Positions 1 to 64,000 of a stretch of 64,000 nucleotides of DNA are shown here, piece by piece. Position numbers and translations under genes: made by a program. The stretch comes from an uncultured Bacteroidota bacterium (GTDB taxonomy: Bacteria; Bacteroidota; Bacteroidia; Chitinophagales; Chitinophagaceae): positions 1-64,000 of the forward strand of contig CAIOIZ010000116.1 of assembly GCA_903858475.1 (NCBI GenBank). The letters are read 5' to 3'. The stretch's first letter is position 1. Each line of letters starts with the position of its first letter. The notes beneath the pieces were generated by a model that ran no database searches, was not told where the DNA came from, and saw only the letters and a list, made by a program, of their open reading frames with translations.

Positions 1-191
1 CGAATGAAGTCCGCTTCAACTGATAAAACAAAGATGAACAACTAAAGGCAAAACGTAAAACACAGTCATCTTATCCAACTGTGGATAACGTCAAAAAGAG
101 TCAACCAAAATCAGGACGAGACATACTCGGGCGACCTGCTAATTTTGACTGACTGCAAGAAATTAACTATTACAACTCAGCTATTTTCAAC

Positions 192-1766
192 ATGACAAAA
201 ATAAAATACTGCTTTACATTCCTTTTTCTCTTTTGCGTTGCACTTACAAATGCACAGCAAACTCATATTGACAGTTTGAAACAACAACTGTCAATAGCAA
301 AGGCAGACACTGTGAAAATTAGTTTAGACTTTCAAATTAGCAAAGCATATGCTAACACCAATCCTGATTCAATGGTGTTATACTCCAGGAAAACAATCCA
401 GTTGTTGCATCATTTATTAGCCACAGAAAATGTAGACAGCTTTAAAATGCAAATCTTATGGAACATAGCTGACATGTATCAATATGTGAGCAATGATTCA
501 ATGGTATTTTATGCACAGCAAGTATTGCTAATTTGTATAAAAAACAGAAATAGTTTCCCTGCCGGTACTGAAGCGAAGGCATTATTAAATCTTGCGGGTT
601 CATTGTGGTGGGCAGGAAATTACCCTGATGCGAAGGAAACCTATTTTAAAGCATTGCAATTAGCTGAACCGCTTGCAGACACCCTCCTTATAGGGCGCAT
701 TTACAACGGTATTGCAATGGTAAACAGAAATGCAGGCAATTATCGGGAGGCAATAAACTATTATACAAAAGCGGAAAATTTAACGAGGTCAATTCCCGAC
801 AATCAGGTATTAAATACACTTTTAGTTGACAAGGGAAAATCCTATGAACAACTCGGCATCCTGGATTCTGCATACACCTATGTTCAGGAATGTCTATCCA
901 TGTATTTCAGAAAGTTTCAAGGCAAAAATGTTTATGGAGGGGGAATACACTCTGCAATGGGAGTCATTTATTCCAAGATGGGAAAAGAACAATTGGCCGT
1001 TGAATTTTTCAGACAATCGTTTCAATTGAATACAGAGATAAATGAAATCCGTTTGCTTGCCCGTGGCTATTGCGAATTTGCCGAACATTTTGACCGCTTC
1101 AATCAACGGGATTCAGCGATTTACTACGCCACAAAAGGTTTTTTGATTGACCAAAAATTTAATTTACTGGTTCAGCAATTGCAAGCAGCCGCATTATTGA
1201 CCAAACTTTACAAACAGGAAAATAAGATTGATAGTGCGTTCAAGTATCAACAACTAATGATTGAAACAAGAGATAGTGTTTTCAGCAATGAAAAAATTAA
1301 TCGATTGCAAACATTGGAGTTTAATGAACAATTACGACAGCAAGAGTTAGCATCTGAAAAAACAAAGTCCGAAGAAGAACGAAAAATAAATATCCAGTAT
1401 GCCTTGATTGCAATCGGACTTGTTACTCTTATTATCTTGTTTTTGTTTCTTAGCCGAAGTTTTATTACCAACTCCAAACTAATTTCTTTTTTTGGAGTGA
1501 TTGCCTTGTTGCTTGTTTTTGAATTTCTCAATTTATTACTCCATCCATTCTTAGAAAGAATTACTCATCACTCCCCTATCTTCATGTTGCTTGGGTTAGT
1601 TTGTATTGCAGCTTTGCTTGTGCCCTTGCACCATAAATTAGAAAAATGGACAACAGTAAAACTGGTCGAGAAAAATAAAGCGACAAGATTGGCAAATGCA
1701 AAAAAAACCATTGATAAATTAGAAGATAAGATGAAAGATCCGAATGAAAGTAGCAAGAATGCATAA
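192..1766 (+). CDS. TPR-repeat exported membrane protein
   Basis: No specific function recognised. The 524-aa product starts with a signal peptide (hydrophobic run ending TNAQQ). About 350 residues of tetratricopeptide-like helices follow, with repeats such as NYPDAKETYFKALQLA and NYREAINYYTKAENL. Next come a charged coiled-coil stretch (QQELASEKTKSEEERK), three hydrophobic segments (about residues 398-415, 425-445 and 457-475) and a charged coiled-coil tail. This architecture resembles Bacteroidota TPR histidine kinases, but no kinase or DNA-binding domain follows, so it is more likely a scaffold or sensor that passes signals by protein contact (inference). It stands alone, with 191 bp of non-coding DNA before it and 268 bp after it. 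Confidence 0.8.
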   Translation: MTKIKYCFTFLFLFCVALTNAQQTHIDSLKQQLSIAKADTVKISLDFQISKAYANTNPDSMVLYSRKTIQLLHHLLATENVDSFKMQILWNIADMYQYVSNDSMVFYAQQVLLICIKNRNSFPAGTEAKALLNLAGSLWWAGNYPDAKETYFKALQLAEPLADTLLIGRIYNGIAMVNRNAGNYREAINYYTKAENLTRSIPDNQVLNTLLVDKGKSYEQLGILDSAYTYVQECLSMYFRKFQGKNVYGGGIHSAMGVIYSKMGKEQLAVEFFRQSFQLNTEINEIRLLARGYCEFAEHFDRFNQRDSAIYYATKGFLIDQKFNLLVQQLQAAALLTKLYKQENKIDSAFKYQQLMIETRDSVFSNEKINRLQTLEFNEQLRQQELASEKTKSEEERKINIQYALIAIGLVTLIILFLFLSRSFITNSKLISFFGVIALLLVFEFLNLLLHPFLERITHHSPIFMLLGLVCIAALLVPLHHKLEKWTTVKLVEKNKATRLANAKKTIDKLEDKMKDPNESSKNA

Positions 1767-1871
1767 AAATAGCTTGGTGCAATTGTGGCTGACCGACTAA
1801 CCTACAACCCCCAGCATTGGTATTTGCAAAAACTGGCGGAACCTTGAAACATCAGCAATGTGCAAATATCA

Positions 1872-1930
1872 GCAGCGGTTCGAACTCGACATTCAATTTT
1901 CAGGATTAGTTCATAACTTCAGCTTTTCAA
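1872..1930. repeat. Degenerate intergenic repeat, copy 1
   Basis: The sequence gcggttcgaactcgac, followed by ttcaatttt and ttagttcataacttcagc, recurs in the same order in the next intergenic region (3030-3100), with gaps. Neither copy is coding. The pair brackets the CPBP gene. Confidence 0.4.
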
Positions 1931-2034
1931 CTTGGCTTTAGATTCTGACTGGACAAGCAATGAATTCCCTGCCTTTGCAAAACCTCGACCCTTGTGTGCA
2001 AGCTAAAATTGCATTTTCAGATTAAAAATAAAAT

Positions 2035-2733
2035 ATGATAGGTATTATCGTTCAGCTTTCCCTTTCTTGGTTAATAGTTTGGCTTTTTGAAAAAGGGAGT
2101 TTGTCTTTTTTAGGATTCTACCCAACAAAAGGAAGGCTATTTGATTTCGTTCTATTCTTCTTAATTACTGCTATTTGTTGCTCAACAGGCTTCTTCTTGC
2201 GCATGTATTTCGCAAAAGAGCAATGGAGCCTAAACCATTCCCTTACACCTAATATTATTCTAGAAGCGGTTTGGTGGAATGTTAAGTCGGTACTGTTTGA
2301 AGAACTAATTTTTAGAGGCATAATTTTTTATATTCTCATTAAAAAAATTGGTTCTCTGAAAGCAATTATGATCTCAGCAATTGCTTTCGGAATTTATCAT
2401 TGGTTCTCCCATGAAGTAATTGGAAATCCCATACAAATGGCAATGACTTTTGTCATTACAGGAATTATGGGGCTTTTATATGCATATGGGTATGCAAAAA
2501 CTTTCTCACTCTACATACCCTGTGCAATTCACTTGGGCTGGAACTTAACACAAGGATTTGTTTTCTCTCAAGGGCCAATTGGAAAAGGAATATTCATACA
2601 AGGTATGCCACAGCCCATCGTAAATGTTTCTTATTTGGTTTTCTTTATTATTTTATTAGTTCCCATGCTAAGTACTTTGCTAATAAATTTCTTCTTATTG
2701 CGACAGCGCAAGCAAACAGAATTTAAGCAATAA
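2035..2733 (+). CDS. CPBP family intramembrane metalloprotease
   Basis: A 232-aa multi-pass membrane protein of the CPBP/CAAX-protease (ABI) family. All three diagnostic motifs are visible: FEELIFRG with the Glu-Glu pair at residues 89-90 and Arg94, FGIYHW with His122, and HLGWN with His166 and Asn170. In this family the Glu and His residues activate water or bind metal for intramembrane cleavage. In bacteria some members act on secreted peptides or in self-immunity, but the substrate here is unknown. About six or seven hydrophobic segments are present. It is a single gene flanked by long repeat-like intergenic stretches, consistent with an accessory cassette. Confidence 0.85.
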   Translation: MIGIIVQLSLSWLIVWLFEKGSLSFLGFYPTKGRLFDFVLFFLITAICCSTGFFLRMYFAKEQWSLNHSLTPNIILEAVWWNVKSVLFEELIFRGIIFYILIKKIGSLKAIMISAIAFGIYHWFSHEVIGNPIQMAMTFVITGIMGLLYAYGYAKTFSLYIPCAIHLGWNLTQGFVFSQGPIGKGIFIQGMPQPIVNVSYLVFFIILLVPMLSTLLINFFLLRQRKQTEFKQ

Positions 2734-3223
2734 GTACAGCGCCAAATAATATTGGGTTTTTAGCCGCCGTAGGTAGTTGCCGCCGTTTGGTCTTCGACCA
2801 ACGGCTATAGCCGATACCACAACGCTTAATACAAAAAATATAAAATACAAAAAAAGCAATGGCATTTATGTTGCCCGTTCGTGGGGAGAACAGACGGGCA
2901 GAAACATTATACAATTGGCGGCTTAAATTGGACAACCAAGACTAACATAATAACAACGAACCGCTAACAAGCAGTTTGCCAAAACTGTGACTCAACAAAC
3001 TAATTTCAGCTAAGTGCAAAGCCAGGCTTTGGTTCGGGCTCGACAAACTCCCGATAGCTATCGGAATTCAACTTAAGTTCTTAACTTCAACAGCAGTTTT
3101 TCAATCAGCAGCGGCTGTGGGCAAAGGATTACTAATGCCCCTCCTGCACAAAGCCTTCTCGTTGTACGACGCACTGAGAAACAAACGACAAATAACAAAT
3201 TAACACTTAAAAAATAAACTATT
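2734..3223. other. 490-bp intergenic region with hairpins and degenerate repeat
   Basis: No convincing gene in either strand. It contains a bulged hairpin at 2783-2805 (GCCGTTTGGTC ttc GACCAACGGC), a perfect 14-bp palindrome at 3051-3064 (CCGATAGCTATCGG) and the second copy of the degenerate element (about 3030-3100). The segments around 2958-2985 and 3085-3116 form a weak imperfect inverted repeat (CCGCT..TTG..AAAACTG). The layout recalls recombination sites between gene cassettes, but no integrase is in the window. Confidence 0.45.
3030..3100. repeat. Degenerate intergenic repeat, copy 2
   Basis: Shares ggttcg..ctcgaca, ttcaactt and ttagttc/taacttcaacagc blocks with 1872-1930, interrupted here by the CCGATAGCTATCGG palindrome. 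Non-coding. Confidence 0.4.
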
Positions 3224-3661
3224 ATGGCAAGTATCAATCCACACATTAATTTCAACGGCAACGCCGAAGAAGCATTCAACTTTTACAAATCCGTATTTGG
3301 CGGTGAGTTTGCCAAAATAATGCGTTTCAAAGATTTAGCCACTGCTGAATTTCCAGTAGCAGGCAATGAAGCGAATAAAATAATGCATATTGCTTTACCA
3401 ATTGGTAATAGTATTTTAATGGCCAATGATGTGCCTGAAATAATGGGACGAACAAATGAAAATGAGAACAGAAGCAAAATTGTAATTAGTGCAGAAAGCA
3501 AAGCAGAAGCCGACAAATTATTCAATGGACTTTCGGCTGGCGGACAAATTGAAATGCCTATTACTGACAGCCCTTGGGGTTCCTACTTTGGTATGTTTAG
3601 AGATAAATATGGTATCGAATGGATGATAGATTTTGATTCGAATTATAAGGCAAATATATAA
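3224..3661 (+). CDS. VOC family (PhnB-like glyoxalase) protein
   Basis: A 145-aa soluble protein of the vicinal oxygen chelate superfamily, PhnB/3-demethylubiquinone-methyltransferase-like branch. The N-terminus INPHINFNGNAEEAFNFYKS, the FGGEF turn, and the C-terminal WGSYFGMFRDKYGIEWMIDF are characteristic of the family. Many members are annotated only by fold. Some bind divalent metal, but this branch often lacks a full metal site, and no substrate can be assigned. The start follows an A-rich leader (aaaaaataaactattATG). Single gene in the accessory stretch; a 14-codon ORF overlaps its stop but is too short to call. Confidence 0.8.
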   Translation: MASINPHINFNGNAEEAFNFYKSVFGGEFAKIMRFKDLATAEFPVAGNEANKIMHIALPIGNSILMANDVPEIMGRTNENENRSKIVISAESKAEADKLFNGLSAGGQIEMPITDSPWGSYFGMFRDKYGIEWMIDFDSNYKANI

Positions 3662-3748
3662 TGGAGGGAATCAAAGACAAACTAACAGAAATTTGGCAAT
3701 CATAAAATGACTCTGTGCAAAAATGAACGAAATAAAGTAAAATCAAAA

Positions 3749-4270
3749 ATGAAATTTCAAATACAAAATAGCAATATTAACGACATAGACGAAATTTTCC
3801 GTTTATACAAAATCGCCACCGATTTCCAAAAGACAAAATTTACAGTTCACTGGCCTGAATTTGAAAGAAAACTTATTGAAACTGAAATTGCAGAAAATAG
3901 ACAATGGAAAATAGTTGTAGATGAAAAAATTGCTTGTGTTTGGGCCACCACTTTCCATGACCCTCAAATTTGGGAGGAAAAAGACGGAGACCCCTCCGTT
4001 TATATTCACCGAATTGCAACAAATCCTGATTTTAGAGGACAGCATTTAGTTGTACAAATAGTAGAATGGGTTAAAATTTATGCCAAAGAAAATCAAAAAC
4101 AATTTGTTAGAATGGATACTGTTGGCGACAATCCTGGGCTAATTAATTATTACACAAAATGTGGTTTTAACTTTTTGGGATTGTTGAAACTTAAAAATAC
4201 GGAAGGACTTCCTGCTCATTACGACAACGCAACAGTAAGTTTATTTCAAATGACAATCACCACTAAATAA
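3749..4270 (+). CDS. GNAT family N-acetyltransferase
   Basis: A GCN5-type acetyltransferase of about 173 aa. The acetyl-CoA-binding region is seen as VYIHRIATNPDFRGQHLV with Arg/Gly before the helix, followed by the beta-bulge region and NYYTKCGFNFLG, typical of motif B. The ORF track begins at 3707, but the start at 3749 (MKFQIQNSNINDIDEI) matches where GNAT domains begin, and the 14 upstream residues are lysine-rich and low complexity. The substrate (small amine, antibiotic or protein) cannot be inferred. It follows the VOC gene on the same strand after about 87 bp. Confidence 0.8.
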   Translation: MKFQIQNSNINDIDEIFRLYKIATDFQKTKFTVHWPEFERKLIETEIAENRQWKIVVDEKIACVWATTFHDPQIWEEKDGDPSVYIHRIATNPDFRGQHLVVQIVEWVKIYAKENQKQFVRMDTVGDNPGLINYYTKCGFNFLGLLKLKNTEGLPAHYDNATVSLFQMTITTK

Positions 4271-4388
4271 TAAAATAAGCAGCGGTATTGGAATTTAAAG
4301 GAAGGGCTTTGAAAAAAACCCAGCATACTTCATTTGCAACAATATAGACAAGTCAGGAATACTCACTGATAAAATAAAATACACAGCT

Positions 4389-4396
4389 ATCTTTGT
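4389..4396 (+). promoter_or_regulatory. Candidate -7 box upstream of esterase
   Basis: TATCTTTG matches the Bacteroidota -7 consensus TAnnTTTG and lies 37 nt before the esterase start. No good -33 element was found, so support is partial. Confidence 0.35.
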
Positions 4397-4433
4397 AATG
4401 AACCACGCCATAAAATAATTAACCGAATATAAT

Positions 4434-5306
4434 ATGAATAGGATATTTCTACTTTTCTGTTTGACCTTTTTCACCACTTTACTGTTCGGACAAAATAATC
4501 AAGTAAACCAAACCGAAACAACCAAACCCTTTATCCTGGGCCTTATAGACGAAATTCAATCAACAGCATTAGCTGAAAAAAGAATTTTGAATATTTATCT
4601 TCCAGAAGGTTACAATAAAAACGACAGCACGAAATACCCAGTAATCTACTTATTAGATGGCTCAGCAAACGAAGATTTTATTCACGTTGTTGGACTTGTA
4701 CAGTTCTATAATTTTGAATGGATCAACCAGGTCCCAAAATCCATTGTAGTTGGTATTGCATCGGTTGATAGAGAGCGAGATTTTACTTTTCCAACATCTA
4801 GTGAGGAACTGAAAACAACATTTGCAAGAGCAGGACACTCGGATAAATTTATTTCATTTCTTGAAAAGGAATTACAGCAATTTATAGAAACTAAGTACAA
4901 AGGAAATAAAGACAAAACCCTTATCGGACAATCATTAGGGGGCCTATTAGCAACTGAAATCTTACTTAAAAAACCAAGGTTATTTAATAAATATATTATC
5001 ATTAGTCCAAGTTTATGGTGGGACAATGGCTCGCTTTTAAACCAACAATCCCCGATTGCAAGCGCTGGCTTTACTCAACAAACAGCTATATATATTGGCG
5101 TAGGAAAAGAAGGTCTAACACCCACAAAAATTCCGAGAGTGATGGAAGTAGATGCTAATTTATTAACCGAAAAAATAAAAGAAACGAAAAATAACAACGT
5201 AAAAGTATTTTTCGATTATTTACCACAAGAAAATCACGCAACCATAATGCACCAAGCCTTGTCCAATGCATTTAAAATTTTATACCCAATTTTAACGAAT
5301 AATTGA
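4434..5306 (+). CDS. Secreted alpha/beta-hydrolase, esterase D/IroE-like
   Basis: A 290-aa protein with an N-terminal signal peptide ending near LLFGQ. It belongs to the putative esterase family PF00756 (IroE/Fes, esterase D-like). The YPVIYLLDG strand, nucleophile elbow GQSLGG (Ser167) and late ENHATIMH (His268) give the expected Ser and His of the triad, and ISPSLWWDN is a hallmark of the family. Relatives hydrolyse siderophore trilactones or acyl and feruloyl esters. The immediately downstream GH2 enzyme (25-bp gap, same strand) makes a role in carbohydrate ester removal plausible, but this is inference. Confidence 0.8.
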   Translation: MNRIFLLFCLTFFTTLLFGQNNQVNQTETTKPFILGLIDEIQSTALAEKRILNIYLPEGYNKNDSTKYPVIYLLDGSANEDFIHVVGLVQFYNFEWINQVPKSIVVGIASVDRERDFTFPTSSEELKTTFARAGHSDKFISFLEKELQQFIETKYKGNKDKTLIGQSLGGLLATEILLKKPRLFNKYIIISPSLWWDNGSLLNQQSPIASAGFTQQTAIYIGVGKEGLTPTKIPRVMEVDANLLTEKIKETKNNNVKVFFDYLPQENHATIMHQALSNAFKILYPILTNN

Positions 5307-5331
5307 TAACCCTAAAAAAGAATGGGCAACA

Positions 5332-7131
5332 ATGAGAATACTTTTATTTTTTGTGTTACTCCAAAACTTTGCCTACGCACAGCAGATTACTATTCAAAAT
5401 AGCAAGAATAGACAAATCACCCATTTAAATGGCGATTGGAATTACATCATTGATCCATACGAAACAGGCTACTATAGTTTTCACTTAGATGAATATGATA
5501 AAAAGAGTGATTTTCAAATGGGCGCATTTTTCAACAATTACCATTCCGCCAATAAAAATAATTTAATAGAATACGATTTCGACAAGTCTCCAAAAATGCG
5601 TATCCCAAATGATTGGAATACACAAGACGAGAAATTATTTTACTATGAAGGAACCGTATGGTTCAAAAAATCTTTTGATTACACACTGGCTAAACACAAA
5701 CGCCTATTTTTAAATTTTGCTGCTGTCAATTATCAAGCCGATGTGTACCTCAACGGCAAAAAACTAGGAACGCATGTAGGAGGATTTACTTCTTTTTGCT
5801 TCGAAATTTCAACTGTCATTAAAGAAAAAGACAATTATCTGGTGGTGAAAGTTGATAATAAAAGACTCAAAGATGCAGTACCAACCACCAATACCGATTG
5901 GTGGAATTATGGAGGCCTTACCCGAGAGGTTTCTTTAATGGAAGTGGCAGATGCTTTTATTGAAGATTATAGCATTCAACTTGACAAAAAAAACAACACT
6001 ACCATCGCTGGTTATATAAAAGTGAATACCCCAACAACCGGGCAACCCATAAGCATTAGCATTCCTGCCCTCAAAAAGATAATAACTGATACACTAGGGC
6101 CAACTGGAATACTAAATTTTAGCATACATACTGGAATGGGCGCTATCCAATATTGGTCGCCCAAAAACCCAAAACTATACGAAATTATTATTGACTACAA
6201 TGGAGAAACCATTAAAGATCGCATTGGATTTAGAACCATTGAAACAAATGCTGCTACCATTTTATTAAACGGCGCCCCTATTTTTTTAAAGGGCATATCT
6301 ATACACGAAGAGAATGCTACAGGAGGAAGAGGTAAAACAATTGAAGATGCTAAAAGACTCTTGAGTTGGGCAAAGGAATTGGGATGCAATTATGTACGGT
6401 TGGCACACTACCCGCATAATGAAAATACCATTCGTTTAGCGGATGAATTAGGCTTATTAGTTTGGGAAGAAATACCCGTGTATTGGACAATAAATTTCAA
6501 AAATCCCGCTACTTACCACAATGCCGAAAATCAACTGAATGAAATGATTGATAGAGATAAAAATAGGGCAAGTGTAATTATCTGGTCAATGGCCAATGAA
6601 ACTCCCCTATCTGATGAAAGAACATTTTTTATCAAAAACTTAATCAAGTATACAAAAAGTAAGGACTCCACTAGGTTAGTAAGTGCTGCGTTGCTAACAC
6701 AATACAGCAATGGCGTAAATAGCATCAATGATCCACTGGGGGAAGATTTAGATCTCATTGCCTTTAACCAATATTTGGGTTGGTACGGAGGAAATTTGGA
6801 AGATGCAGAAACTATAAAATGGACAAGCAAATACAATAAACCTTTGATTGTTTCTGAATTTGGCGGCGATGCAAAACAAGGACTGCATGGAGATAAGAAA
6901 GAACGATGGACCGAAGAGTATCAAGCATATTTATATATTCAGAATTTAAAAATGATAGATAAAATGCCCCATCTTGCTGGCCTTTCGCCTTGGATACTAG
7001 TCGATTTTAGGTCACCCCGTAGATTACTACCTGGCATACAAGATGGATATAATAGAAAAGGATTGATTTCGAATAAAGGAATAAAGAAGAAGGCTTTTTG
7101 GGTGCTAAATAAATATTATCTAAAAAAATAA
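5332..7131 (+). CDS. Exported glycoside hydrolase family 2 (beta-glucuronidase/galactosidase-like)
   Basis: A 599-aa exported enzyme (signal peptide ending FAYAQQ). The domain order is GH2 sugar-binding jelly roll (about 60-205), immunoglobulin-like domain (205-300) and TIM barrel (300-599). The catalytic acid/base is Glu423 in WSMANETP, and the nucleophile is Glu509 in VSEFGGD. The barrel entry NYVRLAHYPHNENTIRLADE is also typical. The length and sequence are closest to the shorter beta-glucuronidase-like GH2 enzymes rather than LacZ, but substrate specificity cannot be read from these motifs. It probably shares a transcript with the esterase upstream. Confidence 0.88.
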   Translation: MRILLFFVLLQNFAYAQQITIQNSKNRQITHLNGDWNYIIDPYETGYYSFHLDEYDKKSDFQMGAFFNNYHSANKNNLIEYDFDKSPKMRIPNDWNTQDEKLFYYEGTVWFKKSFDYTLAKHKRLFLNFAAVNYQADVYLNGKKLGTHVGGFTSFCFEISTVIKEKDNYLVVKVDNKRLKDAVPTTNTDWWNYGGLTREVSLMEVADAFIEDYSIQLDKKNNTTIAGYIKVNTPTTGQPISISIPALKKIITDTLGPTGILNFSIHTGMGAIQYWSPKNPKLYEIIIDYNGETIKDRIGFRTIETNAATILLNGAPIFLKGISIHEENATGGRGKTIEDAKRLLSWAKELGCNYVRLAHYPHNENTIRLADELGLLVWEEIPVYWTINFKNPATYHNAENQLNEMIDRDKNRASVIIWSMANETPLSDERTFFIKNLIKYTKSKDSTRLVSAALLTQYSNGVNSINDPLGEDLDLIAFNQYLGWYGGNLEDAETIKWTSKYNKPLIVSEFGGDAKQGLHGDKKERWTEEYQAYLYIQNLKMIDKMPHLAGLSPWILVDFRSPRRLLPGIQDGYNRKGLISNKGIKKKAFWVLNKYYLKK

Positions 7132-7256
7132 TGATAGTCCAATTTTAAAAGTACATTTATTGAAATTTAATAACCCAGTAAGCACTATTTTTTTCTATTT
7201 TTACATTACTCCTAAAACAAAGTACCTGAGCATTAATTTTCCCATTCCAACTAAAT

Positions 7257-8240
7257 ATGCAGTATAATACATTACCAAAGATTGAACTTCATTTACATTT
7301 AGATTGTTCCTTGAGCTATGAAGTGGTGAAACAATTAAATCCCTCGATAACGCAGGAAGAATACACGCACACTTTTATTGCCCCGGCTAAATGTAGCGAC
7401 CTTGCAGATTATATAAGTCGCGCAAGAAGTGGTTTTGAATTAATGCAAACCAAGGAACAATTAAGACTGGTAACGCTCGATTTATTCAGACAACTGAAAG
7501 CCGATAATGTATTGTATGCAGAAATTAGATTTGCTCCCCTCCTACACATTGCAAAAGGCTTAAGTTCATCAGAAGTAGTGGAAATAGTCAATAAAGCAAC
7601 TGAAGAAGGCATCCAATCCTATGGCATTGAAGCAGGTCTTATTTTAAGTACCCTCCGGCATTATACTGCAGCAGAAAGTATGGAAACTATTGAGCTGGTA
7701 AAACAATTTAAAGGTTCTACAATAGTAGGATTTGATATTGCTGCTGATGAAGCGGGCTTTGGCATTGACAACCACATTAAGGCATTTGAATTTGCCCACC
7801 TCCATGACATTCCTTGTACAGCACATGCAGGTGAAGCCAAGGGACCAGAAAGCGTTTGGGAAACCCTGCAATATTTTAAACCTTCTCGTATAGGGCATGG
7901 GGTTAGAAGTGCAGAAGATCCGGCGCTGATGTTATTTTTAAAAGAAAATAATATTCATTTAGAAGTTTGTCCTACCAGCAATATTCAAACAAATGTATTT
8001 AATACAATCGAAGATCATTGTGCCAACAAAATTTTCGAATCCGGTATTTCAATGAGTATTAATACCGATGCAAGAGCCATTTCAAATGTTACATTGACAG
8101 ATGAGTACCAACTGATGGAAAAAGTTTTCAATTGGGATATCAAGCATTTTAAAAAATGCAATTTGGAAGCTATTCAACATGCATTTACAAGTACCGAAAA
8201 GAAAGAGAAGCTACGCAAACAGCTAGAATCAGCGTTTTAA
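7257..8240 (+). CDS. add: Adenosine deaminase family protein
   Basis: A 327-aa cytosolic metal-dependent hydrolase of the adenosine deaminase family. It deaminates adenosine or a related purine nucleoside or adenine. Zinc ligands are seen in ELHLHLD (His12, His14), in TAHAGEAKG (His with the adjacent catalytic Glu) and in INTDAR (Asp). SRIGHGVR carries the further active-site His, and LEVCPTSN is the conserved strand. Two usual positions differ: Cys replaces Gly after HLHLD, and Ala replaces the second Asp of the TDDP-type motif. The latter is tolerated in several bacterial branches. Monocistronic. Confidence 0.8.
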   Translation: MQYNTLPKIELHLHLDCSLSYEVVKQLNPSITQEEYTHTFIAPAKCSDLADYISRARSGFELMQTKEQLRLVTLDLFRQLKADNVLYAEIRFAPLLHIAKGLSSSEVVEIVNKATEEGIQSYGIEAGLILSTLRHYTAAESMETIELVKQFKGSTIVGFDIAADEAGFGIDNHIKAFEFAHLHDIPCTAHAGEAKGPESVWETLQYFKPSRIGHGVRSAEDPALMLFLKENNIHLEVCPTSNIQTNVFNTIEDHCANKIFESGISMSINTDARAISNVTLTDEYQLMEKVFNWDIKHFKKCNLEAIQHAFTSTEKKEKLRKQLESAF

Positions 8241-8422
8241 CAGCTACTTGTACCGCTCCCCAGCATTCCGCATCACACTGTTTGATGGTTAAAAATACGG
8301 CCTGAATCAATAATGAATTTTATTGTATAATTTTAACACAGCAACAGTAAAGTATATTCAATCTTTTCAATAATATTCATTAGCAATTTGATTGTTTACT
8401 TAGCCGAGTGTACACTAAATAA

Positions 8423-10648
<2,226 letters not shown>

Positions 10649-10741
10649 GTAAATTTTCGAGCTGGAACACACTGGCTACATTCATTGGGTGCTAAAATAT
10701 GGGCATGGCCACAACATCAACAGCTATTAGAATAGTCACTT

Positions 10742-11143
10742 TTAGTTTAGTGGCCGTTTATTAAATGCCAGAGGAGCTCCGCTTTTTTTTGTAGAATAAA
10801 ATTCAAAACTTTTATTTACACTATACTTGTAATTGGATTGCACTTTAAAAATCAATTCGAAATTCATCGTATCCATTGACTGCACAGTAATACCTGGGTA
10901 GTGTGGCAGCAAACTATCCAACAATGCAAAATTTTGCATGGCCGAATGCTGAACAGCGAATTCAAATTTATCGCCTAATACAGCTCGTTTAAAAGAGACA
11001 GCAGTAAAATGATACCGATAAGGCTGGATGCTAAAACTATAATCTTTCTGATTGATTAATAAAATGGGCAATGGGGAATCCTTCTCACTTGAATTGCAAG
11101 CAAGTAAAAGAATAGCCAGCCATATTAAACGTCTTCTCATCAT
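10742..11143 (-). CDS. Small predicted lipoprotein, unknown function
   Basis: A 133-aa product with a short hydrophobic leader ending in LLLACNSS, a lipoprotein signal (Cys at about residue 16), followed by a soluble domain of about 115 residues. No family was recognised. The start is a double ATG (11143 or 11140) preceded on the minus strand by aaagg. It is transcribed divergently from the cytochrome b gene (151-bp gap), so the two may share a control region. The sequence resembles small envelope lipoproteins with no enzymatic motif. Confidence 0.65.
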   Translation of the reverse strand: MMRRRLIWLAILLLACNSSEKDSPLPILLINQKDYSFSIQPYRYHFTAVSFKRAVLGDKFEFAVQHSAMQNFALLDSLLPHYPGITVQSMDTMNFELIFKVQSNYKYSVNKSFEFYSTKKSGAPLAFNKRPLN

Positions 11144-11294
11144 CCTTTAATAGGTTTATCAATAGCATTGATACAAATCCACCACCCATTGCCTTACAAA
11201 ATTAATAGACTTCCAATTCTTTTGCGAATAGAATTTAAAATCATTGTAACTTTAATGCTGTCTAATTAAAATAATTAGCTGAAATTTCCAACAA

Positions 11295-11867
11295 ATGAAA
11301 GAGCCGTTAGTTTTTAAGTATGTGCTGCCATTTATTCAATGGTATGCACTCATGATACTTTTTGCGCTTGGCATAGATTATCTCTTACATCATTTTAATT
11401 TAGTTTTCATTGGCATTTACTTGGGATATTCAGGTACTACCCTCATTTTGGGTTCACTGCTGTATTCTTTAAGAAAAAGAAAAATTATTCAATCAGGCTC
11501 ACCAAAAAAATTGCTTCAACTGCATGAATACGGTTCCTGGGTCGGCGCAGTAATGGTCTTGGTACATGCGGGCATCCATTTCAATGCATTACTACCCTGG
11601 CTGGCTATTTTAATGCTGCTCATTACAGTTGCCAGCGGATTGATTGGAAAATACTTATTGAAAAAAGCAAATGAAACACTCAAATTAAGAAGGAGCGAAC
11701 TTATTCAATCTGGCCTTAGTGTGGAAGAAACGGATAAAGAATTATTTCTGGATTCCATCACAGTAGACCTTATGAAAAAATGGAGAATTGTGCACATGCC
11801 CATTACTTTACTATTGGCCTTCCTAGTATTGATGCATATTATTTCTGTACTAATGTTTAGCAAATGA
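11295..11867 (+). CDS. Cytochrome b-type membrane protein with two H-x13-H pairs
   Basis: A 190-aa integral membrane protein with about five hydrophobic helices. His77/His91 and His167/His181 form two H-x13-H pairs, the arrangement by which helices of b-type cytochromes ligate two stacked haem b groups. His95 is an extra histidine on the same helix as His91. Its stop overlaps the next start (ATGA), coupling it to a ten-haem cytochrome c. The likely role is the quinol-facing or electron-transfer membrane subunit of a small respiratory complex (inference from haem ligands plus context). No standard gene symbol applies. Confidence 0.75.
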   Translation: MKEPLVFKYVLPFIQWYALMILFALGIDYLLHHFNLVFIGIYLGYSGTTLILGSLLYSLRKRKIIQSGSPKKLLQLHEYGSWVGAVMVLVHAGIHFNALLPWLAILMLLITVASGLIGKYLLKKANETLKLRRSELIQSGLSVEETDKELFLDSITVDLMKKWRIVHMPITLLLAFLVLMHIISVLMFSK

Positions 11868-12760
11868 AACAAACACTTATTTTGGGAATCATTGTTGTTT
11901 GCATAGCATGCACTTACCTGTATCCTCATACAATGATTAATCCGGGTGAATTAACTGCAGGCCACCAACACTTAAAAAATAATTGCAGCGCCTGTCACAC
12001 CCCATTTTCAGGTATTTCCAATACCAAATGTATTGCTTGCCATAACCCTGCCAATATTGGCAAAGACAGTACAGGGAAATTGGATAGCAGTAAGCAAAAA
12101 ATATTATTTCACCAGGGGCTAATGGAACAATCTTGTAGCTCCTGCCATACCGACCACAAAGGCATTGCGCCAACAGTTAGCCTATCTAATTTTAATCACC
12201 AGCAATTGTCTTCAGCCGTTTTTAATAATTGCAATAGCTGCCACAACAAACCAGTTGATAGCTTGCATCAATCACTCAGTAATAGTTGCATCAATTGTCA
12301 TAACACACAGGGCTGGAAATTGAATGTTGTTTTCAACCATGATATGATACAAGGAGCGGATAAAAATAATTGTGCTGCTTGCCATCAAAAACCCAATGAC
12401 AATTTTCACCAATCTACCTCTGCCAATTGCAGTCAATGCCATAGCAACAACAAATGGCTGCCCTCCAGTTTCGACCATTCCGCCTATTTTCGGTTAGATG
12501 CCAATCACCAAACTACCTGTAATACTTGTCATACTAATAATAATTACAAAGTATATACCTGTTATAGCTGCCATGAACATTCGCCCAGCAATACCATTGC
12601 TAAGCACAATGAAGAAGGCATTTACAATATTAGCAATTGTGCATCCTGCCATAAAAGTGGTAGTGAACATGATATCAACCGCAATGGGAAGGAACAACAA
12701 AATATGAATAAGGAGGATTTAAAGAAATTAAATAATTACTCCAAAGAAGAGGATGATTAA
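11864..12760 (+). CDS. Decahaem c-type cytochrome
   Basis: A 298-aa exported protein with an N-terminal hydrophobic anchor or signal. It has ten CxxCH haem-binding motifs starting at residues 41, 56, 91, 123, 142, 170, 189, 219, 233 and 259 (CSACH, CIACH, CSSCH, CNSCH, CINCH, CAACH, CSQCH, CNTCH, CYSCH, CASCH). Many other His residues precede the motifs and could act as distal ligands, as in cytochrome c3/c7-like chains. The tail is lysine/glutamate-rich and haem-free. The 4-nt overlap with the cytochrome b gene implies co-translation. It probably carries electrons from that subunit across the periplasm. Donor and acceptor are unknown. Confidence 0.9.
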   Translation: MKQTLILGIIVVCIACTYLYPHTMINPGELTAGHQHLKNNCSACHTPFSGISNTKCIACHNPANIGKDSTGKLDSSKQKILFHQGLMEQSCSSCHTDHKGIAPTVSLSNFNHQQLSSAVFNNCNSCHNKPVDSLHQSLSNSCINCHNTQGWKLNVVFNHDMIQGADKNNCAACHQKPNDNFHQSTSANCSQCHSNNKWLPSSFDHSAYFRLDANHQTTCNTCHTNNNYKVYTCYSCHEHSPSNTIAKHNEEGIYNISNCASCHKSGSEHDINRNGKEQQNMNKEDLKKLNNYSKEEDD

Positions 12761-12887
12761 GCATCAATGACTGCCAGCAGTAAGTGGTTTACAAACTAGA
12801 ATTTGTAATAAGATTCCAATACGCTTTGTAATTTCGATGTCGCATAGCGAATTATTCATCACTATTAATTCACGCTAAAATATTATT

Positions 12888-13382
12888 ATGGATCAATTGC
12901 ATCTTCACCTTATCATTACACACCTGCCTATCTTCGGTTCAATTTTGGGAGCTTTTGTACTGGGCTATGCCCTCCTAACAAAATCTCATCACACAAAAAA
13001 AGCTGCTTATTTTTTAACCCTATTTTCAAGTTTAGGAGCTTGTGTTTCCTACGCAACTGGTGAAGCTGCAGAAGAAGCTGTAGAAAAAATTCCTGGTGTT
13101 GCAGAAAGCCTTATTGGTCAGCATGAATCTGCTGCCGTCTATGCCTTATTTGCTTTAATTGGATTAGGACTATTAGCTTTAATAGGCCTTGGGCTTTCGT
13201 ACAGCAAAAGCAAGTATTCGAAGTCAGTAGCAACCATTACCCTATTGGTTTCTTTGGTTAGTTTTGGACTAGTTGCCTGGACAGGATACCTAGGGGGTAA
13301 AATTCGACATACGGAAATTAACCCTGGGAACCTCAATAGCCCTAGTAATAACCATGAAAAGGAAGAAAAAGAGAGCGAATAA
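12888..13382 (+). CDS. DUF2231-like four-helix membrane protein
   Basis: A 164-aa protein with four hydrophobic helices and histidines at the membrane edges: MDQLHLHLIITHLPIFG at the N-terminus and GYLGGKIRHTEI after the last helix. This pattern resembles DUF2231-type membrane proteins, in which conserved His residues have been suggested to bind haem or metal. The tail is acidic and low complexity. It lies 127 bp after the decahaem cytochrome on the same strand and may act with it, but co-transcription is unproven. Confidence 0.6.
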   Translation: MDQLHLHLIITHLPIFGSILGAFVLGYALLTKSHHTKKAAYFLTLFSSLGACVSYATGEAAEEAVEKIPGVAESLIGQHESAAVYALFALIGLGLLALIGLGLSYSKSKYSKSVATITLLVSLVSFGLVAWTGYLGGKIRHTEINPGNLNSPSNNHEKEEKESE

Positions 13383-13550
13383 TATTGCTTGAAAAATTCT
13401 TATAATTTTTACACACTCCTACTCACCCCCTGTTCACTATAGTGGACTGTTTCAAATAGAAATCACCTAAATAGCAGTGGCAAATTTATAATTTAACAAA
13501 TGCACTGACCTAAATCAGTACATTTTATTATGTTTACTCGAAATAGCCAT

Positions 13551-13558
13551 TAACTTTG
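13551..13558 (+). promoter_or_regulatory. -7 box, 4 nt before GTG start
   Basis: TAACTTTG matches the TAnnTTTG consensus. Only taca separates it from the GTG of the HYC_CC_PP gene, so transcription should start at or next to the start codon. Confidence 0.5.
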
Positions 13559-13562
13559 TACA

Positions 13563-13946
13563 GTGAAAAAGGGTTTACTGATATTAGTATTATGCTGTTA
13601 CGCCTTGGCTTCTTTTGGCGTTAGCCTTAACTATTTTTATTGTTGTGGTAAATTAAAATCTGTTTCCCTTACTCCTACTACCAAAAAACAAAAATGTTGC
13701 AAAACAATGGCCAAAAAAGGCTGTTGTAATAATAAGACCATTACCTATAACTTATCGATCGATCAAAAGGACCATAGCCAGATGGCTTATCATTTTGAAT
13801 CGCCGATGAGCAACCTTGATTTACCAGATCAACTCTATAATTTACCTTCTTCGTCTACTATAATTTCGAAAAATAGTATTGACAAAAGACCACCCCCAAA
13901 TACCGCAATTGACCGAAGTGTACTTTATTGCGTTTTCAGAATTTGA
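13563..13946 (+). CDS. HYC_CC_PP family small exported protein
   Basis: A 127-aa protein with GTG start and a signal-like N-terminus (KKGLLILVLCCYALASFG). It carries the order of motifs that names the Bacteroidota HYC_CC_PP family: an aromatic-Cys-Cys motif (NYFYCCGK), paired cysteines (QKCCKT and KGCCNNK) and a late proline motif (RPPP). The cysteine clusters suggest binding of a soft metal such as copper (inference). It lies directly upstream of two HMA-domain genes on the same strand, which supports a metal-handling role. The start is placed 4 nt after a TAACTTTG box, so the message is probably leaderless. Confidence 0.7.
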   Translation: MKKGLLILVLCCYALASFGVSLNYFYCCGKLKSVSLTPTTKKQKCCKTMAKKGCCNNKTITYNLSIDQKDHSQMAYHFESPMSNLDLPDQLYNLPSSSTIISKNSIDKRPPPNTAIDRSVLYCVFRI

Positions 13947-14019
13947 TAATTTACCATCTTAGCTTTTTTGCCGACAAGTACGGCTACCATCATTTAATTA
14001 TCAAATAAAATATTATAAA

Positions 14020-14385
14020 ATGAAAACGTTTAAAACAATTATCAGCAGCATTATTGCCATTTGCTTCTTTACCAATGTACAAGCTCAAACAGGCACTACC
14101 GATTCTATCAAAGTATATGGAGAATGCGGCATGTGTAAAAGTCGAATTGAAAAAACTGCTTTAAAAGTAGAAGGCATTGCAACCGCTAATTGGAGCGAAA
14201 GCAGCAAAATGCTAACTGTTGTGTACGATTCATCAAAAACCGATTTGCTCGACAATTTGCAAAAGAAAATTGCAGCTGTAGGGCATGACACGGAAAAATA
14301 TACTGCACCTGATAAAGTGTACAATAAATTACCCGGCTGCTGTCATTACGATAGAAAAGTAGTACCTACTCCAATTAAAGACTAA
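14020..14385 (+). CDS. Secreted heavy-metal-associated (HMA) domain protein
   Basis: A 121-aa exported protein (signal ending VQAQT) consisting of one HMA/ferredoxin-like domain. The metal-binding loop is GECGMCKSRIE (Cys36, Cys39), a variant of the MxCxxC loop. A conserved C-terminal LPGCCHYDR adds two more cysteines and a His. The same pair of motifs (CxxCKTRIE and LPACCHYKR) appears in the N-terminal region of the TonB-dependent receptor encoded next, so the two are paralogous. Likely a periplasmic copper or similar metal chaperone (inference). Confidence 0.8.
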   Translation: MKTFKTIISSIIAICFFTNVQAQTGTTDSIKVYGECGMCKSRIEKTALKVEGIATANWSESSKMLTVVYDSSKTDLLDNLQKKIAAVGHDTEKYTAPDKVYNKLPGCCHYDRKVVPTPIKD

Positions 14386-14399
14386 ACAGTATCACTCAC

Positions 14400-14436
14400 A
14401 TTCCTGCAATGATGTCTCTGATATCATTGCAGGAAT
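14400..14436. repeat. Perfect 14-bp inverted repeat between HMA and receptor genes
   Basis: ATTCCTGCAATGAT (14400-14413), a 9-nt loop, and ATCATTGCAGGAAT (14423-14436) can form a perfect hairpin. No T-tract follows, so it is not a standard terminator. It lies 14 nt before the preferred receptor start and contains the ORF-track start codons, which argues against those starts. Confidence 0.75.
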
Positions 14437-14450
14437 TCAATTCATTCGCA

Positions 14451-17024
14451 ATGAAAAAATATATTGTGATGCTGCTTTGTGCTGTCATCAACCTTTCGGC
14501 CATTGCACAAAAGAAAAATAACAAGACCGAAACATTTAAAGTTTGGGGTAATTGTGAGCAATGCAAAACAAGAATAGAAGCTACCCTTTCCAATATAGGT
14601 ACCTATAAAGCTAAATGGAGTATTGCTAGTAAAATGCTGACTGTTTCATACGATAGCCTTAAACTAAATACCAGCTTAATTAAAAAACAATTGGCACTAG
14701 TAGGGCATGACAACGATGCATTTCAAACAGACGAAACTACCTATCAGCAATTGCCCGCCTGCTGCCATTACAAAAGATATCAAAGATCGGCAGCTACTAT
14801 TGGCAAGGATAGTCTTGGCAGGGACCAATTAGAAGAAGCGGACCCAATGGCAATGATAACAGGCATTGTATTGGAAGAAAACAAAAAGGGGAAATTTTTC
14901 CCCCTCAGTGGTGCTACTATTCGTGCAATTCATTCAAAAGAAACGGCCAGGTCGGATAGCAATGGTGTATTTCGACTAAGAACAATGTTGCCAGATGCCA
15001 TGATTGTAAGTTATGTTGGGTTTACTGCAGACACGATTAATATCAGTAATGCTGCCGAAATAAAAGTGATTTTAAAAAACGCTTCTTCCAATACTTTAAA
15101 AGAAGTGATTTTGCAAGGCAGGGCAGTATCCACCTATGTATCTTCCATCAGCACTTTGAATACCTTAACCATCAGCTCCAGAGAATTAGTAAAAGCAGCC
15201 TGTTGTAACCTCAGTGAAAGTTTCGAAACCAGTCCTTCAGTAGATGTGAGTTATGCCGATGCCGTAACGGGTATAAAACAAATTCAACTACTTGGACTAT
15301 CCGGAAATTATACTCAATTATTAACAGAGAATACCCCCGAAATCAGAGGACTGGCAGGAAGTTTTGGCCTTACATTTATCCCTGGTCCATGGATGGAAGG
15401 AATACAAGTAACCAAGGGGGTGGGCTCAATCGTGAATGGATATGAAAGTATCGCTGGTCAAATTAATATTGAAGAGAAAAAACCTGACAAAGCGGAACAA
15501 TTATTTATCAATGGCTATGTGAATGATATGGGAAGATTGGAAACAAGTATTGATTTTGCTAAAAAAATAAATAACCAATGGAGTACTGGATTATTAACGC
15601 ATGTGAATGGAGTCAGCAACAAAATAGATGATAATAAAGATGGCTTCATGGATATTCCCACTGGTCGTCAATACAATTTTATCAATCGTTGGAAATACAT
15701 GGATTCCAAAGGCATCATTGCACAGATAGCTATTAAATATTTGAATGATCAACGACAAGCAGGTGAAATGAAATTCAATCCGAGCATCGACAAATTCACT
15801 ACCAATAAATACGGAGCTGGTATACAGGTAGAACAAATGGGCATCACTGCAAAACTGGGTTATGTATTTCCTAATTCAAAATATAAAAGCATTGGCTTCA
15901 TCGTTGCTGCCAATCAATACAAGAATGATTCTTATTATGGCCTAACCGCCTATACCGGTAAACAAGCGACCCTATATGGGAACCTTATTTATCAATCGAT
16001 CATTGGCAGCACTGCACATAAATTTCGTACTGGCATGAGTTTTACCAATGAAAATTTTACAGAGCATTTTAATGCAGCCTTGTACAAGAGAAAAGAAATA
16101 GTGCCTGGTGCATTTTTCGAATATACATATACGGCAGCAAAGAACTTTAGTGCTATTGCAGGGTTAAGAGTAGACCACCACAATCAATATGGCTGGATTT
16201 TTACACCGCGCGTACATCTTAAATACGATATCAGCACGACTACCAATCTTCGTTTTTCAGCAGGATCGGGTTTTCGGTATGCCAATATTTTTGCAGAAAA
16301 CAGTGGCGTATTTGTAAGCGCCAGGCAGTATTCATTGGTGCCGCCCATTAATACATATGGGTACGGGTTAGATCCTGAAAAGGCTTGGAATTATGGTTTT
16401 AATTTAATTCATCATTTTAAAATAAACCAACATGCAGGCAGTATCAGCTTCGATGCGTACAGTACCCGCTTTCAACAACAAACAGTAGTTGACTTGGATA
16501 ACAATCCACAAAAAATTCTTTTTTATAATTTAAAAGGAAGGTCCTATTCCAATAGTTTGCAGGCGGAATTAAACTATGAAATCATCAAAAGGCTCGACAT
16601 TCGATTGGCTTATCGCTGGTTGGATGTAGTTACCAATTATATGGGTACCGAAAGAGAAAAGCCCTTGGTGGCCCGTAATCGAGCATTTGTAAACCTTGCT
16701 TACGAAACTGGCAATCACTGGAAATTTGATTATACCCAGCAATGGTTTAGCAGAAAAAGACTACCCATTACGACTGGAAATCCAATTGGAAAACAATTGA
16801 GCACTTACGCTCCCGCATACACGCAAATTAGTGCGCAGGTGTCTAAGTTATTTGGTAAACACTTCGAACTATACGTAGGATCAGAAAATATTGGCAATTT
16901 TACACAAGCGCAATTATTTATTGATGGCAATACGCCCTTTAGTCCCTATTTCGATGGATCGATGATTTGGGGCCCCGTTAATGGACGGGTATTGTATACC
17001 GGATTTCGATTTAAAATAAAATAA
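14451..17024 (+). CDS. TonB-dependent receptor with N-terminal HMA domain
   Basis: An 857-aa outer-membrane receptor. After the signal peptide (MKKYIVMLLCAVINLSAIAQ) comes an HMA domain with Cys35/Cys38 (GNCEQCKTRIE) and LPACCHYKR, then a carboxypeptidase-regulatory-like domain (about 125-225), a plug with VTKGVGSIVNGYESIAGQIN, and a beta-barrel ending in the aromatic strand RVLYTGFRFKIK. The preferred start, 14451, is 14 codons inside the track ORF and just beyond a hairpin that covers the track start. Fusion of a metal-binding domain to the periplasmic side of a receptor suggests import of a soft metal or metal complex, working with the two upstream proteins (inference). Confidence 0.85.
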   Translation: MKKYIVMLLCAVINLSAIAQKKNNKTETFKVWGNCEQCKTRIEATLSNIGTYKAKWSIASKMLTVSYDSLKLNTSLIKKQLALVGHDNDAFQTDETTYQQLPACCHYKRYQRSAATIGKDSLGRDQLEEADPMAMITGIVLEENKKGKFFPLSGATIRAIHSKETARSDSNGVFRLRTMLPDAMIVSYVGFTADTINISNAAEIKVILKNASSNTLKEVILQGRAVSTYVSSISTLNTLTISSRELVKAACCNLSESFETSPSVDVSYADAVTGIKQIQLLGLSGNYTQLLTENTPEIRGLAGSFGLTFIPGPWMEGIQVTKGVGSIVNGYESIAGQINIEEKKPDKAEQLFINGYVNDMGRLETSIDFAKKINNQWSTGLLTHVNGVSNKIDDNKDGFMDIPTGRQYNFINRWKYMDSKGIIAQIAIKYLNDQRQAGEMKFNPSIDKFTTNKYGAGIQVEQMGITAKLGYVFPNSKYKSIGFIVAANQYKNDSYYGLTAYTGKQATLYGNLIYQSIIGSTAHKFRTGMSFTNENFTEHFNAALYKRKEIVPGAFFEYTYTAAKNFSAIAGLRVDHHNQYGWIFTPRVHLKYDISTTTNLRFSAGSGFRYANIFAENSGVFVSARQYSLVPPINTYGYGLDPEKAWNYGFNLIHHFKINQHAGSISFDAYSTRFQQQTVVDLDNNPQKILFYNLKGRSYSNSLQAELNYEIIKRLDIRLAYRWLDVVTNYMGTEREKPLVARNRAFVNLAYETGNHWKFDYTQQWFSRKRLPITTGNPIGKQLSTYAPAYTQISAQVSKLFGKHFELYVGSENIGNFTQAQLFIDGNTPFSPYFDGSMIWGPVNGRVLYTGFRFKIK

Positions 17025-17112
17025 TCGTACATACCACGGTGGCAGTACCCATCCTGCCACCATTTATTTCCGGAATATTTTTAAATAAGCAGCTCACTTA
17101 CGGGAGAAATGA

Positions 17113-17120
17113 TAGATTTG
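17113..17120 (+). promoter_or_regulatory. -7 box, 4 nt before PhyH start
   Basis: TAGATTTG fits TAnnTTTG; spacer taat, then ATG at 17125. No clear -33 element seen. Confidence 0.45.
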
Positions 17121-17124
17121 TAAT

Positions 17125-18000
17125 ATGTATAATCATACATTTTATTTAAGTGAAGCAGCATTAAATGCTTTTAAGCAAGATGGCTTCTTACAAATTCCGA
17201 CTGGCATCCCCAACACTATGCTGCAAGGGCTTCGTGCACTTTTTGACGAACTGATGAATGATTCGACTAATCGTGACAAAGCTACCAATACAGTCAATGG
17301 CAGAACCTATATAACCAATTTAGAAAAACTATGCAGTAAGGGTAATTTATCCTGTTTGGAATTACTGGGTGCTCCCTATATATTGGGATTAGCCGAATCT
17401 ATCTGTGGCAATGATTTTTTTCTCATTCAAGAATTTGCTGTCATCAAAATGCTGGGTGATAACCTGCCCGTATTATGGCACCAAGATATGTTGCACCAAA
17501 GAACCGGAAATTGCTTTACCATGGGTATTTACCTCGATGATGCACCAGTAGATGATGGTGCCTTATTGGTGGTACCAGGCAGTCATGCCAATGGCAAATC
17601 TATTTGCGAATCCAAAAACGATCCTACTATTGCTGTGCCGATGAAGGCAGGGGACATCTTGTTGCACGACATGATGCTAGCCCATAGCTCAGGACCTATG
17701 CATACCCTACCCATCAGAAGAGTGATATATTTTGAATTTCTATCGGTAAGCCATGTACGAAATGAAAAACTTTATACAGAAAATTTACTTCATCAAAGAT
17801 GTTCACTAATGCCAGTGGCCATTGATCATTATAAGCAGTTACACCCAGCTGAAAATACATTTGAATGGAAATCGCCAATGGGGGAAGAGGCCCTAACTTA
17901 TCCAAGTCAGGCGGTAGCGTTGCAACAGATTTACGAGCAGGAAATACATGCCATTCCTTCTACCTATTGTTTTGAAGGATTACATTCAACCATCGTTTAA
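17125..18000 (+). CDS. Phytanoyl-CoA dioxygenase (PhyH) family protein
   Basis: A 291-aa soluble non-haem Fe(II)/2-oxoglutarate oxygenase. The iron triad is visible as WHQD (His119, Asp121) and LAHSSGP (His187), with Arg198 in LPIRRVIYFEF placed to bind 2-oxoglutarate. DDGALLVVPGSH is the conserved strand-loop of the family. Related enzymes hydroxylate or halogenate small molecules; the substrate is unknown here. It is followed after 13 bp by a GNAT gene on the same strand, so the two may act on one metabolite. The start lies 4 nt after a -7-like box. Confidence 0.8.
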   Translation: MYNHTFYLSEAALNAFKQDGFLQIPTGIPNTMLQGLRALFDELMNDSTNRDKATNTVNGRTYITNLEKLCSKGNLSCLELLGAPYILGLAESICGNDFFLIQEFAVIKMLGDNLPVLWHQDMLHQRTGNCFTMGIYLDDAPVDDGALLVVPGSHANGKSICESKNDPTIAVPMKAGDILLHDMMLAHSSGPMHTLPIRRVIYFEFLSVSHVRNEKLYTENLLHQRCSLMPVAIDHYKQLHPAENTFEWKSPMGEEALTYPSQAVALQQIYEQEIHAIPSTYCFEGLHSTIV

Positions 18001-18013
18001 AAATGAATGCCCC

Positions 18014-18502
18014 ATGCAGCAAGTTCTTATTAGAAATATAGAAAAACAAGACAACCCTATAATTGCAAAAATGATCAGAACTACTTTAGAAGAATTTAAT
18101 GCCAATCATCCGGGCACCGTTTATTTTGATGCAAGTACAGATGCCTTATATGAATTGTTTCAAACGGATAAATCCAATTACCAAGTAGCGCTGCTAAATG
18201 GAGAATTAGTGGGTGGAGGAGGTATCTTTCCAACAGCGGGTTTACCGCCAGATACCTGCGAATTGGTGAAGATGTATTTGCATCAAAATGCTAGAGGCAC
18301 AGGCATTGGAAAAATATTAATTGAAAAAGCCATTGCATCAGCAAAAGCGATGGGTTTTAAAAAAATATACCTCGAAACCATGCCTGAATTAAAATTGGCT
18401 TTGAATATTTATGCCAAATTCGGATTCACCTACCTAACAGCACCTATGGGCAATAGTGGACATGGTGGCTGTACACTTTGGATGATGAAAAATATTGAAT
18501 AA
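18014..18502 (+). CDS. GNAT family N-acetyltransferase
   Basis: An acetyltransferase of about 162 aa. The acetyl-CoA loop is seen in LHQNARGTGIGKILIEKAI (R-G-T-G-I-G), with NIYAKFGFTYL as the late conserved motif. The track ORF starts at 17948 inside the dioxygenase gene. The ATG at 18014 (MQQVLIRNIEKQD) begins exactly where the domain starts and avoids that overlap. Likely co-transcribed with the PhyH gene. A bidirectional terminator follows. Confidence 0.85.
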   Translation: MQQVLIRNIEKQDNPIIAKMIRTTLEEFNANHPGTVYFDASTDALYELFQTDKSNYQVALLNGELVGGGGIFPTAGLPPDTCELVKMYLHQNARGTGIGKILIEKAIASAKAMGFKKIYLETMPELKLALNIYAKFGFTYLTAPMGNSGHGGCTLWMMKNIE

Positions 18503-18537
18503 CTATTCCAAATAGCAAAACATACTGGAACAAAACT

Positions 18538-18567
18538 AAAATCCCCCGTTAAAAAACGAGGGATTTT
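18538..18567. terminator. Bidirectional terminator between GNAT gene and secA
   Basis: AAAATCCCCCGT and ACGAGGGATTTT pair with one mismatch around a short A-rich loop. A/T tracts on both sides let it serve both convergent genes. Confidence 0.8.
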
Positions 18568-18584
18568 ATTATTTAATAATTTTA

Positions 18585-21500
18585 TTAAACGTCTTTGCCA
18601 TGGCATTGTTTGTATTTTTTGCCACTGCCACAGGGACAAGGCTCATTTCTACCAGGCACTTTTTCTACACGTACTGGCTCCTGTTTAATATTGCTGGGAT
18701 CATAATAATCATTTTCATTCGCAGCATAATCCTGTCCGGTAGCATCTATTTGCGATTTATTAGCAGCCATCTTACTCATATCCGTTTTCTTTTCCCTTCC
18801 CTCTTTAATCTGCCCAGCATTGGTTTGCTCCATTGGAATTTGTGCATGACAAAGGAAACTTACAATATCCTTATTCACCTGATCATCCATTTGTTTGAAA
18901 GCTGTAAAGGCTTCAATTTTATAAATCACCAATGGATCTTTTTGTTCGTAACCAGCTGTCTGTACACTCTGACGTAAATCATCCATCGCCCTCAAATGTT
19001 CTTTCCATGCTTCATCAATCAGGGCAAGTGTAATACTTCTTTCCAACGCATTATTGAGTTCTTGTCCTTCTGTAGCAATGTACTTATCTAAATTGGTCAA
19101 TGCTTGTATAGCACGTTTATTATCGGTAAAAGGAACCACTACATTTTCAATATGGTTGCCCTGTTCTTTCCGGATATTTTTAATAACAGGCAAGGTTTGT
19201 TTAACCATTACGCCTGTCTTGCGATGGTATTCTGCAATGGCTTCATTGTACAAACGCTCCGACAAAGTATTCAAGTCTCCTTTATCTAATGCTTCTTGAT
19301 CAATAGCAGTATCAATACCAAAATGCATGATACAAGCCAATTTGAAACCTTCATGATCATTGGCTTCTTTGAAAGAATTGATCAATCCTTCTGCTACGGA
19401 ATAGAATGCATTGTCTAAATCCAGCGCCAACCTTTCTCCAAATAAAGCATGATTTCTTTTACCATACACCACCGTGCGCTGCTTATTCATCACGTCATCA
19501 TATTCGAGTAGGCGTTTACGTATGCCAAAGTTATTTTCTTCTACTTTTTTCTGAGCCCTTTCAATGCTCTTCGTAATCATGCTGTGCTGAATAACTTCTC
19601 CTTCCTTATAACCCATTCTATCCATCAGCGAGGCTATTCTTTCTGAACCGAACATGCGCATCAAATCATCTTCCAATGCCACAAAAAACTGAGAAGATCC
19701 AGGATCACCTTGACGACCAGCACGACCTCTTAACTGCCTATCTACCCTTCTACTCTCATGCCTTTCGGTACCAATGATGGCCAAACCGCCGGCATCTTTC
19801 ACACCCGCCCCCAATTTAATATCCGTTCCCCTACCAGCCATATTCGTTGCAATGGTAACAGCACCAGCCAAACCAGCTTCTGCCACTACCTGAGCTTCCC
19901 GAGCATGTTGTTTTGCATTCAATACATTATGCGGAATGTTTTTCTGCTTCAACATTCTTGAAATCAATTCACTCACTTCCACAGAAGTAGTCCCCACCAA
20001 GCAAGGGCGACCTGCCACACGCAATCTTTCAATCTCTTCAATAACAGCTTTGTATTTTTCACGCTTAGTTTTATACACCAGATCCTGTTCATCTTTACGA
20101 ATGGCTTTTACATTCGTAGGAATAGTAACTACATCTAGTTTATAAATACTCCACAACTCAGCTGCTTCTGTTTCTGCAGTACCAGTCATACCCGCCAACT
20201 TGTGATACATCCTGAAATAATTCTGCAAAGTAACCGTAGCATAGGTTTGTGTGCTGGCTTCAATGGTAACATTTTCTTTCGCTTCCAATGCCTGGTGCAA
20301 ACCATCCGAATACCTTCTGCCTTCCATGATACGACCAGTTTGCTCATCCACAATCTTTACGGCTCCTTCGATGATCACATATTCTACATCTTTATCAAAT
20401 AATGTATAGGCTTTCAACAATTGTTGAACGGTATGAATCCTATCTGCTTTCAGCGAATATTCATTTAAAAGCCCTTCTTTCTTTTGTAATTTTTCCTCTA
20501 CGCTCAAATCAGATTTTTCAATATCCGATAATTTGGTAGCGATATCAGGCAGGATAAAAAATTCGGTATCCTCTCCACTTTTGGTAATTAGCTGGATACC
20601 CTTATCCGTTAGTTCAACTGAATTGTTTTTTTCATCGATGGTGAAATACAATTCCTCATCCACTTTAGGCATTTCCTTTTGCTGATCAGCCAAATAGTAA
20701 TTTTCACTTTTCTGTAATTTCACTCTCATGCCTGATTCACTCAAGAACTTAATCAAGGCTCCACTCTTAGGCAATCCACGATGTGCCCGCATCAAAGCAA
20801 GTCCAGCATCTTTGGGATCATCATTTCCTTCGCCAATTTTTTTCTTCGCTTCTATTAAAAAGGCATTGGTCGCTTTCCGTTGTGCCTCTACAATTTTTTC
20901 TATCCTTGGTTTCAAGTCGAAAAACTGTTGCGTATTATCACTGTGTCCAACAGGACCACTTATGATCAAAGGCGTACGGGCATCATCAATCAATACGCTA
21001 TCCACCTCATCCACCATCGCAAAATGGTGTTTGCGTTGCACCATTTCATCAGGACTATGCACCATATTATCTCTTAGATAATCGAAACCAAATTCATTAT
21101 TGGTACCATAAGTAATATCTGCATTGTATGCCTTGCGTCTTGCATCTGTATTGGGTTCATGTTTATCAATACAATCCACCGTTAATCCCAGCCATTCAAA
21201 CAAAGTACCATTCCACTCACTATCCCTTTTTGCCAGATAGTCATTCACTGTTACAATGTGAACACCTTTTCCTGCCAATGCATTCAAATAGGCAGGCAAT
21301 GTAGACACAAGGGTTTTACCTTCCCCTGTAGCCATCTCTGCAATTTTACCGCTGTGCAATACCGCACCACCAATCAACTGCACATCATAATGCACCATGT
21401 TCCAGGTGACCAATCCGCCAGCAGCCGTCCAGGTATTTTTAAAAATACTCTTATCCCCAACTATACTTATAAATGATTTTTTGGTAGCCAAATCCCGATC

Positions 21501-21908
21501 TAGTTCGGTAGCAGTACTTTCCAATTCAGTATTTTCTTTAAAACGCCTGCTGGTTTCTTTCACCACCGCAAAGGCTTCGGGTAATATCTCTTGCAAGACC
21601 TCCTCAATTTTCTTATTCTTTTCTTTTTGCAATTCATCTACTTCCTTGTAAATATTATCGCGACCATTGATGTCTTCAATAGGCAAGTCTTCCGCTGATT
21701 GCTTTTTATTGTCTATTTCAGCATCAATACCAGCAAGATAGTCCTTGATACGTTGTTTAAATTCCTGCGTTTTGCTCCTCAATTCATCGTTGGACAAAGG
21801 TTGATATTGCGCAAAAAATTGGTTGATTTTTTCTACTTGTGGAGCAATTTTCTTTACGTCTTTCTCGCTTTTATTACCTCCAAAAAGCTTTGATAACATG
21901 CCAATCAT
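18585..21908 (-). CDS. secA: Preprotein translocase ATPase SecA
   Basis: The 1107-aa motor ATPase that drives secretory proteins through SecYEG. Visible features: Walker A MATGEGKT (192-199), the DEVD-type motif MVDEVDSVLIDDARTPL, helicase motifs TNMAGRGTDIKLG and QLRGRAGRQGDPG, and the C-terminal zinc motif CPCGSGKKYKQCHG. The length is typical for Bacteroidota SecA, which carry insertions relative to E. coli. The start could be 21908 or the ATG three codons downstream. It is convergent with the GNAT gene and separated from the upstream MFS gene by 236 bp in which no gene is seen. Confidence 0.97.
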   Translation of the reverse strand: MIGMLSKLFGGNKSEKDVKKIAPQVEKINQFFAQYQPLSNDELRSKTQEFKQRIKDYLAGIDAEIDNKKQSAEDLPIEDINGRDNIYKEVDELQKEKNKKIEEVLQEILPEAFAVVKETSRRFKENTELESTATELDRDLATKKSFISIVGDKSIFKNTWTAAGGLVTWNMVHYDVQLIGGAVLHSGKIAEMATGEGKTLVSTLPAYLNALAGKGVHIVTVNDYLAKRDSEWNGTLFEWLGLTVDCIDKHEPNTDARRKAYNADITYGTNNEFGFDYLRDNMVHSPDEMVQRKHHFAMVDEVDSVLIDDARTPLIISGPVGHSDNTQQFFDLKPRIEKIVEAQRKATNAFLIEAKKKIGEGNDDPKDAGLALMRAHRGLPKSGALIKFLSESGMRVKLQKSENYYLADQQKEMPKVDEELYFTIDEKNNSVELTDKGIQLITKSGEDTEFFILPDIATKLSDIEKSDLSVEEKLQKKEGLLNEYSLKADRIHTVQQLLKAYTLFDKDVEYVIIEGAVKIVDEQTGRIMEGRRYSDGLHQALEAKENVTIEASTQTYATVTLQNYFRMYHKLAGMTGTAETEAAELWSIYKLDVVTIPTNVKAIRKDEQDLVYKTKREKYKAVIEEIERLRVAGRPCLVGTTSVEVSELISRMLKQKNIPHNVLNAKQHAREAQVVAEAGLAGAVTIATNMAGRGTDIKLGAGVKDAGGLAIIGTERHESRRVDRQLRGRAGRQGDPGSSQFFVALEDDLMRMFGSERIASLMDRMGYKEGEVIQHSMITKSIERAQKKVEENNFGIRKRLLEYDDVMNKQRTVVYGKRNHALFGERLALDLDNAFYSVAEGLINSFKEANDHEGFKLACIMHFGIDTAIDQEALDKGDLNTLSERLYNEAIAEYHRKTGVMVKQTLPVIKNIRKEQGNHIENVVVPFTDNKRAIQALTNLDKYIATEGQELNNALERSITLALIDEAWKEHLRAMDDLRQSVQTAGYEQKDPLVIYKIEAFTAFKQMDDQVNKDIVSFLCHAQIPMEQTNAGQIKEGREKKTDMSKMAANKSQIDATGQDYAANENDYYDPSNIKQEPVRVEKVPGRNEPCPCGSGKKYKQCHGKDV

Positions 21909-22144
21909 AAAATTCCGTGTTAGTGGGTATTGTGTAATAATTTATAAACCTAGATTACTTACTGTCAAAAAGGGTGCAATAATTGATTTTTAGCCAAATT
22001 GACAGGAACGCGAAGGTAAGAAATATTTATGCTAGAAGGGCCTTAAGGAGCTTATTATAGTACCAATGGAAAAAACGGCAATTTTATTGGTTTTCAATCA
22101 GCCGCCCTCTCTCAAAAAGTCATTACTGCATGAATCCAATAGCA

Positions 22145-23215
22145 TCAAAGGGGTGGATCTGTGTTGGGTCGATAAAAAAGACGATCCAGCAACCACCAAG
22201 CGACAATTATCAGCAGTAAAAATAGGGCGCTAAGCCAGTTATTAGCAAAACCATCCATGATGGTAGTTTTGTCTGATACCAGATAAAGCGGTAACCCTGC
22301 TAGTGCAATAGAAGTGCCTAGGGTAAGTGCCGATGCTGTAGCAGGATAATTAGCAAGGCTATTGCCCATTAATAAAAAACTAATAGGCACGCTGCTTTGC
22401 AAACAAGCAATGCCAAATGACAATGCATACATATTATCCTTCCCAAATTGAAAACACAAAAAAGTAATCGGCAAACTGATATAGACAAATTTTTTCCAGC
22501 CAATTTTATCGGCGACCAAACCGCCGATTATTTTTCCTATAAAAGCACTTATTCCGATTATAAAAATACCATCTTCAAAATTGAAGGACACCTGATTGAT
22601 AACATCAAAAATAAAAGAGCGAAAACACATGATTAGTAAAATGCTCATCATCATCCAATCGTGTCCATCCAATTGTGCTGACTTAGTTGACCTGATAGGA
22701 TAAACTGGCGTTGCTAATTGCAAAATGAACCATTCAACCATTATTACGAGTACCAGAAAAACCCATAACCATTGCATACTAATAGCGCCCAATAAACCAC
22801 CCAATGTGAGTCCGAGTACACCAGGAGCAGTGAAGATGGCCAATGGGCCTGCTTTGCCATCATTCACCTGCAAACAGATGGTGCCACCACTTACATGCAC
22901 CAATGCAGATGCAATACCTGAGCAAATGATTCCCATAGCAGGATCTATTAAAAAAACAATAATGGAGAGTGGTAATAAAACAACGGTAGCCTGCACAAAG
23001 GGCTTAATTTTTTTCTGTGCATCCATCCAAAATCCTACAGGCAATTGTCCGCCAAAAGCAAGTACAGAATAAATTACGATGAATAAAAAACTATCCGAAT
23101 AACTATGATGGTAAGTATAATTTGCCAACATAAACCCTGCAATGAAATCATTCAGGCAATGAAGAATGCCCCAAAGAAAAGGTTGTAAAAGAGTATGTTT
23201 GGATAAAGTTGGCAT
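22145..23215 (-). CDS. Major facilitator superfamily-like transporter
   Basis: A 356-aa protein with about twelve hydrophobic segments. The loop after helix 2 (GGQLPVGFWMDAQKKIKPF) and the mirrored one in the second half (KIIGGLVADKIGWKKFVYIS) are the MFS motif-A positions, G-x-x-x-D-x-x-x-K/R. It is short for an MFS transporter. Substrate unknown. It begins 24 bp after the last of the tandem small membrane-protein genes on the same strand and is probably the final gene of that operon. Confidence 0.7.
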   Translation of the reverse strand: MPTLSKHTLLQPFLWGILHCLNDFIAGFMLANYTYHHSYSDSFLFIVIYSVLAFGGQLPVGFWMDAQKKIKPFVQATVVLLPLSIIVFLIDPAMGIICSGIASALVHVSGGTICLQVNDGKAGPLAIFTAPGVLGLTLGGLLGAISMQWLWVFLVLVIMVEWFILQLATPVYPIRSTKSAQLDGHDWMMMSILLIMCFRSFIFDVINQVSFNFEDGIFIIGISAFIGKIIGGLVADKIGWKKFVYISLPITFLCFQFGKDNMYALSFGIACLQSSVPISFLLMGNSLANYPATASALTLGTSIALAGLPLYLVSDKTTIMDGFANNWLSALFLLLIIVAWWLLDRLFYRPNTDPPL

Positions 23216-23239
23216 TCTTAAAAATACAATAATAGCTAT

Positions 23240-23554
23240 TTAAAGTATGTACAAATTAATAAGCTCCCCTATACCATAACTGATACCATTGGCAAGAAAG
23301 CCAATAAAGAGTGCTTTCGACCAGCTAGATTTCAAAAATAAGCGGTAACCTATACCTTCCACTAAAGCTACCCCGCATTCCATAAGATGAATATTCAGCG
23401 AAGTGGTGAAAAGCAACATATGTAATAAAGGCCAAGTAAAAAGATTCAGTAGAAACCCAACGAGCAGGGCATACTTCCATTGCTTTCTGAAAAAAAGCCA
23501 TACAATGGGCAATTCAATCAGTAAAGTCAACAAAAAATAAATCCATATTTCCAT
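23240..23554 (-). CDS. Small membrane protein, tandem paralogue C
   Basis: The preferred product is 104 aa, starting MEIWIYFLLTLLIELP. The longer track ORF would overlap the upstream gene by about 90 nt, whereas this start leaves 8 nt. Four hydrophobic helices are predicted. GIGYRLFLKSSWSKALFIG followed by AN matches the other two small proteins of this cluster (Y-K/R..F..xW-K-A-L..G pattern). Function unknown. Confidence 0.65.
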   Translation of the reverse strand: MEIWIYFLLTLLIELPIVWLFFRKQWKYALLVGFLLNLFTWPLLHMLLFTTSLNIHLMECGVALVEGIGYRLFLKSSWSKALFIGFLANGISYGIGELINLYIL

Positions 23555-23562
23555 AGTGATTA

Positions 23563-23877
23563 TTAAAAACGAAAGAACAATGATAAAATATAAGCTGAAA
23601 GAAAGGCTGCAATGGTAGCAGACAGCGCTCCCAGTAAAGCCTTTACCCAAGTTCCCTGAAAAAATATTTTATAACCGATGGTTTGCAACAATAAGATAGG
23701 AATAAAAACAAGCATCCAATCCACTCCAAAAATCATAACCAATAATAAAGAGCTAGGCAATGCAAATCCATGAATACTGATATTGGCCAATATATCCAGC
23801 TTATCCATTGGCCGGTATATCCAATTAATCAACAACACTTCAGTAATAATCATTAAAAATATAGGTAGTATAGCCAT
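23563..23877 (-). CDS. Small membrane protein, tandem paralogue B
   Basis: A 104-aa protein with about four hydrophobic helices. TIGYKIFFQGTWVKALLGAL aligns with the neighbouring paralogues A and C, so the three look like products of local duplication. No catalytic or ligand motif was recognised. It sits 31 nt after the 46-aa microprotein gene and 8 nt before paralogue C, consistent with a single transcript. Confidence 0.7.
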   Translation of the reverse strand: MAILPIFLMIITEVLLINWIYRPMDKLDILANISIHGFALPSSLLLVMIFGVDWMLVFIPILLLQTIGYKIFFQGTWVKALLGALSATIAAFLSAYILSLFFRF

Positions 23878-23908
23878 AATATTTAGTATTGAGTGAGTAC
23901 AGTTCTAA

Positions 23909-24049
23909 TCACTTGTCACCTTTCTTTTTTTTAAAAATAAAAAGGGCGATCAATCCCAGTAAAGAAATACAGGTAATAATGATCAACCATAAATGATTAC
24001 CTTGATTGAGCCAGGGCGCAGCGCGCACATCTAATAATAGGTACAACAT
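23909..24049 (-). CDS. 46-aa single-pass membrane microprotein (not in ORF track)
   Basis: Read by hand on the minus strand: the ORF starts MLYLLLDVRAAPWLNQGN, continues with one transmembrane helix (about residues 20-39, LWLIIITCISLLGLIALFIF) and ends KKKKGDK. It starts 3 nt after the stop of paralogue A and ends 31 nt before paralogue B, filling the only gap in the operon. The positive tail after the helix predicts a cytoplasmic C-terminus. It is too short for the ORF-track cutoff. Function unknown; a regulator or subunit of the neighbouring membrane proteins is a reasonable guess. Confidence 0.55.
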   Translation of the reverse strand: MLYLLLDVRAAPWLNQGNHLWLIIITCISLLGLIALFIFKKKKGDK

Positions 24050-24052
24050 GTT

Positions 24053-24358
24053 TTATCCGTTTAAAATAATGAAGAAAATAAATCCAATGAGATTAAGCAA
24101 TACTCCCAATAGGATGGCCTTCCACCAAACCCGGCGTAATAATACAAAATAAACAGCCGTATCAAATACAATAGCAATTAAAAAGAGCGCCCAGAAATCG
24201 AATTTTGTTTCATGGTATAACATTGTAAACGAAGATCCCTGAAAAAGGGCCAATGCTAAACCTACTTGTAAGGCCTTCCACTTCAGCCCATAATAAAATG
24301 GCCAAGCCAATACCCCTTTGATAATAAAAAAGCCGAGCACCATATAGTAAAGTGACAT
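24053..24358 (-). CDS. Small membrane protein, tandem paralogue A
   Basis: A 101-aa protein with about four hydrophobic helices. TAVYFVLLRRVWWKAILLGV followed by LN shares the Y..(L/F)..W.KA.L.G signature with paralogues B and C. It starts 5 nt after the stop of the exported lead gene and is followed 3 nt later by the microprotein. No family was recognised. Confidence 0.7.
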   Translation of the reverse strand: MSLYYMVLGFFIIKGVLAWPFYYGLKWKALQVGLALALFQGSSFTMLYHETKFDFWALFLIAIVFDTAVYFVLLRRVWWKAILLGVLLNLIGFIFFIILNG

Positions 24359-24363
24359 ACCTA

Positions 24364-24933
24364 TTAATTTGTTTGATTGTTTTTTTTGCGCAAAAACATT
24401 CCCAATAGCAAGAGGAATCCTAGTATACTACAGGCAATGAAAATGATCCTATTTTTTTTATAAACCGAAGTAGTTGATTCGCCTTTGAAGAAAACATATT
24501 GAAAAACCGCCTTGCTACTATCTGCTTTGTATTGTAATTTACCATCCACCACCCCACTGATGGTGAAATCAATATTATAATCCTTCGCCACATACTTCAT
24601 GCTGTCGAGTGTAATTCCGTGCAGGGTATCAATTAAGCTAATATAAAAATCTCTTTCCGATTCTTCCCAATGCCTTCCCCGCTCTTGGGTATAAATTACA
24701 GAAGGATCTTCCGCTATGATTTCAAGTAACTGATTATAGAATTCCTTTTTGGCAGTATCTTTTTTATAAAATTCATAATGACTATAGGCCAATACAAAAT
24801 TTTTGATATTGGAAACCCCTTTAAATGTAAAAATACTTTCGGCCCCCACCCGACGTATACTAAAGCCTGGCCCATCAGCATAACAATTGTATAGTAGGAA
24901 AAAAAAGACAAAGCCCAACAAAAAATGCTTCAT
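24364..24933 (-). CDS. Exported membrane-anchored protein, operon lead gene
   Basis: The preferred start gives 189 aa: signal peptide (MKHFLLGFVFFFLLYNCYADG), a soluble domain of about 135 residues outside the membrane, one C-terminal helix (RIIFIACSILGFLLLLGMFL) and a basic tail (RKKNNQTN). The track start 27 codons upstream has no signal-like beginning; an ATG two codons before the chosen one (24939) is also possible. The topology (signal, domain, anchor) recalls small envelope sensors, but the domain was not recognised. It is transcribed divergently from the T9SS protein gene, with about 130 bp between them. Confidence 0.65.
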   Translation of the reverse strand: MKHFLLGFVFFFLLYNCYADGPGFSIRRVGAESIFTFKGVSNIKNFVLAYSHYEFYKKDTAKKEFYNQLLEIIAEDPSVIYTQERGRHWEESERDFYISLIDTLHGITLDSMKYVAKDYNIDFTISGVVDGKLQYKADSSKAVFQYVFFKGESTTSVYKKNRIIFIACSILGFLLLLGMFLRKKNNQTN

Positions 24934-25064
24934 AGACATTATTTTCGTGAATCTACAACTTGAATATTGAATCAACAATACCCAAAGGAGGGTAGCTGTT
25001 TTGCTATTCATCAAACGGCCTTAAATCCCTACCTTTATAGCTTTCCAAACCTACACTACATATA

Positions 25065-28000
25065 ATGAAAACCGTTCTTTTATTTTTTCTATCCCTGTCT
25101 TCCTTTTTCATTGCAAATGCACAAAATGAATTCAGGAATCCGCAGGTCATCACTGGACATTTAATTCGAGTAACACCAGCCCTAAGTGCATTGCCAATTT
25201 TACCTGATTCCATTTACAAACCTTCTCGTGATGCCAATGGAAGAATTGGAGAAGATGACAATGAGCGAGAAGGCAGAAAAGGAAATCCAAGGCTCGATCC
25301 CAATCCACAACCCAGAGGAATTGACCCTTCACTGCAAACAAATTATGCAACGCCCAATGGGCCCAATAGTCCATTGGCTTTATTACAAAACTGGCCAGGT
25401 CTTCCCAATACAGCCGTATCGCCAGCTGATCCAACATTAGCCGCTGGTCCCAATCATGTGATACAAATGATTAATAATTCTACCAGTAGTAAATACCGCA
25501 TCTGGAATAAAACAGGTACGCAATTGTATGAGGGATTACTGTCTACAATTACAGGCATTTCAGGGGGTGGCGATCCAGTAGCAGTATATGATCAACTGGC
25601 CGATCGTTTTTTATTGACAGAATTTGGCAACGGAACCAATTTCTTTTATGTTGCCGTATCACAAACACCCGACCCAGGTGGTGCCTGGTATATTTATTCC
25701 TTCAGCACCCCCAGTTTTCCTGATTATCCAAAATATGCGATGTGGGAAAATATGTACACCGTTACTTCTAATGAAAGTGCCGACAATGGTATCTATGCGA
25801 TGGACAGAGCTAAAATGCTCGCAGGCAATCTAACGGCAACGATGCAACGCTTTTCTGGCCCGCATACAACTGGCATCGGCTTTCAGGCACTCACACCCGT
25901 TTGCGTAGAAGGCCCGACCCCTAACCCTGCAGGCAAACCAGCCATGTTTATGCGGATGCAAGATGATGCTTGGACGGCCAGTACCGGTGATGTAGATAGC
26001 TTGCAAATTTGGAACCTGTCGATTGATTTTACAACGCCCGCCAATTCCGTTTTATCGAGAGGTACTGGCATTGCAACCGACCCATTCGATAGTGATCTTT
26101 GTGGATTTACTTCTTTAAACTGTATTGCGCAACAAGGCAGCACTCAAAAATTAGATCCTATTCGAGAATTATTAATGAACAAAGCCATTTACCGAAATTT
26201 TGGAGACCATGAATCCATCGTTTGTAATCATTCTGTTGATGTAAGCGCCACCGATCATGCTGGCGTTCGCTGGTATGAACTAAGAAGAACAGGTACCAGC
26301 GCTTGGACCATTTACCAACAAGGAACTTATTCAGCAGATGCCAATAATCGCTGGATGGGCTCTATTGCAATGGATGGCACTGGTGCCATTGGATTAGCAT
26401 ACAATGTATCCGGTAGCACTGCATTGCCTTCTTTGCGCTTCACCAGTCGCAAAGCTTGCGACCCGCTAGGTCAAATGACGGAACCTGAAACGGTAATTAT
26501 CAATGGGCTCTCTGCACACAACAACAATCGTTGGGGTGATTACAATACATTAACCATCGACCCTTCAGATGATCGTACTTTCTGGTTTACAGGAATGCAC
26601 ATGCCAGCTAGTGGAGGCTGGACAACAAGAGTAGCTTCTTTCACTGCGAGTAGTTGTGCCCCCGAAGTTGTATTCAGCACTTTGGATCAAACAACTCCAG
26701 AAGGTACTGCCGTTGCCCCTAACAATTGCCTACCCTATATAGATGTGCCGGTTACCATCAGCATGTCCTTGGCACCTTCCCAAGCTGCTTCCATCAATTT
26801 CACTTTTGGAGGAACGGCAACACAAGGAACAGACTATACTGTAATTGGAAATACCAACACCACCTTAGATGCATCCAATTTATCTAGGACCATCACTATT
26901 AGAATTTACAATGATGCATTGGTTGAATCAACCGAAAGCATCATTATTGGTTATACAATGAATGCCAATGGAGGCAATGCTTATCCAGGTAGTTTCAATC
27001 AAACTTGTACCATCAGCATTACAGATGATGACCTTGCACCAGTTGCACCGAGCACTCTCTTTTCGGATGATTTCGATGCCATTAGTACTGGCTTGGGTAC
27101 TTGGACGGCTACAGTAGTAAGTGGCACTACTAACCGTTGGATGGTAGGCAGCAATGGGGGAACTGGTTTTGCAAATAAATCTGCCTATATCTCTAATAAT
27201 GCTTCTGCCTACTCGTATACTGTAACTAAAGCATCTACTACTAGATTAGAATCACCAGTGCTCAATACAACTGGAAAAAACGGATTGAAATTGAGCTTTA
27301 TTTACAAATCCAATGGTGAAGTTTCAGGTTCTACTTATTATGATTATGGAACCATTCAATATTCGATAAACAGCGGAAGTACTTGGACCAATTTACAAAC
27401 CAATATACAGGGCATCAGTACCGCTACAGCAATGACGATTAACTTACCAACTGCTGCTGAAAATATCAGTACCCTAAAAATTGGATTCCTATGGACCAAT
27501 GACAATTCAGCTGGCACCCAACCTCCATTTGGAATTGATAGTGTGAAACTCATCAATACAGGACAAGCAGTTCAAACAGCAGTTAATGCTGGCAGCAGTT
27601 TTGATGAAGAATATTTGGGACCAAACGCAAGCATTAACTATTACGATAGATCCACCAACAATGTTATGGCAGTAGTTACAAATTTAAGTAGCCATGATTT
27701 CGGTTGTACCAAAGTAGAAGTAGATAGAGCAGGTACTGCTGCGGTAGATTTTGATAATACAGATGCGGCGCATAAACTGATGAGTAAGACTTTTAAAATT
27801 ACCCCTACCACCAACAATGCAAGTGCGTCGATAAAAGTGAAATTGTATTATACCGCTGCAGAAATTGCAGGATGGAGAGCCGTTACCGGGCAAGCCACTA
27901 GCAGTTGTGAAGTAGTAAAAGTTGCAGGCAATAATTCCATCAGCAGTGTCACACCTGGCAATGCTACAGGATTCACGATCAATAGCGCAGCTCCCAATTT

Positions 28001-28649
28001 TATACAGTTTGGTGCCGACACTGCCTTTGAAGCCAGCTTTAACAATGGGTTTAGTGGTTTTGGTGTTGGACTAAGGCCCATCACTGTAATCCCAGTTACA
28101 TTATTACAATTTGACGGCTATTACCTCAATAAAAATACCATCCAAATAAACTGGTCAACTGCATCAGAACAAAACAGTGATCGCTTTGAATTGGAAAGAA
28201 TGATTACAGGAGCTGCATTTCAAAAAATAGGGCAAGTGATGGCAGCAGGTAATTCAAGTGTAACAAAAAAGTATCAACTACTAGACAAACAATTTAGCCG
28301 CCGTGGGTCTAATTTTTACAGATTAAAAATAATAGACAAAGACGGTAGATATAAATACAGTCATGTAGTTGAATTGCGCAGCACAGAGAAAGGATTTTTC
28401 GAAATCTATCCCAATCCATTAAACACCGATTTATTAACTGTAAAGATTCCTGCAGTGTATCAATCAGCCGCTTTACAAATCAGTGTTTCGAATGCAGTTG
28501 GACAAAAATTAGTAGAACAAAAATCGAGCATCAATAGTGTAGGCAACAGCAGCATTTCTTTGAATAAATTGCCGGCAGGTATTTATTTACTTGAAATTAG
28601 GAGCGATAAAGAAATCTTATTTACCACCAGATTGGTTAAAGAGCAATAA
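25065..28649 (+). CDS. Large T9SS-exported protein with Calx-beta domain
   Basis: A 1194-aa secreted protein: signal peptide (ending IANAQ), a region of about 430 residues with beta-rich propeller-like sequence (LAAGPNHVIQMIN, RWGDYNTLTIDPSDDRTFWF), a Calx-beta domain (about 535-660, TPEGTAVAP to TISITDDD), a jelly-roll-like domain beginning LFSDDFDAISTGLGTW, and a C-terminal T9SS type A sorting domain (FFEIYPNPL, LPAGIYLLEIRS). It is exported through the outer membrane and cleaved or attached by the type IX system. The RWGDY-containing part is shared with the 35638-38163 protein. Function unknown; adhesion or enzyme display is possible. Confidence 0.8.
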   Translation: MKTVLLFFLSLSSFFIANAQNEFRNPQVITGHLIRVTPALSALPILPDSIYKPSRDANGRIGEDDNEREGRKGNPRLDPNPQPRGIDPSLQTNYATPNGPNSPLALLQNWPGLPNTAVSPADPTLAAGPNHVIQMINNSTSSKYRIWNKTGTQLYEGLLSTITGISGGGDPVAVYDQLADRFLLTEFGNGTNFFYVAVSQTPDPGGAWYIYSFSTPSFPDYPKYAMWENMYTVTSNESADNGIYAMDRAKMLAGNLTATMQRFSGPHTTGIGFQALTPVCVEGPTPNPAGKPAMFMRMQDDAWTASTGDVDSLQIWNLSIDFTTPANSVLSRGTGIATDPFDSDLCGFTSLNCIAQQGSTQKLDPIRELLMNKAIYRNFGDHESIVCNHSVDVSATDHAGVRWYELRRTGTSAWTIYQQGTYSADANNRWMGSIAMDGTGAIGLAYNVSGSTALPSLRFTSRKACDPLGQMTEPETVIINGLSAHNNNRWGDYNTLTIDPSDDRTFWFTGMHMPASGGWTTRVASFTASSCAPEVVFSTLDQTTPEGTAVAPNNCLPYIDVPVTISMSLAPSQAASINFTFGGTATQGTDYTVIGNTNTTLDASNLSRTITIRIYNDALVESTESIIIGYTMNANGGNAYPGSFNQTCTISITDDDLAPVAPSTLFSDDFDAISTGLGTWTATVVSGTTNRWMVGSNGGTGFANKSAYISNNASAYSYTVTKASTTRLESPVLNTTGKNGLKLSFIYKSNGEVSGSTYYDYGTIQYSINSGSTWTNLQTNIQGISTATAMTINLPTAAENISTLKIGFLWTNDNSAGTQPPFGIDSVKLINTGQAVQTAVNAGSSFDEEYLGPNASINYYDRSTNNVMAVVTNLSSHDFGCTKVEVDRAGTAAVDFDNTDAAHKLMSKTFKITPTTNNASASIKVKLYYTAAEIAGWRAVTGQATSSCEVVKVAGNNSISSVTPGNATGFTINSAAPNFIQFGADTAFEASFNNGFSGFGVGLRPITVIPVTLLQFDGYYLNKNTIQINWSTASEQNSDRFELERMITGAAFQKIGQVMAAGNSSVTKKYQLLDKQFSRRGSNFYRLKIIDKDGRYKYSHVVELRSTEKGFFEIYPNPLNTDLLTVKIPAVYQSAALQISVSNAVGQKLVEQKSSINSVGNSSISLNKLPAGIYLLEIRSDKEILFTTRLVKEQ

Positions 28650-28654
28650 AAAAA

Positions 28655-28683
28655 GGCCGGAATTAATTTCCGGCCATTTTTTA
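28655..28683 (+). terminator. Rho-independent terminator after T9SS gene
   Basis: GGCCGGAA (28655-28662), 5-nt loop, TTCCGGCC (28668-28675), then a T-tract. Starts 5 nt after the stop codon. Confidence 0.85.
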
Positions 28684-28786
28684 CCTTGTTAAGATAAACC
28701 CAAAAACTTGCCTTTCATCATTAAATAAGAAGGAATGCAATCTGCATCCATTATTTTTACACGAAATTTTTCGTAAACGTATATAC

Positions 28787-31603
28787 ATGAAGCAATTATT
28801 ACTTAGTTTTTTAGTCATACTGAGTTACACAACCGTGAATGCCCAGGTAAGAGGAACCGTTTTGGATAGCGCTGGGAAAAAGCCCATTGACAAGCTAACT
28901 GTCGGGCTGGTGATTAAATCGAATCCAAGAGATACCGCCTATACGCTCACTGATGAAAAAGGCAATTTTCAATTTACGGCAGTACCTGCTTCCAGTTTTT
29001 CTATTGTAATTATCAATATGGGCTATAATCCTATTGCAAAATACATCCCTGTAAAACAAGCAGAAAAAATAATTGAATTAGGCAAAATTGTGTTGAGCAG
29101 TCGCGCTAAATTATTAGATGAAGTAATTGTACAATCGGCACCCATTGTTGTAAAAGAGGATACCATTGAGTACAGAGCGGATGCATTTAAAACAAAGGAA
29201 GGGGCTGTGGTAGAGGACCTGCTGAAAAAATTACCAGGTATTCAAGTGGATAAGGAAGGCAACGTGAAAGCTCAGGGAAAATCTGTATCGAGAGTAAAAG
29301 TAAATGGCAAGGATTTTTTTGGAGGGGATGTAAAAACGGCTACCAAGGAATTGCCAGCCAACATTGTAGATAAAATTCAAGTAATTGATGACTATGGTGA
29401 CCAAGCAACTGTCAGTGGCATCAAAGACGGAGAGCCCGATAAGATTATCAATATTGAATTGAAAAAAGACAAGAACAAAGGATTTTTTGGAAGAACCACC
29501 ATTGGTGCGGGTACGGAAGACCGTTATCAGGCTTCCTTTAATGGCAATTACTTTAACAATAACAAACAAATATCATTATTTGCCAATAGCAATAATACCA
29601 ACGCCTCGCTTTTCAATTTTGGAGGCGGTGGCAATCGAGGTGCTACCAGTATGATGCGCAGCGGTATGGGGGCTGTAAGCGATATGGGAGGCATGGGGGC
29701 AGCTGGCGACCTTAGCCAATTTGGTGGATCTAATTCGGGCATCTCGGCCACCAATTCAATGGGCACCAATTTTCGTGACCAATGGGGAAAGCGTGTAAGC
29801 GTATATGGTAGTTATTCTTATTCCCACAAAAACACTAGTTTATTACAGAATACTTCTGCACAAAATTTTTATACCAGCAATAGCTTTATCAATAACCAAG
29901 ACCAAAACAACCAAACCATTGGCGAAAGTCACCGAGGTACTTTCAATATCGAATATCAAATAGATTCATTCAATTATATTAAAATTAGTCCCAGTATTAA
30001 TTATAGCAAGAATACAGGGAATAATAAAAGTCTATTTGACTATATACAAACGGGCGGCATTAAGTCGAGTGATGGTAGTAACTTAAACCAGTCAAGCTCT
30101 ACTGCACCTAATTTAAGTGCAAATGTGCTTTTCAATCACAAATTCAGAAAAAGGGGACGCAATTTTTCTGCCAGCGTAAATCTTGGCAACAATGAGAGCA
30201 ATAGCACACAAGATATTGTCAACCTCAGCAATCAATACATTCCACCTTTTATTGGTTATAGAAATGCTTTCCAATACATCGATCAGCAAAACAATAATCA
30301 CAATTACGGTGTGCGGTTAACTTATAGTGAACCTTTGTCGAAGACCCGCAACCTCGACTTCTCCTTGTCGCACAACAACAATTATAGTAGGAACGATAAG
30401 AAAACTTACAATGTAGACAGTGCCAGTCAAGCACAAACCCTGAACAGTTTTTTAAGCAATGACTTTGAAAATAATTTTTACAATAATCGTGCAGGCATAT
30501 CCTTACGCACTACCACCAAAAAATACAATTACACATTGGGTTTAAGTTTTCAACCAGTTGACCTGCAAGGAAAATCAATTACCAAAGACAGTGCTTACCA
30601 ATCCATCAAACGCCTCAATGTATTTCCAGTACTTAGAGCGGTTTACAATTTCAGTCGTACCAAAGCACTTAACTTTAATTATAGTGGCAATGCTACTCAA
30701 CCTAGTTTTTCCCAATTACAACCAGTACTGGATGTCAGCAACCAGCAAAATATTTCCCAAGGTAATCCTAACCTGAAGCCATCGATTAACCATAACCTGA
30801 ATTTCAGTTACAATAATTTTAATTTCATTACTGGCAAAGTCTTCTTTAGCAACTTTACCTTTAGTACTATCAAAAATCAAATTGTAAATAATAGTATTAA
30901 CAAAGGGGCAGGCCGACAGTTAAGCATACCCGAAAATGTAAATGGCTATTATAATTTATTGGGACTTTATACCTATAGCCGACCCTATAAGAATAGAAAA
31001 TATGTAATCACTTTTAATGGTTCTGCCAACTACAACCACAATATCAACCTGATTGATAGCAGTAAAAATATTGGCCAAAACTGGCTCCTGAATCAGGGAT
31101 TCAATTTTGAATTCAACTTTAAAAACTGGTTAGAATTTGGAACAGGATTATCCTATAGTTTGAATGATGTTAAGTACAAAAGCGCTACTGGCGGCAATAT
31201 TGGTTCGCTGCAAAACAGCAGCAGCAATGCTTGGACAATCAGCAGCAATATCAATATTGACCTTAGCAAAAGAACCGTCTTGGTATACGATTTCGATTAT
31301 ACCATTAACACGGGCCTGGCCAGTTCGGTTAGCCGCAACCTAGCCATAATGAACGCTAGCATTGAACAACAATTATTTAAAAAGAAAAACGGCATTCTGA
31401 AACTGGCAGCTTTCGATTTATTTAAACAAAACAGCAATATCAATCGCTCCGTTAATGCCAATTCCATCACCGATACCAGAAGCAATCGATTGACGCGCTA
31501 TTTTATGCTAAGTTTTACCTATCGACTGCAAAAATTTGTAGGTCAACGCCCCATGGGTGGAATGCGACCAATGGGTGGCGATAGAGCGGTGCAATTCAAT
31601 TAA
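28787..31603 (+). CDS. TonB-dependent receptor-like outer membrane beta-barrel protein
   Basis: A 938-aa protein: signal peptide (ending TVNAQ), carboxypeptidase-regulatory-like domain (about 20-110), plug-like region (VVEDLLKKLPGIQVDKEGNV, SRVKVNGKDFFGGD) and a long outer-membrane barrel rich in Asn/Ser strands. The architecture matches the Bacteroidota outer-membrane beta-barrel family rather than SusC. A glycine/methionine-rich loop (SMMRSGMGAVSDMGGMGAAG) sits near residue 290, and the C-terminus has GGMRPMGGDR after the last barrel strand. Substrate unknown. No partner gene is adjacent. Confidence 0.8.
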   Translation: MKQLLLSFLVILSYTTVNAQVRGTVLDSAGKKPIDKLTVGLVIKSNPRDTAYTLTDEKGNFQFTAVPASSFSIVIINMGYNPIAKYIPVKQAEKIIELGKIVLSSRAKLLDEVIVQSAPIVVKEDTIEYRADAFKTKEGAVVEDLLKKLPGIQVDKEGNVKAQGKSVSRVKVNGKDFFGGDVKTATKELPANIVDKIQVIDDYGDQATVSGIKDGEPDKIINIELKKDKNKGFFGRTTIGAGTEDRYQASFNGNYFNNNKQISLFANSNNTNASLFNFGGGGNRGATSMMRSGMGAVSDMGGMGAAGDLSQFGGSNSGISATNSMGTNFRDQWGKRVSVYGSYSYSHKNTSLLQNTSAQNFYTSNSFINNQDQNNQTIGESHRGTFNIEYQIDSFNYIKISPSINYSKNTGNNKSLFDYIQTGGIKSSDGSNLNQSSSTAPNLSANVLFNHKFRKRGRNFSASVNLGNNESNSTQDIVNLSNQYIPPFIGYRNAFQYIDQQNNNHNYGVRLTYSEPLSKTRNLDFSLSHNNNYSRNDKKTYNVDSASQAQTLNSFLSNDFENNFYNNRAGISLRTTTKKYNYTLGLSFQPVDLQGKSITKDSAYQSIKRLNVFPVLRAVYNFSRTKALNFNYSGNATQPSFSQLQPVLDVSNQQNISQGNPNLKPSINHNLNFSYNNFNFITGKVFFSNFTFSTIKNQIVNNSINKGAGRQLSIPENVNGYYNLLGLYTYSRPYKNRKYVITFNGSANYNHNINLIDSSKNIGQNWLLNQGFNFEFNFKNWLEFGTGLSYSLNDVKYKSATGGNIGSLQNSSSNAWTISSNINIDLSKRTVLVYDFDYTINTGLASSVSRNLAIMNASIEQQLFKKKNGILKLAAFDLFKQNSNINRSVNANSITDTRSNRLTRYFMLSFTYRLQKFVGQRPMGGMRPMGGDRAVQFN

Positions 31604-31640
31604 TTTGTTACCAAATAGCCAGATTGGCTGGAATTGAAGT

Positions 31641-31677
31641 AAAAAAAGGAGTTTCAAGTTCTGAAACTCCTTTTTTT
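31641..31677 (+). terminator. Rho-independent terminator after barrel gene
   Basis: Perfect stem AAAAAAAGGAGTTTCA / TGAAACTCCTTTTTTT around a 5-nt loop. It lies inside the long track ORF for atpG, which supports the later atpG start. Confidence 0.85.
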
Positions 31678-31734
31678 GGCCAAAACCCTGCCCTGAAATT
31701 TGAAATTAGGCATGGTTTTATACAGCCTTTGCCC

Positions 31735-31742
31735 TACCTTTG
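31735..31742 (+). promoter_or_regulatory. -7 box for atpG
   Basis: TACCTTTG lies 40 nt before the atpG start and after the preceding terminator. The -33 element is weak. Confidence 0.45.
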
Positions 31743-31782
31743 CCGCCTTAAAACTAAGCGCAAATTTTTAATACTTTTCAGT

Positions 31783-32664
31783 ATGTCAGGTGCATTAAAA
31801 GAGGTACGTAACCGAATAAAGAGTGTTCAAAGCACTCAGCAAATTACCAAGGCCATGAAAATGGTGAGTGCTGCCAAGCTTCGCAGGGCGCAGGATGCCA
31901 TTACGCAAATGAGGCCCTATGCCAAAAAATTGCAAGAAATGCTAGGCAATATCATCAGCAACAGCGATGGCAGTGTAAACATTGCATTAGCAGAAGAAAG
32001 AAAAGTAGAAAAAGCTTTAATAATCATCGTTACCAGTGATCGTGGTCTTTGTGGCGGTTACAACAGTAACCTGATTAAATTAACCAAACAAGTAATGCTA
32101 GAAAAATATCCTGAGCAACATGCAAAAGGCAATGTATCGGTATTGCCAATTGGCAAAAAAGGATACGAACATTTCAATAAAAATGGATTTAAAGTAGTGG
32201 ACGCCTATTGGGATATTTTTACTGGATTGAGTTTTACCAAAGTGCAGACTGCTGCCAAATATGCAATGAATGCCTTTGTCAATAAGGAGTTTGATGCAGT
32301 AGAATTAATATTCAGTGAATTTAAAAATGCTGCTACCCAGCGCTTTGTTGCTGAAACCTTTTTGCCTGTTTCGAAAGCAGTTAAGGTTGCTGGACAAAAA
32401 AATGCTGATTTCATATTTGAACCAGGCAAAGAAGTGCTTATCACCGAGCTGATGCCTAAAATTTTAAACACTCAATTGTTCAAAGCCGTACTTGATGCCA
32501 ACGCTAGTGAGCATGGTGCACGTATGACAGCCATGGACAAAGCAAGTGAAAATGCCAACGAACTTTTAAAATCATTAAAAATTAGTTACAACAGAGCCAG
32601 ACAAGCTGCTATTACCACTGAACTTACCGAAATCGTAAGTGGTGCTGCAGCATTGCAAGGTTAA
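31783..32664 (+). CDS. atpG: ATP synthase F1 gamma subunit
   Basis: The 293-aa rotor subunit of F1Fo ATP synthase, which couples proton flow to catalysis in the alpha/beta hexamer. The N-terminus MSGALKEVRNRIKSVQSTQQITKAMKMVSAAKLRRAQ is the classic gamma start. The internal VTSDRGLCGGYNSNL and the C-terminal RARQAAITTELTEIVSGAAAL are the other conserved blocks. The track ORF adds 53 residues that include the upstream terminator and are not real. No other atp gene is present, so atpG is separated from the rest of the operon or at its edge. scpB follows after 73 bp. Confidence 0.95.
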   Translation: MSGALKEVRNRIKSVQSTQQITKAMKMVSAAKLRRAQDAITQMRPYAKKLQEMLGNIISNSDGSVNIALAEERKVEKALIIIVTSDRGLCGGYNSNLIKLTKQVMLEKYPEQHAKGNVSVLPIGKKGYEHFNKNGFKVVDAYWDIFTGLSFTKVQTAAKYAMNAFVNKEFDAVELIFSEFKNAATQRFVAETFLPVSKAVKVAGQKNADFIFEPGKEVLITELMPKILNTQLFKAVLDANASEHGARMTAMDKASENANELLKSLKISYNRARQAAITTELTEIVSGAAALQG

Positions 32665-32737
32665 TGTCAACTGATTTTATACTAAGTGCCGGTTTTAAAA
32701 ACCTGCTAGCCAAGAACCCCCATCAACGAAAAAAAAC

Positions 32738-33451
32738 ATGGAGCTTTCACAAATCATTCCTCATATTGAAGCACTGGTCTTTGCCAGTGACAAACCACTC
32801 AATAATACCGATATACTTGAATTGGTTAACAATGCATTGGGCTTCATAGAAGAAAGAGCCACTATAGAACAAGTGGAAGCTGCATTAGAAGGTATTCAAG
32901 ACAAATACAATGCTGAATTCTATGCCTTCGAATTATTACAAAGCGGTGGCGGATGGCAGTTCCTTACTAAGAAAGAATACCATAAAACGGTGGCACAATT
33001 AAATGGCGATAAATTTCTGAAACGCTTATCGATTGCTGCATTGGAAACATTGGCCATTATTGCATACAAACAACCCATCACCAAAAGTGAAATCGAAAGC
33101 ATTCGTGGTGTGAACTGTGATTATGCAGTACAAAAATTATTGGAAAAAGATTTAATCGTTATTACAGGAAGAAAAGAAGATGCCGTAGGACAACCATTGA
33201 TTTATGCTACTTCTAAATCTTTCATGGACTATTTTGGAATAAATAGCGCAGAAGATTTGCCAAAACTCAATGAGATACTCATGGAGGAACTGGTAAATGC
33301 TACCAATGTAAAAGAAGCACAGGCCGAGATGGAAGCTGAAAATGCTGCACAACAAGAGGCATTGGCAACAGAAGAAAACCTTGTTATAGAAGCCGACGGT
33401 CCAACGGAGGAAACGGCTTCAGATACGGAAGAAGAGAACAAGGACATTTAA
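32738..33451 (+). CDS. scpB: Chromosome segregation and condensation protein ScpB
   Basis: A 237-aa kleisin-associated subunit of the SMC-ScpAB condensin. Two winged-helix domains are recognisable. The core LSIAALETLAIIAYKQPITKSEIESIRGVNCDYAVQKLLEKDLI is diagnostic, followed by GRKEDAVGQPLIYATSKSFMDYFG. The C-terminal 50 residues are acidic and glutamate-rich, as in many Bacteroidota homologues. No scpA is adjacent. Likely read through from atpG or its own weak promoter. Confidence 0.93.
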   Translation: MELSQIIPHIEALVFASDKPLNNTDILELVNNALGFIEERATIEQVEAALEGIQDKYNAEFYAFELLQSGGGWQFLTKKEYHKTVAQLNGDKFLKRLSIAALETLAIIAYKQPITKSEIESIRGVNCDYAVQKLLEKDLIVITGRKEDAVGQPLIYATSKSFMDYFGINSAEDLPKLNEILMEELVNATNVKEAQAEMEAENAAQQEALATEENLVIEADGPTEETASDTEEENKDI

Positions 33452-33536
33452 TCCCTCTAAACTTTATTTTTTACCTTTTTCCCTGCTTTTTTTATGCAGG
33501 TAATTCACTACGCGCTCAATTCTGTAGGATGATTCG

Positions 33537-33544
33537 TATTTTCG
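33537..33544 (+). promoter_or_regulatory. -7-like box, 4 nt before lysA start
   Basis: TATTTTCG differs from TAnnTTTG by one base. The spacer cgac separates it from the ATG at 33549, as at several other genes here. Confidence 0.35.
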
Positions 33545-33548
33545 CGAC

Positions 33549-34760
33549 ATGTCGATTTTACTTTCCCCCGAACACTTAAATGAACTGGCTACAGCATTTG
33601 GTAGCCCATTGTATGTGTATAATGCCGATCAAATAACTGAACAATACAAACGCCTTACCACGGCGTTTGCACAAACCGATACTCGTTTTTTTTATGCCTG
33701 TAAAGCATTGACCAATATTCATGTTTTAAGGCATATCAATAGCATCGGTTGTAATATAGATTGTAGCTCTATCAATGAAGTAAAGCTGGCTTTATTTGCA
33801 GGATGCACTCCTAACAATGTATTGTATACTTCCAATGGAATTCACTTCTCAGAAATTGAAGAGGCTAAGGACTTAGGTGTACATATCAATATAGATAGTT
33901 TGAGTAACCTGGAAAAATTTGGACAAAAATTTGGACCCCATTATCCAGTAGGTATTAGGCTACGCCCCAATATTATGGCAGGCGGCAATATGAAAATTTC
34001 TACCGGACACGACAAAAGTAAATTTGGAATCCCTGTTGAACAGCTGGATGAAATTTTAACGCTAGTAGAAAAATACCAACTCAATATTCAAAATCTGCAC
34101 ATTCATACAGGCAGTGATATCAAGGATGTGGAGGTATTTGTAAAAGGCATTGAGGTACTTTTTGATATTATACCCCATTTCAAAAATTTAAAATCCGTTG
34201 ATTTGGGTGGTGGATTTAAAGTACCCTATCAAAAAGGCGATGGAGAAACTGATATCGATTTGTTGGCGACAAAAGTAAAAGAGGCATTTGACAACCACCC
34301 TAACCCCAATGGACAACCGCTGCAAGTATGGTTTGAGCCAGGAAAATTTCTGGTGAGTGCAGCTGGTTATTTAATCACAGAAGTTAATGTGATGAAGAAA
34401 AGTGGCGACACTGTTTTTGCTGGTATCAACAGTGGATTCAACCACCTCATCCGGCCAATGTTTTATGATGCGTATCACCGCATAGAAAACATAAGTAATA
34501 AAAACGGCAAAGAAGCAAACTATACCGTAGTAGGCAATATTTGCGAAACAGATACCTTTGCTACAGACCGATCTATACAAGAAATACGCGAAGGAGATCG
34601 CTTGGTTTTCTACAATGCAGGTGCCTATGGATTTGAAATGAGCAGCAATTTTAATAGCAGGTTTAAACCAGCAGAGGTATTAGTCACCAATGGAAATGCA
34701 CAACTCATTAGAAAGAGAGATGTATTGGAGGATCTTATTAAAAATCAACAGATCAATTAA
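33549..34760 (+). CDS. lysA: Diaminopimelate decarboxylase
   Basis: A 403-aa PLP-dependent fold-III decarboxylase that converts meso-diaminopimelate to L-lysine. The PLP lysine is Lys52 in FFYACKALTN. HIHTGSDI and VDLGGGFKVPY bind the phosphate, FEPGKFLVSAAGYL is the conserved strand, and CETDTFATDR contributes the active-site cysteine across the dimer. The product is slightly short of typical enzymes but complete. The same pathway is represented later in the window by aspartate kinase, though the genes are unlinked. Confidence 0.93.
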   Translation: MSILLSPEHLNELATAFGSPLYVYNADQITEQYKRLTTAFAQTDTRFFYACKALTNIHVLRHINSIGCNIDCSSINEVKLALFAGCTPNNVLYTSNGIHFSEIEEAKDLGVHINIDSLSNLEKFGQKFGPHYPVGIRLRPNIMAGGNMKISTGHDKSKFGIPVEQLDEILTLVEKYQLNIQNLHIHTGSDIKDVEVFVKGIEVLFDIIPHFKNLKSVDLGGGFKVPYQKGDGETDIDLLATKVKEAFDNHPNPNGQPLQVWFEPGKFLVSAAGYLITEVNVMKKSGDTVFAGINSGFNHLIRPMFYDAYHRIENISNKNGKEANYTVVGNICETDTFATDRSIQEIREGDRLVFYNAGAYGFEMSSNFNSRFKPAEVLVTNGNAQLIRKRDVLEDLIKNQQIN

Positions 34761-34821
34761 TGTATTAATAATATGGCTTGAGTGCAGGCAATTAAAATCG
34801 ATATACTTATCACCATCAATC

Positions 34822-35541
34822 ATGAAAGAACTTAACTCATTTTTAAAAGGATTTATTTTGTTTTTGCGCCCAGGTGCTTGGCTACATTTTTTAAAACATC
34901 CTTTTCAATTTGCGGCCAATACCATTGCCCTATCAAGGTGGATCAGTAAAAACCAACGCAAAGGGATACTGGATGATTTTTATCTTCCAGTAAGAAAATA
35001 TGGCAATCGGGTTAAGTTACATGAATACATTGCAACACAAGAAAACCTCGAGAATACGCCTATAGATTATTTGGAATTTGGTGTTTGTGGTGGACATTCT
35101 TTTTTCTGGTGGATAGAGAAAAACAAAAACCCCGAAACGAAATTCTTTGGTTTTGACACTTTTGAAGGATTGCCGGAAGACTGGGGTTTCTTTAAAAAAG
35201 GAGACATGAACGCCGGCCTCCCAGTGTTGCAAGACAGTAGGGCAAGCTTTCACAAAGGCTTGTTTCAAGATTCGCTGATTCCTTTCTTGGAAAATCACAA
35301 CCTGAACAATGGTCGCAGAAAACTGATACATATGGATGCCGACTTGTACAGCTCTACCCTATATGTACTTACTTCCATCGCCCGGTATTTAAAACCCGGT
35401 GACATCATATTATTCGATGAATTTAATGTACCCAATCACGAATTTGCCGCATTTAGCCAATTTGCTGCTGCTTTTTATGTACAATACGAACTGCTGGGTG
35501 CAGTAAATAACTATTATCAAATTGCCATTAAATTAAAATAG
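34822..35541 (+). CDS. TylF/MycF-like SAM-dependent methyltransferase
   Basis: A 239-aa class I methyltransferase of the macrocin O-methyltransferase-like type. DYLEFGVCGGHSFFWW is the SAM-binding motif I, FFGFDTFEGLPEDWG is the conserved acidic motif of this family, and KLIHMDADLYSSTLYVL with GDIILFDEFN supplies the metal/acid residues. The ORF-track start lies inside lysA, so ATG 34822 (MKELNSFLKGFILF) is preferred. Relatives methylate sugar hydroxyls. A surface-glycan role is plausible but not shown by neighbours. Confidence 0.8.
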   Translation: MKELNSFLKGFILFLRPGAWLHFLKHPFQFAANTIALSRWISKNQRKGILDDFYLPVRKYGNRVKLHEYIATQENLENTPIDYLEFGVCGGHSFFWWIEKNKNPETKFFGFDTFEGLPEDWGFFKKGDMNAGLPVLQDSRASFHKGLFQDSLIPFLENHNLNNGRRKLIHMDADLYSSTLYVLTSIARYLKPGDIILFDEFNVPNHEFAAFSQFAAAFYVQYELLGAVNNYYQIAIKLK

Positions 35542-35637
35542 TAATAAAGCAATCCAAAGACACCCCTTCTATGGATTAAATATTATTGTGTAAATTGTTG
35601 GCTTGAATCAGCTTTGTATCACCTCAATAATCACAAA

Positions 35638-38163
35638 ATGACCAGGTCACTTATTGTTAGTTTATTATTATTTTTTTCGCTGAGTGTAGTCGCCCAAAGA
35701 AATGAAATTGTTGGCGTACCGCATACTGGCGCAATGGGTATTACAGTTTCAGTCGCTGAATTAAGTGCCAGATCTGCACAGGCCGATCTTTTACCCAAAA
35801 CCATTCGCGTTAGAGAAGAATATGAAACCAGGCGCCATCCTCGTTTCCCTGCTAACACTAGTACGAATACGCCAGTGGCACCTAATTCACCCAATGGCAT
35901 TAGTACTACACAAGCCATTTATTCCAATTTTTTAAGTAATACATTGAATGAATCTGGCTCTGTTCCGCCAGATAGCCAAGGCGATATTGGTAGCACGCAG
36001 GTTTGCATTGCTTCTAATGGAAGATTAAAATTCTATGCAAAAAATACCGTTTGTCAAACAGCGCAAACCACTACTACCGGCACTTCAAATGTAACATTAG
36101 CATCCCCTGCATTTAGCACAGATCTGGATGTTTTTTTTGCAACTGTTGCACCCAATGGCACGACTGACCCACATGTTCGATTTGATCGCAGTACCGGTCG
36201 TTGGTTTATTGTTGCCATTGATTTGGCCAATTTTTCTAATGCCTGTGTGATAGCAGTGAGCAGTGGTGCCACTGTTACTTCTGCAGCCAATTTCACCTTT
36301 TTTAGTTTTGTATTTGATGCATTGTCACCTGTTCCCCCATCACCCTATGCAGGAGGTTTCTTCGATTATCCCACATTGGGAGTAGACGCCAATGCGCTAT
36401 ATATCGGCGGCACCATGTTTGATGCGGCAGGTACTTCCTATTTGGGCGCTTCTGTTTTTATAGTACGTAAAAGTTCTATACTTGGCGCAGGCCCCATCGT
36501 AACAACTGCATTTCATCAATTGGGAGGTGCTGCTACTGGGATCTATGTGGCACAGGGTGTTGACAATGATGACCCATCTGCCACTGTTGGATATTTAATT
36601 GGTGTAGATGCTGGCGTATACAGTAAATTGAATTTACATAGAATTACCAATCCTGGTGGCACCCCTGTTGCATCTGCCGCAGTGGCTATTAGTGTTGCTG
36701 GAGGCACAAGTGGCCCTATCTCACAAGCCGCTATTGGCGGCAATACTGTTGATGCAACAGATGATAGATTATTTGCTGCTTCTATTAGAAAAAATAAAAT
36801 AACTGGCACCAGCTCACTTTGGACAGCCCATGCAATAAATGTTACCAGTGCAGGTGTAGCTTCAGCAAGTGGCACACGCAATGCAGCCAGGTGGTACCAA
36901 ATAGACAATTATACAGGCACCCCTACACTAACGCAGAAGGGTACCCTATATGATGCCGCAGCTACCAATGCCAGAGGATTTATTTTTCCTTCCATTGCCA
37001 TGACTGGACAAGGACATGCTGTACTAGGTTTTACAACAGCTGCAGCCAATCTATACTTAGATGCGGGTGTTGCAGGCCGTTATAGAACCGATGCTGCTTC
37101 TACCATGCAAGCATTTACTTTAGCAACTGCTGCAAGTACAACTTATAATCCTTCTTTTGATCCTGGACCTGGTTCACGCTGGGGCGATTATTCCCAAACA
37201 GTGGTAGATCCCAACGATGATATGACCATGTGGACATTTCAAGAATATTGCAATACCGCCAATAATTGGGGCTTAAGAGCTATTCAATTAAAAGCGCCAG
37301 CACCTGCTACGCCTACTGCTCCTGGCACTATTGGTTGTGGCTCCATTGTTGGACCCAATTATGTAACGCCCATCACCTTGAATGGAACATCAGTAAATAA
37401 TTCAGAATTTTTTGACCCAGGTACAGGCTATACAAACCGTTTAGCTGTTACTACCACTGGCGCTGGTGCCTCTATCAGTAACTTGGTTTTTGTTAGTCCT
37501 ACCCAAATTACTTTTAGTCTAACCTGGCCTCCTTCTTTAGCCGGAACCACACAAACCTTAACCATCACCAATCCCGATTGTCAAAGCATTACCACCACCT
37601 ATACCCTACCCAATGGTTGTACACCTATTCCTGTACAATGGATTAGCTTCACAGGAAGGGAAAACAATAAAAAAGTTTTATTAAACTGGGCTACTGCCAA
37701 TGAAATAAGCAATAAACTATTTGTTATTGAAAAATCTGATAATGGCTTAAATGGCTTTGCTGAAATTGGAACCGTTAACTCACATGGTATCAATGGCGGT
37801 AATTATGAATTTACAGACATCCGTCCAAGTACCTTTAATTATTATAGGTTAAAACAAGTGGATTTCAGTGGTGGATTTAAATATTCAGAAACCGTTTTGG
37901 TGAAGCTGCAGAGCAAATTTAATTTCGCCATCTATCCAAATCCTGCATCACAAAATATCACTGTAGAATACAATGAGCGTTTCCAAAATGGACAAATTAG
38001 CATTGTAAATAGTGTTGGTAAAACCTTGATGATGCAAACACTAACGGCTCCTAATAAAATTCAAATTGACATCAATAATTTGAAGGCGGGCCTCTATATC
38101 GTTAAAATTGTAGCTGCCGACGGAAGCAGTTTGCAAGAGAAACTGATAGTGGAAGCAAAATAA
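35638..38163 (+). CDS. T9SS-exported beta-rich protein
   Basis: An 841-aa secreted protein with signal peptide (MTRSLIVSLLLFFSLSVVAQ), a region of about 500 residues with propeller-like beta sequence (VPPDSQGDIGSTQ, RFDRSTGRWFIVAID, RWGDYSQTVVDPNDDMTMW), an IPT/Ig-like segment and a C-terminal T9SS type A sorting domain (FNFAIYPNPASQNITV, LKAGLYIVKIVA). Start ATG 35638 is preferred over the track start because the signal peptide begins there. The propeller-like region and the sorting domain resemble those of the 25065 gene, so the two are distant paralogues. Function unknown. Confidence 0.8.
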   Translation: MTRSLIVSLLLFFSLSVVAQRNEIVGVPHTGAMGITVSVAELSARSAQADLLPKTIRVREEYETRRHPRFPANTSTNTPVAPNSPNGISTTQAIYSNFLSNTLNESGSVPPDSQGDIGSTQVCIASNGRLKFYAKNTVCQTAQTTTTGTSNVTLASPAFSTDLDVFFATVAPNGTTDPHVRFDRSTGRWFIVAIDLANFSNACVIAVSSGATVTSAANFTFFSFVFDALSPVPPSPYAGGFFDYPTLGVDANALYIGGTMFDAAGTSYLGASVFIVRKSSILGAGPIVTTAFHQLGGAATGIYVAQGVDNDDPSATVGYLIGVDAGVYSKLNLHRITNPGGTPVASAAVAISVAGGTSGPISQAAIGGNTVDATDDRLFAASIRKNKITGTSSLWTAHAINVTSAGVASASGTRNAARWYQIDNYTGTPTLTQKGTLYDAAATNARGFIFPSIAMTGQGHAVLGFTTAAANLYLDAGVAGRYRTDAASTMQAFTLATAASTTYNPSFDPGPGSRWGDYSQTVVDPNDDMTMWTFQEYCNTANNWGLRAIQLKAPAPATPTAPGTIGCGSIVGPNYVTPITLNGTSVNNSEFFDPGTGYTNRLAVTTTGAGASISNLVFVSPTQITFSLTWPPSLAGTTQTLTITNPDCQSITTTYTLPNGCTPIPVQWISFTGRENNKKVLLNWATANEISNKLFVIEKSDNGLNGFAEIGTVNSHGINGGNYEFTDIRPSTFNYYRLKQVDFSGGFKYSETVLVKLQSKFNFAIYPNPASQNITVEYNERFQNGQISIVNSVGKTLMMQTLTAPNKIQIDINNLKAGLYIVKIVAADGSSLQEKLIVEAK

Positions 38164-38180
38164 AAGCTACTAATTATATC

Positions 38181-38207
38181 AAAAGCCGGTCAATTGACCG
38201 GCTTTTT
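38181..38207 (+). terminator. Palindromic terminator after T9SS gene
   Basis: AAAAGCCGGTCAATTGACCGGCTTTTTTT is a perfect palindrome with a T-tract, 18 nt after the stop. Confidence 0.85.
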
Positions 38208-38398
38208 TTGTTAATAAGGCAATCCCGCAAACAAGCAATCGCCAGCTATCAATAGCCCGAAAATGCATTTATATTTCTTTTAACTAAAAATACCTGCTTC
38301 CACTCTTGCAGAATCCAAATTTTCTTCCAACATTTACGTTCACAAACCAAACAGTAAAGCCGTCCTGGTTTTGCTGAACAAAAAAATACGATAAATAT

Positions 38399-41300
38399 AT
38401 GGACCTCGTCCGTGTTACCCGTTCTAAAAAGTTCAATGCAACTTTTTTAGGAATCTTTCTATGCCTAACTAGCATAGTTTCTTTTTTTGCATCCTGTAAC
38501 AAATCAGACAAGTGGATTGAAGTAGATCCAGCATTCAGTCAGTTCATTGATGCCTATACCACTGGTGTTGTTTCTAAAACCACCAGTATCCGCATTCAAT
38601 TGTCAACTGATGCCAGTACCACCCATGCAGTGGGGGAAGCAGTGAATGAAAATTTATTTGACATTTCCCCATCAGTAAAGGGAAAGGCTTTTTGGTTAGA
38701 TGCAAGAACGATTGAGTTTAAACCAGCAAAATGGTTGAAGCCCAATCAGCAATACAATGTTAGTTTTAAACTAGACAAGGTTACCAAAGTACCTTCCAAA
38801 TTTGCACAATTCAAGTTTAGTTTAAAAACAGTAAAACCCTCTTTCCGTATTGCTGACAACGGCCTACGAAGTAGTGGAAACAAAAATAAAATGAGCTTTA
38901 GTGGTGTATTGGAAACGGCAGATATTGAAACAGGCACTGAATTAGAAAAGCTCCTTAGCGCCAGCCAAAATAACAAAGCACTCTCTATCAAATGGCAACA
39001 CAATGATGCTACTAAATCGCATGTGTTTAATATAGAAAATATAGAAAGAGGTAGCACCGTTAGCAATTGTACCATCAGTTGGAATGGCAGCCCTATGAAT
39101 ATGGACAGCAAGGGAGAAAAATCTATTGCCGTGCCAGCCATTGGTGAATTTAAAGTATTGGAAGTAATGCCGATTAATGAAGCACAACAATATGCGTCTA
39201 TTCTTTTCAGTGACCCCATTGCAGTTGGGCAAGATTTAGAGGGCTTGATTGCCCTTAGCAATCAGTCGGATATTTCCTATACCATTAATGGAAGTGAAGT
39301 GAAAGTTTTTGGCAACGGTCAATTAGATGGAAACTATACTGTAAATATCAATCCGGGTATCAAAAACACTTGGGGAGATGTGTTGGACAAAGGTTTTACC
39401 AGCAATATCAATTTCGAAAACAAAATGCCTTCGGTTAAAATTCATGGCAAAGGAAATATATTGCCGAATAGTGGGAGGTTGGTGTTGCCTTTTGAAGCGG
39501 TAAACCTAAATGCCGTTGACATTAGCATCATCAAGATTTTCGAAAATAATGTACCGCAGTTTTTACAAGAAAACGATTTAGCAGGCAATAATGAATTAAG
39601 GAGGGTTGCCAAACCTATTGTGCAAAAAACACTTCGATTGGATGATGACAAAACTTTGGATCTACATAAAAAGCAACACTTCTCCTTAGACATTGATAAA
39701 TTTTTAAAAACCGAACAAGGGGCTATTTATCGTGTAACCATTGGGTTTAGACCCCAATACTCTTTGTATCAATCAGTGGATACCAATGCCAACAGTAGCA
39801 ACAACGAAGCAGAGGGCTACGAAGACGAAGGCTATTCAGAAGGATATGGTCTCAATGGAGTAGATGATGATGATGCATTTTGGGATCGCTACGACAACTA
39901 TTATCCCTATGGATACAATTGGGAAAGAAGGGATGATCCTATGAGCAAGTCTTATTACAATAAAGACCGTTGGGCCATACGCAATATTTTGGCAAGTAAT
40001 ATTGGACTTACTGCTAAAAGAGGCAATGATAATAATATAACCGTTGCCGTTAGTAACATCCTTACCACAGCACCGATGAGTGGAGTAGAATTGGAAGTAT
40101 TAGACTACCAGCAAACTATTATCAGCAAAGGAAACAGTGGCAGCGATGGATTTGCCAACCTCGAACTCAAACGCAAACCTTATTTACTCATCGCCAAAAA
40201 GGGCAATGAAAGAGGCTACTTAAAATTGGATGATGGCAGTTCGCTTGCCATTAGTCGATTTGATGTTGGAGGAGAGGAAGTAAAAAATGGCATTAAAGGA
40301 TTTATTTATGGAGAAAGGGGGGTATGGCGGCCTGGCGATACCCTGTACCTCAATTGTATTATTGAAGACAAGGAAGGAAAACTTCCCAAAGAACATCCGG
40401 TAGAGTTTAACTTGTTTACCCCACAGGGTCAATTGTACAAACGCAGTATACAAAGCAATGTTGAAGATGGCTTCTACTTATTCAGAACCAATACCGATGC
40501 TTCTGCACCCACAGGCAACTGGCTTGCCCGAATCAAATGTGGTGGTGCTGTTTTTGAAAAAAGAATCAAGGTAGAAACGGTAATGCCTAATCGCTTAAAG
40601 ATTAATGTTGATTTCGGAAAAGACCCTCAACTAGGAGCAGGTAATACCAGCAATGGATCAATCAATGCCAAATGGCTCTTTGGTGCTCCTGGTAAAAATC
40701 TAAAAGCAAAAATCGATGCATCTCTGTATTCCCGAAAAACACAGTTCCCCAAATTTGCGGGTTTCGATTTCGACAATCCAACCAGTAATTATTCCACCTT
40801 ACAGAAAACTATTTTCGAAGGAAGCTTGGATGAGTCGGGCAATGCTAATTTAAAAACCAATTTCCAAATTGATGAAGCAGCACCTGGCATGCTCAATGCC
40901 AATTTAGTAGTAAAAGTATTTGAACCAGGCGGCTCATTCAGTATTGACAATATGACCATCCCCTTTAGTCCATATACTAGTTATGCAGGGATGAAATTAC
41001 CCGATGGCGAAAAACCATTTGACTATTTACTGGCAGGGAAAAAACATACCATACAAATCGTCAATGTAGATAATAAAGGCAATTTGGCAACAGGTAATAA
41101 TGAGGTAGAAGTACAATACTATCGCATTCAATGGCGTTGGTGGTGGGATAATAACGGAGACAATCTTAGCAATTTTACACAAGACGAATACAATAAATTG
41201 CTAAAAAAAGAAACCCTCACTTTGAATAACGGTCGTGGTCAATGGAGTTTTGGAACTTCCGAAAGTGAATGGGGTCGTTACCTAATTTTAGTAAAAGATT

Positions 41301-44005
41301 TGAAAAGCGGTCACACTTGCGGTTCTACTTTTTACATCGACCAACCAGGTTGGCAAAGCAGGGCTGGCAATGATGACCAATCTGCCGCTGCCATGCTCTC
41401 CTTTAAACCCAACAAAGAAAAATACAATGTGGGAGAAGAAGTGGTATTGAATATTCCCAGTAGCAAAGATGGAAGAATATTAGTGAGTCTTGAAAATGGC
41501 AGCAAGGTGATTAAAACATTCTGGCAAGAAACCAGTGCCGGACAAACCGTCATCAAATTCAAAACAGAAGCATCGATGGCACCCAATATTTATGCCACCG
41601 TAAGCCTATTACAACCGCATGCACAAACCATCAATGACCTGCCGATTAGGATGTATGGCTCAGTCCCCATTTTCGTAGAGGACAAGAATACCGTGTTGAC
41701 GCCCTTGTTGAATATGCCTGCCAGCATTCGACCCGAACAGCAGGTATCCTTTTCCGTTAGTGAACAAAATGGCAAAGAAATGACTTACTCAGTGGCCATT
41801 GTTGATGAAGGACTGCTAGACCTTACCCGCTTTAAAACCCCCAACCCACACGAGGCCTTCTATGCAAGAGAAGCCTTGGGTGTAAAAAGCTTCGACCTAT
41901 ACGATTATGTAATTGGAGCTTGGGGTGGCGACCTGGAAAGAATTCTAACAATTGGTGGTGATGCAGAACTAGGCACTGGCAAACAAAAAACAGCCAACCG
42001 ATTTAAACCAGTGGTGCAATATCTCGGCCCTTTCCACCTGGGCAAAAACCAAACACAGCAGCAAAAATTTACTTTACCAGCCTATATCGGTTCGGTAAGA
42101 GCCATGGTAGTAGCAGCACACAATGGCAGCTATGGCATGGCCGAAAAAACAATTGCTGTTAAGAAGCCCTTGATGTTACTCGCTACCATGCCTAGGGTAT
42201 TGGGACCTGGCGAAACCATCAAATTGCCAGTAACTGTTTTTGCAATGGAAAACAATATATATAACGTATCACTTTCTTTACAAGCCAATCCTTATTTAGA
42301 AGTAGTTGGCAGCAATACACAAAATATCAGCTTCTCCCAAGCAGGTGAACAAATGGCTTATTTTGATGTGAGGGTAAAACCCAATACCGGAATTGGAAAA
42401 GTAAAAATTCAGGCCACTGCAGGAGCAGAAAAAGCCAGTTATGAAGTTGAATTGGATATTAGAAATCCTAATCCACCTGTTACCAGCGTTGCTGCTATTA
42501 CACTTGCACCAGGGCAACAATGGAATACAACTGCTGTTCCCATTGGTATTGCAGCCAATTCCATTTCGAACTTGGAAATCTCCAGTGTTCCTTCTATGAA
42601 CTTACAGAAAAGGCTTTCTTACCTGATAGAATATCCGCATGGTTGCATTGAACAAACAACTTCAGCTGTATTCCCACAATTGGTATTAAATCAATTGACC
42701 GATTTAGATGATTACAAAAAAGCGCAAATAGAAAAAAACATCAAAGCGGGCATCAGTAAAATTCAAAATTTTCAAAGACCAGATGGAGGATTTAGTTATT
42801 GGCCTGGCGGAAATGAAAGTGATGATTGGGGAACCAATTATGCTGGGCATTTTTTAATAGAAGCACAAAACAATGGTTATTTTGTAAGCGATTATTTATT
42901 ACAACAATGGAGAAACTACCAAAAAGGAAAGGCCAATAGCTGGTTACCCAATGCCAGTAATTTTTATGGGGCCGACCTTTCACAAGCCTATCGATTGTAT
43001 ACATTGGCACTGGCGAAAACGCCTGAATTAGGTGCTATGAATCGATTAAAGGAATTCAAGTATTTAACGGTGGAAGCAAAATGGAGATTAGCGGCTGCCT
43101 ACCAATTAGCTGGACAGGAAAATATCGCATTGGATTTAATTAGTGGATTGCCCATTTCATTTGAACAAAGACCCAATCCTGGATTCACATTTGGCTCCGA
43201 CCTGAGAGACCAAGCCATGGTATTGGAAACACTTACGCTGTTAAAGAAAAGAACTAAGGCAGAAGAATTATTGGGAAGCATTGCAGCCAAATTATCGCAG
43301 GACAATTGGTATAGTACTCAAACCACTGCTTATAGCTTGGTGGCCATTGCAAAATTCTGTGGCAAAAATCCAAGTGGCGCTAAGATAATTGCCAGTGGTA
43401 CTGTCAATGGAAAAGCGGTGAATCTCAACGCCAATGCCTATTTGCGTCAACTACCGGTAATGTTTACCAGCAGTAATACGAATGTAGTGATCAAAAACAA
43501 TGGCAGCAATACTTTATACCTACGATTAATTACATCGGGTCAACCATTGGCGGGTGATAGCTTGAAAGTAAATAACAATCCAGCGATATTACAAATGAGC
43601 ATTAGTTATTTGTCGCAGGATGGAAAAGCCATTGATGTAAATAAACTAAGTCAGGGTACAGATTTTATTGCTAAGGTCGTCATCAAGAATCCGGGCAACC
43701 GCGGCTGGTATCAACAAATGGCATTAACACAAATATTCCCAAGTGGATGGGAAATTTTAAATGCGAGAATGATGGAGGGGGAATCTGCCTATAAATCATC
43801 GGCGGCTACCTACCAAGATATTCGAGATGACCGTATCTATACTTATTTCAACATCAATCAGGGTGAAACCCGCACCTACTTTGTGCAATTGAATGCCTCC
43901 TACCTTGGACGCTTCTTCTTGCCAGGTGTTTTCTGTGAAGCCATGTATGATAACAATATCGGTGCCGGTGTAAACGGCAAGTGGATTGAAATTATACAAC
44001 CTTAA
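38399..44005 (+). CDS. Alpha-2-macroglobulin family lipoprotein
   Basis: A 1868-aa giant envelope protein. The N-terminus has a lipoprotein signal (VSFFASC, Cys33). Macroglobulin (MG) domains follow, including a bait region, then the complement-like thioester domain with PHGCIEQTTS (thioester Cys1416 and Gln1419), and a C-terminal receptor-binding-like beta domain. In bacteria these proteins trap foreign proteases in the periplasm. The CxEQ motif is intact, so thioester formation is expected. An acidic insertion (EGYEDEGYSEGYG, about residues 470-485) is unusual. The neighbouring pbpC gene forms the well-known partner pair: the inhibitor traps an attacking protease while PBP1C repairs peptidoglycan. 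Confidence 0.92.
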   Translation: MDLVRVTRSKKFNATFLGIFLCLTSIVSFFASCNKSDKWIEVDPAFSQFIDAYTTGVVSKTTSIRIQLSTDASTTHAVGEAVNENLFDISPSVKGKAFWLDARTIEFKPAKWLKPNQQYNVSFKLDKVTKVPSKFAQFKFSLKTVKPSFRIADNGLRSSGNKNKMSFSGVLETADIETGTELEKLLSASQNNKALSIKWQHNDATKSHVFNIENIERGSTVSNCTISWNGSPMNMDSKGEKSIAVPAIGEFKVLEVMPINEAQQYASILFSDPIAVGQDLEGLIALSNQSDISYTINGSEVKVFGNGQLDGNYTVNINPGIKNTWGDVLDKGFTSNINFENKMPSVKIHGKGNILPNSGRLVLPFEAVNLNAVDISIIKIFENNVPQFLQENDLAGNNELRRVAKPIVQKTLRLDDDKTLDLHKKQHFSLDIDKFLKTEQGAIYRVTIGFRPQYSLYQSVDTNANSSNNEAEGYEDEGYSEGYGLNGVDDDDAFWDRYDNYYPYGYNWERRDDPMSKSYYNKDRWAIRNILASNIGLTAKRGNDNNITVAVSNILTTAPMSGVELEVLDYQQTIISKGNSGSDGFANLELKRKPYLLIAKKGNERGYLKLDDGSSLAISRFDVGGEEVKNGIKGFIYGERGVWRPGDTLYLNCIIEDKEGKLPKEHPVEFNLFTPQGQLYKRSIQSNVEDGFYLFRTNTDASAPTGNWLARIKCGGAVFEKRIKVETVMPNRLKINVDFGKDPQLGAGNTSNGSINAKWLFGAPGKNLKAKIDASLYSRKTQFPKFAGFDFDNPTSNYSTLQKTIFEGSLDESGNANLKTNFQIDEAAPGMLNANLVVKVFEPGGSFSIDNMTIPFSPYTSYAGMKLPDGEKPFDYLLAGKKHTIQIVNVDNKGNLATGNNEVEVQYYRIQWRWWWDNNGDNLSNFTQDEYNKLLKKETLTLNNGRGQWSFGTSESEWGRYLILVKDLKSGHTCGSTFYIDQPGWQSRAGNDDQSAAAMLSFKPNKEKYNVGEEVVLNIPSSKDGRILVSLENGSKVIKTFWQETSAGQTVIKFKTEASMAPNIYATVSLLQPHAQTINDLPIRMYGSVPIFVEDKNTVLTPLLNMPASIRPEQQVSFSVSEQNGKEMTYSVAIVDEGLLDLTRFKTPNPHEAFYAREALGVKSFDLYDYVIGAWGGDLERILTIGGDAELGTGKQKTANRFKPVVQYLGPFHLGKNQTQQQKFTLPAYIGSVRAMVVAAHNGSYGMAEKTIAVKKPLMLLATMPRVLGPGETIKLPVTVFAMENNIYNVSLSLQANPYLEVVGSNTQNISFSQAGEQMAYFDVRVKPNTGIGKVKIQATAGAEKASYEVELDIRNPNPPVTSVAAITLAPGQQWNTTAVPIGIAANSISNLEISSVPSMNLQKRLSYLIEYPHGCIEQTTSAVFPQLVLNQLTDLDDYKKAQIEKNIKAGISKIQNFQRPDGGFSYWPGGNESDDWGTNYAGHFLIEAQNNGYFVSDYLLQQWRNYQKGKANSWLPNASNFYGADLSQAYRLYTLALAKTPELGAMNRLKEFKYLTVEAKWRLAAAYQLAGQENIALDLISGLPISFEQRPNPGFTFGSDLRDQAMVLETLTLLKKRTKAEELLGSIAAKLSQDNWYSTQTTAYSLVAIAKFCGKNPSGAKIIASGTVNGKAVNLNANAYLRQLPVMFTSSNTNVVIKNNGSNTLYLRLITSGQPLAGDSLKVNNNPAILQMSISYLSQDGKAIDVNKLSQGTDFIAKVVIKNPGNRGWYQQMALTQIFPSGWEILNARMMEGESAYKSSAATYQDIRDDRIYTYFNINQGETRTYFVQLNASYLGRFFLPGVFCEAMYDNNIGAGVNGKWIEIIQP

Positions 44006-44011
44006 AATTAT

Positions 44012-44092
44012 AAGAACACTGATAATACCAATTGTATTGCAAGGCACATCAAAAAGGCCCATAGCAAAAAAGTAATATCAGTGTTCTTTTTT
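44012..44092 (+). terminator. Long-loop hairpin between A2M and pbpC
   Basis: AAGAACACTGATA (44012-44024) and TATCAGTGTTCTT (44076-44088) pair perfectly over 13 bp around a 51-nt loop, followed by a T-tract. This could terminate A2M transcripts or act as an attenuator before pbpC. Confidence 0.6.
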
Positions 44093-44112
44093 ATATTGTT
44101 CATTACGCAGTG

Positions 44113-46515
44113 ATGCTATTACAATTGAAAGATTACATTCATCATATTAATAACAAATTAAGTATTGGCAGTAAAATAAAACTGCTGATTGCACTTGCAT
44201 TGCTTATTTGGTTTTGGGCCGCCTTGCCATCCCATCTATTCAAAACGCCTACCAGCTATGTGATAGAAGACAAAGATGGACAACTTTTAAATGCAAGTAT
44301 TGCTGCCGATGGACAATGGCGATTTCCCCTCAATAAAGAAGTGCCACAAAAATTCATTGATTGCATTTTAACCTTTGAGGATAAACGCTTTTTTAAACAT
44401 CCGGGCGTAGACCCCATTTCGTTGGGGAGGGCTGTTATCAAGAATACAAAAAACAAAAAAGTAGTGCAGGGAGGAAGTACCATTAGCATGCAATTAATGC
44501 GATTAAGTGAAAAAAATGACCATCGAAATATTTGGAATAAAATAAAAGAAAGTATTCTAGCACTTAGGTTAGAATTTTCATATTCCAAAAAAGAAATACT
44601 TGCCCTTTATGCCAGCAATGCCCCTTTTGGCAGCAATGTAGTAGGACTCGATGCCGCTTCCTGGCGATATTATGGAAGAAGTTCGGATAAACTAAGTTGG
44701 GGCGAAATGGCGGCCTTAGCAGTATTACCCAATTCACCTTCTCTGGTACATCCGGGTAAAAACAGGGATCTCTTATTAAAGAAAAGAAATACACTATTAG
44801 ATCAATTAAAAACAGCAGGCAAAATTGATCAGACTACTTGCGATTTGTCGAAATTGGAACCACTGCCCGGCAATCCGATTGCATTGCCTCAATTGGCACC
44901 GCATTTGTTGCAAAGATTTATAAAAGAGAATACTAACAATAACGCCAACACGAAAATAAAAACCACACTCGATGGCGCATTGCAAAAAAATGTGGCAACG
45001 ATTATTGAACAACACCATGCTGTACTAAAAGGCAACGGCATCAATAATGCCTGTGCATTGGTTTTAGATGTTGAAACCGGAAACAGCTTGGCCTATATTG
45101 GCAATATTACGGATCCCAGCAATAAAGAAATGGAAGCAGCTGTAGATGTAATTGCAGCAAGAAGAAGTCCTGGTAGTACACTGAAACCTATACTATATGC
45201 AGCCATGCTCAGTGATGGGCTATTATTACCCAACAGCATCATTCCGGATATCCCTACTCAAATAGGCAGTTATTCGCCACAAAATTTCGACTTAAGCTAT
45301 GATGGCGCTGTGCCAGCGAATAAAGCATTGGCAAGAAGTTTAAATGTACCAGCGGTAAAAGAATTACAATTATACAAATACCAACGCTTTTACGAAACCC
45401 TTCAACAAGTAGGCATCAGTACTTTAAACAGATCGGCTGATACCTATGGCCTGAGTTTAATTTTAGGAGGATGTGAAGTAAGCATGTGGGATTTAGCGGG
45501 CGTTTATGCGTCGATGGCCAGAGCATTGAATCACTCCACCAAAAATAGAGGAAGCATCAACCCCAATGATTTTCATGCCCCACGATACATGCTTAAAGAT
45601 GATATACCTGCTACTAAAAACAATGTTATTCCACTTGACCCTACGTCTATCTATTTTAGTTTTCAAGCCATGCAAGAAGTAATGCGACCAGGAGAAGAAG
45701 GGCTTTGGCAGCAGTTTAGTACCGCACAAAAAATTGCTTGGAAAACAGGTACCAGTTTTGGATTTCGGGATGGTTGGGCAATTGGAGTAACACCCAAAAA
45801 TGTGGTAGCCGTTTGGGTGGGCAATACCGATGGGGAGGGTCGTCCGGGATTAGTGGGTGTGCAAACTGCCGCACCTATTCTATTCGAAATATTTCGCTTA
45901 CTGCCATCGTCTACCTGGTGGGAAAAACCAAGTTATAGTTATACCTATGTTCCCGTCTGTCGTCAATCGGGATTTAGGGCTAATACCGATTGTAATGATG
46001 TAGATACTTTGTTGATGCCCCCCAATGCTTTAAAATCGCCCCTTTGCCCTTATCATAAAATCATTCACTTAGATGCCAGTGGTCAATATAGGGTAACAGA
46101 GCAATGTGCCAGTCCTTCCAATATGCAACACCTCAGCTGGTTTATTCTATCGCCAGCCATGGAATACTATTACAAACAAAAAAATGCCGACTATAAAACC
46201 CTACCCCCTTTTAAAGAAGGTTGCGCATTTGCAGAAACGGGTAAATTGATAGAACTCCTTTATCCTGCCACAGATGCCAAAATATATGTGCCACTAGAAA
46301 TCAATGGAGAAAGAGGTCGTACTGTTTTCACGGCTGCGCATAGACGAAGTAGTGCAAAAATATTCTGGAGCTTAGATGATGCTTTTCTTGGTACAACACA
46401 AAATTTTCACCAACTGGCACTGAATCCCTCCCCAGGAAAACACCTAATTACCCTAGTAGATGAGAATGGTGTAACCGTCAGCAGGGCTTTTGAAGTATTG
46501 CAAAAAGAGCAATAG
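44113..46515 (+). CDS. pbpC: Penicillin-binding protein 1C
   Basis: An 800-aa bifunctional peptidoglycan synthase: N-terminal membrane anchor (KLLIALALLIWFWAALP), glycosyltransferase 51 domain (TFEDKRFFKHPGVDP, QGGSTISMQLMRLS), transpeptidase domain with active-site SPGSTLKP, SLNVP and KTGTS, and a C-terminal PBP1C-type domain rich in cysteine (CRQSGF, CPYHK). The track starts at GTG 44110; the adjacent ATG 44113 is a better start. Its partner is the alpha-2-macroglobulin gene immediately upstream. Confidence 0.93.
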   Translation: MLLQLKDYIHHINNKLSIGSKIKLLIALALLIWFWAALPSHLFKTPTSYVIEDKDGQLLNASIAADGQWRFPLNKEVPQKFIDCILTFEDKRFFKHPGVDPISLGRAVIKNTKNKKVVQGGSTISMQLMRLSEKNDHRNIWNKIKESILALRLEFSYSKKEILALYASNAPFGSNVVGLDAASWRYYGRSSDKLSWGEMAALAVLPNSPSLVHPGKNRDLLLKKRNTLLDQLKTAGKIDQTTCDLSKLEPLPGNPIALPQLAPHLLQRFIKENTNNNANTKIKTTLDGALQKNVATIIEQHHAVLKGNGINNACALVLDVETGNSLAYIGNITDPSNKEMEAAVDVIAARRSPGSTLKPILYAAMLSDGLLLPNSIIPDIPTQIGSYSPQNFDLSYDGAVPANKALARSLNVPAVKELQLYKYQRFYETLQQVGISTLNRSADTYGLSLILGGCEVSMWDLAGVYASMARALNHSTKNRGSINPNDFHAPRYMLKDDIPATKNNVIPLDPTSIYFSFQAMQEVMRPGEEGLWQQFSTAQKIAWKTGTSFGFRDGWAIGVTPKNVVAVWVGNTDGEGRPGLVGVQTAAPILFEIFRLLPSSTWWEKPSYSYTYVPVCRQSGFRANTDCNDVDTLLMPPNALKSPLCPYHKIIHLDASGQYRVTEQCASPSNMQHLSWFILSPAMEYYYKQKNADYKTLPPFKEGCAFAETGKLIELLYPATDAKIYVPLEINGERGRTVFTAAHRRSSAKIFWSLDDAFLGTTQNFHQLALNPSPGKHLITLVDENGVTVSRAFEVLQKEQ

Positions 46516-46530
46516 CGAAGGGCAGCAAGA

Positions 46531-47454
46531 TTAGGCTGTAAAAAATGGTTGAAGGAAACTCCAATAAGACAAGCCGAAAATGATCAAATTAAATACAAGG
46601 TATTTCCAAGGCATTGTATTTAATGTAAGTATCAAATCAAAATCATCCGGCAAAAAAGAAAACCGGGTGTAAACAGTGAATAAACCCCAGTAAAATGTCA
46701 ACGTATACCAATCCTCTGCAGCATCTAATTGGTTAATAGTATGGTGTGATAGATTCAGCAATAGGGAGTAAATAATAGCAGCATGTAAAATCATTAGGCC
46801 CTTAGGCAAAAAGCGCAGCAGAGATTGCGTATTGACTTGCAACACTGTTCCTAACAATCGCAATGGATTATACTTCCAGGAAGGAAAAAACAACCCAACA
46901 TAATAGAACAAAATGTCTAGCCCAACAAGCAGATTGAATAACCACATTTTATTTCCCGTATCGCCCAGTAGGTGTAGATAATTGAAACTGCTATATAAAA
47001 TTAATGCGCGAAAAATAGGTTTGAAGATCATTAAAATTGAAAAAGGGAAGGAAACAAGCAAGGCAACTAACATGGCCACTAGCATGTCGATTCCATCCCT
47101 CCACCAAGCCTGCTGAAGAACTGGCTTAGCCGGCAATGATTTTTCGGGATGCAATGCTGCAGCATAAATATTATTTTGCCAAATTACAGGTTCAATTATA
47201 AAAGCCAATATGCCTGCCATACCCATCAACGCATCTACAGTTGTTAGGCTTGTATTTTCATATACTTGCTCAATACCTTTCCAAAAAAAAGGGGTTATCC
47301 ATTTTGAAATAATGTAAAAAATTAAACTAGCGATGAACCAAGTAATAGAAATAGGAGCATAGGACAGTTCCGCATTGTGCCTTGGCGGTAAGGAAGAAGG
47401 ATAATTTAATTTTATTTTTTCTAACCGCTGAAGTACTTTTTCTTTTGCGTTCAT
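46531..47454 (-). CDS. Multi-pass membrane protein of unknown function
   Basis: A 307-aa protein with six or more hydrophobic segments after a soluble charged N-terminus (MNAKEKVLQRLEKIKLNYPSS). The family is not recognised. It is convergent with pbpC (15-bp gap), with no visible terminator between them. The minus-strand genes upstream (PsbP/DcrB-like, methyltransferase, exported protein) run in the same direction, but gaps of about 100 bp make an operon uncertain. Confidence 0.65.
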   Translation of the reverse strand: MNAKEKVLQRLEKIKLNYPSSLPPRHNAELSYAPISITWFIASLIFYIISKWITPFFWKGIEQVYENTSLTTVDALMGMAGILAFIIEPVIWQNNIYAAALHPEKSLPAKPVLQQAWWRDGIDMLVAMLVALLVSFPFSILMIFKPIFRALILYSSFNYLHLLGDTGNKMWLFNLLVGLDILFYYVGLFFPSWKYNPLRLLGTVLQVNTQSLLRFLPKGLMILHAAIIYSLLLNLSHHTINQLDAAEDWYTLTFYWGLFTVYTRFSFLPDDFDLILTLNTMPWKYLVFNLIIFGLSYWSFLQPFFTA

Positions 47455-47555
47455 GCAGGCAATAAATTAAATAGAATGCATACAAATTAAGAAAAAAGGC
47501 TGATTGGATGCAATCAATTTATAGTAGTTGGAATGAATACCTGTTGGCCAGCGCA

Positions 47556-48074
47556 CTAAAATCGAATGGACGATAAAATTTTTCTGGAATCCTGCAGGTA
47601 AACTGTATTATTTGCTAAGGAAGTATAGGTAGCTGTAAAAAGTCGACCTTTAGAAATTCCAATCCATTGAGTTATTTTCACTTCAGCCCCATTATCCTGG
47701 GATTTGCCGGTATAAATTATTTCACCAGCATCCCCACCATTCCACTTAAAATACCGCTCGGTTATAAGTGTGAAATCATCTAATAGGCTAGTTAACTTTT
47801 CCAAAATCGCAGGCATGGTTGATTTCATTTTCATCTTACTGTTGAACGCTGCATCTTCAGTCATCCTTATATTCACATTCTCATAAAATTCATCTTCCTC
47901 ATTTTCTGCAGGAGAAGTAAAGAATACCACATTCCCCTCTTTTATTTTTTTTGTCCAATTAGCTGGATAACGGGCGGTAAATGCGATCGCATTGTTGCTA
48001 AAATTATTCCATTTTTGTGCAACACTTGTCTGAAAAAGACCAAAAGAAACAAAGAAAAGGAGCAACCATTTCAT
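47556..48074 (-). CDS. Exported PsbP/DcrB-like protein
   Basis: A 172-aa exported protein with a signal peptide ending SVAQK. The body begins IAFTARYPANWTKK and continues NVVFFTSPAENEEDEFYENVNI, then ends in DSRKILSSIRF. This is the usual outline of the PsbP/DcrB alpha-beta fold (a substrate-free periplasmic domain). No catalytic residues are expected. Function unknown. Confidence 0.6.
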   Translation of the reverse strand: MKWLLLFFVSFGLFQTSVAQKWNNFSNNAIAFTARYPANWTKKIKEGNVVFFTSPAENEEDEFYENVNIRMTEDAAFNSKMKMKSTMPAILEKLTSLLDDFTLITERYFKWNGGDAGEIIYTGKSQDNGAEVKITQWIGISKGRLFTATYTSLANNTVYLQDSRKILSSIRF

Positions 48075-48179
48075 AAGAAATTTTTAAGGTAAAAATTAAT
48101 ATAAGGGTAATAATACATATTAAAGATAGCTGTATATTTTAGAAAAACAGGCTCCGTAGAAATAAAGATTGATTTATAC

Positions 48180-48824
48180 CTACTGTTTTTTTACAATCAA
48201 TATAGTATGCATTTCTGCTTGCCCATTTTTTCTATTGTAGGTAATTTCCAATTCCTGACAGATTTCAAATTGCCTAATCATCAATTCCCTTTTAATTCCA
48301 TCCAATGGGTGATAATAAAAGTAAGTTCTGTCTCCACTACTTCCCGTTTGAAAATTGGAAAGCTTATAATCGCCTGCAACAAAACTCATATAAAGCAATG
48401 CTCCAGTTTGCATCAGCCGATACATTTCAGAGTATAAGATTAAACAATCCTCATTAGACAAATAAGGAATACAAAATCCGGCAACAATAGCATCATATTG
48501 ATCAGTTAATTGATGCAGTTTTCTACTATCCATTACTTGAAAAAAGGCAGCAGGGTTATTGATGCGGGCCAATTCAATCATACGTGCTGCAATATCAATG
48601 CCTAGCCATTTTGCCTCCGGTTTTTTGGATAGTAAATATTGGGTGATATTACCCGGACCACAACCTATTTCTAGAATGGAGGGTTTTTGTTGAGACAGCA
48701 TTGAACAGAATAAATCATAACTATCATTGTACAAATCAAGATGCATGAAATTTTCTTGATACAAATCAGCTACTTTATTCCAGGTTTCAAAAGTCTCTTG
48801 ATATTTTTTTTCTTTTTCGTCCAT
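48180..48824 (-). CDS. Class I SAM-dependent methyltransferase
   Basis: A 214-aa enzyme with the SAM motifs ILEIGCGPGNITQYL (motif I), WLGIDIAARMIELAR and YDAIVAGFCIPYLS. The start at 48824 (MDEKEKKYQETFETW) is preferred; the track ORF adds 13 residues overlapping the neighbouring gene. The opening ETWNKVADLYQENFMHLD is common in small-molecule methyltransferases of this type. Substrate unknown. It follows the exported-protein gene on the minus strand with a 22-nt gap. Confidence 0.82.
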   Translation of the reverse strand: MDEKEKKYQETFETWNKVADLYQENFMHLDLYNDSYDLFCSMLSQQKPSILEIGCGPGNITQYLLSKKPEAKWLGIDIAARMIELARINNPAAFFQVMDSRKLHQLTDQYDAIVAGFCIPYLSNEDCLILYSEMYRLMQTGALLYMSFVAGDYKLSNFQTGSSGDRTYFYYHPLDGIKRELMIRQFEICQELEITYNRKNGQAEMHTILIVKKQ

Positions 48825-48846
48825 ATGAAGTATACAACTGGTAAAA

Positions 48847-49371
48847 TTATAAACGCCGCCCAATTGAAAATGCCATCCCTTGATAATTTTCTTTCGTACC
48901 CCTGATACGGTTAAAAATAGTTTTTGAAGAAAACTGCAATCGCCATTTTTGCTGGTTGCTTAATAAATTAATGCCCGGTTCTATGGCACACCTTGCGATA
49001 CCATTTACAAAACCGATTCCACCAGGTACTTGTAGGTGGATGTTTTTTGAAACACGAAAAAGTGGCCCCCCTAAAAAATCAACAATAGTATTAATAGAAC
49101 TTATTTCACTGCCATCAGGGAACATGCGAAATACTTTATCACTTGCCAAGAAGAGATGAGCACTCATGACCATTACTGGTTTTACAAATGAACGGCTATT
49201 CATGGTATGATTGAATCCAATACCCATACTCCATGGGTTATTACCCCTGTTAGGATCTTTTATAGTGCCAGTACATTGCAGAAATAAATGCGTGCTTACG
49301 TGTTTTCGCCATTGCCCCTGTACTAAATACAGCTGTGTTACAAATAATATTGCAAGGAAAATATGTTTCAT
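48847..49371 (-). CDS. Exported protein of unknown function
   Basis: The preferred start is ATG 49371, giving 174 aa with a signal peptide (MKHIFLAILFVTQLYLVQGQW). The remainder is beta-rich with aromatic-glycine patterns (WSMGIGFNHTM, FLGGPLFRVSKNIHLQVPGGIGF, AFSIGRRL), like a small outer-membrane beta-barrel. No family is recognised. It is divergent from mnmA. Confidence 0.6.
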   Translation of the reverse strand: MKHIFLAILFVTQLYLVQGQWRKHVSTHLFLQCTGTIKDPNRGNNPWSMGIGFNHTMNSRSFVKPVMVMSAHLFLASDKVFRMFPDGSEISSINTIVDFLGGPLFRVSKNIHLQVPGGIGFVNGIARCAIEPGINLLSNQQKWRLQFSSKTIFNRIRGTKENYQGMAFSIGRRL

Positions 49372-49505
49372 AAATATACTGTTTTTGCAATATAAACATT
49401 TAAATATAAAGGACACCGTGATACATTAGTGATTCAATCAAATTGGCCTTTAATAGAATGCCTTTTTCTTCCCAATTCCGAAAATCGACCCAATACAATC
49501 TGCCT

Positions 49506-49513
49506 TATCTTTG
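49506..49513 (+). promoter_or_regulatory. -7 box, 4 nt before mnmA start
   Basis: TATCTTTG matches the consensus exactly; the spacer ccaa leads to ATG 49518. No strong -33 element seen. Confidence 0.5.
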
Positions 49514-49517
49514 CCAA

Positions 49518-50636
49518 ATGAGCAGAAAAGGAAAAGTATTGGTGGCCATGAGCGGCGGTATTGATAGTACCGTTGCAGCCCTTATGCTGCACAAGGAGGG
49601 ATATGAAGTTATAGGCATCACTATGAAAACCTGGGACTATGCAACCAGTGTAGGCACAACTGGAAAAAAAGAAACTGGTTGCTGCAATCTAGATAGTTTC
49701 AACGATGCCCGTGCGGCTGCAGTAGAACATGGTTTCCCACATTTTATCTTAGATATAAGAGAGGAATTTGGCGATTTTGTTATTGAAAATTTTGTAGAAG
49801 AATACTTAGCAGGTAGAACGCCCAACCCCTGCGTAATGTGCAATACACATATTAAATGGCGAGCACTCTTAAAAAGAGCAGATGCCATGAATTGTGAATT
49901 TATTGCTACCGGGCATTATGCACAAGTATTGCAACATAGCAATGGACGATATTTTTTACGCAAAGGGAAAGATGAAACCAAGGACCAGAGTTATGCACTC
50001 TGGGGTTTACAACAAGATTTATTAAAAAGAACTTTATTACCCTTAGGCAATTATCGCAAAACGGCCATTCGACAAATGGCACATGATTTTGGCTATCCCG
50101 AATTAGCCAAGAAAAACGAAAGCTATGAAATTTGCTTTGTGCCTGACAATGATTATCGAGGATTTTTAAAACGCAAAGTGGAAGGACTAGAAGAGAAAGT
50201 GGCAGGCGGTTCTTTTGTTGATAAAAATGGCCAATACCTAGGCAAACACAAAGGCTATCCATTTTATACAATCGGACAAAGAAAAGGATTAGACATTGCG
50301 TTGGGAAAACCAGTATTTGTAACTGCTATTGTGCCCGAAACCAATACAGTGGTGTTGGGGGAAGAAATTGACCTCAACCGACATGAAATGAATGTGGGCC
50401 AACTCAATTGGATTAAATACGAAGGACTTTCTGATGGCATGGAAGCCACTACAAAAATTCGGTATAAAGATATAGGTGCACTCAGTAGCTTGCATACATA
50501 CGAAAAAGGCCTTACAGTTCGTTTCTATGAAGATGTAAAAGGCGTGGCGCCCGGACAAAGTGCTGTTTTTTATGAAGGCGACGATGTAATTGGAGGGGGC
50601 ATTATTGAAAGAACCTCCACCTTTTCCTCCCTTTAA
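49518..50636 (+). CDS. mnmA: tRNA-specific 2-thiouridylase MnmA
   Basis: A 372-aa enzyme that puts sulfur on U34 of tRNA-Lys, -Glu and -Gln. MSGGIDSTVAALM is the ATP pyrophosphatase loop; NPCVMCNTHIKW and YEICFVPDNDYRGFL carry the two catalytic cysteines; FYTIGQRKGLDIALG is the conserved tRNA-binding region. ATG 49518 is chosen because residues before it in the track ORF include the promoter box TATCTTTG, whose last base lies 4 nt upstream. Monocistronic. Confidence 0.95.
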   Translation: MSRKGKVLVAMSGGIDSTVAALMLHKEGYEVIGITMKTWDYATSVGTTGKKETGCCNLDSFNDARAAAVEHGFPHFILDIREEFGDFVIENFVEEYLAGRTPNPCVMCNTHIKWRALLKRADAMNCEFIATGHYAQVLQHSNGRYFLRKGKDETKDQSYALWGLQQDLLKRTLLPLGNYRKTAIRQMAHDFGYPELAKKNESYEICFVPDNDYRGFLKRKVEGLEEKVAGGSFVDKNGQYLGKHKGYPFYTIGQRKGLDIALGKPVFVTAIVPETNTVVLGEEIDLNRHEMNVGQLNWIKYEGLSDGMEATTKIRYKDIGALSSLHTYEKGLTVRFYEDVKGVAPGQSAVFYEGDDVIGGGIIERTSTFSSL

Positions 50637-50729
50637 AAGCAGCCTAATCATGACCAAAGGCATCTTATTACAATAAATTATCAGCCCTTTTTTAACAGCA
50701 AAACAGGATAAATAGTAACTTACAGTATT

Positions 50730-51470
50730 ATGAAAAGGATTTTCTATTTAATGGCACTGATGGCACTGGTTTTTTTTGCAGCTTGTAAAAAATCTTCAGA
50801 CACCTTGAATCCGCCGAAGATATCAGACTATTTTCCCTTGCAAGTTGGCAAGTACATCACCTATAAATTAGATTCTGCACTATTCATCAATTTTGGCACT
50901 AAAGATACCATTGTGAGTTACGAAGTAAAGCAGGTGGTGGATGCACTGATTACTGATGGCCTTGGAAGACCTGCTTACCGCATCATTCGATACATCCGCA
51001 AGAATTCCTTACAGCCATGGGTACCCGATAATACATTCATGGCCGTTGCTACAGATAATACGCTGGAGTTTGTTGAAAACAATATGCGCTTTGTGAAATT
51101 AAAAGAAGTGATCAGAGAAGGATTCAGTTGGAAGGGCAATACTTTTATTGACACCTACTCCATCAACAGCAATGTAAAATATTTAGACGATTGGGATTAT
51201 ACCTATGATAGTTTAAATCTTCCTGCAAGATTATCTCCTACTGTAAATATCGATAGCACTATTAAAATTGGACAAAGAGATGAAACCATTGGCAATCCCA
51301 ATGATATCAATAGTTATAGCGAAAGAAATATCGGTGCTGAAAAATATGCCAAGGGCATTGGACTGATCTACCGTACTTTCTATCACCGCGAATACCAACC
51401 TCCTACTCCAGGTAGTGGTGGCTACAAACAAGGTTATGGTATTACGTTAACTATGATCGATCATAATTAA
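50730..51470 (+). CDS. Predicted lipoprotein, unknown function
   Basis: A 246-aa product. The N-terminal signal ends in the lipobox VFFAAC-KKSSD (Cys about residue 19). The sequence DYFPLQVGKYITYKLDS, then D-T-I-V-S-Y-E-V-K-Q, resembles small Bacteroidota lipoproteins with an immunoglobulin-like or beta-barrel-like fold. No enzymatic motif is visible. It follows mnmA by 93 bp and may have its own promoter. Convergent with aspartate kinase. Confidence 0.65.
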   Translation: MKRIFYLMALMALVFFAACKKSSDTLNPPKISDYFPLQVGKYITYKLDSALFINFGTKDTIVSYEVKQVVDALITDGLGRPAYRIIRYIRKNSLQPWVPDNTFMAVATDNTLEFVENNMRFVKLKEVIREGFSWKGNTFIDTYSINSNVKYLDDWDYTYDSLNLPARLSPTVNIDSTIKIGQRDETIGNPNDINSYSERNIGAEKYAKGIGLIYRTFYHREYQPPTPGSGGYKQGYGITLTMIDHN

Positions 51471-51504
51471 TCAAGGGGGCTAATTGTTTTTGCTTACTTA
51501 GCAA

Positions 51505-52824
51505 TTATAGTCCAAATAAACCTGCATTCAACAACTGTAAAGTTTCCTCTTTGTATTTGCGTGTAATCAATAAGGATACATTGTGTCTGCTACCGCCATA
51601 ACTCACCATACGAACAGGAATAGGTTCAATGGCATCGAATAGTTTTTTCATTACATCTTTTGTCTCGGCAATTTCATTGCCCACAATCGATACAATGGTA
51701 TGATTGGTATCCACTTCAATGGTACCAAAGGGTTCTAATTCCTTAATAATATCGGGGAGATTTACATCATTGTCGATAGTAACGGATACGGCTACCTCAG
51801 AAGTAGTAATCATGTCAATAGAAGTACGGTATTTTTCAAATACTTCAAATACTTTTCTTAAGAAACCATACGCCAATAACATGCGGCTACTTTTTACACG
51901 AATAGCCGTAATGCCATCTTTTGCAGCAATTGCTTTTACCCCTACGCTACCTGCTTCGGCTGAAATGGTAGTACCCTTTGCTTCGGGCTGCATGGTGTTC
52001 AATAATTTCACTGGCACATTGTAATACTGTGCAGGCCAGATACTAGCCGGATGCAATATTTTAGCTCCAAAATAAGCCAACTCTGCAGCCTCTTCAAAAC
52101 TCAATTGCTCGATGGCAAAAGTTTTGCTGACCACCCTTGGATCATTATTATGCATACCGTCAATATCCGTCCATATTTCGCAAACAGATGCATTCACAGC
52201 AGCACCAATTAATGAAGCACTGTAATCACTACCCCCTCTTTTCAGGTTATCTACTTCTCCTCTGGCATTGCGACAAATATATCCCTGTGTGATAAATATT
52301 TTTTTATCACCATGTTGTTTGATCAATTGAGCCAGCTTCACTTTTATAGTCCCTACCTGCGGTTCATCATAGCTATCGATGGTCATAAATTCCAATGCTG
52401 GTAATAAGGCATGGTCAATACCTGCTTCTGTGAGGTAGATAGAAAATAACTTGGTGCTCAATAATTCACCCTGCGCCAATATATCTTTATTAAGGGCCTC
52501 ACTAAAAGAGATTTTCAATATGATGTATAAAAATTCAAAATGTTCCTGCAAAATTTTACCGGCAGCTTCTAATGAACTTTCTTTTTTCAATAAATCCTTG
52601 ATGAACTGTTGGTAATGCGCTTCCAGTTTTTCAATCAGTTGTTTGGCTTCCGATTTACTGCTCTGCGACATGGCATGACTAATTTCAACCAAGCTATTGG
52701 TAGTGCCACTTAAGGCAGATAATACTACAATCTTAGATTCCTCATCTGCAGTTATCAACTGAGATACTTGGTGCATTCTTTCGGGCTTTCCTACGCTGGT
52801 GCCGCCAAACTTCATTATTTTCAT
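51505..52824 (-). CDS. lysC: Aspartate kinase
   Basis: A 439-aa monofunctional aspartokinase that phosphorylates L-aspartate at the first step of lysine, threonine and methionine synthesis. KFGGTSVGKPERM is the ATP/Asp-binding start, and GGSDYSASLIGAAVNASVCEIWTDIDG is the second active-site block. Two C-terminal ACT-type domains (ITTSEVAVSVTID, IVSIVGNEIAETKDVM) imply feedback control by an amino acid. It has no fused homoserine dehydrogenase. A good Bacteroidota promoter lies upstream (52865-52895). Confidence 0.93.
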   Translation of the reverse strand: MKIMKFGGTSVGKPERMHQVSQLITADEESKIVVLSALSGTTNSLVEISHAMSQSSKSEAKQLIEKLEAHYQQFIKDLLKKESSLEAAGKILQEHFEFLYIILKISFSEALNKDILAQGELLSTKLFSIYLTEAGIDHALLPALEFMTIDSYDEPQVGTIKVKLAQLIKQHGDKKIFITQGYICRNARGEVDNLKRGGSDYSASLIGAAVNASVCEIWTDIDGMHNNDPRVVSKTFAIEQLSFEEAAELAYFGAKILHPASIWPAQYYNVPVKLLNTMQPEAKGTTISAEAGSVGVKAIAAKDGITAIRVKSSRMLLAYGFLRKVFEVFEKYRTSIDMITTSEVAVSVTIDNDVNLPDIIKELEPFGTIEVDTNHTIVSIVGNEIAETKDVMKKLFDAIEPIPVRMVSYGGSRHNVSLLITRKYKEETLQLLNAGLFGL

Positions 52825-52864
52825 ACCAATATTTCTTAATGCGTTATGGTGAACTAAATTTTTG

Positions 52865-52895
52865 CAAATGTATCTTATGCAGTGATTGTTTCCAA
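52865..52895 (-). promoter_or_regulatory. Promoter for aspartate kinase
   Basis: On the minus strand TTG (52895-52893), 20 nt, TACATTTG (52872-52865). Predicted leader about 37 nt. Confidence 0.5.
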
Positions 52896-52903
52896 GAACG
52901 GGA

Positions 52904-53989
52904 TTAGTTAACTACGAAATCGATGCCGAATCTTTGTCCTAATTGCTGTAAATCGCTGACCACAACATCTACAATAGGAATACCCTCTTGCATACGAATG
53001 GCTTCCATTTCTCTTTCAGGATCACCGGGAATTAATACTTTTTCTTGCCCCGCAATTGGCTTTGCCGCCCTAAATGCCTGTATCCATTGATCCATTTCAG
53101 CTTTAAATTCTGTAGCAGTACGAAATGCATCAATGCGCATTGCACCAAAAAAATGGCCAATGCCATCACCCGGCATAAAGCTGGGCATTGGTATATAGGC
53201 AGGAAAGGGTGGCACCCATGGACCGTAATTGGCGCCACTTAATACACCTGAAAAAATATCAACGATACTACCCAATGCATATCCTTTGTGGCTACTATGC
53301 TCGCGGTCGCTTCCTAGGGGCAATAAGGCCCCGCCTTGTTTTAATTCATTGGCATTGTTGCTAGGCAATCCATCTTTATCCTGTACCCAACCGCTGGGCG
53401 TGTCTTTATTTTTGCGCTGCAATAGTTCCAATTTTCCATTGGCAGCAGTGGTGGTAGCAAAATCAGCTACGAAAGGAAATTCTTTTCCTGCAGGTATGGC
53501 AACTGCTATTGGATTGGTACCCAACATGCGGGTGATGGAAAATGTTGGGGCTACTATGGCACTGGCATTTGTCATGGCAATACCAATCATATCTTCCGGA
53601 AGCGCCATCATAGCATGATAGCCAGCGATTCCAAAATGATTGCTTCCCTTTACACTAACCCAACCAGTACCTACGGCTTTGGCTTTATCTAAGGCTACCC
53701 GCATAGCGAAGGGTGCAACTACTAATCCTAATCCACTATCCCCATCCACCACGGCAGTTGAGGGTGTTTCGTGTACAATTTTTATTTGGGGGGTAGCATT
53801 TACTCTTTTAGCTTCCCAGAGCCTAACATATCCGCTTAAGCGAGCTACCCCGTGACTATCGATGCCTCGAATGTCGGCTGCAATCAAGGCTTTGGCAGCA
53901 GTAAATGCATCTTGCTCGGTTGTGCCTATTTTAATAAAAATCGCCTGGGCAAAATCAATGAGCTGTTGGTAACTGAATTTTTTTTCCAT
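52904..53989 (-). CDS. Malate/L-lactate/ureidoglycolate dehydrogenase family (LDH2) oxidoreductase
   Basis: A 361-aa NAD(P)-dependent oxidoreductase of the LDH2/MDG family, which oxidises 2-hydroxy acids such as malate, lactate or ureidoglycolate. Family signatures: ADIRGIDSHGVARLSGYV, GDSGLGLVVAPFAM, SNHFGIAGYHAMMA, NASAIVAPTF and LGTNPIAVAIPAGKEFPFVADFAT. The last region also carries the cofactor-binding loop. Substrate cannot be chosen by sequence. It starts 4 nt after a -7 box on the minus strand, divergent from yebC. Confidence 0.85.
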   Translation of the reverse strand: MEKKFSYQQLIDFAQAIFIKIGTTEQDAFTAAKALIAADIRGIDSHGVARLSGYVRLWEAKRVNATPQIKIVHETPSTAVVDGDSGLGLVVAPFAMRVALDKAKAVGTGWVSVKGSNHFGIAGYHAMMALPEDMIGIAMTNASAIVAPTFSITRMLGTNPIAVAIPAGKEFPFVADFATTTAANGKLELLQRKNKDTPSGWVQDKDGLPSNNANELKQGGALLPLGSDREHSSHKGYALGSIVDIFSGVLSGANYGPWVPPFPAYIPMPSFMPGDGIGHFFGAMRIDAFRTATEFKAEMDQWIQAFRAAKPIAGQEKVLIPGDPEREMEAIRMQEGIPIVDVVVSDLQQLGQRFGIDFVVN

Positions 53990-53993
53990 ACTG

Positions 53994-54001
53994 CAAATTT
54001 A
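53994..54001 (-). promoter_or_regulatory. -7 box, 4 nt before LDH2-family start
   Basis: Minus-strand TAAATTTG, spacer CAGT, then ATG at 53989. A TTG lies 21 nt upstream (54025-54023). Confidence 0.5.
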
Positions 54002-54030
54002 ACCCCTTAGCAGCAGATTGCTCAAGAGCG

Positions 54031-54060
54031 TTTGTAGGACGCCGAAAAGTTTTACCTTTG
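54031..54060 (+). promoter_or_regulatory. Promoter for yebC
   Basis: TTTG (54031-54034), 18 nt, TACCTTTG (54053-54060): a near-perfect match to the Bacteroidota -33/-7 consensus. It overlaps the upstream region of the divergent gene. Confidence 0.6.
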
Positions 54061-54100
54061 CCAACTGAATTGATAATACCTATTTAATTTTTTTTAAAGT

Positions 54101-54811
54101 ATGGGAAGAATATTTGAAGTTAGAAAAAGTACCATGTTTGCCCGTTGGGATAAAATGGCTAAGAATTTTACCCGTATCGGCAAGGAAATTGCGATTGCAG
54201 TAAAAGTGAGTGGTCCCGATCCAGATAATAACCCAGCACTTAGAAGATGCTACCTGAATGCCAAGGCATGCAATATGCCTAAGGACAGAGTGGAAGCTGC
54301 TATTAAGAGAGCGATGGGGAAGGACAAGACGGACTATGAGGAACTAGTATATGAGGGCTATGCACCCCATGGCGTAGCAGTAATGGTGGAGACCGCCACC
54401 GACAATTCTACGCGTACTGTTGCCAATGTACGCATGCACTTTACAAAAGGACATGGTGCCCTAGGCACCAGCGGTTCTGTTGCATTTACGTTTACGCGTA
54501 TGGGTGAGTTTAAGATAAAAAATAGCGGTGTAAATATCGAGGAGTTGGAACTAGAGTTGATTGATTTTGGATTGGAAGAAATTGGGGAAGATGCCGATGG
54601 CAATGTAATTGTTAGAACGGCCTTTACAGAGTTTGGCAATATGACCAAGGCTTTGGAGGAGAAAAAAATTGAAGTCGTGAGTGCAGAACTTACCAGAATA
54701 CCAAGTACCACCGTAGAATTAAATGAAGAGCAAAGTAATGAGGTGTTGAAAATGGTGGATATGCTGGAACAAGATGATGATGTACAAAAAGTATATCACA
54801 ATTTAAAATAA
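54101..54811 (+). CDS. YebC/PmpR family DNA-binding/translation regulator
   Basis: A 236-aa three-domain protein. The N-terminus [21 protein letters not shown] is a variant of the usual AGHSKW start. It is followed by [40 protein letters not shown] and [15 protein letters not shown], which are diagnostic. Members bind DNA as transcriptional regulators or act on translating ribosomes. The [19 protein letters not shown] start with FEVRK marks the Bacteroidota branch. It has its own strong promoter and terminator. Confidence 0.92.
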
Positions 54812-54826
54812 ACTCATTTCAATTAT

Positions 54827-54859
54827 AAAAAAAGGGCTGTCGATGATAGCCCTTTTTTT
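54827..54859 (+). terminator. Rho-independent terminator after yebC
   Basis: AAAAAAAGGGCT (loop) AGCCCTTTTTTT, 15 nt after the stop. The A-tract on the left side may also let it serve the convergent oxidoreductase gene. Confidence 0.85.
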
Positions 54860-54879
54860 ATTTAATGACCATTTTACTT

Positions 54880-55923
54880 TCACAAATCAACCCTTAGCTT
54901 TTCCTGATTGCTTTTGAAAGCCGCCCTTATTACTGCAATTACTTTTAATGCCTCTTCAGGTTGTACCGGCATAGCTGCATCGTTTCTGATGGCTTCATAA
55001 ATTGCCGTATAAAAATCACCATAGTTACCTTTTTCGGAAACAATCTGCTCTTTATGTTTAATGCCATTAATGCAAGTGCTGAGCAATCCATGTTCCGTTG
55101 CAGGCTCAATTCCCCATTCTTCATTACCAGGACTAATACCAGCTAATAAGGTTTCCTCTTGAATATTGGTTTTGGACTTGATAAATGAACCATTTCTACC
55201 ATGAATGACATAGCCTGGCAATGCTTCACAGGTTAAATAACTTGCCTTTAGTCTTACCCGCATGGTTGGGTAAAAGAATATCAATTCAAAATAATCATCC
55301 ACTAAGGATCCTGGTCGCATGGCCATTAAATCTGCATAAATCGAATCAGGCAGTCCGAATAATTGTAGGGCTTGATCAATCAGGTGCGAACCTAGGTCAT
55401 ACAATACCCCTACGCCGATGCCAGGTGTTTCCTTGTGGGCCTTCGGACTTAAATTTTCGTTATACCGGTCGAAATGAAATTCTGCTTCCACTATTTCACC
55501 CAATACTTTTTGTTTCAATATTTTTTGAATGGTTCTATAATCACTATCAAATCTGCGGTTATGGTATACCGATAGTTTCAAGTTCATTTGTTTGGCCAGG
55601 TCAATCAATTCCTGTGCTTCGGCGCAAGTGCCGGTAAATGGCTTTTCCACTATAACATGCTTACCAGCTAATAGGGCCATTTTTGCATATGCGTAATGGG
55701 TGACAGTAGGCGTATTGACAACCACCAGTTCAATGGTTCTATTGGCCAATAAATCTTCCAGTGTATGAAATGACTGAATGGAGGGATAAATAGCAGCAGC
55801 TGCTTCTTGGGTACGTTCCCAAACCCCATACAAATTAAAATGCGGGTTAGATTGAATGAATGGGGCGTGAAAAACCCTCCCGCTCATTCCAAAGGAGCAC
55901 AATGCTGTTTGTATGGGTTGCAT
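54880..55923 (-). CDS. Gfo/Idh/MocA family oxidoreductase
   Basis: A 347-aa NAD(P)-dependent oxidoreductase. The N-terminal Rossmann fold starts QTALCSFGMSGRVFHAPFI. The EKPFTGT motif carries the catalytic Lys, and VGVLYDLGSHLIDQALQLFG carries the Asp-x-x-x-His substrate residues. The sequence is closest in outline to YdgJ-type members acting on sugars or inositols. No linked sugar-catabolism genes indicate a substrate. Convergent with yebC. Confidence 0.88.
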   Translation of the reverse strand: MQPIQTALCSFGMSGRVFHAPFIQSNPHFNLYGVWERTQEAAAAIYPSIQSFHTLEDLLANRTIELVVVNTPTVTHYAYAKMALLAGKHVIVEKPFTGTCAEAQELIDLAKQMNLKLSVYHNRRFDSDYRTIQKILKQKVLGEIVEAEFHFDRYNENLSPKAHKETPGIGVGVLYDLGSHLIDQALQLFGLPDSIYADLMAMRPGSLVDDYFELIFFYPTMRVRLKASYLTCEALPGYVIHGRNGSFIKSKTNIQEETLLAGISPGNEEWGIEPATEHGLLSTCINGIKHKEQIVSEKGNYGDFYTAIYEAIRNDAAMPVQPEEALKVIAVIRAAFKSNQEKLRVDL

Positions 55924-56119
55924 GCTAGTATGACTAATAATGGACTATGAAGTTAGGTAAGTAATAGCATTGGATTAAAATCAATAGGATTACTACATTT
56001 CAGATGCTGATGGCCTGTATAAATAGGCTATAAAAAAATATTTCCATCTTTTTCCATTTAGTTTTGGGCATTATCTTTTGGAATTGTATTTTTGCAACCC
56101 CTTAATACGGGGCGGATCA

Positions 56120-56209
<90 letters not shown>

Positions 56210-56226
56210 AGATTTTTTTTGGATGA

Positions 56227-56279
56227 GTACGGGTCATTCTGTTCCGCCACGGCGGATCGAATCCCACCCTCTCCGCAGA
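56227..56279 (+). repeat. Partial duplicate of tRNA-Ser 3' half
   Basis: gtacgggtcattctgt and tcgaatcccaccctctccgcaga repeat 56165-56212 of the tRNA. The junction between them is replaced by TCCGCCacGGCGGA, a small hairpin that removes the 5' side of the T arm. There is no acceptor or anticodon stem, so it is not a functional tRNA. Confidence 0.85.
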
Positions 56280-56303
56280 AGTTCTTATAAAAATATTACC
56301 GTT

Positions 56304-56378
56304 CGGGGCGTAGCGTAGCCCGGTTATCGCGCCTGGTTTGGGACCAGGAGGTCGCAAGTTCGAATCTTGCCGCCCCGA
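56304..56378 (+). tRNA. tRNA-Pro(TGG)
   Basis: CGGGGCG pairs with CGCCCCG (56371-56377). The anticodon stem/loop CCTGG-ttTGGga-CCAGG gives TGG. T arm GCAAGTTCGAATCTTGC. A terminator hairpin begins directly after the 3' end. Confidence 0.95.
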
Positions 56379-56422
56379 CAAAATAATTAAAGCCTTGGCG
56401 ATAGCCAGGGCTTTTTTATTTT
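56379..56422 (+). terminator. tRNA-operon terminator (plus-strand copy)
   Basis: CAAAATAATTAAAGCC-TTGGC-gata-GCCAG-GGCTTTTTTATTTT: a stem plus T-tract immediately after tRNA-Pro. Its flanks recur inverted at 56453-56503 and 56620-56667. Confidence 0.8.
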
Positions 56423-56536
56423 GTAGCATGCGAGCTCGCTCGCTAATGCGGAAAAATAAAAAAGCCCGTAGCCAGTGCTAACTGGCAGGCTTTAATTATT
56501 TTGAACCACCCCCCTTTAAGATCACCGCAGGTAATC
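56419..56536 (-). repeat. 118-bp direct repeat, copy A (minus-strand terminator hairpin)
   Basis: Begins ttttgtagcat and ends gcaggtaatc; it contains the palindrome GCGAGCTCGC. The hairpin GCCAGT-gcta-ACTGGC, inside AAAGCC/GGCTTT flanks, reads as a terminator on the minus strand (T-tract GGGCTTTTTTATTTT). Copy B follows after 45 bp. Confidence 0.85.
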
Positions 56537-56581
56537 TTGCTCTTTTTTTTAAGAAAATATTTTATACCAACCAGTTTTCCC

Positions 56582-56700
56582 TTTTGTAGCATGGCGAGCT
56601 CGCTCGCTAATGCGGAAAAATAAAAAAGCCCGTAGCCGGTGATAACCGGCAGGCTTTAATTATTTTGAACCACCCCCTCTTAAGATCACCGCAGGTAATC
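56582..56700 (-). repeat. 119-bp direct repeat, copy B (minus-strand terminator hairpin)
   Basis: Nearly identical to copy A. The hairpin reads GCCGGT-gata-ACCGGC: relative to copy A, both partners of one base pair changed (A-T to G-C), keeping the stem. Confidence 0.85.
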
Positions 56701-56973
56701 GCTACCAAGATACCTGTCTTCACGAACCGAAACACTCCTATTTGTCTTAGGTTTGTTCTATTGAAGGGTGACTTAATTTGGGTGTTATACGGCTACAGCT
56801 TTTTTAGTGCAGGCCATTTTAATAAGAATATGGTTGGGAGGGCAGGAACCATGGTAGAAGTTTCGTTTTTCATGAACTAAGTTGGAGATTTAATAGAATA
56901 TTTTCCTTTTTTATGCTAAGGGGAGTGAGGAGTTTAATTATTGTCGTATTTTTAAAAAAGATAACTTGTTTAC
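56701..56973. other. Intergenic stretch after tRNA repeats
   Basis: About 270 bp in which I see no convincing gene. The 71-aa track ORF here begins inside repeat copy B and has no recognisable features. TAACTTG lies 5 nt before the Crp/Fnr-type start at 56974, a weak -7-like element. Confidence 0.5.
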
Positions 56974-57549
56974 ATGAAATTCAAAGAATTAGTTGAATCC
57001 ATTTCTGCTCATATTTCCCTCAGCGCTGTTGAATATGAAACACTCTTGCAGTTTTTTGTTTACAAAAAAGTTAGTAAAAATGAAATGCTGATGCAGGAGG
57101 GTGATGTGTGCCGCTATGGCGTATTTGTTCTAAACGGTTGCATTAGTTATTATACCCTTGATAAAAATGGCGATGAGAAAGTAGTAGACTTGGGAACCAA
57201 AGGCTGGTGGATGGGCGATGCGGCAAGTTATTGGCAGGAAGTACCAACATCATATAATTTAAAAGCGATTGCCGAAAGTGAAGTTCTTCTGATAGACAAA
57301 AAGGCTACAGAAAGGGCATTTAGTGAAATACCAGCTTACCTTCGGTATCATTTTTTTATGTTACTTGCTTACCGCGATCGTACCGATCATTTGCTTCAGG
57401 AAAGTTTACATGAACAGGCTGAGAATAAATACAAAGTATTGTTGGCAACGAGGCCAGAGATATTTCAATTGGCCAGTTTAGCAGATATCGCTTCTTTAAT
57501 CGGTGTTACCCCACAATCTCTAAGCCGGCTGCGGCATAATATGCACTAA
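56974..57549 (+). CDS. Crp/Fnr family transcriptional regulator
   Basis: A 191-aa protein. The N-terminal cyclic-nucleotide-binding-like domain (residues about 15-125) shows MLMQEGDVCRYGVFVLNGCISYY and the late MGDAASYW. A C-terminal helix-turn-helix follows (FQLASLADIASLIGVTPQSLSRLR). No cysteine cluster for an Fe-S cluster and no strict cAMP phosphate-binding RxA motif are visible, so the effector is unknown. It ends soon after the recognition helix. The gene lies about 60 bp before a 40-bp palindrome that overlaps the promoter of the next gene and is a candidate target site. Confidence 0.85.
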   Translation: MKFKELVESISAHISLSAVEYETLLQFFVYKKVSKNEMLMQEGDVCRYGVFVLNGCISYYTLDKNGDEKVVDLGTKGWWMGDAASYWQEVPTSYNLKAIAESEVLLIDKKATERAFSEIPAYLRYHFFMLLAYRDRTDHLLQESLHEQAENKYKVLLATRPEIFQLASLADIASLIGVTPQSLSRLRHNMH

Positions 57550-57607
57550 TCGCTGCAATGGAAATGTAGCATTTTTAGCTTACCAATTAATTTATATATT
57601 TTTATTC

Positions 57608-57647
57608 GTGTACATATAAATTACCATATGGTAATTTGTATGTACAC
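57608..57647. promoter_or_regulatory. 40-bp palindromic operator candidate
   Basis: GTGTACATATAAATTACCAT and ATGGTAATTTGTATGTACAC are inverted copies with one mismatch in 20 bp and no spacer. The right arm contains the -33 TTTG of the promoter below, so a bound dimer or tetramer would block or reposition RNA polymerase. Confidence 0.7.
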
Positions 57648-57664
57648 ATGCCATTTTACCTTTG
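57635..57664 (+). promoter_or_regulatory. Promoter for beta-helix T9SS gene
   Basis: TTTG (57635-57638), 18 nt, TACCTTTG (57657-57664) fits the Bacteroidota consensus. Predicted start about 57669, giving a leader of about 265 nt. Confidence 0.6.
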
Positions 57665-57934
57665 TTGAAGTTAAATGCTATTCTATTTGAAAGGCATTCT
57701 AACCTATAAATTCCAACCTAATGAAAAAAACATTTTTAGTACTCCGCTTGCCTTTTTATTTATTACGAATCCTTTCTCAAATTACAAAAATTGTAGGGCC
57801 ACTACAACCAATTATACCTCACTCGTCGCCACAAAATTTAGTAACCCACATTTATTACTCCGCCTAAGAAAGGAGTAGAATTCTGTCAAACTTTAAAATA
57901 TTAAATATTCACATTAGCTACAAATACAAATTTT

Positions 57935-60900
57935 ATGAAAACAACTGTTTACGCTCATCAAACTAATAGTTTATGCAGCACTTTTTTAAAGAAAATTACA
58001 TACTTATTTTGGTCAATCTTTGTGTTTGTAATACTTTTTGGGAGCCGGGCAAATGCACAGGTGACTGTTTCGGGTTCAACAGGTGCAGATGGAAATTACA
58101 CCACATTAGGAGCCGCATTTACTGCCATCAATACCAACACTAATCAAAGCGCCAATAACATCGCAATAACGATTACTGCTTCCACCACTGAGACAGCCAC
58201 AGCCAGTCTGACGGGGCAGGCAACAAATACATGGGCATCGTTAAAAATTTATCCAACGGTTTCAGGTTTATCTATCAGCGGAGGCAGTAACACGATTGCT
58301 GATTTAATCACCCTGGACGGTGCAGACAATGTCACGATAGACGGACGTGTGAATCAAACAGGCTCCAAAGACCTGGTTATAACAAATTCGTACAATAATA
58401 TTTACCAATACCTCTCAACAATCAAATTTATAGGAGATGCCCAAAATAATACAGTAAAATACTGTACGGTAAAAGGTTTGAATAATTATTATCAATCGAC
58501 AGCTTCCGGTGTGATATTTTTTTCAACGGGTTCTTCCTCAGGAAATACCGGAAATACCATTGACAATTGTGACATAACCGGAGATGCCGCCGGCATCCCA
58601 AAGACGTTGATTTTTTCTCAAGGAACCGCGGCAATGGAAAACACAGCTACCATCAGCAATAATAATTTATATAATTTCAGGGAAAGTGGAATTTGGACAT
58701 CATCAAATAATAAATTATGGGTGATATCCGGAAACAGTTTTTATCAGACTGATATCGTAACATACACTGTAAGTTCTACTATGGTAATAAATTTAAATGG
58801 TGATGGTGATGGACATCAGTTGTACAACAATTACATAGGCGGCGACGGTCCGAATGCTACTGTAACTAACAGGAAATGGACTGTTAACAGTACAGGTGCA
58901 AACCCATTTGTGGGTATTTACATAAGGGTTGGCAAAACAACCGCCACGAAAGTATATGGGAATACGATTAAAAACCTTGACCTTACTATATCAGCAAGTC
59001 AGGCAGCCCCCTTTCAAGGAATCCAAATTTTTGCAGGGAATTTGAGGATTGGAACAGACGGTGCAAATTATATAGGTGATAACAGTACAACAGGAAGCAT
59101 TACCGTAAATGCAAATTATGCAATAGTGGCTGCCTCCTTTGGGATAAACCATAATAACCTCGGCACCGGCTCAACAAACATCTTAGATATCAGCAATAAT
59201 ATAATTGGGTCAATAACATTGGCTAATTCTACAGTTACCGGTAATTCAGGTCACCGATTTATAGGAATATCCACCAATCATGGTACAAATACAATTTATA
59301 ACAATACAATCGGAAGTGCCACTACCGCCAATAGCATTAATTTAAGCAACAATAACAGTTCAAGTCTTAATTCCGGCAATAGTCAGCATTTTGCAGGAAT
59401 TTATTGTACTACAAGTTTCTTATCTACTTCTGTAAATTCCAATACCATTGCCAATATTACAAACGCATGGAACGTAGCTGGAAGTGGAACAATAACCAAC
59501 TACGCTAACTGGGGCATATACTTTTCAACCACTAATGCAAGCGCTACTTCATTAAGCATCAGCTCGAATCAGATATACAATATCAATTCTGCATTGGGAT
59601 TACCAATCAATACGATTAACACTTACGGGATATTATTTTCTTGTGATAACGCAGCCCACGTTGCAACGATTGAAAATAATACGATCTATGGATTAACTAA
59701 TACAAATGCTACTTTTACAGGACAGATTGTGGGTATTTCTTATGCCGGGGCGGTTAATGCTAGCACTGTAACACGCAATTTTATTCATAGCCTGAGCATA
59801 ACCGGTGCCAGCAGTATAGGGGGGGCAGTATACGGTATCTCTATTTCCAGAGGTTCAACCACTTACGCAAATAATATCATCAGGCTGGGCGGAAATACAA
59901 AAACAACATTATACGGTTTTTATGAGACCTATGGTGGAGTGGGTGATAATAATAAGCTATATTTTAATACTGTTTATTTAGACGGCAACCTAGTTTCAGG
60001 TTCCACCAATAAATCATATGCGTTATATAATGCTTCAAATAGCACTACCCGTGATTTCAGGAATAATATATTCTTTAATGAACGTACAACTACGGGAGGA
60101 AGCAACCTGCATTATGCTATGTATGTAACTTCCGGGGGGACAGGGACACTTACCTGCAATTATAACGATTATATAGCTTCAGGAACCAGTGGAACATTGG
60201 GATACTATGGTGGAAATAAAGCAAGTTTGCCAATCGTCACAAGTCAGGATGCACAAAGTTTAAGTACTAATCCTGTCTTTGCAAGTTCAGTCGGCACAAA
60301 TTGTACAGATTATTATATCAGTGCTTCATTAGCTGGAGTAAGTGGCACTGGTATTACAACAGATTATATCGGTAACACAAGGGCAGCTACACCACAAATG
60401 GGTGCCTGGGAAGTAAATGTAGTATTACCGGTAACCTTTACCAGCATTAAAGCCACAAAGCAAAATAACCCTGTTGTGGGCCATTTGCCTGATATTGCTG
60501 TGGAATGGAAGGTGGATAATCAAATTAATATTAGCGCCTATGAAATAGAAAAATCTGTGGATGGTCTTCGTTTCAGTAAAGTAGCAACACTGCAGGCCAC
60601 AGGCACTAATGGAGCCAGGGTTATCTATAACTGGCTTGATATAAATGGGGTAAGTGGGCATAATTATTACAGGATACGCAGCATAGGTTTTGGCGGCTAT
60701 TTTAAATATAGTACAATCGTGAATGTTAATATGGGGGTTACAAATTATTTATTTACGGTTTATCCCAACCCGGTTACTAACCGGCTGATGAATATTCAGT
60801 TTACCGAAATGGATAAAGGCGTTTACCGCTTGCGGCTGATCAATACCATGGGGCAACCTGTATTTGTAACTGAGCTAACGCATACGGGTGGCAGCGTAAT

Positions 60901-61003
60901 ACATAAGGTAAAATTGGGTTACTGTGCAGCAGGTAATTACCAGCTGGAAATTGTTAACCCCGACAATACCCGAATAGTAAAAGCAGTGGTTATATACAAC
61001 TAA
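57935..61003 (+). CDS. T9SS-exported parallel beta-helix protein
   Basis: A 1022-aa secreted protein with a long signal peptide (transmembrane-like LFWSIFVFVILFGSRANAQV). Next comes a large right-handed beta-helix region (about residues 45-790) with repeating N-x-I and NNTI-type turns (SNNNLYNF, NNTIGSATT, NNTIYGL, RNFIHSLSI). After an Ig-like linker comes a T9SS type A sorting domain (FTVYPNPVTNRLMNIQF, AAGNYQLEIVNPD). The beta-helix shape is typical of polysaccharide lyases and adhesins, but no catalytic site was identified. It is probably controlled by the palindrome upstream. Confidence 0.82.
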   Translation: MKTTVYAHQTNSLCSTFLKKITYLFWSIFVFVILFGSRANAQVTVSGSTGADGNYTTLGAAFTAINTNTNQSANNIAITITASTTETATASLTGQATNTWASLKIYPTVSGLSISGGSNTIADLITLDGADNVTIDGRVNQTGSKDLVITNSYNNIYQYLSTIKFIGDAQNNTVKYCTVKGLNNYYQSTASGVIFFSTGSSSGNTGNTIDNCDITGDAAGIPKTLIFSQGTAAMENTATISNNNLYNFRESGIWTSSNNKLWVISGNSFYQTDIVTYTVSSTMVINLNGDGDGHQLYNNYIGGDGPNATVTNRKWTVNSTGANPFVGIYIRVGKTTATKVYGNTIKNLDLTISASQAAPFQGIQIFAGNLRIGTDGANYIGDNSTTGSITVNANYAIVAASFGINHNNLGTGSTNILDISNNIIGSITLANSTVTGNSGHRFIGISTNHGTNTIYNNTIGSATTANSINLSNNNSSSLNSGNSQHFAGIYCTTSFLSTSVNSNTIANITNAWNVAGSGTITNYANWGIYFSTTNASATSLSISSNQIYNINSALGLPINTINTYGILFSCDNAAHVATIENNTIYGLTNTNATFTGQIVGISYAGAVNASTVTRNFIHSLSITGASSIGGAVYGISISRGSTTYANNIIRLGGNTKTTLYGFYETYGGVGDNNKLYFNTVYLDGNLVSGSTNKSYALYNASNSTTRDFRNNIFFNERTTTGGSNLHYAMYVTSGGTGTLTCNYNDYIASGTSGTLGYYGGNKASLPIVTSQDAQSLSTNPVFASSVGTNCTDYYISASLAGVSGTGITTDYIGNTRAATPQMGAWEVNVVLPVTFTSIKATKQNNPVVGHLPDIAVEWKVDNQINISAYEIEKSVDGLRFSKVATLQATGTNGARVIYNWLDINGVSGHNYYRIRSIGFGGYFKYSTIVNVNMGVTNYLFTVYPNPVTNRLMNIQFTEMDKGVYRLRLINTMGQPVFVTELTHTGGSVIHKVKLGYCAAGNYQLEIVNPDNTRIVKAVVIYN

Positions 61004-61382
61004 ACCGCTATTTAATTTTATAACTGTAGCTAAGGGTATCTAAAGTGGTACAAATTTATACCAGCGTAAAAATTAGTAAGGTATTCCGAAAAGACAATCT
61101 TTTAAACGATTGTCTTTTCGGAATAAGCTGGGGGATGAATGCCACTGCATTGTCTCCCGACAAGCGTTAAATAAATAAACTCTTAAAGATTTTAAATTAA
61201 ATAAGTACAGCCGGGAATCAACAATTCTTCGCCTTGGTTGACATTGCACAACTGATATCAATCATATGTGCTACTACATATTTATGTAGGGATCTTTTAT
61301 ACTTATTATTATTAATTAGATGGAACTTTGGCGTGGGTAGTAAGAAAACCTTTCACCCTCCTAGATTCGAAAATTCTAACTT
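61004..61382. other. 379-bp intergenic region with strong hairpin
   Basis: Apart from the 17-bp inverted repeat listed next, I see no gene or known element. The 62-aa minus-strand track ORF overlies the hairpin and is unsupported. Confidence 0.5.
61083..61124. repeat. Perfect 17-bp inverted repeat
   Basis: ATTCCGAAAAGACAATC (61083-61099), 8-nt loop ttttaaac, GATTGTCTTTTCGGAAT (61108-61124). No T-tract follows. It may still stop or protect the transcript 80 nt after the T9SS gene. Confidence 0.8.
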
Positions 61383-62228
61383 ATGAAAAAGTCATTAAGC
61401 ATAATAGGCATAGCAATTCTACTATATTTTTCAACCGCTGCGCAAGTAGGAATTGGAACCAGTTCTCCCGTAACATCTGCTAAATTAGAAGTGACTTCTA
61501 CCAACAGTGGCTTTCTGCCACCACGGATGTCAGCAGTTCAAAGAAATACCATCCCCTCGCCTGTTGCAGGATTAATTATTTGGTGTAGTGATTGTGGAAT
61601 AAGAGGCGAATTGCAAGTGTTCGATGGAGTTAACTGGACTAATATTCATGGAGGCACCACTTTAGATCCATTATCTATCGGTGCACAATCGTGGATGCTG
61701 TATAATTTAAATGTTGACAAATACCGCAATGGTGACCCCATACCAAAAGTGACGGACGCAACTGCTTGGACTAATTTAGTAACCGGTGCCTATTGTTATT
61801 ATAATAACGATTCGGCTACCTATGCAGCTATCTATGGAAAATTATATAATTGGTATGCAGTAAATGATTCAAGAGGTCTGGCTCCTGCAGGATGGCATAT
61901 TCCTACTGAAATTGAGTGGACATCATTAACAACTTATTTAGGGGGCGAAACTATAGCTGGGGGACCACTCAAAGAAACAGGCACCGCGCATTGGGCAACT
62001 CCGAATACGGGTGCCACTAATAGCAGCGGATTCACTGGCTTGCCGGCTGGTTATCGTGCTAATTTTGGATCTTTCAGTAATGTTACCACTGGTGCATGGT
62101 GGTGGACAGCAACACAAGATAATGCAGCCAATGCCTGGTACCGGAGTACGAGTTATGGACAAGTTAGCATAGGTAGATCGTCGACTGCAAAACAGCTTGG
62201 CGCTTCTGTCAGGTGTATTAAGGATTAA
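61383..62228 (+). CDS. Exported FISUMP-domain protein
   Basis: A 281-aa exported protein (signal peptide ending STAAQVG). The N-terminal half (VGIGTSSPVTSAKLEVTSTNSGFLPPRM) resembles the beta-structured region often placed before such domains in Bacteroidota. The C-terminal half is a Fibrobacter succinogenes major paralogous (FISUMP) domain: QSWMLYNLNVDKYRNGDPI, YGKLYNWYAVND, APAGWHIPTEIEWTSL, GYRANFGSFSNVTTGAWWWTAT, GASVRCIKD. The family is of unknown function and is cell-surface or secreted. It has no T9SS sorting domain. Monocistronic. Confidence 0.82.
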   Translation: MKKSLSIIGIAILLYFSTAAQVGIGTSSPVTSAKLEVTSTNSGFLPPRMSAVQRNTIPSPVAGLIIWCSDCGIRGELQVFDGVNWTNIHGGTTLDPLSIGAQSWMLYNLNVDKYRNGDPIPKVTDATAWTNLVTGAYCYYNNDSATYAAIYGKLYNWYAVNDSRGLAPAGWHIPTEIEWTSLTTYLGGETIAGGPLKETGTAHWATPNTGATNSSGFTGLPAGYRANFGSFSNVTTGAWWWTATQDNAANAWYRSTSYGQVSIGRSSTAKQLGASVRCIKD

Positions 62229-62552
62229 TAATGTACAGATTTGGTTTTTCATTCAGCGCCTATTGTGCTGCACAGAATAATAACTATCTCTTTACTGACT
62301 CATTCAAAGTTCGTGATGTCATAAATCGCGGGTGAAGTTTCTACTTAAAAAAGTAAAATTTATTTCCGAATCTATAAAATTCAAATCTGGAAAATAATAA
62401 CGGTAGCAAAGAAAAATATTGAATTAATTTAAGTTTATTAAAATCTCCGCAGCATTCAACCTCCTAGTGATTAATTAAATTCAAATTTTGGAGGGAGCTT
62501 TTAAATTTGCAAGCTTGACTACTCTAGCGCAATGACTTATATTTGTTAACAA
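62229..62552. other. 324-bp intergenic region upstream of propeller sensor
   Basis: AT-rich, no gene seen. The last 40 bp hold the TTG/TATATTTG promoter of the following gene. Confidence 0.5.
62515..62545 (+). promoter_or_regulatory. Promoter for propeller sensor gene
   Basis: TTG (62515-62517), 20 nt, TATATTTG (62538-62545). The ATG at 62553 lies 7 nt after the box, so the leader is at most a few nt. Confidence 0.5.
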
Positions 62553-64000
62553 ATGAGTCGGTTCATCACTTCGCTGTTTCTCTGTTTAATCCTACAATTG
62601 CCCAATGCGAAATCGCAGGCTATAATGGAAATAGTTCCATCTGCCTACGATTTAAAAAATGGCTTGGCCGATAACAATGTGGTTGATGGCTTACTAGATG
62701 AAAAAAATCTGCTCTGGCTCGCCACAAGCAATGGACTGAGCTGCTTTGATGGGCAATATTTTATAAACTATTCTGCAACAAATCCTAATTTCAAAATATC
62801 CTCTTCCACTGTCAACAGTATTACAAGAATTAATACTACTATATATGTTGCAACGAACAAAGGAATTGATAAAATAGATGCCCTATCAAAAAAAAGCTAC
62901 CCAGTTTACACAGCTGCTGCTGAAGAAAATATTGTAAAAGTATTTGCTACCAGGCAAGGCCAACTTATTAGCATTACCGCGAAGGGGAATTGCAAAAACC
63001 TTTTTTCAGACAAAAAAATACAATTGCCTTTTCAAGCGACTGAATATTTTGTTGCAGAAGATGAACAACAACGATTGTATATTTCATCTTTCCAGAAAGA
63101 CTTTTGTGTAATAGACCTTTCCACACATCAACAGACCAATTATATATCAAAAACCAATAATCCTATTTATGGTCTTTTATATAAAAAAGGTGCCGGATTA
63201 TTATCGTTGAATTTTAGAGGAATATTTAAATACAACCCCTTTGTAAAAAAGGAAGAACCCTATTTACAGTCGGATGATTTTGTGAATGGCTTTACCGAAA
63301 TTGATAACAGCTCTTTTTTAACCATTCACGATTTTAATAAAATTATCTACCACGATCAATCGGCGGCTACTTATGATATTAAGGTTTTACTCACTGGAAA
63401 TGCTATCTACAAAAAAATGTTGATGGACAAAAATGGCACAGCCATTTTACTATCAAATACAGGAATCTATTGTTTTAAATTACCGCTCCGTTTTCAGTCG
63501 ATAGTGCCCGACAATCAAATAGCAAATCAACCAATGGTCATGGTTCGAAGAGCGATGCTGGAAATGCCCAATAAAAAAATATTACTTTTTTCATATCGAG
63601 GCATTCAGGAATATGACCCGCTATCTAATACAAGCAAAACCATATCCAATGAACCCTTGGTCAATTACACTGCTGTGCAGGATGGCAATACAGTTTGGAT
63701 AGGCACAGACGGCAAAGGTTTATTTAAATTCGATTACATAACAAAAAAATTTAGTAGCCCCATACTCAGTAAATCAGCACTCAACGCCGAACATATTTTC
63801 GCCCTCTGCAAAGAGCCCGATGGAAAATTACTGCTGGGCTATTATATTCCCTTTGGCCTCAGAGAATATGACCCTATTACTAAAACCCTTACAGATATTG
63901 CGCTACCCTATGGAAATGCAGTTCCAACACAATCGAGAATTAGTCATATTTCACAAGATGAAACCGGACATTATTGGATTGCTACCGACAATGGACTTTT
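62553..64000 (+). CDS. Two-component-regulator propeller sensor, N-terminal part (runs off window)
   Basis: Open at the window end; not in the ORF track. 482 codons are visible with no stop. A signal peptide (MSRFITSLFLCLILQLPNAKSQA) precedes beta-propeller repeats: NGLADNNVVDGLLDEKNLLWLATSNGLSCFDG, IYVATNKGIDKID, NTVWIGTDGKGLFKFDYITKKF and GHYWIATDNGL. These are the Reg_prop type found in the periplasmic part of hybrid two-component or LytTR-coupled sensors of Bacteroidota, whose membrane segment and histidine kinase would lie beyond base 64000. The ligand is unknown. The upstream in-frame ATG at 62532 reaches a stop within five codons, confirming this start. Confidence 0.78.
   Translation, partial: MSRFITSLFLCLILQLPNAKSQAIMEIVPSAYDLKNGLADNNVVDGLLDEKNLLWLATSNGLSCFDGQYFINYSATNPNFKISSSTVNSITRINTTIYVATNKGIDKIDALSKKSYPVYTAAAEENIVKVFATRQGQLISITAKGNCKNLFSDKKIQLPFQATEYFVAEDEQQRLYISSFQKDFCVIDLSTHQQTNYISKTNNPIYGLLYKKGAGLLSLNFRGIFKYNPFVKKEEPYLQSDDFVNGFTEIDNSSFLTIHDFNKIIYHDQSAATYDIKVLLTGNAIYKKMLMDKNGTAILLSNTGIYCFKLPLRFQSIVPDNQIANQPMVMVRRAMLEMPNKKILLFSYRGIQEYDPLSNTSKTISNEPLVNYTAVQDGNTVWIGTDGKGLFKFDYITKKFSSPILSKSALNAEHIFALCKEPDGKLLLGYYIPFGLREYDPITKTLTDIALPYGNAVPTQSRISHISQDETGHYWIATDNGL

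Follow-up and report, generated by a model that had tools for sequence, protein, structure and literature searches.

Organization of the locus

The window analyzed here, 64,000 nucleotides from an uncultured Bacteroidota bacterium of the Chitinophagaceae, carries three intact genes on its plus strand, as an open reading frame check of the window confirmed. The first encodes an HYC_CC_PP-type protein (hereafter HYC) of 127 aa with a GTG start (13,563–13,946), the second a stand-alone secreted HMA protein of 121 aa with a CxxC motif, a loop-5 His and a C-terminal CCHY motif (14,020–14,385), and the third a TonB-dependent receptor of 857 aa with a fused HMA domain (14,451–17,024; the reading frame opens at 14,409, and 14,451 is the likeliest start). 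This order is kept in relatives, where the HMA unit is either separate or fused; the genus Flavobacterium, for instance, possesses HYC next to the receptor. Sequence comparison indicates that the module is most likely a phylum-wide Bacteroidota gene set for copper import; we found no literature on an HYC-HMA-receptor module in Bacteroidota.

Four nucleotides before the HYC start codon, TAACTTTG (13,551–13,558, plus strand) matches the Bacteroidota −7 box TAnnTTTG, so that the transcript should be leaderless or possess only a very short leader. Boxes beginning at −24 to −8 precede 48 of 123 HYC genes versus 45 of 1261 other genes (p = 1e-29). Upstream of this promoter lies a perfect palindrome, ACTGACCTAAATCAGT (13,504–13,519), a possible regulator site. 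As a conserved FNR/CRP-like operator it was rejected: it is not kept in relatives, its genome matches are near background, and its general pattern, at up to 2 mismatches, occurs 36 times in the window against 32.7 expected, i.e., without enrichment. A 17-bp hairpin between the HMA and receptor genes (14,400–14,436, plus strand; z = −6.9) has no U tract and is single-copy in the genome; its sole Rfam match, mir-357, was judged to be due to chance.

The HMA domains and the receptor

The original prediction held that the secreted protein and the receptor N-terminus share a CxxCKxRIE loop and a CCHY motif. Both motifs were located in the alignment of the two (40% identity over 106 residues, E = 3e-26), the respective cysteines being C36/C39 and C107-108 in the stand-alone protein and C35/C38 and C104-105 in the receptor. 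The loop-5 His (GHD) is likewise common to both, as in Synechocystis ScAtx1. The stand-alone protein exceeds the Pfam HMA (PF00403) cut-off of 24.8 bits (30.2 bits, E = 6e-7); the receptor domain scores 15.6 bits, below this cut-off, and is homologous to the stand-alone protein and possesses the CxxC. In the AlphaFold2 model, it is predicted to fold in the order beta-alpha-beta-beta-alpha with a pLDDT of about 95; alignment and predicted structure delimit it to residues 24–109 (14,520–14,777, plus strand). Furthermore, among homologues collected without a motif filter, the Cys motifs are kept: of the stand-alone copies, 84/88 have the CxxC and 82/88 the C-terminal CC, and for fused copies the counts are 58/61 and 61/61, respectively. 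The module HMA shares its fold and CxxC with CopZ/Atx1/MerP chaperones and Cu-ATPase HMA domains; unlike the CopZ/Atx1/MerP chaperones, it is predicted to be periplasmic, carries an extra C-terminal LPxCCxY, and occurs in a form fused to an outer-membrane receptor.

The receptor is built of a signal peptide, the HMA domain (24–109), a linker predicted to be disordered (113–130), a CarbopepD_reg_2 domain (136–220), the plug (239–336) and the barrel. The HMA domain thus stands ahead of the CarbopepD/plug part, in line with the periplasmic placement originally proposed. Matches above cut-off to Pfam TonB_dep_Rec (barrel; 83.6 bits, E = 3e-23) and Plug (24.1 bits, E = 5e-5) assign the protein to the TonB-dependent receptors (TBDTs), and its AlphaFold2 model (mean pLDDT 89) aligns with BtuB, Cir and OprC, OprC structures matching at 15–16% identity. 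It has the TBDT fold in common with the copper TBDT OprC/NosA (PMC8610252). An OprC-type copper site, with CxxxM in the plug and HxM in the barrel, was rejected, as neither motif is conserved in the receptors; what distinguishes them from OprC/NosA, besides the N-terminal HMA domain, is a Cys pair near the plug start, C251-C252 (AACCNLSESF; 15,201–15,206, plus strand). This pair is invariant in 65/65 receptors, fused or unfused, and is accompanied by no other conserved Cys in plug or barrel among the receptors compared. By sequence profile, the nearest solved receptor is XusA (9gbc, E = 7.5e-18), a siderophore TBDT of Bacteroides thetaiotaomicron with the same CarbopepD-plug-barrel layout, but with neither the CC pair nor an HMA domain.

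Comparison of receptor orthologues, as suggested earlier, revealed fused and unfused forms across Bacteroidota, the unfused receptors adjoining a stand-alone HMA gene. Of the proposed "duplication and fusion", the homology of the two HMA domains stands, but the HMA tree rules out that a local duplication was the source of both: the stand-alone HMA of the window clusters with stand-alone HMAs of other genera (support 100/95) and the fused one with other fused HMAs (100/97). The two forms hence represent two old lineages. Fused receptors fall into at least two separate groups, which indicates that fusion, or loss of fusion, happened at least twice, a double-HMA version being among the products. 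On plasmid records, only four receptors were found, all distant and unfused.

Metal identity

Copper had been named as the likeliest substrate, and both gene context and profile evidence back it. The best matches of the HMA profile are Cu-ATPase HMA domains and CopZ, with MerP weaker. In two lineages, a copper ATPase (CopA) above the TIGR01511 cut-off is encoded within the module or immediately behind it, and a gene for a heavy-metal-binding (HMBD) protein sits between HYC and the receptor in three loci. Among 53 HYC loci picked by the family model alone, independently of the receptor, the next gene encodes CusA, HMA, HMBD or receptor in 48 (CusA 21, HMA 14, receptor 11, HMBD 2); four loci have some other gene next, and one has no gene within reach. 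The CusA neighbours are of the CusA/CzcA type (E ≤ 1e-113), a model that by itself does not separate Cu from Zn/Co.

We also considered that the module serves another soft metal or a chelate (zinc, nickel, mercury or silver). HMA domains likewise serve Zn, Cd and Hg, there are weak matches to ZntA and MerP models, and the receptor does not have the OprC ligands. However, copper proteins lead the profile ranking, the neighbours are CopA, CusA/CzcA-type and HMBD proteins, and the Zn and MerP equivalog cut-offs are not reached (MerP, TIGR02052: 26.5 bits versus 92.55), which makes this alternative improbable. The module HMA also stays below the CopZ equivalog cut-off (24.0 bits versus 91). Copper is thus the best-supported metal, as judged from profile matches and neighbour genes.

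The HYC protein and the stop-to-start stem

The HYC protein scores 27.7 bits against NCBIfam NF047658 (HYC_CC_PP), just short of the cut-off of 28 (E = 3e-6); 95 of 96 aligned members, the window protein included, match this model at E ≤ 0.001. It consists of a signal peptide, a Cys head (C27, C45, C54, C55) predicted to form a small beta-hairpin, an unstructured tether and a PPP at 110–112, with about half of the chain unstructured. Although mean identity in the family is only 19%, C27, C54 and C55 are invariant, C45, P110 and P111 nearly so, and spacing is narrow (CC-to-PP 54–59 residues, PP-to-end mostly 15–17). No solved relative was found. Membership in DUF2946 was rejected: the 25 Pfam families recorded across the 96 members do not include PF11162, which matches neither the window protein nor, in a phylum scan, any HYC locus, and the CXXC and C-terminal RAPP typical of DUF2946 are missing, the PP of HYC having no preceding RA and lying 15–17 residues from the end.

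At its 3' end, the HYC gene is predicted to base-pair with the sequence around the HMA start. The 5' arms (13,930–13,951, plus strand), supported by RNA folding, a phylum-wide test and covariation, comprise C-terminal codons (13,930–13,938, pairing with 14,021–14,029) and the surroundings of the stop (13,941–13,951, pairing with 13,996–14,006); in the fold, the 3' arms (13,996–14,029, plus strand) take in the region where HMA translation begins, start codon included. The region 13,925–14,060 folds at −22.5 kcal/mol (z = −2.9), and no known RNA family in Rfam covers the stem. Across the phylum, a stem is present at 49/106 HYC junctions (46%) versus 48/432 control gene pairs (11%; p = 1e-14), about half of the individual HYC junctions having no significance on their own. 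Enrichment persists when clustering at 40% identity reduces the set to 46 clusters (p = 1e-8), in a later set of HYC junctions (23/28, p = 4e-16) and at HYC-CusA junctions (9/20, p = 2e-4). Moreover, 5 of 13 pairs are altered on both sides, a covariation score attained by 0 of 500 shuffles; such compensatory changes support the stem. This pairing is a new observation.

Could the pairing merely reflect high AT content, common descent or the presence of intrinsic terminators? The intergenic regions have 28% GC, and the control junctions that pass likewise speak for caution. Yet the test uses dinucleotide shuffles, AT-rich controls pass at just 9.7%, the signal survives divergent clusters, the later set and two-sided changes, and the stem has no U tract, its 3' arm lying directly before the start codon. 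We consider an artefact very improbable. The stem is so simple that plain translational coupling is possible.

Discussion

With invariant cysteines, a PP at fixed spacing, a near-leaderless promoter and the stem, HYC resembles two known copper leaders. CruR heads a copper TBDT operon, CruR-BfrG/CrtA of Bordetella pertussis (PMC9426467, PMC12914433), and is, like HYC, a small exported Cys-rich leader with a PP near its end. CruR, however, is described there as a DUF2946 protein with CXXC, an RAPP 3 residues from the end, and Rho termination, whereas HYC belongs to another family and has its PP 15–17 residues from the end and a stop-to-start stem; for CrtA, we found neither an HMA protein nor a fused domain described in these reports. 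In Rhodobacter capsulatus, a stem masking the cutO start controls cutO downstream of CutF, an exported leader with a Cys motif and a proline-rich end, as in HYC; unlike HYC, CutF is a DUF2946 protein with CxxxC, its target is a multicopper oxidase, and copper induces (PMC9973294).

HYC is the first gene of copper operons, and a stem in the mRNA covers the start of the gene that follows it, both traits of a leader cistron. The upstream Cys-rich protein had been thought to fit a metal-binding role; its cysteines are indeed conserved, but it is probably a leader cistron controlling the next gene via the RNA stem rather than simply a third metal carrier. We propose that the last HYC codons and the bases after the stop mask the start of the next gene, which would be well translated only if ribosomes finish reading HYC. 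The exported chain, with its Cys head, fixed-length tether and PP, would sense copper before its release from the ribosome and thereby tune the downstream genes. Since its PP lies 15–17 and not 3 residues from the C-terminus, a PP-stalled ribosome alone would not cover the stem. The sign of regulation is not deducible, as HYC heads import and efflux operons alike.

Alternatively, HYC may be an ordinary periplasmic copper binder that is co-produced with the receptor and the HMA protein, the stem setting their ratio without any sensing. Its signal peptide, conserved cysteines and predicted hairpin head would suit such a role, and coupling stems need no sensor. Low identity with just Cys and PP kept, a half-unstructured chain and fixed CC-PP-end spacing favor a nascent-chain device instead. 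Furthermore, HYC heads CusA efflux as well as uptake genes, and in one family an unrelated Cys-rich protein ending in WQPPK occupies the HYC slot, together with a stem. We regard the ordinary binder as a serious but less likely account. That HYC_CC_PP proteins are phylum-wide copper-sensing nascent-chain leaders, acting through the stop-start stem on import (HMA/receptor) and export (CusA) genes and once replaced by the PPK protein, comes close to an even bet.

For the transport part, we propose that the receptor carries copper, free or chelated, over the outer membrane using TonB energy. Cu(I) would then be accepted and passed on both by the free HMA protein and by the fused HMA domain, which a flexible linker holds at the N-terminus on the periplasmic side. 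Each would bind it via CxxC, probably with help from the C-terminal CC and the loop-5 His. That the fused domain is instead a FecA-type gate or signalling domain, or a copper sponge protecting the receptor, has a small chance: the disordered linker tethers it far from the barrel, and for unfused receptors the free HMA protein suffices, but no anti-sigma/sigma pair adjoins the module in the loci inspected, and the equivalence of fused and free arrangements suggests one job. Altogether, the locus is best explained as an autonomous unit for copper acquisition that brings its own control device, a reading to which we assign a probability of about 0.5.

Outer-membrane copper acquisition is poorly known, and in the open-access literature, whose full-text coverage is incomplete, we found no copper importer whose receptor includes a metallochaperone domain. 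A 2025 survey did not find copper leaders of the RAPP/RGPP type in Bacteroidota (PMC12992588); if our proposal is true, HYC leaders would fill this gap with post-transcriptional copper control. A widespread, unexplained protein family would gain a function if HYC senses copper, and DUF2946, HYC_CC_PP and Cys-rich PPK proteins would then be three kinds of leader that share one solution.

Results

The three genes of the module are present and intact on the plus strand and encode the HYC_CC_PP-type protein (HYC, 13563-13946), a secreted HMA protein (14020-14385) and a TonB receptor (14451-17024). The receptor frame opens at 14409, yet its start is most likely 14451, which a proper signal peptide follows. 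Pfam assigns the receptor a TonB barrel, a plug and a CarbopepD_reg_2 domain, its fused HMA domain scoring under the cut-off. In the AlphaFold2 model (mean pLDDT 89), residues 24-99 confidently adopt an HMA-like succession of elements; a disordered linker (113-130) follows, then CarbopepD, plug and barrel. In the established layout of Bacteroidota receptors, the N-terminal part of such an arrangement is periplasmic. Since the domain order is signal peptide, HMA, CarbopepD and plug, the fused domain is placed in the periplasm, in line with the original prediction. A near-perfect 17-bp hairpin (14400-14436, z -6.9), which has no U tract and is single-copy in the genome, occupies the HMA-receptor gap and could set different HMA and receptor levels. 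Upstream and co-directional, 11295-13382 encodes a weak cytochrome b561-like protein, a multiheme c-type cytochrome and a DUF2231-like membrane protein, a cluster that is likely to form a respiratory unit of its own.

The HYC stop region pairs with the start region of the HMA gene on the plus strand. One pair of arms joins 13941-13951, around the stop, to 13996-14006, and a second pair joins the C-terminal codons (13930-13938) to 14021-14029, covering the HMA start codon (-22.5 kcal/mol, z -2.9). The stem was first spotted by eye in the junction list and afterwards tested with a fixed, simple score that uses only bases before the start codon, a pass being p <= 0.05 against a junction's own dinucleotide shuffles; gene calling was mechanical, and some start codons, with them some intergenic lengths, may be wrong. 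By this score 49/106 HYC junctions passed, against 48/432 other co-directional junctions (p 1e-14). The excess persisted when the junctions were reduced to 46 clusters at 40% protein identity (p 1e-8) and when the controls were AT-rich junctions, 9.7% of which passed. Junctions from Flavobacteriaceae and Weeksellaceae-like loci formed a later, largely new set (locus G264 repeats an earlier genome); 23 of 28 passed (p 4e-16), as did 9/20 junctions with a different downstream gene, CusA (p 2e-4). With each arm handled on its own in 14 Flavobacterium-type sequences, pairing holds in 90% of cells and 5 of 13 pairs show two-sided changes; none of 500 shuffles reached this covariation score, and slid registers drop to 29-48% pairing. 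In one family the HYC slot is filled by an unrelated Cys-rich protein with the C-terminus WQPPK[IL][AG], whose gene likewise runs into a stem across the start of the receptor gene; only 1/3 such loci pass the single-locus test. Altogether, the stem is very probably real.

HYC proteins share a mean identity of only 19%, but C27, C54 and C55 never vary and C45, P110 and P111 seldom do. In most members 54-59 residues separate the last CC from PP, and PP mostly lies 15-17 from the end. The predicted structure of the window protein (pTM 0.40) has a signal helix and a beta hairpin that bears Cys residues, while its second half is disordered. In 48/123 HYC genes versus 45/1261 other genes (p 1e-29), a TAnnTTTG box begins between -24 and -8 relative to the start codon, most commonly at -12 or -13; with the box so near, the message should have little or no untranslated leader.

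The module's metal is probably copper, as argued by the HMA profile ranking, the neighbouring genes and the genes that follow HYC. Among solved structures the profile matches Cu-ATPase HMA domains and CopZ best; its matches to Zn-ATPase and MerP are weaker. A triple HMBD protein lies between HYC and receptor at three loci, and a P-type ATPase that exceeds the copper cut-off of TIGR01511 is encoded within the module of a Maribacter and immediately 3' of it in another lineage. When HYC genes are collected with the model of their own family, the next gene encodes a CusA/CzcA-type efflux pump at 21 loci, HMA at 14, this receptor at 11, HMBD at 2 and another protein at 4, with nothing within reach at 1; on inspection, two of these last five (L259, L276) have a CusA-like next gene. 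Part of this sample, roughly its first 15 receptor loci, overlaps loci already known from the receptor search.

We lean towards regarding the fused HMA domain as the metal acceptor. Among homologues gathered without a motif filter (88 stand-alone, 61 fused copies), CxxC is kept in 84/88 and 58/61, the C-terminal CC in 82/88 and 61/61, and the loop-5 His in 58/88 and 53/61, bearing out the expected conservation of the Cys motifs. A third HMA-like protein of the same genome (L248:682-1161, contig C143) no longer has the second CxxC cysteine (VQCEEGK) but keeps the LPACCK tail. In the receptor plug, C251-C252 is invariant in 65/65 sequences, fused and unfused alike, an alignment with no other conserved Cys or Met; H384 is nearly invariant. 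The pair could be a stop on the metal's way out to the HMA domain. XusA, the solved relative closest in sequence, does not have it, and the copper ligands of OprC, CxxxM-HxM (PMC8610252), are not present in this family; counted from the Ton box, the CC pair, near the plug start, would lie about 70 residues N-terminal of the OprC cysteine. A more distant receptor group (L109, L110, L111, L112) has CNVCNTGD in the plug instead of AACCNLSE; at L109, HYC and HMA genes precede the receptor by a few genes. Near barrel residues 384-403, a conserved DxNxDGFxDxP loop resembles a calcium-binding loop.

The original prediction held that the two HMA domains share motifs through duplication and fusion. They are indeed homologous (40% identity, E 3e-26) and have CxxCKxRIE, CCHY and also a loop-5 GHD in common. 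A recent local copy is ruled out by the HMA tree, where the stand-alone domain clusters with its stand-alone counterparts from two further genomes (support 100/95) and the fused one with other fused HMAs (100/97); since each groups with its own type, the pair is old. As anticipated, the fused form recurs in relatives: 30 receptors at 80 named loci are fused and 50 unfused, the former including Terrimonas, Segetibacter, Pinibacter, Sphingobacterium and Flavobacterium branchiophilum. About 37/200 genomes of the same family have the fusion, and a similar number have the same receptor with a match beginning only past query residue ~130. When the N-terminus is left out, the receptor tree requires the fused state to change three times, at least two of these changes being forced by well-supported branches. 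With unfused receptors, a stand-alone HMA gene usually lies between HYC and receptor, or, in Flavobacteriaceae, directly 3' of the receptor. In several matches across the phylum one in-frame stop interrupts HMA-to-receptor read-through, an arrangement that can be a starting point of a fusion. One receptor group (L086, L087, L088, L118) carries two tandem N-terminal HMA domains and is preceded, in HYC's place, by the Cys/His-rich WQPPK[IL][AG] protein. The fused receptor at locus L084 has a long His/Asp-rich repeat linker (HEGHDHDDHEGHDH, residues ~115-165) between HMA and CarbopepD. At L188:5216-5944, L176:5174-5923 and similar Flavobacteriaceae loci, the gene between HYC and receptor encodes HMA fused to a four-TM-like membrane domain, perhaps an inner-membrane partner.

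Discussion

Known copper leaders offer two precedents. CutF reportedly acts by stem opening with export of the nascent chain (PMC9973294); CruR is reported to act by arrest at RAPP that copper relieves (PMC9426467), and the arrest has been demonstrated in vitro (PMC12992588). HYC belongs to a different family, and its PP lies further from the protein end; a survey reported no RAPP/RGPP copper leaders in Bacteroidota (PMC12992588). A ribosome that has reached the HYC stop would be some 72 residues from the CC pair, roughly the combined length of its tunnel and the translocon, and the pair could thus sample the periplasm. Most likely, ribosomes finishing HYC would open the stem and allow translation of the next gene, and how often this happens would depend on whether the nascent HYC chain carries copper. 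We put the probability that HYC, the first gene of both import and efflux operons, is a copper-sensing leader at about 0.5.

Follow-up and report, generated by a model that had tools for sequence, protein, structure and literature searches.

A putative Crp/Fnr box inside a long palindrome downstream of its regulator gene in a Chitinophagaceae bacterium

The regulator gene and the palindrome behind it

The DNA analyzed here (the window) is a stretch of 64,000 nucleotides from an uncultured bacterium of the Chitinophagaceae. It contains a gene for a Crp/Fnr-type regulator, followed by a long palindrome, a promoter-like sequence, and a gene for a secreted beta-helix-like protein, all within a few kilobases (Table 1). 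The regulator ORF ends 58 bp before the palindrome. The first-pass annotation had described a Crp/Fnr-type gene ending about 60 bp upstream, and both parts of this description were borne out. The protein has an N-terminal cyclic-nucleotide-binding-like domain (Pfam PF00027, residues 31-116, E=1.1e-12), and its closest solved relative is a cyclic nucleotide binding regulatory protein, PDB 3dn7, which matches over the full length (residues 6-188, E=7.9e-23) and for which we know of no DNA site. The family profile of the regulator aligns to the structures of FNR (41-225) and CAP (11-188), including the ETLSR/ETISR helix, and in a pairwise alignment with E. coli FNR, Q-S-L-S-R of the regulator falls opposite E-T-I-S-R of FNR. 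The C-terminal helix-turn-helix can be aligned to CRP/FNR and has no separate match among the Pfam helix-turn-helix families. The protein ends just past its recognition helix, which differs from the TPETLSRIR or TPEFLSKIR of most relatives. Within the genus, the best relatives of the regulator are 37% identical. No DNA match or orthologue of the regulator gene and the intergenic region was found in the 92 other genomes of the genus (93 in all), and a protein scan of the genome contigs found no relative. The comparison of orthologous intergenic regions proposed in the first-pass annotation therefore has no sequences to draw on. Farther upstream, after two tRNA genes (56120-56378), a sequence of ~180 bp, which includes GCGAGCTCGCTCGCTAATGC and AAGCCCGTAGCC...GGCTTT, occurs as a repeat with minor differences (window 56400-56700).

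Table 1 Features of the locus, in window coordinates
Feature	Position	Strand	Remarks
Crp/Fnr-type regulator, 191 aa	56974-57549	+	recognition helix TPQSLSRLR, QSLSR class
Weak terminator-like hairpin	57552-57570	+	right after regulator stop codon; 6 pairs, 3 GC, tail ATTTTTAGCT
Near-perfect spacerless palindrome, 40 bp	57608-57647		arms 57608-57627 and 57628-57647
Left outer arm GTGTACATA	57608-57616		not seen in homologous promoters
Core, putative Crp/Fnr-type box ATTACC-ATAT-GGTAAT	57620-57635		dyad 57627.5
TTTG, -33 element of the first-pass annotation	57635-57638	+	seen in 1 of the 14 promoters with 36.5 spacing
Right outer arm TATGTACAC	57639-57647		in promoter spacer, between box and -7 element
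-7 element TACCTTTG	57657-57664	+	end 36.5 bp from dyad; 14 loci, the window among them, have this spacing
48-codon ORF, MKKTFLVLRLPFYLLRILSQ...	57721-57867	+	starts 57 nt after -7 box
Secreted beta-helix-like protein, 1022 aa, presumed target	57935-61003	+	ORF; T9SS-type C-terminus

Inverted-repeat analysis of the window agreed with the first-pass annotation on the palindrome itself: its arms (GTGTACATATAAATTACCAT / ATGGTAATTTGTATGTACAC) are 20 nt each and 95% complementary, with 0 nt between them and one mismatch. This sole mismatch, T57617/G57638, corresponds to a G-U pair in + strand RNA. The feature had been given as 57608-57664, of which the start is correct for the palindrome and the end is that of the -7 box, the palindrome ending at 57647. 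The palindrome is not due to chance, because only one near-perfect palindrome is longer in the 384 kb of the genome sampled, which makes it the second longest. The first-pass annotation had also proposed a search for further copies; the 3.06-Mb genome holds one copy, even at 3 mismatches, and this single copy rules out a repeated element (REP/MITE). A degenerate 36-bp palindrome pattern had no match in other genomes or viral contigs.

The longest palindrome of the 384 kb lies in the window as well. It is spacerless and near-perfect, covers 44 bp at 61082-61125 (TATTCCGAAAAGACAATC...), and is found 79 nt past the beta-helix gene and 3.4 kb from the palindrome at 57608-57647, which means that the same beta-helix gene is flanked by the two longest palindromes of 384 kb. 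It resembles a gene-end hairpin, but has no clear U-tract. As the sequences of the two window palindromes are unrelated, we rejected the ends of a mobile element as an explanation.

Core box, promoter and recognition helix in homologous loci

The core of the palindrome, TTACC-ATAT-GGTAA at 57621-57634, has the 5-N4-5 inverted-repeat geometry of a Crp/Fnr box. The 36.5 bp between its dyad and the end of TACCTTTG are a spacing shared with 13 homologous promoters. Since TAnnTTTG occupies -12 to -5 (PMC9723704), the dyad would be located near -41.5, with the start site deduced from the -7 box. The first-pass annotation had described a promoter with TTTG at -33, and this claim stood in part. The match TTTG-N18-TACCTTTG is present, and the pattern TTTG-N18..20-TANNTTTG is better than chance in this genome, because it is enriched between genes (9 in 110 kb of intergenic strand) relative to the coding strand (4 in 658 kb). 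However, the other 13 promoters of the 36.5 spacing class have no TTTG at -33, and the one in the window is likely just the A/T-rich flank of the box. Searching the genome for ATTACC-N4-GGTAAT at up to one mismatch gave 21 sites, the same number as the reversed-pattern control, and this genome gives no indication that the window box has a broader regulon.

To look at the arrangement in homologous loci, we scanned the DNA 3' of the stop codons of homologous crp genes for boxes of the form TTNNN-N4-NNNAA, in a set of 88 Crp genes that was then enlarged to 177 from the same order. Of the 88 homologues, 22 had a box no more than 70 nt past the stop codon, often within 30 nt, compared with 2.9 in shuffles. 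The controls gave 3/88 upstream of the same crp genes, 4/269 for other genes of the window's genome and 7/178 for the remaining genes of those loci. Upstream of the homologous crp genes, palindromes were not in excess either. When the TTTG of the -7 element was required at the proper distance, exact boxes were found in 43 of 177 loci (0.68 in shuffles, at most 5), and boxes with one mismatch allowed in 82 (8.9 in shuffles, at most 16). Measured from the dyad to the final base of the downstream TTTG, the spacing in this larger set was 36.5 in 14 loci and 59.5-60.5 in 27. The class with the longer spacing contains a weaker second box exactly 23 bp downstream, with 6.7/10 bases identical vs ~3 at other offsets. 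Both spacing classes therefore place a box near -41.5, the second box being 23 bp closer to the promoter. Genes start shortly after these promoters, and those tested encode proteins of YceI-like, F420-type oxidoreductase, pirin, cupin, DJ-1/PfpI, CLC channel and polyketide cyclase-like types. Two points count against reading the core as the box of the local regulator: more than half of the Crp homologues show no such box, and no other promoter supported by its spacing has a stop-to-dyad distance as long as the 77.5 of the window.

A close counterpart of the window box comes from another family of the order. In loci L151 and L155, a regulator with a QSLSR helix is followed, 4 nt past its stop codon, by the box ATTACCATAGGGTAAT at 36.5 spacing, and 15 of 16 bases of this box are identical to the window box, although both regulators are less than 30% identical to the window protein (28% for L155). 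These two loci amount to nearly one observation, because L151, a partial gene, is close to L155.

The half-site, at the level of sequence, tracks the recognition helix of the regulator. ETLSR regulators have TTGAT or TTGAC in 23 of 23 exact cases, EFLSK regulators mostly TTAAT, and TSLSR/STLSR regulators TTGCC. QSLSR regulators have TTAAC or TTACC (6/6 exact cases, counting the window), and the window pairs a QSLSR helix with TTACC. The observed agreement between helix class and half-site was reached in 0 of 20000 permutations. After collapsing proteins at 50% identity, with the helix region excluded, p was ~1e-4, and at 40% it was 0.017; relatedness is only roughly controlled in this test, and L151 and L155 are counted twice in its collapsed form, L151 being partial. 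Proteins with the helix (S/T)-R-E-T-L-S-R often have TGTGA-N6-TCACA right after the stop codon (L004, L015, L164 and L178), and TGTGA-N6-TCACA is the consensus of the E. coli CRP site.

Binding, regulation and the outer arms

The local regulator likely binds the palindrome core, because its QSLSR helix, the TTACC core, the 36.5 spacing and the L151/L155 match all fit the family rule; on these sequence features, we regard the assignment as well supported. The first-pass annotation had named the adjacent regulator as binder by inference, and this is now predicted from the box-after-gene arrangement, the spacing and the helix/half-site match, which recur in homologues. In the proposed mechanism, a regulator dimer would sit on the box at 57620-57635, centered at -41.5, and activate the promoter reading into the beta-helix gene, by analogy with FNR/CRP class II. 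The same layout recurs in the order: behind the stop codon of the regulator gene comes the box of that regulator, then, at a set distance, a -7 element, and finally a co-directional target gene. We consider it highly probable that the palindrome core is the cognate box of the upstream regulator and that a dimer at -41.5 acts on the beta-helix promoter, most likely as an activator.

The placement of the palindrome over the promoter had led the first-pass annotation to predict repression or blockage, and it was also suggested that the palindrome could hold two dimers. Repression by the local regulator would fit the overlap of box and promoter, and BT4338, a Crp-type regulator of Bacteroides, acts as both activator and repressor (PMC6989115). 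But the dyad at -41.5 is in the class II position, where the site is found at most promoters that FNR activates (PMC3688515), and the second spacing class adds an upstream box, as activation would predict. Moreover, most promoters of the set have no -33 TTTG and many of the 36.5 class have no TA in the -7 box, which is typical of activator-dependent promoters and fits activation, because an activator would make up for weak promoter elements. We infer that activation is more likely than repression at the window promoter, and that a repressing local regulator is unlikely. The two-dimer suggestion found no support, as the paired boxes of homologues are spaced by 23 bp, and a second TTACC pair is absent from the window at that distance. 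Binding of the palindrome by some other transcription factor, with the Crp gene nearby only by coincidence, is very improbable: the outer arms are unlike a Crp box, but the helix class, half-site, position and spacing of the core all match the family rule.

The outer arms require separate consideration. Arms of 20 bp compare with at most 12 (median 8 bp) in other comparable promoters, and their symmetry far exceeds what a Crp dimer needs, which counts against a Crp box as the full explanation. Going by these sequence comparisons, they are peculiar to the window locus. As + strand RNA, the palindrome would form an 18-bp stem of -23.4 kcal/mol in the tail of the regulator's transcript, with the single mismatch as a G-U pair, and folding of 57550-57669 gives z=-4.86. 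The long palindromes sampled in the genome are nearly all gene-end hairpins no more than 80 nt past a stop codon, which again counts against the Crp-box reading. These data would fit a palindrome that is the gene-end hairpin of the regulator transcript, either a terminator or a 3' stabilizer, with incidental promoter overlap. Such a hairpin, however, does not predict the TTACC-N4-GGTAA core, the QSLSR-class match or the 36.5-bp spacing, and no U-tract follows the stem, unlike in the genome's other hairpins; taken alone, this explanation is quite unlikely. An intrinsic terminator was rejected, as the stem is AU-rich, is followed by AUGCCAUUUUACC with no U-tract, and is absent from the terminator scan. 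Less doubtful, yet still tentative, is a combination in which the core would be a Crp box and the outer arms either the hairpin ending the regulator transcript or an operator at which a second protein blocks the promoter spacer, with TGTACA at 57609-57614 and 57641-57646 as the candidate sequence. The combination is consistent with 20-bp arms with one mismatch, far longer than in any comparable promoter, and with the right arm lying between the box and the -7 element. It is weakened by the outer pair (GTGTACATA/TATGTACAC), which has no other copy as a pair in the genome, no relatives and no candidate second protein.

The downstream gene and known systems

If the regulator activates this promoter, its functional target would be the beta-helix gene. 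This gene is only the presumed first target, because its start codon lies 271 nt past the -7 box, an unusually long leader compared with mostly 15-60 nt in homologues, and a 48-codon ORF intervenes. This ORF is possibly a leader peptide, or spurious; a short ORF starting MKQLLFFRQSLLHSLLHKISQ is also found in the unrelated DNA upstream of the nearest relative of the beta-helix gene (G034), where there is no palindrome. The type of target is atypical as well, as homologous regulator genes precede YceI, F420-type oxidoreductase, pirin, cupin or DJ-1 genes. The beta-helix protein has no Pfam or NCBIfam match, and its C-terminal domain is common to many other proteins of the genus.

Part of the beta-helix gene, 58247-60369 (L041/L070), shows 98.1% DNA identity to its nearest relative, a gene in another species of the genus, the aspartokinase gene of which is only 72% identical, and the match breaks abruptly inside the 5' part of the gene. 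This may reflect recent transfer, domain exchange, or a binning or assembly fault in one of the assemblies. Farther downstream, the region before a FISUMP-domain gene (window 61248-61388, L082) is 73% identical to the region before another beta-helix gene, on contig C3, and both regions contain CTACAT-N4-ATGTAG, perhaps a shared operator.

The class II activation mechanism of Crp/Fnr proteins is already known, and the window shares with FNR/CRP class II promoters the 5-N4-5 box, the putative dyad position of -41.5, and a Crp/Fnr protein with an E/Q-x-x-S-R recognition helix. It differs in having a Bacteroidota -7 element (TAnnTTTG) rather than -10/-35, in its TTACC half-site and 40-bp palindrome, and in a single local target after the regulator gene. 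In the literature on Crp-type proteins of Bacteroidota, we found only the motif of BT4338, although "Crp/Fnr" is unsearchable as written and a report of a box after the gene may have been missed. The Bacteroides Crp/Cur (BT4338) regulon motif is wwwTATGTTnTAnAACATAwww (PMC3878776), and BT4338 is a direct activator of fusA2 (PMC6989115). Both regulators are Crp-family proteins of Bacteroidota, and the BT4338 site is a palindrome of 22 bp, but the half-sites differ (ATGTT vs TTACC), and BT4338 is global with many targets, whereas the window regulator would be local. The geometry of the window site is also that of the PrfA box, TTAACAnnTGTTAA, from which the core TTACCATATGGTAA is one symmetric base pair off, and QSLSR homologues have TTAAC. 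PrfA belongs to another protein subfamily, and the resemblance is of the site only.

The DNA targets of Bacteroidota Crp/Fnr regulators are hardly known beyond Bacteroides BT4338. On balance, we think it probable that the local Crp/Fnr regulators of the order, perhaps of the phylum, have their own box directly behind the stop codon, at one of two set distances from the -7 element (one box at -41.5, or two boxes offset by 23 bp), and that this gives a code from helix to half-site that can be read from genomes, with the window as a TTACC/QSLSR case having extra outer arms of new function. For the window locus, the expected sign of regulation moves from repression to activation. Should the rule hold, sequence alone would suffice to predict where many such regulators bind and which gene they likely control, and the family would be a natural experiment on how the recognition helix sets DNA specificity.
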